Virus record (IMG/VR): IMGVR_UViG_3300043446_004834
Span: 1-22,502 of that record
Length of the DNA: 22,502 nucleotides
Source: a virus
Reading direction: 5' to 3' (one strand)
Positions within the stretch are counted from its first letter, which is position 1. Each line of letters begins with the position of its first letter. Position numbers and translations under genes: made by a program. This document shows, one piece after another, positions 1 to 22,502 of this stretch. The notes under the pieces are model-generated. The model searched no databases. It was given only the letters and a program-made list of their open reading frames with translations, and was not told the DNA's origin.

Positions 1-151
1 AACTACCTTCATTATAACCCATTTGAAAGATTTCTTGGGCAAACTTCACAAAGGCATCAAAGTTTCCAGAATACTCCCAACCATCATTTTCATCCCAATC
101 TTCTTCAAAGTGTTCTTTTACAAGTTTGAGGATTTCTTCATCTAAAATCAT
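1..151 (-). CDS. Partial small acidic conserved phage protein (C-terminus off the window)
   Basis: This gene runs off the left edge; 50 residues are visible, beginning MILDEEILKLVKEHFEED. The start ATG (149-151) shares one base with the TAA stop of the next gene upstream (TAATG), which supports translational coupling. The visible part is acidic and helical, with a DWDENDGWEYSGNFDAF stretch. I recognise no catalytic motif. It belongs to the run of small overlapping genes typical of T4-like cyanophages; function unknown. Confidence 0.7.
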   Translation of the reverse strand, partial: MILDEEILKLVKEHFEEDWDENDGWEYSGNFDAFVKFAQEIFQMGYNEGS

Positions 152-390
152 TAGAGTGCCTCCAATTCAGTAGCAATACTCAAAATTGCCTCACGAATTT
201 CATCATTACGACCTTCCATTCCTGCGTCGTATTCTTTGTCCCCATAAAAACACCTATAATCATCAGGGGCAACATTATCAGCAAGAACACGAAGGGCAGA
301 GGCAAATCCATCACGAATTCTTCCTCCGTTAGAAAATACTTTATCAGCAGCATCTATGATTGCTTGTGCTTTGTGAGAAAGGTCAGTCAT
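151..390 (-). CDS. Small hypothetical protein, 79 aa
   Basis: The product starts MTDLSHKAQAIIDAADKVFSNGG and is largely helical with an acidic C-terminus. No known domain is recognised. It begins 24 bases downstream of a sigma70-like -10 box, and an AAAGGA purine stretch lies just upstream of the ATG with short spacing. The downstream partial gene overlaps its stop by one base. It is the first gene after a 71-base non-coding gap, so it probably heads a small operon that continues off the left edge. Function unknown. Confidence 0.75.
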   Translation of the reverse strand: MTDLSHKAQAIIDAADKVFSNGGRIRDGFASALRVLADNVAPDDYRCFYGDKEYDAGMEGRNDEIREAILSIATELEAL

Positions 391-413
391 CAGTCCTTTG
401 TGTGTATGAGAGT

Positions 414-441
414 ATTATAAGGCAAAAAGGGAACCTGTGAA
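414..441 (-). promoter_or_regulatory. Sigma70-like promoter ahead of the 79-aa gene
   Basis: On the minus strand a perfect TATAAT (414-419) lies 16 bases downstream of TTCACA (436-441), which matches the -35 consensus at 5 of 6 positions. It sits in the 391-461 gap, one of the few gaps among the small genes, and points at the gene starting at 390. A host-sigma (early) promoter is the natural reading; transcription from it is inferred. Confidence 0.55.
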
Positions 442-461
442 GTGCCCTATGTGACGGTTAT

Positions 462-707
462 TCAAGTGTCCTCATCACCCCATTCAACTTCTACTGGTGG
501 TTGGTCTTCTGTAATGATGGTAAAGTTTCTCCATTCACCATCTTTTGCTTCTTCTTCTATTGTAGTGAGAAACTCTTCTACTGCCCACTCATAAACACTC
601 TCTTGTGTTGGTTCCACATCCCAATCTTCAAATGTTTCTGATGTTGGTGTAAGCATCATAGTCCTCACATAAGTGATTGTGATTGGACGGAATTCAAGTT
701 TCTTCAT
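462..707 (-). CDS. Small acidic hypothetical protein, 81 aa
   Basis: I chose the ATG at 707 (MKKLEFRPITITYVRTMM). A longer in-frame reading to 791 lies wholly inside the upstream gene and is probably spurious. With this start the gene overlaps the end of its upstream neighbour by 14 bases, as is usual in this cluster. The C-terminal half is very acidic (EEFLTTIEEEAKDGEW, then EVEWGDEDT). No domain recognised. It is the last gene before the promoter-bearing gap at 391-461. Confidence 0.7.
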   Translation of the reverse strand: MKKLEFRPITITYVRTMMLTPTSETFEDWDVEPTQESVYEWAVEEFLTTIEEEAKDGEWRNFTIITEDQPPVEVEWGDEDT

Positions 708-966
708 CTTCCTCACCATCAAGTTCATTAAGGTATTCAAAGTTCCAAGTATGTTCGCAGACACCAATATCAAATCCCAGTTTATAGACACAGACCATAA
801 TACTCAGTAAAGTTCCCATCCCAGATTTTACTTGGACGAAAGCCCACGATGGATATTCATTCCAAGAAACTGATGCTTGAAGAAGTGCCCATCGTTTGTT
901 ATGAAGAACTTGAACATACCACTCGTGTCCGTAGTCTTCACGATGTTTGAATGAAATCAGTTTCAT
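694..966 (-). CDS. Small hypothetical protein, 90 aa
   Basis: The start is taken as the ATG at 966, which forms a TAATG junction with the stop of the 136-aa gene upstream. An in-frame extension to 1005 would overlap that gene by 40 bases. The product begins MKLISFKHREDYGHEWYVQV, is rich in aromatic residues (W16, W25, W34, W39) and ends in an acidic tail. A hydrophobic stretch MGTLLSIMVCVYKLGF lies in the middle but is short for a membrane span. Function unknown. Confidence 0.7.
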   Translation of the reverse strand: MKLISFKHREDYGHEWYVQVLHNKRWALLQASVSWNEYPSWAFVQVKSGMGTLLSIMVCVYKLGFDIGVCEHTWNFEYLNELDGEEDEET

Positions 967-1376
967 TATTGCAATCCAATCAGGTCTTCTTGTTCCGAGT
1001 TCCAATCACCATTGATCTTAGGTTCACTCTTAGCAATACTCTCCTCAAGTTTTTGCCACTCTTTAAACTTATCATGAAGATCTTCATCCATCGTCAGTTC
1101 ATACTCTGTGGCAATCTTACGTTGTTCTTCCATAGACACATAATCGTTGAAGACCAAAGACATCGCACCCTCACGAATGTTTGCAGGACTCATACCAACA
1201 CACAGCATAAACTTCTCAAACAGTTTGAAATACTGTTTGCAGTTGAGATCAGCAGCAGGTGCAGTAATCAAATAGTGTTCTTCTGGTGGAGTTTCGTCAT
1301 CATAAAACCCAGGAGAAAAGGAACTGGGTTTGAATGTTGAATCAAACTTGAATTGAACTTCTGCGTTGTAAGTCAT
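966..1376 (-). CDS. Conserved phage hypothetical protein, 136 aa
   Basis: The product starts MTYNAEVQFKFDSTF. The N-terminal part is beta-like, followed by a helical, charged region (SMEEQRKIATEYELTMDEDLHDKF). Two cysteines (C46, C59) lie 13 residues apart. No catalytic signature is recognised. Its ATG overlaps the stop of the 58-aa gene upstream (ATGA), and its TAA overlaps the ATG of the 90-aa gene downstream, so it sits inside a tightly coupled string of small genes. Function unknown. Confidence 0.75.
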   Translation of the reverse strand: MTYNAEVQFKFDSTFKPSSFSPGFYDDETPPEEHYLITAPAADLNCKQYFKLFEKFMLCVGMSPANIREGAMSLVFNDYVSMEEQRKIATEYELTMDEDLHDKFKEWQKLEESIAKSEPKINGDWNSEQEDLIGLQ

Positions 1377-1549
1377 TTTTCTTCAATAGGTTGGATGAGA
1401 TGGAAATCAGAATTATACACCACAACACGAACTTCATGTGCCTTGTGTTTTCCCCTGCTGACAAGAATAGAAATTGATTGTTCACAAACAAATGCAATCA
1501 CACCAGTGATCTTCTTGTAAGTTACAGTGGTTCCTTCAACAAACACCAT
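1373..1549 (-). CDS. Small beta-rich hypothetical protein, 58 aa
   Basis: Read directly from the bases: the ATG at 1549 gives MVFVEGTTVTYKKITGVIAF and the frame runs to TGA at 1373 (58 aa). The stop overlaps the next ATG as ATGA. The product looks like a small beta-barrel, with alternating hydrophobic residues (TGVIAFVCEQSISILVSRG, then HEVRVVVYN). That suggests, but does not show, an SH3/KOW-like fold. Without it, 1377-1535 would be an unexplained gap. Function unknown. Confidence 0.7.
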   Translation of the reverse strand: MVFVEGTTVTYKKITGVIAFVCEQSISILVSRGKHKAHEVRVVVYNSDFHLIQPIEEK

Positions 1550-1709
1550 TCAGATACTCCATGAACAAGTATTCTTCGGGTTCCTCACCATCAACTACAA
1601 ACTCAAGATACAGAGCATCAGAATCATCAAGTCGATCTTCAGTGACGAGTTCACACATACGGTTGTTCCAGTATGCTTCAATTTCGCACATCATTTGTTC
1701 GGTATTCAT
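1536..1709 (-). CDS. Small acidic hypothetical protein, 57 aa
   Basis: The start is set at the ATG at 1709 (MNTEQMMCEIEAYWNNRMCE), which forms an ATGA junction with the stop of the 93-aa gene. A start three codons earlier is possible. The product is acidic (DRLDDSDALYLEF, DGEEPEEYLF) and overlaps the 58-aa gene downstream by 14 bases. No domain recognised. Confidence 0.65.
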   Translation of the reverse strand: MNTEQMMCEIEAYWNNRMCELVTEDRLDDSDALYLEFVVDGEEPEEYLFMEYLNGVC

Positions 1710-1987
1710 ACAAAGCAAGACATTAAAGGGTTAAGTTTGATCTGCATCGCAGAATAAGGTGTTGTACGCACAGGATCTACTACATCACCCACTGTCGTTG
1801 AATTGACTGGTGCGTGCCATTTTCCTGTTTTGGAATTGTAGAATCCCCAGATACACCGAACAGACTTACCATTATTATAGTCATAAGTCCGATCATCGCA
1901 AATCCAAATGGCAGTGATATTGCGTTTGAATGGAGTTTGTTCATAATGATAGTTTTTCGGTGCTTTGTGAGGAAACTTAACAGACAT
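1706..1987 (-). CDS. Conserved phage hypothetical protein, 93 aa
   Basis: The product begins MSVKFPHKAPKNYHYEQTPF and contains a WICDDRTYDYNN...CIWGFYNSKTGKW core followed by a PVNSTTVGDVVDP stretch, suggesting a small folded beta domain. I recall similar proteins in T4-like cyanophages, none with an assigned role. The start overlaps the stop of the 78-aa gene (TGATG) and the stop overlaps the next ATG (ATGA). Confidence 0.75.
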   Translation of the reverse strand: MSVKFPHKAPKNYHYEQTPFKRNITAIWICDDRTYDYNNGKSVRCIWGFYNSKTGKWHAPVNSTTVGDVVDPVRTTPYSAMQIKLNPLMSCFV

Positions 1988-2223
1988 CAGGTGATGAACC
2001 GATCAATCACTTCAGATTCTACAGCATCAGCAAGGGCAAAACGAGGTGCCTTGACGATATTGTTACGAAGATTCACATAACAACCTTCATAGTCACCGTT
2101 GTCAACCTCAGAGATAAGATCAAAACATTCATCATCATTCTCTGCGATGACATTCCACACTCCACCATATTCTGATTGAGGGAATCCAACGAAGTGATCA
2201 ACGATATAAAGAAACTTTGCCAT
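1987..2223 (-). CDS. Conserved phage hypothetical protein, 78 aa
   Basis: The product starts MAKFLYIVDHFVGFPQSEYG and is acidic in the centre (ENDDECFDLISEVDNGDYEG). The alternation resembles a small alpha/beta domain, but no family is recognised. It is separated from the 56-aa gene upstream by 13 bases. An AAGGAG stretch lies 16 bases ahead of its ATG, which is a long spacing. It is coupled to the 93-aa gene downstream by TGATG. Confidence 0.75.
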   Translation of the reverse strand: MAKFLYIVDHFVGFPQSEYGGVWNVIAENDDECFDLISEVDNGDYEGCYVNLRNNIVKAPRFALADAVESEVIDRFIT

Positions 2224-2236
2224 CAGTGTTTGTTAA

Positions 2237-2407
2237 TTACTCCTTAAGTTTAGCAGTGTGAGTTACATTAGTCAACTGTCTTTCAAGTTCACATCGAACT
2301 GAAATCAGGCGACTATAAAGAAAGTGTTGATACTCATTACCATGCAACAACTCGGTAAGATTGTTGATTTGTTGTAGAGCAAGAATCAACTTCATTTCAT
2401 CTTTCAT
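2237..2407 (-). CDS. Small helical hypothetical protein, 56 aa
   Basis: Read from the bases: the ATG at 2407 gives MKDEMKLILALQQINNLTEL and the frame continues to TAA at 2237. The product is amphipathic and helical throughout (SRLISVRCELERQLTNV), compatible with a short coiled coil. A second in-frame ATG lies at 2395. The start lies 11 bases inside the end of the 45-aa gene upstream, which supports coupling. Function unknown. Confidence 0.65.
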   Translation of the reverse strand: MKDEMKLILALQQINNLTELLHGNEYQHFLYSRLISVRCELERQLTNVTHTAKLKE

Positions 2408-2534
2408 TTGCTTTTGTCACTTGTGGACCATAATAAGCATCATAGAGTTTTTGATCTCGTTGGATCAGGAACACATTCCAACCTACAACAACAGCAAAAC
2501 CTACCAGTGTTGCTGTAACAAATCTGGTGTTCAT
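2397..2534 (-). CDS. Small single-span membrane protein, 45 aa
   Basis: The ATG at 2534 gives MNTRFVTATLVGFAVVVGWN, with the hydrophobic segment continuing through VFLI, then a charged, Tyr-rich tail (QRDQKLYDAYYGPQVTKANER) and TGA at 2397. One membrane helix (about residues 5-23) is predicted from the run of hydrophobic residues. The overlap with the next gene supports real coding. Possible roles, such as membrane anchoring or interference with host functions, are guesses. Confidence 0.6.
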   Translation of the reverse strand: MNTRFVTATLVGFAVVVGWNVFLIQRDQKLYDAYYGPQVTKANER

Positions 2535-2548
2535 TCCGAAAGAAGTGC

Positions 2549-2734
2549 CTACACTACAGTGGCAGTTTGGGCGTCCCCCTTTCCTTCCAGTGACCTGACA
2601 AAGAGTTCGGTGAATCTTTCTTGTTTTTCTGGATGAACAGATGCGGGATTATCGTTGATTGCAAGTCGCAGAACATTAAGTTCATCCCATTCTTCTTGGG
2701 TAAGGTTTGATCCACCTGTTTTTGCGAGTGTCAT
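2549..2734 (-). CDS. Conserved phage hypothetical protein, 61 aa
   Basis: The start is taken as the ATG at 2734 (MTLAKTGGSNLTQEEWDELN). A GTG 33 bases upstream would add 11 residues, but it coincides with a late-promoter-like box (2768-2774) whose expected transcript starts near 2762, so the shorter form is favoured. The product is helical and charged (RLAINDNPASVHPEKQERF), with a flexible C-terminus. Similar proteins occur in cyanophages as far as I recall; no function is known. Confidence 0.7.
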   Translation of the reverse strand: MTLAKTGGSNLTQEEWDELNVLRLAINDNPASVHPEKQERFTELFVRSLEGKGDAQTATVV

Positions 2735-2767
2735 GATACCTGTGTAATTATGTGCATATGCTAACAC

Positions 2768-2774
2768 TATTTAA
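2768..2774 (-). promoter_or_regulatory. Late-promoter-like box TTAAATA
   Basis: Minus-strand CCTTAAATAGTG resembles the T4 late -10 element TATAAATA. It lies 34 bases upstream of the ATG at 2734, in one of the rare gaps between the small genes. Function is inferred from the sequence alone. Confidence 0.4.
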
Positions 2775-2819
2775 GGCATTTGTGATGTTTCTTAATGTTC
2801 TTTTAATAGTGTCGTTACA

Positions 2820-2840
2820 GTTCTTTACTCTCTAAAGAAC
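2820..2840 (-). repeat. Inverted repeat spanning a stop codon
   Basis: Perfect 8-base arms (GTTCTTTA and TAAAGAAC) flank a 5-base loop. The TAA stop of the 74-aa gene starts the second arm. There is no U tract downstream, so it is a weak terminator at best; an mRNA 3'-end or stability hairpin is the alternative. Confidence 0.4.
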
Positions 2841-3049
2841 GTACCAAATCCACCAGAATCTCCCTGAATACGATTCTCAAGTTTATCCATCAGAGTATCA
2901 AAACTTTGCAGTGTTTCAATCTCTTGAATCACTTTAGAAATTGTAGTGCAAACAATCGGACGTTCTTGTCGTGCAGCGTATGCCAGAGCATTACGCAGAC
3001 TCTGTTCTGCCTCCTTCAAACTTTCTTCTACTGATTTACTTAGTGCCAT
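2825..3049 (-). CDS. Conserved helical phage protein, 74 aa
   Basis: The product starts MALSKSVEESLKEAEQSLRN and is almost entirely helical (EQSLRNALAYAARQERPIV, KVIQEIETLQSFDTLMDKLE), with a Gly-rich C-terminal tail GDSGGFGTFFRE. Heptad-like spacing suggests a coiled-coil or helical-hairpin protein. It overlaps the AbrB-like gene upstream by 14 bases, so the two are probably coupled. No function recognised. Confidence 0.75.
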   Translation of the reverse strand: MALSKSVEESLKEAEQSLRNALAYAARQERPIVCTTISKVIQEIETLQSFDTLMDKLENRIQGDSGGFGTFFRE

Positions 3050-3509
3050 TTACTTTCCTCATTTCAAAACTACCATCCCCACGATCAATCCATTCAACTT
3101 GATCACCCTCTTTCAGATCTGCCAGTTGTAACAAATCATCAGGTAACCGAATATAACATTCTCCAGTCAATCCATCAAGTTCTACAGGAAGAACCCAACG
3201 GTTAATCTTGTCTTCTTGACGATTAAGATATTCTTGATGACTTGATTCCCAAAAATCATTCCACGCACCTTGACATTCTGGTGATGGATCATCTTTATCG
3301 CATGAGGTAAAGTTTACATTACCATTCAGTTTTTCCATTAGTTCATATGCACGAGATGCGTGATGTTTGTGATGATAATAACTCTCTGATATCACTCCAT
3401 GAATGACATCATAAATCTCTTGAGGTGATGCTTCAGCAGAACAGAGTGCATCATTCAACCACTTTTCAAGATTGTCAAGTGAATACTTTTTATAATCAAA
3501 GTCAGTCAT
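3036..3509 (-). CDS. Protein with C-terminal AbrB/SpoVT-like domain, 157 aa
   Basis: The ATG at 3509 (MTDFDYKKYSLDNLEKWLND) is chosen. A frame-open extension to 3593 is Lys/Asn-rich and lies inside another small gene. Residues 1-100 are helical and His/Glu-rich (SYYHHKHHASRAYELMEKL). Residues about 106-153 (GECYIRLPDDLLQLADLKEG, then DQVEWIDRGDGSFEMRKV) match the pattern of a swapped-hairpin AbrB fold, with a beta strand, the phrase LPDDLL-x-LADLKEGDQVEW and a final strand. AbrB domains usually bind DNA as dimers or act as antitoxins, but no toxin gene is adjacent. The assignment rests on motif recognition only. Confidence 0.7.
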   Translation of the reverse strand: MTDFDYKKYSLDNLEKWLNDALCSAEASPQEIYDVIHGVISESYYHHKHHASRAYELMEKLNGNVNFTSCDKDDPSPECQGAWNDFWESSHQEYLNRQEDKINRWVLPVELDGLTGECYIRLPDDLLQLADLKEGDQVEWIDRGDGSFEMRKVNGTK

Positions 3510-3675
3510 TTTTTTCTTTTTTGTGAAGTTTTTTAAGTTGTTTGTACTCTTCTTTGATTTCCTTATATGCTTGTTCTGGTGACATCTTATCACCGACTTC
3601 GAGATTTACGATAATACCAACTCTATTGGCAAACTGTGCCATCGCCTTCTCGAAACTTGTCAGATCGTAAGACAT
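3502..3675 (-). CDS. Small basic helical protein, 57 aa
   Basis: Read from the bases: the ATG at 3675 gives MSYDLTSFEKAMAQFANRVG and the frame ends at TGA (3502-3504), overlapping the next start by 8 bases. The N-terminal half is mixed, and the C-terminal half is a highly charged helix ending KQLKKLHKKEKND. A GGAGA ribosome-binding stretch lies 7 bases before the ATG. It explains the bases that otherwise look like an N-terminal extension of the AbrB-like gene. Function unknown. Confidence 0.7.
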   Translation of the reverse strand: MSYDLTSFEKAMAQFANRVGIIVNLEVGDKMSPEQAYKEIKEEYKQLKKLHKKEKND

Positions 3676-3781
3676 AATCATTCTCCAATAGTTCTAACCT
3701 ATTTAAGATTTCATAGAGAACGTTTGTTGTTTCTACGTTTTCTTGTTCAAGTTTTACAATACGATCAAGCAGACTTTCCAT
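3623..3781 (-). CDS. Small coiled-coil-like protein, 52 aa
   Basis: The start is at the ATG at 3781 (MESLLDRIVKLEQENVETTN). A longer reading to 3832 overlaps the 52-aa gene upstream and has an unconvincing N-terminus. Leu/Ile residues recur in heptad fashion (LLDRIVKLEQENVETTNVLY, EILNRLELLEN), which predicts a coiled coil. It overlaps the upstream gene by 17 bases. The coding strand also contains a TTAAATA box (3700-3706) ahead of the following gene. Function unknown. Confidence 0.6.
   Translation of the reverse strand: MESLLDRIVKLEQENVETTNVLYEILNRLELLENDYVLRSDKFREGDGTVCQ
3700..3706 (-). promoter_or_regulatory. Possible late-promoter box inside a coding region
   Basis: Minus-strand CTTAAATAGG lies 25 bases before the ATG at 3675, with GGAGA in between. 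The spacing matches the other late-type boxes in this window, but the bases are also coding, so chance is possible. Confidence 0.3.
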
Positions 3782-3923
3782 CTTTAATGTTGGGATGAGG
3801 AGCATACAGAGGACCAGGATAGTTACCTGCAAACTTATTCAGTTCTTTAAGTGCAGCAACTGTTTCCTTAGTTTCTTCCCACTCCCACGAGTTTCCATTC
3901 TTATCTACAAATGTACGGGTCAT
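3765..3923 (-). CDS. Small hypothetical protein, 52 aa
   Basis: Read from the bases: the ATG at 3923 gives MTRTFVDKNGNSWEWEETKE and the frame closes at TGA (3765). The middle is an amphipathic helix (TVAALKELNKF), then a Pro-rich tail (GNYPGPLYAPHPNIKDGK). Its ATG overlaps the end of the 68-aa gene upstream by four bases (ATGA). It fills what would otherwise be an unexplained stretch between 3781 and 3920. No domain recognised. Confidence 0.65.
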   Translation of the reverse strand: MTRTFVDKNGNSWEWEETKETVAALKELNKFAGNYPGPLYAPHPNIKDGKSA

Positions 3924-4126
3924 AGTTTACCACCTACAGTACCTTCATAAGTGATTGTAGCATCACCAAACCCCTCTTGTCTACCCTTCAGAATAAATCT
4001 TGTTGCCCTGACACATTCTTCCTCAGTGAGTGAAGTCACGATACATTTACCATCTTTATCATAAGAATCCCAGAGTCCATACTTCTTCTGCTCTACACGA
4101 AAAACATCATCAATCCATTCAATCAT
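3920..4126 (-). CDS. Conserved phage hypothetical protein, 68 aa
   Basis: The product begins MIEWIDDVFRVEQKKYGLWD, then SYDKDGKCIVTSLTEEECVR, and ends in a Gly-rich tail (GDATITYEGTVGGKL). The ATG lies inside the end of the membrane-protein gene upstream (8-base overlap), with AAGGAG 7 bases before it, a strong ribosome-binding site. I recall similar proteins in T4-like cyanophages with no assigned role. Confidence 0.75.
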   Translation of the reverse strand: MIEWIDDVFRVEQKKYGLWDSYDKDGKCIVTSLTEEECVRATRFILKGRQEGFGDATITYEGTVGGKL

Positions 4127-4352
4127 TCTTAAACTCCTTCATTAATTCTTCTGCCATTTTCATGGACTTTCTCCACATCAAATACTTTACCACAGGATTT
4201 CTGGGATTATAGATCAACCACCATTTGAGTTTCTCATACTGCAATCTCCACCACTGACTGTAGATAATGATCAGTTGTGCGATGGATCCATCTGTGATCA
4301 CAAGATACAGAAAGATTGCAAATATCAGCAACCAAAGGTAGTATGAAATCAT
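4119..4352 (-). CDS. Small N-terminal membrane-anchored protein, 77 aa
   Basis: Residues 3-20 (SYYLWLLIFAIFLYLVIT) form a clear hydrophobic span, followed by an amphipathic Trp-rich stretch (YSQWWRLQYEKLKWWLIY) and a basic helical tail (RKSMKMAEELMKEFKND). A single-pass inner-membrane protein is predicted. The start overlaps the stop of the 40-aa gene upstream as ATGA. Function unknown; small membrane proteins in phage early regions often act on the host envelope, but nothing here shows that. Confidence 0.7.
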   Translation of the reverse strand: MISYYLWLLIFAIFLYLVITDGSIAQLIIIYSQWWRLQYEKLKWWLIYNPRNPVVKYLMWRKSMKMAEELMKEFKND

Positions 4353-4471
4353 CTTTGATTATGTAAAAAATTTAAAAGTTTTTCTTGAATTCTATCCAAT
4401 TCTTTATCACACTGATGTTTTGCAGCAGTATTACGAAGGAAAGGGTAATGTCTGAAAATCATCTCAATCAT
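4349..4471 (-). CDS. Very small basic protein, 40 aa
   Basis: The ATG at 4471 gives MIEMIFRHYPFLRNTAAKHQ and the frame ends at TGA (4349), overlapping the next start as ATGA. An alternative in-frame ATG lies at 4462. The product is basic and helical (CDKELDRIQEKLLNFLHNQR). Evidence for coding is the junction with its neighbour and the lack of any other explanation for 4353-4475. Function unknown. Confidence 0.5.
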   Translation of the reverse strand: MIEMIFRHYPFLRNTAAKHQCDKELDRIQEKLLNFLHNQR

Positions 4472-4475
4472 TAAA

Positions 4476-4664
4476 TCAGTTGCCTGTTGATGGTTGTTTT
4501 GGGACATCTTTCTGGATAGTGACAGGACAGGATGGAACGACCTTACGCACTTCTTTAATAATCTCTAATTTTTGTTGTGGAGTTAATCCAACAACATTAG
4601 TGATACGATTAACTAATCCAAGCGCTTGTGAACATGATATTATGGTTGATAAGATGACAACCAT
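4476..4664 (-). CDS. Small protein with hydrophobic N-terminus, 62 aa
   Basis: The product begins MVVILSTIISCSQALGLVNR. The hydrophobic first 11 residues and IISC resemble a shortened lipobox, but no positive residue precedes the hydrophobic run and it is too short for a normal signal peptide, so export is doubtful. Residues 27-40 form a charged helix (LTPQQKLEIIKEVRKVV). AGGAGA lies about six bases before the ATG, and a late-promoter-like box precedes that (4685-4691). Function unknown. Confidence 0.65.
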   Translation of the reverse strand: MVVILSTIISCSQALGLVNRITNVVGLTPQQKLEIIKEVRKVVPSCPVTIQKDVPKQPSTGN

Positions 4665-4684
4665 AAGATTCTCCTATTCTGTAC

Positions 4685-4691
4685 TATTTAA
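4685..4691 (-). promoter_or_regulatory. Late-promoter-like box TTAAATA
   Basis: Minus-strand GGTTAAATAGTAC lies directly after the TAG stop of the 65-aa gene and 21 bases before the next ATG, with AGGAGA in between. This is the same layout as the other late-type boxes in the window. Confidence 0.45.
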
Positions 4692-4692
4692 C

Positions 4693-4890
4693 CTAAATGA
4701 TTTCCCAGTGTTCGTTTCCAGTCTTAGGAACCCATGTAAAGTATTGACGATTGATAGATGCAAGGAAGAACATATCATCAGTCTCCTGTTCTACTTCCAT
4801 GGCATGAAGAGAACTCATTTGATTCACAAATCTGTTCTTTGCCTTAGAACTCTTGGGTTTGATGTTAACGAATTTTTTCTTGGTTTTCAT
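4693..4890 (-). CDS. Small basic phage protein, 65 aa
   Basis: The N-terminus is very basic (MKTKKKFVNIKPKSSKAKNR), followed by a helical segment (SSLHAMEVEQETDDMFFLAS) and a Trp/Tyr-containing C-terminus (RQYFTWVPKTGNEHWEII). The basic tail suggests nucleic-acid or ribosome contact, but this is only inference. A 49-base gap separates it from the metallopeptidase gene upstream. No domain recognised. Confidence 0.7.
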   Translation of the reverse strand: MKTKKKFVNIKPKSSKAKNRFVNQMSSLHAMEVEQETDDMFFLASINRQYFTWVPKTGNEHWEII

Positions 4891-4939
4891 GATGTTTTTA
4901 AGAACTTAGAGTTTGATCTTCAACCCCAACAAAGGTAGT

Positions 4940-5377
4940 CTATAGGGATTGTTCGGTATCTGTCAAGTGTTTTAAGAATCTTTCATAAAGAAGTTCTTCC
5001 ATTAGAAATGCTTGTAGTTCCCATGGTTGCTCAGAATAATCCGTATGAGAGTGATCTATGCCCCTCCAGTACCTCTTTCCTCTCTTATCCTTAAGAGCAC
5101 CCATAACGTGCTGATAAACGTGCCAAAGTTCGTGTAGAAGGGTTCTGGTGTAATGCTCAGTGTCCATACGATTGTGCATTTCAATTTCAAAAGATCTTGG
5201 ACGATAATCACAATCAGTTACACCAACCCAACCATATACACCCTCACGCAACATTCCACGATGATTGACAGTGATCTCAATCTTATGTCGGGGAAGATGC
5301 TTAGAGATGAACCAGTTTACAATTTTGGCACAACGAATCTTGCTATAGTTGTACCCATCAGTGTATAATGTAAGCAT
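4940..5377 (-). CDS. Putative zinc metallopeptidase (HELWH), 145 aa
   Basis: The motif HELWHVYQH at residues 82-90 gives the zinc ligands H82 and H86 and catalytic E83 of an HExxH metallopeptidase. The downstream QPWELQAF (residues 117-124) places E120 as a likely third ligand, as in other HExxH...E proteins; H90 or H109 are alternatives. The N-terminal half (KIEITVNHRG, FEIEMHNRMD) supplies the beta strands expected before the active-site helix. Similar SprT-like proteins are known in cyanophages; the substrate is unknown. The ATG overlaps the TGA of a 34-aa membrane microprotein upstream. Confidence 0.8.
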   Translation of the reverse strand: MLTLYTDGYNYSKIRCAKIVNWFISKHLPRHKIEITVNHRGMLREGVYGWVGVTDCDYRPRSFEIEMHNRMDTEHYTRTLLHELWHVYQHVMGALKDKRGKRYWRGIDHSHTDYSEQPWELQAFLMEELLYERFLKHLTDTEQSL

Positions 5378-5481
5378 CAGAACAGTGCTTTCAAGGTTAC
5401 TTCAGATACCTTAGCAGTCCAGTGCATAAACCATAGGAAACTTGTGACAAAAATCAATCTGTCCAGTGTGGAGTACCTCAT
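5377..5481 (-). CDS. Membrane microprotein, 34 aa
   Basis: The ATG at 5481 gives MRYSTLDRLIFVTSFLWFMH, then WTAKVSEVTLKALF and TGA, with a TGATG junction to the metallopeptidase. Residues 9-21 are strongly hydrophobic and aromatic, suggesting one membrane or membrane-surface helix. The coupling and the open frame through an otherwise empty 180-base gap are the only evidence that it is a gene; no strong ribosome-binding site is seen. Confidence 0.45.
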   Translation of the reverse strand: MRYSTLDRLIFVTSFLWFMHWTAKVSEVTLKALF

Positions 5482-5511
5482 CGGTTTCGTGTGTCTCCAC
5501 ATACTATAAGA

Positions 5512-5533
5512 CCCCACAGGTGGTTCTGCGGGG
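5512..5533 (-). terminator. GC-rich hairpin after the left fibre operon
   Basis: Arms CCCCGCAG and CTGTGGGG (8 pairs including one G-U) flank a 6-base loop, 27 bases past the stop of the glycine-rich adhesin. The minus-strand downstream bases (TCTTATAG) are only modestly U-rich, so termination may be partial. The rest of 5482-5559 shows no gene. Confidence 0.55.
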
Positions 5534-5559
5534 TTTGGTGGACAGTTTTTTAAGTGGTC

Positions 5560-6471
5560 TCAGTTAGTTAATCCAGCAACTGTTCCGTTATTGATAAGTG
5601 TAACATATGCCGATAATCCATTTACATAATAACCAGCAGATCCACCTGCAGCACCAGAAGCACCTGCAGAACCAGCACCAACATTACCATTCGATCCAGT
5701 ACTACCAGTACTTCCGCTATTACCAGATGTTCCCCAGTCACCACCAGTTCCTCCAGTTCCTCCAGTACCACCAGTTCCTGCATTAGTTCCACCAGCAGAT
5801 CCTGCAGTACCTGTAGATCCTGTTGTAGGTGATTGATTATACCCTCTACCTACACCACCACCACCTCCGGCACCACCTGCACCTCCTGTTGTTGGAGTTG
5901 GTGGACCAGTGGTGGTAGATGTACATGCCCTTCTGAATCGTGCAGCAACAGCACCACAAACTGGAACAGAAGAAACACAAGCATTAGGAACAGCTGTTCC
6001 AGGTGGACACTGGACTGGGCAAGCTGAAGGTTGACAACCTGTAAAAAATGGTGTGGATGTAACGGGACCAGGAATTTCTCCAGGTCCACCTTGACCACCA
6101 GTTCCTCCAGTTCCTCCTCCTCCACCACCAGCATAAATGGTTCCAGTTGGTTTATTTTCGATTGTGCAAGTTGACTGTGCTAAAATAGCATCACCACCAG
6201 ATCCACCTGCCGCTCCACCTGCTCCTTGAATAGATCCGTAATTATCGATAAAAAGTGAACCACCAAGTCCTGTTGGAATTTTTATTGCAGCATTTGCGGT
6301 TGTTTCACTTCCAACAGTGACTGCAGATGGAATAATGACTCTTTTGCGATATGCAGAATTGAATAAGGTATCACCAATTAAAGTTCTTAAGTCCAGATTC
6401 GTTTGATTAGTTGTTACTTCGAAAAATAAATCACTCGTTTGGATAAAAGATTGGATTATACCTATTGTCAT
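5560..6471 (-). CDS. Glycine-rich tail-fibre adhesin-like protein, copy 1, 303 aa
   Basis: This is probably a receptor-binding tip or fibre-capping protein. Residues 1-80 are a conserved beta domain (QTSDLFFEVT, RKRVIIPSAVTVG, IDNYGSIQGAGG). Residues 81-130 and 190-280 are glycine-rich with repeated GGTGGTGGTGG, the kind of sequence that forms polyglycine-II layers in T-even gp38-type adhesins. Residues about 131-190 are a Pro/Cys-rich segment with six cysteines (146, 151, 155, 165, 172, 183). The C-terminus (GGSAGYYVNGL...INNGTVAG) is beta-like. It overlaps the 312-aa fibre gene as ATGA. A 302-aa paralogue lies at 16460-17368. Family placement beyond adhesin-like is inference. Confidence 0.75.
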   Translation of the reverse strand: MTIGIIQSFIQTSDLFFEVTTNQTNLDLRTLIGDTLFNSAYRKRVIIPSAVTVGSETTANAAIKIPTGLGGSLFIDNYGSIQGAGGAAGGSGGDAILAQSTCTIENKPTGTIYAGGGGGGTGGTGGQGGPGEIPGPVTSTPFFTGCQPSACPVQCPPGTAVPNACVSSVPVCGAVAARFRRACTSTTTGPPTPTTGGAGGAGGGGGVGRGYNQSPTTGSTGTAGSAGGTNAGTGGTGGTGGTGGDWGTSGNSGSTGSTGSNGNVGAGSAGASGAAGGSAGYYVNGLSAYVTLINNGTVAGLTN

Positions 6472-6506
6472 GAAAGTCCTGCTCCTGAGATTACAAATTC
6501 ATTAGA
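6468..6506. repeat. 39-bp exact direct repeat, left copy
   Basis: Bases 6468-6506 are identical to 17365-17403. They cover the ATGA junction between fibre and adhesin genes and the last codons of the fibre. Flanking sequence remains similar but diverged, so this is the best-conserved piece of a larger duplication. Confidence 0.85.
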
Positions 6507-7406
6507 AGCAACACACAGAACACTTGCCAATCCTCTTTGACTTAGAGTTCTATTTCCTGTTGTAGAAACTCCAGCTAATCTTAAGGTTACTCCTGCACCT
6601 TGAGTAATTGTTTGAGATGATGCTGAGTTATTGTATATGGTAACTGAGTTTCCTGCTGAGAAGACTCCAGAAGGAACTGTTACACCTCCGACAGTAATGT
6701 TGATAAGTTCTCCAACATCTCCTACTACTAATGTATAAGATGTAGTAACTCCAACATTTGCTAAAGATCTGAGATTTCCTAAAGAATCCCGAATAGTTCC
6801 AACAACGTGAAGTGCTGACTGTGGATTTGTGGTTCCTAGTCCAACAGAACCACTTATATAAGCACCACCAGTAACTTGAAGTGGTTGTGATGCAGTTCCT
6901 GTTGTGGTTGTTGCATTAACTAAAACAGTAGATCCTACAACAGCATTATTTGCCACATAAAGATTTCTCCATCTTTGAGTTGAAGAACCTAAATCATAAG
7001 TATTTGTAACATCTGGTTTTAAATCTGATATAAATTCTCCACTAACTGTAATACTATCATCGGTATTATCACCAAGGAAAACATTTCCAGCAAGTGTTGC
7101 AATTCCAGAAACGTTTAAAGTTTCGAGAGAAGTATTTCCTTTAACTGTGAGAGCACTTGTTGGATTTGTGGTTCCGATTCCAACGTCACCACTCAATCTA
7201 TAAATGTCATCTCCAGTACCAGAAGTCCACCTGGAAGCAACAAATTGAGAACCATTTTGTCTAAAAGTTCCAGTTAAATTTATATCACCAATAACATCCA
7301 AATCATACTGTGGATTTGTGGTTCCTATGCCAACCCTATCGTTACTGACATTTACAAAAATATTATCATCTGATACTAAGTTTGCCGTCTGTCTTGTTTT
7401 TCCCAT
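6468..7406 (-). CDS. Tail-fibre protein with VGIGTTNP repeats, 312 aa
   Basis: The motif [RDS]VG[IL]GTTNP occurs at about residues 25, 74 and 192, each followed by a short beta segment ending in a VxG element, typical of trimeric beta-helical phage fibres. A block TYDLGSSTQRWRNLYVANNA resembles one in the 905-aa fibre. Residues about 210-312 (SYTLVVGDVGELINITVGG, VTVPSGVFSAGNSVTIYNNS, VLCVASNEFVISGAGLS) closely match the end of the 228-aa fibre at 17365-18051. It is four bases downstream of the S74-containing fibre gene and is coupled to the glycine-rich adhesin, so the three probably form one fibre operon. Confidence 0.8.
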   Translation of the reverse strand: MGKTRQTANLVSDDNIFVNVSNDRVGIGTTNPQYDLDVIGDINLTGTFRQNGSQFVASRWTSGTGDDIYRLSGDVGIGTTNPTSALTVKGNTSLETLNVSGIATLAGNVFLGDNTDDSITVSGEFISDLKPDVTNTYDLGSSTQRWRNLYVANNAVVGSTVLVNATTTTGTASQPLQVTGGAYISGSVGLGTTNPQSALHVVGTIRDSLGNLRSLANVGVTTSYTLVVGDVGELINITVGGVTVPSGVFSAGNSVTIYNNSASSQTITQGAGVTLRLAGVSTTGNRTLSQRGLASVLCVASNEFVISGAGLS

Positions 7407-7411
7407 TATCT

Positions 7412-9745
7412 TTACTTCTTAAGGTTTTCAATTTCCTGCTTCAAGGTATTTATTTGCTTTTGCTGTTCTTTCATACCTTCAATCAATAAACCAATCAGAC
7501 CATTATAATTCAAAGACTTATATCCAGTTGGGTTATGTCTAATAATTTCTGGTAAAACTCTTTCTACATCCTGAGCAATTACCCCTGCAGATGATTGTCC
7601 AGTATCAGTCCAATTAAACGAAACTCCATTTATTTGTAATACTTTTTCTATAGGATTATCAATTACTTTGACATCCTTTTTAAGATTAATATCTGAAGTT
7701 GAGTTGAAATCAGTTGCGGTTGCTACTCCAGAAACAACTAACTGGTTAGTTCTTAAAGTTCCTGTTGAAGGAGTAAAAGAAAAATAATTTGAAGTTGTTG
7801 TGATATAAGGAGTTGTATCACCAGTTCCTGTAACAATTACTGGATAATGAACTAAAGAAGTTGTGGTTGCGGTAACATTACTGAGAGGACCACCAGAACC
7901 AGTTGCACCAATACCAACAATAAACTCAACAACATCTAAAATATCACCAGCAGATGCACCCTCAGATAAAACAATAGTGGAACCATCAGTTGCTGTATAT
8001 TCTGAAGCAGAAAGTCTAACACCATTTAGATATACATCAATATATCCAACTTCATAATTCAAACTAAATGTAGTTTGACTTGCGGTTGCAGTATAAGAAG
8101 TTGAAGTTTTTCCTGGAGATAATTCTGGTTCGACTATAGTATTAAATGGTGCAGCATCAACCCACTGAGTTGAAGATCCATCATTATAATAAATGAAAGT
8201 TCTTCCTAAATTACTGTTATACCATAAATTACCTGCACTAGGTGAAGATGGCGCAACTGTGCTGATTGAAACTGATGCACCACTACTTCCCCCACCTTCA
8301 AAGAAAATAGTTGCTATACCTACAGAACTATTATAGAAAGTAGTTGAAACACCAGTGCCCTTTATATCTAAGAAAGTAATACCATAACCAATGACACTAC
8401 CAGTTGTTCTAATACCAATACCAGTTGATGGATTAGATGCGAGATTTAAATATCTACCATCACCATAGTAGGTTATGATACCTGATGTTGCAGTTACAAT
8501 ACCTGATGATACTCTTAATGTACCTAAAGTAGAAATACCAGAAACATTTAACGAAGTAACAGATGCTGTGCCACCAGAAACATTTGTAGCAACATCGGCA
8601 GTTGTTGAATAGGTTGCTATTCCTGCAGTAGTTGCATAAGTAGCAATTCCTGCTGTTGATGCATAAGTTGCTATGCCAGAAGTAGAACTATAAGTGGCAA
8701 TTCCTGCAGTAGTTGCGTAAGTAGCACTTGAAGCATTACCACTAATACTAATATTATAAGTTCCAGATAGTCTTGCACTATTAATTGTCCCTGTTGTAAT
8801 ATTTGCAGCATCCGAAAGATTTGTTGCAGTTGTTGCAGTACCTGTTAGATTTCCAATAAATGTTGTTGCAGTAACAACACCTGCAACATTAAAATTTCCT
8901 CCATAATATAAGGGACCAGTTCCAGTTCTACCTAAAGCAACAGCATCAGAACTACCAAAAATAATAAACGCTCTGGTGCTATCTTGAGCACCAGAAAAAC
9001 GTGTAGTATCTGCTACATTAACATCACCCAACCAAAAATCATCACCTATTCTTACATTTTGCCCGTTACCATTATTTGATGTGTAAACTTGGTCTGCTGT
9101 AAGTATGCCACTGATTGAAGGATTATTGGAAAGAGATATAGTTGCAGTACCGGAAGAAAATGATGCTGTTAAATTTGTACTGAAATTTATAGTGCTAGCA
9201 GTTCCAACATTAGAACCTTGATTTTGTATTACAACACCACTTGATGCTATAATACCTGTAAGTAAAGAACCATCACCAGAAAATTTATTAGCAGTTAAAG
9301 TGCCGGTAGTGCTTATGCTAACAGATACAGACCCATTTGCCGCAGTAGCATCATCTTCTCTAAAAATTCTAAACTCATTAGATGATGAATAGTTATCAAT
9401 ATTCCAACGATAAGAAGAACCTGGTTGTCCCCTAAAAATAAGTCTATTATTGGAACCAGAATCCTGTGAAATTTGTATCTTACCAGATACAGTTAATTTT
9501 TCTGATGGATTTGTGGTTCCTACGCCAACATTACCAGCAGTAAAATATGTATCGTATGTATTTGTCCCTGTTCCTACCGTCCAAGGATTGACTACAAATA
9601 CTGTTGTTCCGATTCCTACATTTTTTGAGGCATAAAACTTACCATCAAAAGTGTTTAAAGCTACTTCTCCTATTGGAAGTTGATCTGGGGTAGGTATCTT
9701 TCCTTCTACCGAAGATCTTTTAATCTTAATAACCGGATCTGCCAT
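7412..9745 (-). CDS. Long tail-fibre protein with C-terminal S74-like chaperone domain, 777 aa
   Basis: Residues 1-45 (IKIKRSSVEGKIPTPDQLPI, GEVALNTFDGKFYAS) match the attachment-type N-terminus seen in phage fibres and Mtd-like proteins. Then come beta-helical modules with VGVGTTNP and, in the centre, five 9-residue repeats of the ATYATTAGI type. The C-terminus from residue 682 has STSDINLKKD, then VSFNW...AGVIAQDVERVLPEI and SLNYNGLIGLLIEGMKEQ, the layout of the peptidase S74 intramolecular chaperone. In that family a Ser-Lys pair five residues apart drives self-cleavage; S684 and K689 fit. The last 20 residues are a coiled coil. Cleavage would leave a fibre of about 683 residues. AGAGGA precedes the ATG. 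Confidence 0.85.
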   Translation of the reverse strand: MADPVIKIKRSSVEGKIPTPDQLPIGEVALNTFDGKFYASKNVGIGTTVFVVNPWTVGTGTNTYDTYFTAGNVGVGTTNPSEKLTVSGKIQISQDSGSNNRLIFRGQPGSSYRWNIDNYSSSNEFRIFREDDATAANGSVSVSISTTGTLTANKFSGDGSLLTGIIASSGVVIQNQGSNVGTASTINFSTNLTASFSSGTATISLSNNPSISGILTADQVYTSNNGNGQNVRIGDDFWLGDVNVADTTRFSGAQDSTRAFIIFGSSDAVALGRTGTGPLYYGGNFNVAGVVTATTFIGNLTGTATTATNLSDAANITTGTINSARLSGTYNISISGNASSATYATTAGIATYSSTSGIATYASTAGIATYATTAGIATYSTTADVATNVSGGTASVTSLNVSGISTLGTLRVSSGIVTATSGIITYYGDGRYLNLASNPSTGIGIRTTGSVIGYGITFLDIKGTGVSTTFYNSSVGIATIFFEGGGSSGASVSISTVAPSSPSAGNLWYNSNLGRTFIYYNDGSSTQWVDAAPFNTIVEPELSPGKTSTSYTATASQTTFSLNYEVGYIDVYLNGVRLSASEYTATDGSTIVLSEGASAGDILDVVEFIVGIGATGSGGPLSNVTATTTSLVHYPVIVTGTGDTTPYITTTSNYFSFTPSTGTLRTNQLVVSGVATATDFNSTSDINLKKDVKVIDNPIEKVLQINGVSFNWTDTGQSSAGVIAQDVERVLPEIIRHNPTGYKSLNYNGLIGLLIEGMKEQQKQINTLKQEIENLKK
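8586..8720. repeat. Tandem repeat, 5 x 27 bp, within the 777-aa fibre
   Basis: Five in-frame 27-base units encode ATYATTAGI-like nonapeptides (variants ATYSSTSGI, ATYASTAGI, ATYSTTADV). The third codon positions differ, so the copies are old or selected at protein level. A regular nine-residue period fits a beta-helical shaft. Confidence 0.8.
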
Positions 9746-9776
9746 TCAATCCTCTCATTTATGGTATTTACCTTAC

Positions 9777-9794
9777 AACTCTTATATAAGAGTT
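9777..9794. repeat. 18-bp perfect palindrome in a fibre leader
   Basis: AACTCTTATATAAGAGTT is a perfect inverted repeat lying between the late box at 9800-9806 and the 777-aa fibre ATG at 9745. On the minus strand it would form a hairpin within the first 10-25 bases of the leader. On the plus strand it is followed by TTT, but no plus-strand gene ends there. Confidence 0.6.
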
Positions 9795-9799
9795 TTTAC

Positions 9800-9806
9800 T
9801 ATTTAT
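9800..9806 (-). promoter_or_regulatory. Late-type promoter box for the left fibre operon
   Basis: Minus-strand CCAATAAATAG contains ATAAATA, seven of the eight bases of the T4 late element. The TAA stop of the 70-aa gene is embedded in it. It would transcribe the 777-, 312- and 303-aa genes down to the hairpin at 5512-5533. Confidence 0.55.
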
Positions 9807-10015
9807 TGGAAATCATCCTGCTGCTTTGACTCTCTTTTTGGTTTTGATTTTAATTTTTCAATTTCTCCTTTCTGCTCATTTACCTTTTCAGTTAGTGCCT
9901 CAACTAAGTCACTTAACTGACGAATCTTTGCATCATTTGCAATAGATTGTGAAAATAGTTCGAATGATTTCTGTTGATATGTTGCAATCAGATATTTGTA
10001 ATCTTGTTCATTCAT
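9803..10015 (-). CDS. Small coiled-coil protein between fibre genes, 70 aa
   Basis: The product starts MNEQDYKYLIATYQQKSFEL and contains a long heptad-patterned helix (LSDLVEALTEKVNEQKGEIE, then KLKSKPKR), predicting a coiled coil with a basic, flexible end. It stands alone between two large fibre genes with its own late-type box. Its ATG follows the U tract of an upstream hairpin with no spacer and no visible ribosome-binding site. It could be a fibre-assembly or trimer-promoting protein, by position only. Confidence 0.7.
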   Translation of the reverse strand: MNEQDYKYLIATYQQKSFELFSQSIANDAKIRQLSDLVEALTEKVNEQKGEIEKLKSKPKRESKQQDDFQ

Positions 10016-10041
10016 AAAAAAAGAGGGGTATAAACCCCTCT
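10016..10041 (-). terminator. Hairpin terminator touching the next start codon
   Basis: Seven-base arms AGAGGGG/CCCCTCT with loop TTTATA are followed by six T's running directly into the ATG at 10015. It terminates the 905-aa fibre transcript. The same loop and nearly the same stem recur at 20044-20066. Confidence 0.8.
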
Positions 10042-10047
10042 ATTTAG
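10041..10047 (-). promoter_or_regulatory. Late-type promoter box abutting a terminator
   Basis: Minus-strand TTCTAAATAGAGG has the CTAAATA form seen at three other gene starts here. The expected transcript start, about 6 bases downstream (near 10035), falls in the loop or second arm of the terminator, so new transcripts would lack the first arm. Confidence 0.6.
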
Positions 10048-10063
10048 AATTATGTTAAGAACC

Positions 10064-12781
10064 TCAGAAGGTTCCAGCATCAATTGTAATATTCTCAAGT
10101 TTTCTGGTGGATCCTGAGCAAGAAATAACTTGTGATTGTCCAGCACAATCATTAACCCAGAGAGCACCGATTTCAAGAGCAGCATATGCACTTGCTGTCA
10201 GAACATTTGATGATTCCGAAACATCAGATGCAACAGCAATTCTTGATGCACTGTCATCCCAGTAAACTGCTGCTTTCTTAGCACTGCTGGTATAATAGTT
10301 GAAGAGAATACCTAAGTCAATATTGAGATCTGATGATGGTGCAACACCATTTACAAAACCAAGTTCAACTAAAGAATCTTCAACAGTTAATGATGTGGTA
10401 TTGACTTGAGTTGTGGATCCATTAATATAAAGATTTCCACCAACGGTTAAGTCACTATTAGTTGCAACAGCACCAGTGCTATTAGTAATGGTAATAGCAG
10501 TCGTTCCATCATTTGCTTGTACGTTAGTTGCTTTGACAGTTGGAGTGGTTAATGAAGTTGTAACACTTACTGCATCAGGGAGTCCAACAGTTACTGTTTG
10601 ACCAGAAACTGAAGTATTGACCTCATTTGCAGTTCCAGAAATTGTCAGAGTTTGTGCAGTGCTGACTGTGCTTGGACCACCAGAATCTGCAGAAAGTCCA
10701 AGAGTTACATCAACATTTCCTACCTGAGTAGTAACATAATCAATAACTGCGGATGAAGTTGGAACAGAGGAAGTTGAAGATCCTGTGGATACTGAACCTG
10801 AGAACTGAGTAACTCCTACACCAGTACCAATTGTGGTAATACCAACAATCTTAACATTATTCTCAAGAGTAACATCACGTCCTGCAAGGGTAATTGCATT
10901 ATTAGAGTCAGTAGCACTTCTAATATTGTTTACAATTGCCTTACCTTGGAAGGAAACATCTCCTGATGTATCATAAATGTATAAACCACGAGTTCCATTT
11001 GCAGAACCAAGATATCCACTACCTGTTTGTAAGTCACCAGATGACTTAACATTTCCTGTGGAAGCATTAAGTGACAGAGCTGTGCCTGTTCTTAAGGTCT
11101 CTCCATTTTCTCCACCTGATGTATCTACAAATGTTGCATAATAAGTTGCATTTGTGGTTGTACCAGTTGTATCAACGGTAGTTGCCCTGGTTGCAGTTGT
11201 TGCAGTACCAGTAATTGTCTGCTCAAAAGTTGCAGTTCCTTTTACAGTAACAATATCTCCTGAAGTATCACCTAAAGTTGTATTTCCGAGTATATTAAGA
11301 GTTTGAGCAGTTGCGATACCAGAAAGATTTAAGTGTCTTGCAGTGATATCTTCACCAACAACCGAAGCACCACCAGTAACTTGAATACCACCAACATAAA
11401 GTTGATTATTAATATAAACATTACTGGTTGTAAAGGTAGTTACACCAGCAACTGTAATAACATCACTACCCGAATCACCTAAGAATACATTTCCTGCAAG
11501 GGTAGTAATTCCACTTACTAAGGTATTACCAGTAAACTCTGCGTGCTGTGTGGTGAGTTTGTTTGCACCTGGATTGTAGTAAATGCCATCATCAGTGTAA
11601 ACGTTTTCAGCAGTTGCAGATCCATTATGGGAATCAACAAAAGTTACATAATAAGTTCCTGCTGTATCATTTGCGGTAACAGTCTTAACTTGATCTGCTG
11701 ATGATGCAGTTGTTGCATTACCACTTAATGCACCATAGAAAGTTGTTGCTGAAACTGATGTATCTGCTACGGTAACACCCGTACCAACAGCAAGTCTAAC
11801 ACCACTTGCCATGGTTGAGGTTCCGATAGAAACCCCATAGTTGAACATCCATGCATCAGTTGAAAGTCCAGTAAATGTACCGGACTTAACCCACATTAAT
11901 TGCTTATATGTTGGTGGAAGTGTATTAATTCCAGCAACACTTATGTCAAATAATGGAGTTCCTTCTGCAGAAGCAATAGCAATACCACCATGATTTGCGG
12001 TATCATCAGTTTCAGAAACACCGTCAATGTATGCAAATACAGCATCCTTATTTGAGATTAAGAGATCATTAAATCCAGTTGCAGTAATTATGCCAGCAAC
12101 GTTTACATTTCCAGAGAACCAAGCATTTCTCCACTTTTGGGATGAAGTACCTAAATCATAGGAGTTAGTTGTACTTGGATTTAAACTGGATACAAACTCA
12201 CCACCAACAGTAATATCATCACTCGTATTATCACCAAGAGTTATATTTCCTGCAAGTGTTGTAACTCCAGTTGCATTTAAATTTGTAACACTGATATTAT
12301 TATCAAGATTAATTGTAATTGTATTATCTGTTACTGCAGTGTTTACATTTGTTCCACCGACAAATGTAATTGTAGAACCAGTACTTACAGTATCTGAAGT
12401 TCCACTATCTGCTGCAATATTAAATTCACTTACAACTGCTTCCCACGATAAGTCACCAGATGAATTTGTTTTCAGAAAATAATTATTTGTTGGTGTTGCA
12501 GGAAAAGTATATGTTACGTTTGACGCAAGAGTATCTGGCGCCTTTAAAGAAATATAATTAGAACCGTTTGAAGTTCCCTCAACAAGATTTACTGCACTTC
12601 CTGTTGAAGCACCTTCCCTAGTCCAGTAACGATGTGAACCAAAGAACTTATTGTTATTTGTGGTACTATCAATACCAACATAAAGTTCATAAGTATCTGT
12701 TGTAAGTGCTGGTTCACCTGCCTGCAGACCAGGAAGATTTGCAAATGCACCTCTCTTAAACTGAATTACAGGAGAAGCCAT
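10064..12781 (-). CDS. Long tail-fibre protein, 905 aa
   Basis: Residues 1-40 (VIQFKRGAFANLPGLQAGEP, ALTTDTYELYVGID) form the Mtd-like/fibre-attachment N-terminus. The body is a series of beta-helical modules in which TTLAGN-x-x-LGD-x-x-SD-x-ITV-x-G recurs (for example about residues 172-193 and 455-475), together with YDLGTSSQKWRNAWFSGNVN, shared with the 312-aa fibre. Ser, Thr, Gly and Val dominate and long charged stretches are absent, as expected for a virion fibre. The C-terminus (NDCAGQSQVISCSG...TIDAGTF) ends in the same DAGTF as the neighbouring 105-aa protein. It has its own late-type box and a terminator. This is probably the longest fibre subunit in the window. Confidence 0.82.
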   Translation of the reverse strand: MASPVIQFKRGAFANLPGLQAGEPALTTDTYELYVGIDSTTNNNKFFGSHRYWTREGASTGSAVNLVEGTSNGSNYISLKAPDTLASNVTYTFPATPTNNYFLKTNSSGDLSWEAVVSEFNIAADSGTSDTVSTGSTITFVGGTNVNTAVTDNTITINLDNNISVTNLNATGVTTLAGNITLGDNTSDDITVGGEFVSSLNPSTTNSYDLGTSSQKWRNAWFSGNVNVAGIITATGFNDLLISNKDAVFAYIDGVSETDDTANHGGIAIASAEGTPLFDISVAGINTLPPTYKQLMWVKSGTFTGLSTDAWMFNYGVSIGTSTMASGVRLAVGTGVTVADTSVSATTFYGALSGNATTASSADQVKTVTANDTAGTYYVTFVDSHNGSATAENVYTDDGIYYNPGANKLTTQHAEFTGNTLVSGITTLAGNVFLGDSGSDVITVAGVTTFTTSNVYINNQLYVGGIQVTGGASVVGEDITARHLNLSGIATAQTLNILGNTTLGDTSGDIVTVKGTATFEQTITGTATTATRATTVDTTGTTTNATYYATFVDTSGGENGETLRTGTALSLNASTGNVKSSGDLQTGSGYLGSANGTRGLYIYDTSGDVSFQGKAIVNNIRSATDSNNAITLAGRDVTLENNVKIVGITTIGTGVGVTQFSGSVSTGSSTSSVPTSSAVIDYVTTQVGNVDVTLGLSADSGGPSTVSTAQTLTISGTANEVNTSVSGQTVTVGLPDAVSVTTSLTTPTVKATNVQANDGTTAITITNSTGAVATNSDLTVGGNLYINGSTTQVNTTSLTVEDSLVELGFVNGVAPSSDLNIDLGILFNYYTSSAKKAAVYWDDSASRIAVASDVSESSNVLTASAYAALEIGALWVNDCAGQSQVISCSGSTRKLENITIDAGTF

Positions 12782-12805
12782 TTTTTATCTTATTAATATT
12801 TTAAT

Positions 12806-12812
12806 TATTTAG
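12806..12812 (-). promoter_or_regulatory. Late-type promoter box CTAAATA
   Basis: Minus-strand ATCTAAATAATT lies 25 bases before the ATG of the 905-aa fibre. It sits between that start and the stop of the 105-aa gene. Confidence 0.55.
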
Positions 12813-12817
12813 ATTGA

Positions 12818-13135
12818 TCAAAAAGTCCCAGCATCAAGATCAATTTTATTATCCAAATCGATATCTAACTGATTAATAAAGTCTTGTGGCAATCCGTTGT
12901 TCGTATTCACTGCATTTGAAAGAACAGTATCTGGATCCACAGTAATATATTTTTGAGTTGCTGAGTCATATATTACAACATATCCATTTTGAACACCAGT
13001 TCCATTAAAATCATCTAAATCAGATAAATTACCTGCCACAGAACTTGCCTCCGATGAAACTTGAACCTTAAATGAAGGTGTTGATTGAATTTTTACGTTG
13101 TATGGAGAAGAAGAAAGAGTGACTTTGTATGTCAT
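12818..13135 (-). CDS. Small virion-type protein, 105 aa
   Basis: The N-terminus is a short beta domain (TYKVTLSSSPYNVKIQSTPS, FKVQVSSEA). The middle has a LSDLDDFNGTGVQNGYVVIY motif that recurs in phage fibre and neck proteins, where a variable is said to be displayed from a repeated YVVIYD hairpin. The C-terminus ends LDNKIDLDAGTF, sharing DAGTF with the 905-aa fibre downstream. It overlaps the 111-aa gene upstream (ATGA), so these two are co-translated. It is likely a structural connector or fibre-base protein; exact role unknown. Confidence 0.65.
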   Translation of the reverse strand: MTYKVTLSSSPYNVKIQSTPSFKVQVSSEASSVAGNLSDLDDFNGTGVQNGYVVIYDSATQKYITVDPDTVLSNAVNTNNGLPQDFINQLDIDLDNKIDLDAGTF

Positions 13136-13467
13136 GAGGATACCGTATCCGAAACAATTGCTGTTCCTTGAAATACCTTTTGTACTTTTCCTGCACCTGA
13201 ATTTGTAATAATCACATCATAATAGTTTCTACCAGCATCTAATTGAGAAGTTATTGTAGAAGCCATAGAAATTTTAATTTCACCAGTTGCTGTAGTTATT
13301 GAAGTTGAAAATGACTGGGAATCTGGTGAGGTTGGATATTTTCTGATTTTTGAAGATGCAGTATAACCTGATAATGAAAAGACAGAACCATCTGCATTCG
13401 ACACCTTAAAAGTCGCATCAAAATCAGTTCCTTTTTCTATTCTCAAATTTACTTCTGGTACTGACAT
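13132..13467 (-). CDS. Beta-sandwich virion protein (BppU-N-like), 111 aa
   Basis: The product begins MSVPEVNLRIEKGTDFDATF and continues KVSNADGSVFSLSGYTASSK. The combination of a KGTDFDATF strand, a DGS...LSGY phrase and a C-terminal DAGRNYYDVIITNSGAGKV strand pair matches the Ig-like module at the N-terminus of baseplate-upper-type proteins. This is motif-level recognition only. It follows a late-type box and a terminator and leads a two-gene unit with the 105-aa protein. No ribosome-binding site is evident; CCTCC directly precedes the ATG. Confidence 0.65.
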   Translation of the reverse strand: MSVPEVNLRIEKGTDFDATFKVSNADGSVFSLSGYTASSKIRKYPTSPDSQSFSTSITTATGEIKISMASTITSQLDAGRNYYDVIITNSGAGKVQKVFQGTAIVSDTVSS

Positions 13468-13482
13468 CGGAGGTTTTTTAAG

Positions 13483-13489
13483 TATTTAG
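13483..13489 (-). promoter_or_regulatory. Late-type promoter box CTAAATA
   Basis: Minus-strand AACTAAATACTT follows a strong hairpin terminator (13494-13518) and precedes the 111-aa gene by 16 bases, marking a new transcription unit. Confidence 0.6.
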
Positions 13490-13493
13490 TTAC

Positions 13494-13518
13494 TAAAAAA
13501 CCCTCAGATATCTGAGGG
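13494..13518 (-). terminator. Strong hairpin terminator
   Basis: CCCTCAGATATCTGAGGG is a perfect 18-base palindrome followed on the minus strand by six T's. It lies 10 bases after the stop of the 123-aa gene and closes the unit that begins at the promoter box at 15799. Confidence 0.85.
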
Positions 13519-13527
13519 TCTTAGTGT

Positions 13528-13899
13528 TTATTCTGCTGAAATTAAATCCCAACTCCGAGTTTCTTCGTTCCAAGTATACTCTTGACCATCATCAGGTTTT
13601 TCTACTGGTGCTTCCCAATCTGCTGTAGTTTCGTTTAGAACCCAAGAAGGATAAGGTTTTGGTGGAATAAAAGCATCTAAAGTTTCATCGTATGTATATC
13701 CAATAGCAGCATAACGAACTCTTATGTTTCCATTATAAGATGTTTGAACATAATTATCATTATTATTATGAACTTTCCTTAAGAATTCAATACCAACTTC
13801 TTCTGATTCTTGTCCGTTTTCATCAAGCACATAAGCATTATCAACTACGTGAATATTCACAACTCGATTGTTATTGTCTATTTTAGCAAAATGAGCCAT
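13528..13899 (-). CDS. Conserved tail-associated phage protein, 123 aa
   Basis: The product starts MAHFAKIDNNNRVVNIHVVD, then VQTSYNGNIRVRYAAIGYTY, and ends in Pro/Trp-rich segments (FIPPKPYPSWVLNETTADWE, YTWNEETRSWDL). Proteins with this MAHFAKI...QTSYN...YAxIGxTYD pattern are, as I recall, common beside fibre genes in marine phages, with no proven role. A strong AAGGAGGT site lies about 8 bases before the ATG. It is followed by a terminator, so it is the last gene of its unit. Confidence 0.75.
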   Translation of the reverse strand: MAHFAKIDNNNRVVNIHVVDNAYVLDENGQESEEVGIEFLRKVHNNNDNYVQTSYNGNIRVRYAAIGYTYDETLDAFIPPKPYPSWVLNETTADWEAPVEKPDDGQEYTWNEETRSWDLISAE

Positions 13900-13913
13900 T
13901 ATTGATTACCTCC

Positions 13914-14768
13914 TTAGAATGTAATGGATCCATCGCCGTTCCAACGATACACGTAGTATCCTGGTTGTGCTGGAGTTGGGGTGTTACCTGACACAGAAGC
14001 AGCAGCGGGGTAAGCTGTCGGCCAACGAACTATGCAAACGCCAGATCCTCCAGTTCCCCCCGTTGTGGTAGTAGGACCATTTTGCCCTCCACCACCACCG
14101 TTGCCTGTGTTGGCCGTAGCGGCGGTGGGACCTGCGTTCCCAGCACCTCCTGCGGCGTAAGTTACCGGAGACCCTGTTATGCTGTTGGATCGACCCGCGC
14201 CATCTCCCCCAGCTCCCCCGCCTGGAGTAGCCGATGGCGTTGGGCCGTTTGTACACGCAGTGGTTCCCGGAGAGGCAAAGGTTGTAATCTGAGAATGTAC
14301 GTTAAATACATCTGCTCTTAAATTAAGAGAAGAAGTTCCTACAATACCTCCAATAATACTCGAAAAACCTGAAGGTGAAGATGAGCTACCTCCTCCACCT
14401 CCGGAACCTCCAGTTGTTCCGTATGTAGTGGCTGTAGTGGGGTACAGTCCAGCGCCACCACCACCACCACCTGCGGGTATATTTCCAAAAGTACTTTCAG
14501 AGCCTTTTGATCCGTTATAGTACTGCGGGTTCCCAGCGCCGCCGGCTCCAATTACTATACTAAAAGTCTCTCCAGTGTTTACAAGAATACTTTTACCTTC
14601 CACCATGGCTCCCGCTCCACCGCCTGATGCTATATAACCAGGAGATCCCACAGCACCACCCCCACCGCCGCCACCTCCACCTATCAAGAGGACTTCAATA
14701 ACTTTCATCGTATTAGGTACTGGATCTCCTATTCCTCCACAACCAAAAAACTGAGATGCTGCACTCAT
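13914..14768 (-). CDS. Glycine-rich virion protein, GC-rich core, 284 aa
   Basis: Residues 22-60 (MKVIEVLLIGGGGGGGGGAV) have the VLLxGGGGGGG pattern of a glycine-rich domain widespread in phage tail proteins. Further glycine runs continue (GGGGGGAGLYPTT, GGSGGGGGSSSSPSG, NGGGGGQNGPT), and the C-terminus GVCIVRWP...GYYVYRWNGDGSITF is beta-like. It is unrelated in detail to the two 303/302-aa adhesins. Base use is unlike its neighbours: bases 14161-14220 contain 39 G/C of 60, with codons rich in G/C at the third position, suggesting recent acquisition. GGAGGT lies 10 bases before the ATG. Probably a receptor-contacting or surface-display protein. Confidence 0.72.
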   Translation of the reverse strand: MSAASQFFGCGGIGDPVPNTMKVIEVLLIGGGGGGGGGAVGSPGYIASGGGAGAMVEGKSILVNTGETFSIVIGAGGAGNPQYYNGSKGSESTFGNIPAGGGGGGAGLYPTTATTYGTTGGSGGGGGSSSSPSGFSSIIGGIVGTSSLNLRADVFNVHSQITTFASPGTTACTNGPTPSATPGGGAGGDGAGRSNSITGSPVTYAAGGAGNAGPTAATANTGNGGGGGQNGPTTTTGGTGGSGVCIVRWPTAYPAAASVSGNTPTPAQPGYYVYRWNGDGSITF

Positions 14769-14769
14769 T

Positions 14770-15780
14770 TTAGAAATACCTCCATCCTTGAACTGAATCT
14801 ACATAAACAAACTGAAGTGCCAAATATGCAATATCCATATTAAAGTTTTCTGCAAGTGCCATAATATTTGAACCATTACGAGCAACAACAGTACTTGTAA
14901 AGTTTCCAACTGCAATTCCAACTTCCCATCCTGGTGATGGAGATGCTGGAAGAGTAATGGTAACTCCAGCAGCAACCACAGTGCAATATTCTCTATTTAT
15001 TAAAGTTTTATTTACTGCAGTTGATGTGATACCTGCATAAGCAACTCCACCCAATCCCGTGACGGTAACAATACCGACATTAAGATTTGGTGTTCCACTC
15101 AATCCTGTTGCGTTACCACTTAATGAACCAGTGAATGTTGTAGCAGTAACAACTCCAACAACATTAATACCACCAGAACTTACAGTAACACCAGAACCTA
15201 CAACTACAGTTCCTGCAGTAACTCTGACTCCACTTCGTGCTGTGATTAATCCTACGGAATCAACATTAGTTACATCTTCATAAGTTAAAGTTCCACCAAT
15301 ACTTACATTTCCACTAATAGTTGCACTTCCAGAAACAGTTAAGTTACCTGAAGTGTTCCAAGATGGTCCACCAGTTGAAAGTTTTACTGGAGTTACAGTT
15401 CCATCTACAGGAACACTAACAGCAACAGCAGGTCCTAAAGATACAATAGAACAATCTAAAAGTGCAGAAGGTGCAGTTGTAAAAGTAATAACAGAAGAAG
15501 ATACTGTATAATCAACTAAAGGTTCTTGAACAATACCACCAAGAACTACTCTTAATTGTTGAGCATTTGCTGGAGTTAATGCTGTTCCAGAAACCAATAA
15601 ATTAAAAGAAGTTGTGGATCCGTTAAAAGAACCTGAAATATCATCAACAATACTAATATTTTTTGATGCTGCCGGAGAATAACTCTGCCAAACAGTTCCA
15701 TCCCACTGATAAGAAAAACCAGATGTAGTATCAGTATAAACTTGATTCAGTGTTGGTGAATCAGGAAAGTTTAGAGCCAT
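14770..15780 (-). CDS. Tail-fibre protein, 336 aa
   Basis: The N-terminus (MALNFPDSPTLNQVYTDTTS, GFSYQWDGTVWQSY) is the FPxSPTxxQxY...WxWDGTxW module common at the start of marine phage fibres. Residues about 45-130 include a LLVSGTALTPANAQQLRVVL...GIVQEPLVDYTV domain typical of hairpin-bearing fibre segments. Residues 140-245 are beta-helical repeats (NLTVSGSATISGNVSIGGTL, VGVVTATTFTGSLSGNA). The C-terminal domain (TVVAAGVTITLPASPSPGWE, VYVDSVQGWRYF) looks like a fibre tip. It starts the unit after the late box at 15799 and is followed by the glycine-rich and 123-aa genes. Confidence 0.8.
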   Translation of the reverse strand: MALNFPDSPTLNQVYTDTTSGFSYQWDGTVWQSYSPAASKNISIVDDISGSFNGSTTSFNLLVSGTALTPANAQQLRVVLGGIVQEPLVDYTVSSSVITFTTAPSALLDCSIVSLGPAVAVSVPVDGTVTPVKLSTGGPSWNTSGNLTVSGSATISGNVSIGGTLTYEDVTNVDSVGLITARSGVRVTAGTVVVGSGVTVSSGGINVVGVVTATTFTGSLSGNATGLSGTPNLNVGIVTVTGLGGVAYAGITSTAVNKTLINREYCTVVAAGVTITLPASPSPGWEVGIAVGNFTSTVVARNGSNIMALAENFNMDIAYLALQFVYVDSVQGWRYF

Positions 15781-15798
15781 CTTATTGTGCTTTTTAGG

Positions 15799-15806
15799 TA
15801 TTTATG
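15799..15806 (-). promoter_or_regulatory. Late-type promoter box CATAAATA
   Basis: Minus-strand TCATAAATACC matches the T4 late element at seven of eight positions and lies 18 bases before the ATG at 15780, following the stop of the Zn-ribbon gene. Confidence 0.6.
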
Positions 15807-15814
15807 ATTTTTTT

Positions 15815-15979
15815 TTACCAATAACCTTTAGGGCACTCTGATGAGGGTATAGAACTCTTAGCAATCATAAAACATCCACAAACGGAACATCTTTGAGTAG
15901 TTGGGAGAAAATATGGACAATTTTTACAAATTGTCATTCTTTCTTTGACTCGGTTCTTAAGATCTTCAACCCAAGACAT
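15815..15979 (-). CDS. Small zinc-ribbon-like protein, 54 aa
   Basis: The start is placed at the ATG at 15979 (MSWVEDLKNRVKERMTICKN). The frame is open to 16009, but that part lies deeper inside the upstream gene. Cysteines at 18, 21, 31, 34 and 36, with another at 49, follow a CxxC-x9-CxxCxC pattern that would bind zinc. Similar ICKxCPxF...CxxCGCFM proteins are found beside fibre genes in T4-like cyanophages. It overlaps the 164-aa gene by 14 bases. Role unknown; assembly factor is a guess from position. Confidence 0.75.
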   Translation of the reverse strand: MSWVEDLKNRVKERMTICKNCPYFLPTTQRCSVCGCFMIAKSSIPSSECPKGYW

Positions 15980-16460
15980 CATTAGCAGCTCCTTCAATAA
16001 TTGCATCATATTCTGCTTGTGTTATAGCAGGCATATCTTTGGGGAATTGTGCCTTTACACTTTCAATATCATTATCAATTTGTTGAAGAACTGTATCGTC
16101 ACCTTGACGTGCCCAGTAAAGAGCATCAAGTTGATCTCCTAATGGTGGATAATTCTGAGAACGAAGATCTCTATATGTTAAAAGACGATTTTTAGATTCT
16201 TCATTCTGTTGTTCTTCTATTTGTTTTCTTTCAAGTTCTTTCTGAGCAAAACTCTTTGTAGTTCCAGAGTCTCCAACATTAAATGGAACATCCTCAACTG
16301 AATTAAATTGATTTGCTGATGGTTGAAAGTTTCCAATTGTATTTTCGATATCTTGTTTTGACATCGCAGAATGAATTGGGACAATTGCCCAAGAACCATC
16401 TGCATAATCAACCGTAATAGATGATGTTGAAATTTCCCTAACTGTGTATTGTACTGACAT
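15966..16460 (-). CDS. Putative tail-fibre-associated/assembly protein, 164 aa
   Basis: Residues 1-40 are a beta segment (VREISTSSITVDYADGSWAI). Residues 65-95 form a charged helix (KELERKQIEEQQNEESKNRL). Residues 96-145 hold YRDLRSQNYPPLGDQLDALY, then WARQGD...IESVKAQFPKDM, a YPPxxDQLDxLYxAR pattern recurrent in phage proteins next to fibre genes (XkdW/assembly-type). It is joined to the glycine-rich adhesin upstream by TAATG and overlaps the Zn-ribbon gene downstream, so it belongs to the right-hand fibre unit. Chaperone or connector role is inferred. Confidence 0.7.
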   Translation of the reverse strand: MSVQYTVREISTSSITVDYADGSWAIVPIHSAMSKQDIENTIGNFQPSANQFNSVEDVPFNVGDSGTTKSFAQKELERKQIEEQQNEESKNRLLTYRDLRSQNYPPLGDQLDALYWARQGDDTVLQQIDNDIESVKAQFPKDMPAITQAEYDAIIEGAANDVLG

Positions 16461-17368
16461 TAGATTATACTCCCAGCAATTGTACCTGTATTTGTAAATG
16501 TAACAAGTGGTGATCCATTTATATAGTAACCTGCGGATCCACCTAAAACACCACCACTACCAGCAGAACCATTAGTAACGTTTCCATTAGTTCCAACATT
16601 ACCAGTATTTCCTGTGGCACCAGGAGTCCCCCAATCACCACCAGTTCCTCCTGTGCCTCCTGTGCCTCCAGTTCCTGCATTAGTTCCACCAGCAGATCCT
16701 GCAGAACCTGTAGATCCTGTTGTTGGTGCTTGGTTATAACCTCTACCTACACCACCTGCTCCACCAGCACCACCTGCTCCTCCTGTTGTTGGAATTGGAG
16801 ATTGAGGAAATGTTTGAGAACACACCATATTGCCGGACAAAGGAGGAGAGCATCCTGCAGCAGTATTGCAAGATACAAAAGTTCCATATCCAGGAACACA
16901 TCTTGTCGGTGGGTTAAAACCAGCAGGATTACAAGCACAAGGATTCGATGCGGTTAATGTGTAAGGACTTTGTGGAATTACTCCATTTCCACCTTGACCA
17001 CCAGTACCACCAGTTCCTCCTCCACCACCACCAGCATAAATGGTTCCTGTTGGTTTATTATTAATTCTACAAGCAGATTGTGCCAAAATAGCATCACCAC
17101 CAGATCCACCTGCTGCTCCACCTGCTCCTTGAATGGAACCATAATTATCAATTATAAGTTCTCCACCAAGTCCTGTCGGAATTTGTATCGCAGCAGAAGC
17201 AGTAGATGGACTTCCAATAGTAACAGCAGATGGAATAATAACTCTCTTACGATAATTTGCATTATATAAAGTATTACCAATCAAAGTTCTTATATCAAGA
17301 TTAGTCTGATTAGATTTTATCTCAAAAAATAAGTCACTTGTTTGTATAATAGTTTGTATAATACTCAT
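16460..17368 (-). CDS. Glycine-rich tail-fibre adhesin-like protein, copy 2, 302 aa
   Basis: This is a paralogue of the 303-aa protein at 5560-6471, collinear over almost the whole length. The N-terminal domain (QTSDLFFEIKSNQTNLDIRT), the glycine-rich blocks (YAGGGGGGTGGTGGQGG; GGTNAGTGGTGGTGGTGG) and the end (GGSAGYYINGS...NTGTIAG) are conserved. Residues about 130-190 are not alignable with copy 1, yet again carry six cysteines (144, 146, 157, 167, 173, 183). Copy 1 and copy 2 share one further cysteine (C100 here, C102 there). It overlaps the fibre gene upstream (ATGA). Probably a receptor-binding tip whose central segment sets specificity, as inferred from the pattern of change. Confidence 0.75.
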   Translation of the reverse strand: MSIIQTIIQTSDLFFEIKSNQTNLDIRTLIGNTLYNANYRKRVIIPSAVTIGSPSTASAAIQIPTGLGGELIIDNYGSIQGAGGAAGGSGGDAILAQSACRINNKPTGTIYAGGGGGGTGGTGGQGGNGVIPQSPYTLTASNPCACNPAGFNPPTRCVPGYGTFVSCNTAAGCSPPLSGNMVCSQTFPQSPIPTTGGAGGAGGAGGVGRGYNQAPTTGSTGSAGSAGGTNAGTGGTGGTGGTGGDWGTPGATGNTGNVGTNGNVTNGSAGSGGVLGGSAGYYINGSPLVTFTNTGTIAGSII

Positions 17369-17403
17369 GAAAGTCCTGCTCCTGAGATTACAAATTCATT
17401 AGA
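17365..17403. repeat. 39-bp exact direct repeat, right copy
   Basis: Identical to 6468-6506, in the same orientation 10,897 bases away, at the same fibre/adhesin junction. Confidence 0.85.
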
Positions 17404-18051
17404 TCCAACACATAAGACATTCGCCAATCCTCTTTGATCTAATGTTCTATTACCAGTTGTCGAAACTCCAGCTAATCTTAAGGTTACTCCTGAACCTTGA
17501 GTGATTGTTTGTCCAATTCCACTATTATTATAAATTGTAATTGAATTTCCTGCTGAGAAGACTCCAGAAGGAACAGTTATACCTCCTACAGTAATATTAA
17601 TTAATTCACCAACATCATTTGATGTTAAAGTATATGATGTTGTAATAGCAACATTAGGAATAGTTCTTAAGTTTCCACCAGAATCATTTAGTTGGGTGGC
17701 AGTTAAAATGCCAGTAGATGGATTGAATAAAAGTTTGGTTGTTGATACTTTTGATGCGGTAATGGTTCCTGATGTGGTTTGGGTAAGAACAGGATAAAAG
17801 GTTGCATTTGTTGTAGTATCATTAGCAACTGTAGATCCTGCTCCAGTAAGACCTGATCCATTACCAACAAAACTTGTAGCAGTAACAACTCCCGTTACAT
17901 TAATACCGGTAGAATTAATCGTAACTGCAGAACCCACAATTGATGAGGTAGAAGTTATAATACCAGTGGCATTTACTCCACCATAAACTGACAAATCACC
18001 AACTGTAGATATTCCTACACCACCAACTAATTGTGCCTTTGTCTGTGACAT
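17365..18051 (-). CDS. Tail-fibre protein, 228 aa, shares C-terminus with the 312-aa fibre
   Basis: Residues 1-65 are short beta modules (VGGVGISTVGDLSVYGGVNA, GVVTATSFVGNGSGL). Residues about 75-95 (NATFYPVLTQTTSGTI) resemble the hinge region of other fibres. Residues 122-228 (DSGGNLRTIPNVAITTSYTL, INITVGGITVPSGVFSAGNS, VLCVGSNEFVISGAGLS) align with the end of the 312-aa protein. The N-terminal part differs, so the two genes share a swapped C-terminal module. It is the first gene after a late-type box and is coupled to the glycine-rich adhesin. Confidence 0.8.
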   Translation of the reverse strand: MSQTKAQLVGGVGISTVGDLSVYGGVNATGIITSTSSIVGSAVTINSTGINVTGVVTATSFVGNGSGLTGAGSTVANDTTTNATFYPVLTQTTSGTITASKVSTTKLLFNPSTGILTATQLNDSGGNLRTIPNVAITTSYTLTSNDVGELINITVGGITVPSGVFSAGNSITIYNNSGIGQTITQGSGVTLRLAGVSTTGNRTLDQRGLANVLCVGSNEFVISGAGLS

Positions 18052-18074
18052 TATGACTTTATAGTTCTTTTAGT

Positions 18075-18081
18075 TATTTAG
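18075..18081 (-). promoter_or_regulatory. Late-type promoter box CTAAATA
   Basis: Minus-strand GTCTAAATAACT lies directly downstream of a U-tract terminator and 24 bases before the 228-aa fibre start, beginning the right-hand fibre unit. Confidence 0.65.
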
Positions 18082-18087
18082 ACATAA

Positions 18088-18114
18088 TAAAAAAAAGAGG
18101 GTGTTACCCTCTTT
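18088..18114 (-). terminator. Terminator closing the oxygenase operon
   Basis: Arms AAAGAGGGT/ACCCTCTTT with a 3-base loop are followed by a run of T's on the minus strand. It lies three bases after the stop of the 239-aa oxygenase and ends the unit that starts at the promoter at 20014-20042. Confidence 0.85.
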
Positions 18115-18117
18115 GCA

Positions 18118-18837
18118 TCAACTTGCCATATCATTAGCACAGTGTGCTCTCACACCATCAGCAAGGACATAATGAAAGAAAACTTGATGGTAGTATAAAC
18201 CTTCTTTTTCTACTTTCTTACCATACCAGGTTCTTCGATATTCGGTGGGCATCGGATCTCTCCAGTGCGGTCTTTCGCATCCTTTATAAATCATACCATC
18301 ACCAGGATTAAGAATCACAGAACGATTCTCACCTTTTTGAATAATGTTTGCTTTCGTCTTAGGGTCATCATAAGTATCTGGAGTTTTAATCCAGATAGGC
18401 CAAGGAGTACTGATATTAGAACCAATATGAACCGTCACTGAGATTTCACAAGCAGGTCTGTCTGCATGATTTTTCAGTGGTTGTCCTGGATTATAAAAAC
18501 GATCGTAGTAGTAGGTATTATAAAGTTTCTTACCGATTGCTTTCTCAAGTTTCATACGAATTTGAGAATGAGCAAACTTATAAGGAGGCCAATAGTATCT
18601 TGATGTTGAACCTTCTACCTGATTTTCTACGGGAATGTGGTTAAACTTATCAATCTTTCCAAAGTAATTATATTGACCTTTAACTTCTGGTGGTTCCGAA
18701 TAAAGATCTTTTGGATCCCACAGATTTCTTAGAACAAGATATCCATTCTTATCAAATTCTTCATTATTTGTTGGTGATGTTCCAGAATTGACTCTCTCTT
18801 GAAAATCAATCTCTTCTTGTATCATTTGTTCTGCCAT
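18118..18837 (-). CDS. Putative 2OG-Fe(II) oxygenase, H-x-D-R-P type, 239 aa
   Basis: The Fe(II)-binding H-x-D is H124-A-D126 in NHADRPACEISVTVHI. The distal ligand is H191 in PGDGMIYKGCERPHWRDP. The 2-oxoglutarate anchor is not certain; R193, R201 and R202 are candidates. The jelly-roll strands VTVHIGS, IWIKTP, SVILNPGD and HQVFFHYVLADG are in the expected order. The same pattern is found in the 192-aa protein at 20540-21118. In T4-like cyanophages such proteins are frequent and their substrates unknown. It is the third gene of an operon with two other oxygenase-family genes, one base after the 170-aa gene, and is followed by a terminator. Confidence 0.82.
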   Translation of the reverse strand: MAEQMIQEEIDFQERVNSGTSPTNNEEFDKNGYLVLRNLWDPKDLYSEPPEVKGQYNYFGKIDKFNHIPVENQVEGSTSRYYWPPYKFAHSQIRMKLEKAIGKKLYNTYYYDRFYNPGQPLKNHADRPACEISVTVHIGSNISTPWPIWIKTPDTYDDPKTKANIIQKGENRSVILNPGDGMIYKGCERPHWRDPMPTEYRRTWYGKKVEKEGLYYHQVFFHYVLADGVRAHCANDMAS

Positions 18838-18838
18838 T

Positions 18839-19351
18839 TTACCTCATTTTCCACAAATCTGCTGCTATTGTATATCTACTTTCTAAGGACTTTGTTTTTG
18901 GTGGTTTATGTAAAAGGTATGAAGGAAACAAATACCATGTATATGATTCGGGATTTATTTTAAAATTTTCAAATTCTGTTCCTTCATTTTTTGGATTTCT
19001 TAGATAATATATTCCAGAAATTCTGTCTATTTCATCATAATTAGCATGACAATGCCACGATTTCTTTTCATTTCTCCAAAAAGTGTTAACTATATTATCT
19101 TTATAACACCACATATTCATCTTATATTCGTGAATTTTTTTTATTTCAAGATAATCGCAGCAAGAATTTAAGAATGTTTCTTTTAATGTTTTTAATTCTT
19201 CATATAAAAATAAATTTTCATAAGTCTGAAATTTTGGTTTATTTTTATCCCAATTTCCCGATTTAAACAAATAATTTACAAGTTTTATAATATCATCTTG
19301 TTGTTTTTCTGTTATTATATTGGAATAATTATATTCACGAATAAAATACAT
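18839..19351 (-). CDS. Putative 2OG-Fe(II) oxygenase-like protein, WHxHxN type, AT-rich, 170 aa
   Basis: The start is the ATG at 19351, preceded by GGAGGTGAA, the ribosome-binding site inside the end of the upstream gene; the open frame to 19384 is not used. SWHCHANYDEIDRISGIYYL (residues 99-117), FPSYLLHKPP (H148) and ESRYTIAADL (R159) match the layout of the putative 2OG-Fe(II) oxygenase family in which HxHxN replaces a plain HxD. The acidic ligand is not obvious (D106 is possible), so activity is uncertain. Base composition stands out: two 60-base lines (18961 and 19141) contain 13 G/C each, about 22%. It may be acquired from an AT-richer phage. Confidence 0.68.
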   Translation of the reverse strand: MYFIREYNYSNIITEKQQDDIIKLVNYLFKSGNWDKNKPKFQTYENLFLYEELKTLKETFLNSCCDYLEIKKIHEYKMNMWCYKDNIVNTFWRNEKKSWHCHANYDEIDRISGIYYLRNPKNEGTEFENFKINPESYTWYLFPSYLLHKPPKTKSLESRYTIAADLWKMR

Positions 19352-19352
19352 T

Positions 19353-19988
19353 TCACCTCCAACGGGGTCCAACAGTCCAACCAACCAAACTCTTACGAAT
19401 TCCTTTAGTTACTCTCTGGACTCGATGCATTGCCCGAGAATCAAAGAGAATAATAGTTCCTCTTTGTCTTGGTGCAATATAAGATTTTCCTGCTTCATCA
19501 AGTAACTGAAGATTACCACCTTCATAAGTGTCAGGATCAGATAAAAGAAGACTAAAGGATAGTTTTCTTACTCTCTCACAATTTTCATTCAAAAAATCCT
19601 GTGCAATTTCTCCACCATTTCCACGGTTACCTCCAGAAACTGGTTTGTAATGCGTAGAAAGTCCAGCATCATTATGCCAACCATAATACTCACCTTCTCC
19701 ATACACAGTATATTGAAGTGACTCACCATCAATATTGCTCAAATCGTATAGGAAGTTCTCACGATTTGCACGTTGAACATAATGCCAAACAAATCCTGCT
19801 ACCCAGTGATTAGTTGAAACCCATGCATTTCTTGCATTTCTTTTTTCTTTATCTACTGTTCCGTAATCTCCATGACCAACTTGAGAATCTTGCAGTTGTG
19901 AATCAAAGTTTTCTGCAAGGTCTTCTTCAATTATATTTATAATTTTATTTGGAAGATTAGTATAATACCAAATACTTTGAAAAGCCAT
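19353..19988 (-). CDS. Putative 2OG-Fe(II) oxygenase, PKHD/prolyl-4-hydroxylase type, 211 aa
   Basis: H105-N-D107 (YYGWHNDAG), distal H188 (SRAMHRVQRV) and the 2-oxoglutarate arginine R198 (KGIRKSLVGWTVGP) complete the Fe(II)/2OG site. Strands RKLSFSLLLSDPDTYEGGNL and GTIILFDSRA are the classic PKHD/P4H core. An aromatic stretch with AWVSTNHWVAGFVWHYVQRA precedes it. The reaction would be hydroxylation of a protein or small-molecule substrate, which is unknown. It is the first gene after a strong sigma70-like promoter, with AGGAG five bases before the ATG. Its paralogue is the 227-aa protein at 21115-21798. A ribosome-binding site in its last codons serves the next gene. Confidence 0.85.
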   Translation of the reverse strand: MAFQSIWYYTNLPNKIINIIEEDLAENFDSQLQDSQVGHGDYGTVDKEKRNARNAWVSTNHWVAGFVWHYVQRANRENFLYDLSNIDGESLQYTVYGEGEYYGWHNDAGLSTHYKPVSGGNRGNGGEIAQDFLNENCERVRKLSFSLLLSDPDTYEGGNLQLLDEAGKSYIAPRQRGTIILFDSRAMHRVQRVTKGIRKSLVGWTVGPRWR

Positions 19989-20007
19989 GTGCTCCTATAA
20001 TGTATTC

Positions 20008-20026
20008 ACAGATATTATATATCTGT
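20008..20026. promoter_or_regulatory. Operator-like palindrome over a -10 box
   Basis: Arms ACAGATAT and ATATCTGT (8 bases each, perfect) flank a 3-base centre. The -10 hexamer of the oxygenase promoter sits on the centre of symmetry, a placement typical of repressor operators. No regulator gene is visible here. Confidence 0.5.
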
Positions 20027-20042
20027 TAGATTAAGATGTCAA
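20014..20042 (-). promoter_or_regulatory. Consensus sigma70 promoter of the oxygenase operon
   Basis: TTGACA (20037-20042) and TATAAT (20014-20019) are both perfect and 17 bases apart. The expected transcript starts near 20007 and runs into the ATG at 19988. No other promoter in this window is as close to the host consensus. Confidence 0.8.
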
Positions 20043-20043
20043 T

Positions 20044-20066
20044 AAAAAAGAGGGTATAAACCCTCT
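20044..20066 (-). terminator. Terminator after the assembly-chaperone gene
   Basis: Perfect arms AGAGGG/CCCTCT with loop TTTATA are followed by T's, just after the 150-aa gene stop. With the promoter immediately downstream it insulates the oxygenase operon. The stem-loop nearly repeats that at 10016-10041. Confidence 0.85.
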
Positions 20067-20072
20067 AAAACT

Positions 20073-20525
20073 TTATGCTGGTGGAACAGGCCACTCTGGG
20101 TGATTCGGATCAAGAACAAGAGATTTTGGATCTGTAACATTATCAGTAAGATCTCTAAGTTCTTGACGATATGCCTGCCAAGCAACTTTTTGTTCTTCTG
20201 TTAGAGTATTATCTGGAAGTTGAGTCCAATCAGATTGAGTTAACCTGAAGTCTCTTAAAATTCTAAGTTCTGCTAAGTAATCTCTGTTTAATTCTGCATC
20301 AATAAACTCTTGCTTTTTGGCATCCCAAAGATCAGATGCCTGCTGATAAATCCCCAATTCAGTAATATCAATATTTGGATCTGGTGTTTTAAGTTCTACA
20401 TGACCATGATCTTCATACCACTGAACTGCATGAACTTCTTCAGGAATCCAAGAAAGGTCAATATCATGGAGACACTCTCCATCTTTACATACTACACCAT
20501 CAATAGGAACAACAGTAAGTCTCAT
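20073..20525 (-). CDS. Putative phage tail-assembly chaperone, 150 aa
   Basis: The C-terminal region, residues about 85-150, reads ELRILRDFRLTQSDWTQLPD, then LTEEQKVAWQAYRQELRDLT and a closing NHPEWPVPP. This is the Rx2Lx2SDW...LPD...W..YR..LRDL...P.WP.PP pattern of the phage tail-assembly chaperone domain that accompanies fibre genes. The N-terminal 70 residues are a beta domain and linker (LTVVPIDGVVCKDGECLHDI, HVELKTPDPNIDI). A late-type box overlaps the end of the upstream gene and a terminator follows, so this gene can be transcribed on its own. It probably helps fold or assemble fibre proteins. Confidence 0.8.
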   Translation of the reverse strand: MRLTVVPIDGVVCKDGECLHDIDLSWIPEEVHAVQWYEDHGHVELKTPDPNIDITELGIYQQASDLWDAKKQEFIDAELNRDYLAELRILRDFRLTQSDWTQLPDNTLTEEQKVAWQAYRQELRDLTDNVTDPKSLVLDPNHPEWPVPPA

Positions 20526-20539
20526 TTTTATATTAAACT

Positions 20540-21118
20540 TTAATTTTTTCTATTTATTGGAGCAGGCATTCCAAGAAATTCTCTTTCATCGTAAATATTA
20601 TCCTTATAAGGACCATCACCATCAACATAATGTAGAAAGGACTGTAAATACCACTTGTTTTCGAAAGGAGGTCTCCAGTGCCACAAATCACATCCACGAT
20701 AAAGACACAAATCTCCAGGATTCAATAGAATTTTAACTGCATCACTTCTATCTTCATTTTTACTGAAAAATATTGGATTTATATCTCCAGCAAATCCTAA
20801 AGAAAGAGTTGCTGATATTTCGCATGATGGTCGATCTCTGTGAATTTTTAATTCATTATCCTTTACATAAACTCTTGTGTATGAATAAGTTGGTAACAAA
20901 TTGATTCCTGTTTTTTCAGACAGTTCTCCACAAGAACGATCTAAAATTGATTCCATCAAAGGATCCGAATAAAAAGAATAAGAACCAGGAGCTTGAGCAT
21001 CATTTCTATCACCAAACCCACATTTAACCCTAATGAAAAAATAGGTTTGTATAATGTCTAAAGTTTTTTTATCTAGAAAATCTCTTACAATTAAGTATTT
21101 GTTATCTTTAAATGTCAT
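20540..21118 (-). CDS. Putative 2OG-Fe(II) oxygenase, H-x-D-R-P type, 192 aa
   Basis: The ATG at 21118 is chosen; it forms an ATGA junction with the stop of the PKHD gene, and the longer frame would need a TTG. H93-R-D95 (KIHRDRPSCEISATLSL) and H147 (CDLWHWRPP) form the metal site, in the same H-x-D-R-P-x-C-E-I-S pattern as the 239-aa paralogue (H-A-D there). Strands KILLNPGDLCLYRG and LQSFLHYVDGDGP are also shared. The shorter N-terminus (MTFKDNKYLIVRDFL) and the tail MPAPINRKN are its own. The substrate is unknown. It is co-translated with the PKHD protein, so the two enzymes may act together. Confidence 0.82.
   Translation of the reverse strand: MTFKDNKYLIVRDFLDKKTLDIIQTYFFIRVKCGFGDRNDAQAPGSYSFYSDPLMESILDRSCGELSEKTGINLLPTYSYTRVYVKDNELKIHRDRPSCEISATLSLGFAGDINPIFFSKNEDRSDAVKILLNPGDLCLYRGCDLWHWRPPFENKWYLQSFLHYVDGDGPYKDNIYDEREFLGMPAPINRKN
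20551..20557 (-). promoter_or_regulatory. Late-type promoter box inside an oxygenase 3' end
   Basis: Minus-strand CCAATAAATAG occupies the last codons of the 192-aa gene, 26 bases before the assembly-chaperone ATG. It matches the box at 9800-9806 over 11 bases. Confidence 0.5.
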
Positions 21119-21798
21119 TTGAGTTGAGGTCCTATAATCCAAGCAACAAGTGAATATCTAACTCCAGATTTTACTTTGGTAACTCTATGAAGAGTTCTTC
21201 CTTCAAACACACAAACACTTCCCTTTCTTCTTTGAATGTCTACTCTTTTATTATGATAATCAAAAATTTGAAGTGTTCCACCTTCATATTCTGAAGGATC
21301 ATTAAGTTGAATTGTTACTGATAATTTCCTAAAGTAATCTGGATGTGATTTATCTGGAAAAAAATCTGTATGCCAATTATAAAATCCTCCAGGAGTATAT
21401 CTTGTAATTTGAATGGTTTGAATATCTGTTATGTCATACTGCCAATTTTCATCGTTGGCAAGTTTTACATAATTCCAAACAATTCCATAAGCCCAGTGAG
21501 TTTTTGGTAGAAAATACACATCAGATTTTCTAATCTTCTCAAGCACATAATCATTTGGTTCAGAAAGAGTCCCAGTAAGTGCGGTAGAAAAACTATTGCT
21601 ATTATCTTCGATTTCCTTAATCAATAAATTGCAAATACTTTCATCAAGTGGATGATTGAAAACCGTTGATGATGCTACTGGAATTGATTGAGTATTCTGG
21701 ATATTTGGATAAAAAAATGGATTTTGAGTTTGATTTATTTGAAGTTCTCCTTTTTGATCCTCTATTATCAACTCACCAATATCATGAAGATTAGACAT
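21115..21798 (-). CDS. Putative 2OG-Fe(II) oxygenase, PKHD/prolyl-4-hydroxylase type, 227 aa
   Basis: H143-T-D145 (FYNWHTDFFPD), H204 (GRTLHRVTKV) and R214 (SGVRYSLVAWIIGP) form a complete Fe(II)/2-oxoglutarate site. FRKLSVTIQLNDPSEYEGGT and GSVCVFEG are core strands. A TKTHWAYGIVWNYV-like stretch (KTHWAYGIVWNYVKLANDEN) matches NHWVAGFVWHYVQRANRENF in the 211-aa paralogue. An extra N-terminal region of about 45 residues (ELQINQTQNPFFYPNIQNTQ) is Gln/Asn-rich and absent from that paralogue. The start overlaps the stop of the 123-aa gene (TAATG) and the stop overlaps the next oxygenase (ATGA), so three proteins are made from coupled frames. Confidence 0.85.
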   Translation of the reverse strand: MSNLHDIGELIIEDQKGELQINQTQNPFFYPNIQNTQSIPVASSTVFNHPLDESICNLLIKEIEDNSNSFSTALTGTLSEPNDYVLEKIRKSDVYFLPKTHWAYGIVWNYVKLANDENWQYDITDIQTIQITRYTPGGFYNWHTDFFPDKSHPDYFRKLSVTIQLNDPSEYEGGTLQIFDYHNKRVDIQRRKGSVCVFEGRTLHRVTKVKSGVRYSLVAWIIGPQLK

Positions 21799-22169
21799 TA
21801 ACTTTCAGTTTCTTCTTTATCTTTTCCTTCTTCTAGAATATTAGATGGTGGGTTAGTATTTGTTGGAAGTTGTGTGAAAATAGGATTCACAGATACACCC
21901 TGAAGCATTGCTTGGATATAGAGTTCTTTATTTTCTTCATTTGCTTTTACAACTTCATTCCTAAATGATTCAACTGCAGCACCTGCCTGCCTAGACTGTT
22001 GTGCTGCTTCGATAATCAAAGTAGGAATCCATTTCACTGCACATTCCCAATCATCAACTTGTTCTCCTGTATTTGGATTCATACCACGAACAAGAGTCAT
22101 CCAATTACATTCCAGTCCAATACAATCTTTTTGTAAAAGAGGACAAAACTTACCAGATTCAATCTTCAT
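21798..22169 (-). CDS. Conserved Cys-containing phage protein, 123 aa
   Basis: Residues 9-43 carry four cysteines (FCPLLQKDCIGLECNWM; DWECAVKW) with spacing C-x6-C-x4-C-x21-C, consistent with a small metal site. Residues 50-90 are a helix (TLIIEAAQQSRQAGAAVESF, RNEVVKANEENKELY), and the C-terminus is Pro/Asn-rich and acidic. Proteins with the CPL..DC...C.W...RG..P.TGE..D.W.CAV pattern recur in phages; their role is unknown. AAGGAG lies 11 bases before the ATG. It may head the first oxygenase operon. Confidence 0.75.
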   Translation of the reverse strand: MKIESGKFCPLLQKDCIGLECNWMTLVRGMNPNTGEQVDDWECAVKWIPTLIIEAAQQSRQAGAAVESFRNEVVKANEENKELYIQAMLQGVSVNPIFTQLPTNTNPPSNILEEGKDKEETES

Positions 22170-22184
22170 TGTTTAAAATTCTCC

Positions 22185-22502
22185 TTATGCATCTCTAGAT
22201 GCGATTATAGCATCAACATATTTAACTTGCAAGTTAAGAGGTCCAGATCCTGTTATGGAGTGACTGTGATCTCCACTACCACCCGTACTTCCAATAGTTC
22301 CCGGAACAGTAAAAGAATTTGAACCACCAACTGCAATAGACCCAGATGCTAAAGCACCAGGGTGTGTATGTGATGGTAGTTGTGGAGTGGTTAAAGTCGT
22401 GGCACCAGAAGTTCCTGAAAATGGAATAGAAAGATTTGAAAAAACTGTTGTGAAATCAGTAGTTCCGCCACTACCACCTCCAGTTCCACTTACAACTCTT
22501 AA
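22185..22502 (-). CDS. Tail-collar/short-fibre-type protein, C-terminal part (partial)
   Basis: The frame is open from the right edge to TAA (22185-22187), giving 105 residues. LPSHTHPGALASGSIAVGG (SHTH) and GGSGDHSHSITGSGPLNLQV (HSHS), then KYVDAIIASRDA, follow the PSHTH...HSHS...LxVxYxDxIIAxR pattern of the tail-collar/short-tail-fibre C-terminus. In T4 gp12 and gp37, HxH motifs bind metal ions, so the same is expected here. A glycine-rich loop precedes them (GTGGGSGG). The N-terminal part lies outside the window, so the exact protein, whether a baseplate short fibre or another collar protein, cannot be decided. Confidence 0.8.
   Translation of the reverse strand, partial: LRVVSGTGGGSGGTTDFTTVFSNLSIPFSGTSGATTLTTPQLPSHTHPGALASGSIAVGGSNSFTVPGTIGSTGGSGDHSHSITGSGPLNLQVKYVDAIIASRDA
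22204..22232 (-). promoter_or_regulatory. Possible sigma70 promoter ahead of the first oxygenase operon
   Basis: Perfect TATAAT (22204-22209) lies 17 bases from TTGCAA (22227-22232), which matches the -35 consensus at 4 of 6 positions. It lies inside the collar gene's last codons, about 40 bases before the ATG at 22169. Confidence 0.4.
22222..22237. repeat. 16-bp perfect palindrome over a possible -35 box
   Basis: TTAACTTGCAAGTTAA is its own reverse complement and covers the TTGCAA element. It also encodes the conserved LNLQVK part of the collar protein, so symmetry could be incidental. Confidence 0.4.

Follow-up and report, generated by a model that had tools for sequence, protein, structure and literature searches.

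Two distantly related versions of a phage dioxygenase module, each pairing a PKHD-type oxygenase with a predicted dioxygenase labelled ferrochelatase

The 22,502-nucleotide stretch of viral DNA analysed here (IMG/VR record IMGVR_UViG_3300043446_004834, positions 1 to 22,502; hereafter the window) carries five Fe(II)-dioxygenase-fold genes within 18118-21798, all on the minus strand, which we interpret as a single phage dioxygenase module present in two distantly related forms, A and B. In each, a PKHD-type 2OG-Fe(II) oxygenase would be translationally coupled to a second protein, HxDRP, and module A would hold a third, PF13759 oxygenase between the two. It is well supported that the PKHD/HxDRP pair is a genuine, old and conserved unit, widespread in phages of ocean bacteria, and equally that HxDRP (phrog_2954) is a second double-stranded-β-helix Fe(II) dioxygenase of the PKHD/prolyl-hydroxylase type, as judged from structure models and with 2-oxoglutarate (2OG) use putative. 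We hold these statements on identity and pairing with high confidence. To the whole explanation, in which the PKHD and HxDRP dioxygenases hydroxylate the phage's own glycine-rich fibre proteins, we assign a probability somewhat below one half (about 0.45). The genes of the region and the candidate substrates are as follows.

21798-22169, minus strand: small conserved cyanophage protein upstream of PKHD-B, in the same place in contigs L208 and L209
21115-21798, minus strand: PKHD-B, PKHD/prolyl-hydroxylase-type 2OG-Fe(II) oxygenase (PF13640, phrog_61)
20540-21118, minus strand: HxDRP-B, dioxygenase-fold protein of phrog_2954 ('ferrochelatase' label)
20073-20525, minus strand: Phage_tail_APC, a tail/fibre assembly chaperone and not an oxygenase (PF16778, 65 bits; tail fibre assembly PHROGs)
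19353-19988, minus strand: PKHD-A, PKHD-type 2OG-Fe(II) oxygenase (PF13640, phrog_61)
18839-19351, minus strand: WHxHxN protein, PF13759/phrog_81 oxygenase with an HxH...H...R site
18118-18837, minus strand: HxDRP-A, dioxygenase-fold protein of phrog_2954 ('ferrochelatase' label)
17365-18051, minus strand: fibre-type protein immediately downstream of HxDRP-A
16460-17368, minus strand: glycine-rich fibre-type protein, 24% Gly with GXY-like runs (phrog_10745/11439), a candidate substrate
13914-14768, minus strand: Gly_rich_2 (PF21722) protein, 72 bits, a candidate substrate
5560-6471, minus strand: second glycine-rich fibre-type protein, 68% identical to that at 16460-17368

The ORF positions bear out what the sequence-only reading had described, namely five oxygenase-family genes in 3.7 kb, with PKHD preceding HxDRP in both groups and the WHxHxN gene inserted in the second. 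The full order is PKHD-B/HxDRP-B, the chaperone gene, then PKHD-A/WHxHxN/HxDRP-A; the chaperone gene parting the two groups was absent from that reading. For HxDRP-B the most likely start is the ATG at 21118, in an ATGA overlap with the PKHD-B stop; its ORF reaches further, to a TTG at 21142, and its relative in L208 and L209 starts at the same codon as this ATG. The WHxHxN ORF likewise extends to a TTG at 19384, the most likely start being the ATG at 19351, just past the PKHD-A stop and with the ribosome site GGAGGTGA. The C-terminal 119 residues of the fibre-type protein at 17365-18051 share 76% identity with the gene at 6468-7406, and the window contains two copies of a cassette of fibre and glycine-rich genes.

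Both PKHD proteins match PF13640 well above the Pfam cut-off of 27 bits, PKHD-A at 50.2 and PKHD-B at 68.5 bits. Their metal motifs are intact (H105xD107/H188 in PKHD-A, H143xD145/H204 in PKHD-B), as is the R-x-S 2OG anchor seen in the PKHD-type hydroxylases Sbal_3634 (3dkq) and PiuC, contributed by R198 and R214, respectively; PKHD-B also matches 3dkq and PiuC by sequence in the PDB. The WHxHxN protein is a marginal member of PF13759 (27.7 bits against a cut-off of 27) and matches phrog_81 at E 2e-11, with the motif H111xH113/H159/R170 intact. It falls short of the TIGR02466 threshold (18.3 versus 62.5 bits), a PDB sequence search returned chance matches only, and we found no close relative outside its own population.

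For the HxDRP proteins, we observed clear matches to phrog_2954 (E 9e-58 for HxDRP-A, 5e-47 for HxDRP-B), no match to any Pfam family and, with the HxDRP profile, no relative in a PDB sequence search. The metal motif is intact in both copies, as H124xD/H191 in HxDRP-A and H101xD/H155 in HxDRP-B, which together with the PKHD residues agrees with the earlier statement that all four HxD proteins retain their metal ligands. Across the family, the HxDR/K and H(W/Y)R elements that carry the HxD...H triad are kept in 202 of 204 members, and the triad itself is invariant in a 91-row alignment. AlphaFold models of the two copies (pLDDT 93.9 and 92.9) both predict a double-stranded β-helix. When compared by VIA-align, the HxDRP-B model matches the PKHD hydroxylase 3dkq (Z 16.5), PiuC with 2OG (Z 16.4) and Pseudomonas P4H (Z 16.0), and the HxDRP-A model matches 6n1f (Z 15.0) and P4H (Z 14.6). 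HxDRP has the predicted fold and the HxD...H site in common with PKHD-type hydroxylases but differs from them in giving no sequence match and in lacking the R-x-S anchor arginine: the Arg that holds 2OG in PKHDs, ~10 residues past the distal His, is not conserved, and the invariant or near-invariant R90, R104 and R157 are candidate basic residues for the 2OG C5 carboxylate. Matches to the prolyl hydroxylases PHD2 and Pseudomonas P4H extend over 160-178 residues at Z ~14-16, with only ~11-15% identity, and proline is a putative target. The oxygenase-family identity proposed from sequence rests on Pfam for PKHD-A, PKHD-B and WHxHxN and on predicted fold plus metal motif for HxDRP, where the suggested structure-model check found the oxygenase fold in both copies.

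These observations conflict with the name under which the family is known. HxDRP-A and HxDRP-B are members of the cyano- and pelagiphage 'ferrochelatase' group (phrog_2954/phrog_3531/T4-GC 615), and the proteins so called in PMC9599517 and PMC11561400 belong to the HxDRP family. The published view, that a ferrochelatase and a 2OG oxygenase act as auxiliary metabolic genes shifting host haem, iron or 2-oxoglutarate metabolism, draws on the RefSeq and PHROGs annotation, is taken by both papers and has a parallel in the proposal that cyanophages modulate 2OG levels (PMC3037559). We consider it very improbable for this locus. The HxDRP proteins have no ferrochelatase match in Pfam or NCBIfam; a profile search for ferrochelatase (PF00762) found none in nine whole reference phages, the same search being positive in 8/14 control genomes; and both models adopt an oxygenase fold, that of HxDRP-A matching the S-SM1 protein named ferrochelatase. 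We therefore reject HxDRP as a ferrochelatase, and the function published for this group is very likely wrong. In a literature search whose coverage left subscription journals outside, we found no paper correcting the label or recognising the fold.

The pairing of PKHD with HxDRP recurs widely in other phage loci. Every A-type locus with upstream sequence (73/73) has PKHD immediately before HxDRP or one gene further upstream, and in 66 of 74 B-type loci PKHD is beside, near or fused to HxDRP. Because the order PKHD→HxDRP is found again in well above 100 further loci, the two-group layout of the window is far beyond chance. Single-ORF PKHD-HxDRP fusions number seven in total, and phrog_3531, with one half matching HxDRP and the other PKHD, corresponds to the fused form. 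The distances of the two partners are correlated (r 0.59, 0/2000 shuffles), and the correlation holds inside A (0.55) as well as outside it (0.61). Given this co-inheritance and the occasional fusion, PKHD and HxDRP would work jointly, probably in one complex or on the same chain. A further oxygenase occupies 51 of 54 gaps between PKHD and HxDRP, nine of them checked by Pfam/PHROG, and the TIGR02466/PF13759 (phrog_81) family is often found there. The HMM seeded with WHxHxN drifted to general oxygenases after three rounds and serves only as an 'any 2OG' label, spot-checked by Pfam and PHROG. Among these intervening oxygenases, the columns of H111 and H159 are conserved in 52/52 and that of R170 in 51/52, while the H113 column holds H in 46 and D in 5 of 52. 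In the pelagiphages HTVC008M and Mosig EXVC030M, PKHD and HxDRP belong to a run of five or six oxygenase-type genes; each has one HxDRP per genome, whereas the window has two pairs. The linked layout, described earlier as not known, had in part been reported: in PMC9599517, pelagiphages with 'ferrochelatase' always had an adjacent 2OG-Fe(II) oxygenase, and in PMC11561400 phrog61 and phrog2954 co-occur.

The earlier description of one enzyme pair duplicated stands as far as two homologous pairs are concerned, but a duplication within this lineage is not supported. Identity between A and B is only 32% for PKHD and 30% for HxDRP, and each occupies its own deep clade, A grouping with the cyanophages S-SM2 and Bellamy, B with L208/L209 and L091-L093; these results rule out a recent tandem duplication. 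The proposed tree check for co-duplication came out negative, with both pairs present in L208 and L209 in a different order, each flanked by its own genes. Raw distances, in which PKHD-B did not track HxDRP-B relative to L091-L093, had hinted at partner exchange in pair B; we dropped this idea because the tree test does not reject the B clade (AU p 0.52).

Fibre genes adjoin the pair, as had been noted, and the pair is clearly linked to glycine-rich proteins of the fibre type. A glycine-rich protein, defined as 30% Gly over 60 aa, lies within 5 kb in 76 of 102 paired loci, against a baseline of 7-15% of ORFs in four reference genomes; for an unpaired oxygenase the count is 0/13 loci. PF21722 occurs in 5/7 phages with the paired module and 0/3 with a lone HxDRP. 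Because the pair usually adjoins their genes, glycine-rich tail-fibre proteins are the most likely target: catalysis by the module would hydroxylate proline or nearby residues of these proteins, encoded next door, during assembly. The glycine-rich proteins have no common substrate motif, and most contain only 2-9% Pro. Their linkage to the pair could also stem from an insertion hotspot in the fibre region, and with many of the loci related to one another the counts lack independence.

Such a hotspot belongs to another reading, in which a genuine dioxygenase unit modifies a host target, be it a surface protein, a glycan, a translation factor (compare Pseudomonas P4H on EF-Tu) or a small metabolite. 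The best fold matches include the complex of P4H with EF-Tu (4iw3), HxDRP stands without pair or fibre neighbour in the cyanophages S-PM2, S-H9-2 and P-SSM7, and cellular relatives occur in other settings, such as an NRPS/PKS cluster in Brasilonema. HTVC008M and Mosig bear on both sides: their many further 2OG genes are distant from glycine-rich genes, as a host role would allow, yet the sole glycine-rich protein of each genome lies ~1 kb from HxDRP, and no non-module oxygenase of the same genomes is near a glycine-rich gene. A host target is possible, at well under even odds. That each module has a target of its own, with one fibre set apiece, giving two modified fibres or adhesin switching, seems improbable. 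The two cassette copies in the window and the presence of both modules in L208 and L209, each with its own flanking genes, fit this idea, but the copies are not one per module, one being ~11 kb away, and each of ten reference genomes searched has a single HxDRP.

If fibre hydroxylation by the PKHD/HxDRP module holds, marine phages might possess a system of two or three enzymes dedicated to hydroxylating their own glycine-rich adhesins, in which PKHD is joined by a previously unrecognised partner dioxygenase that the name 'ferrochelatase' has concealed, with some phages keeping two such systems for two fibre sets; in this general form we regard the proposal as speculative and rather unlikely. 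The 'ferrochelatase' gene category reported as seasonally enriched in marine viruses (PMC11561400) very likely represents an oxygenase, and claims of phage control over host haem would then fall. For the unexplained, widespread 2OG oxygenases of cyano- and pelagiphages, the results offer a concrete hypothesis: these enzymes may modify fibres of the virus itself, with possible effects on the stability of the fibres or on receptor binding.

The genes at 18118-21798 include five of oxygenase families, as the sequence-only reading had stated, and the enzyme pair that it saw there exists and has in part been described before, under an incorrect name. The region reads as follows in transcription order, with fibre-type and glycine-rich genes after the last entry:

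21798-22169, minus strand, small conserved protein
21115-21798, minus strand, PKHD-B (PF13640/phrog_61)
20540-21118, minus strand, HxDRP-B (phrog_2954)
20073-20525, minus strand, tail-assembly chaperone
19353-19988, minus strand, PKHD-A (PF13640/phrog_61)
18839-19351, minus strand, WHxHxN oxygenase (PF13759/phrog_81)
18118-18837, minus strand, HxDRP-A (phrog_2954)

Each pair, A or B, consists of a PKHD-type 2-oxoglutarate (2OG)-Fe(II) oxygenase gene and a gene for an H-x-D-R-P-x-C-E protein (HxDRP). Coupling between the oxygenase genes is tight: an ATGA is shared by PKHD-B and HxDRP-B, and WHxHxN, for which GGAGGTGA is the ribosome site, starts two bases past the PKHD-A stop codon.

The PHROGs name for phrog_2954 is ferrochelatase. 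No ferrochelatase model of Pfam or NCBIfam matched any HxDRP tested from the window and reference phages. Nine complete reference phages, in which the HxDRP gene is mostly annotated 'ferrochelatase', gave no PF00762 match in a search that was positive in 8 of 14 control genomes. H101, D103, R104, C107, H155, W156 and R157 (HxDRP-B numbering) are invariant in a 91-row alignment, and HxDR/K and H(W/Y)R are kept in 202 of 204 members. AlphaFold models HxDRP-B and HxDRP-A with pLDDT values of 93.9 and 92.9. The best structural match of the former is the PKHD hydroxylase 3dkq (Z 16.5, rmsd 2.6, 158 residues), with PiuC with 2OG (16.4), HIF prolyl hydroxylases and Pseudomonas P4H among further top matches; the latter best matches 6n1f, SnoN and P4H, and it also matches the S-SM1 protein that is annotated as ferrochelatase (TM 0.87 on the target). 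The absent model matches, the metal motif and the oxygenase-like predicted structure make a ferrochelatase very unlikely, and HxDRP is, on its predicted structure, an oxygenase-fold protein; this corrected identity is new. In PKHD-A, PKHD-B and WHxHxN, the 2OG-anchoring Arg lies ten or eleven residues past the distal His. HxDRP members have no counterpart at that spacing, and 2OG is therefore only a putative co-substrate for them. Divergent second HxDRP genes that have no HxDR occur near intact copies at L029:2901-3464 (minus) and L084:7548-8162 (plus), and are possible dead or scaffold paralogues.

T4-GC 615 has been listed as hypothetical with a ferrochelatase domain (PMC3037559), a 2OG oxygenase was found adjacent whenever pelagiphages encode 'ferrochelatase' (PMC9599517), and phrog61 and phrog2954 were handled as seasonally enriched AMGs (PMC11561400). 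Phage 2OG oxygenases with prolyl-hydroxylase-like structure have been described, and of the families with human hits phrog_61 is one of the most common (PMC12774648). No consulted passage of these four papers recognises HxDRP as an oxygenase. It seems that phrog_274, labelled 'DNA endonuclease V', is another oxygenase family under a wrong name: its proteins match PF13640 (L129:5499-6011, above the Pfam cut-off; L126:2285-2773, weakly) or sit in oxygenase clusters (L085:8663-9175, in Mosig, with no Pfam match).

The pair is an old unit. Among IMG/VR loci, PKHD lies upstream in all 73 A-type loci with upstream sequence (directly in 67, one gene away in 6), and in 66 of 74 loci found with the B-type alignment it adjoins HxDRP, lies within ~1.3 kb or is fused to it. 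Seven ORFs, one in a bacterial MAG, encode both as a single protein. HxDRP distances correlate with PKHD-partner distances (Spearman 0.59, where the highest value in 2000 shuffles is 0.08), and they do so both inside and outside the A clade; these fusions and the correlated divergence are new. Since S-PM2, S-H9-2 and P-SSM7 carry HxDRP alone, pairing is strong, not universal. An intervening gene, where present, is a further oxygenase in 51 of 54 cases as scored with a broad model, and the nine checked by Pfam/PHROG all belong to oxygenase families; most are PF13759, as WHxHxN is. WHxHxN, read earlier as inserted in the second group, does lie between PKHD and HxDRP, but is thus a common third member. 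NUMOD3-containing, homing-endonuclease-type genes sit exactly between PKHD and HxDRP at L010:6857-7579, L011:9290-9997 and L055:9317-9997 (by Pfam for L010 and L055, by shared N-terminus for L011). A ParB-like domain gene (~139 aa) separates the third oxygenase from HxDRP at L100:1036-1449, with similar genes in the pelagiphage-like loci L107, L110, L114, L115 and L132.

The proposed local duplication of the pair did not hold: PKHD-A and PKHD-B are 32% identical and HxDRP-A and HxDRP-B 30%, and the copies occupy separate tree positions, HxDRP-A with Bellamy, S-SM2 and S-MbCM6 (full support), HxDRP-B with loci L208, L091, L092 and L093. The alternative of independent gain with no preference for pairing agrees with these separate lineages, but not with the strong preference for pairing. 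L208 and L209 contain both pairs (identity to the window: PKHD-A 78%, PKHD-B 66%, HxDRP-B 72%) in the other order, A upstream of B with small fibre genes between, so the pairs seem to travel between fibre genes in cassette form.

Cellular HxDRP genes also occur. In Brasilonema sp. CT11 (L182:5971-6642), flanking NRPS and PKS genes suggest a use in natural-product hydroxylation; in an Acidobacteriia MAG (L190:646-7247), a TPR-PF13759 oxygenase and an asparagine synthase-like gene lie nearby, resembling a peptide natural-product cluster.

The link of the module to glycine-rich fibre genes is likewise new. Among loci with enough sequence, which are not independent of one another, a glycine-rich protein (a 60-residue stretch with at least 30% Gly) lies within 5 kb of the paired module in 76 of 102. 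The corresponding figure for ORFs of four reference genomes is 7-15%; HxDRP genes that are unpaired or of unclear status gave 6 of 20, and an oxygenase family taken from HTVC008M that is not paired gave 0 of 13 loci. Several of these neighbours are Pfam Gly_rich_2 (PF21722). Bellamy, Mosig, HTVC008M, HTVC023P and the 174-kb contig of L076, which all carry the paired module, have PF21722, and the lone-HxDRP phages S-PM2, S-H9-2 and P-SSM7 do not; it is also absent from S-SM2 and S-MbCM6, although a 39%-Gly protein adjoins the pair in the latter. The sole glycine-rich protein of HTVC008M, and of Mosig, lies ~1 kb from HxDRP. The window encodes three, two of them 68% identical and within a repeated fibre cassette. 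This fibre and glycine-rich cassette occurs at 5560-7406 and 16460-18051 (68% and 76% identity, shared parts). Near an A-type pair, L033:3340-6111 and 11126-12214 encode genuine collagen-like GXY repeats of 63 and 70 consecutive triplets, nearly proline-free.

A fibre hotspot would explain part of this linkage signal, and the main rival places the module's target in the host, not in the phage fibre. For the module, the analysis shows the predicted fold and the metal motifs, and also that its genes are coupled, paired, sometimes fused and linked to glycine-rich genes; its purpose we infer. In some T4-like phages, glycine-rich sandwiches make up the tip that binds the receptor, and glycine/proline-rich folds such as collagen are stabilised by prolyl hydroxylation. 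PKHD and HxDRP may act on one common chain, the likeliest candidates being the glycine-rich fibre proteins encoded nearby, to which they would add hydroxyl groups during assembly.
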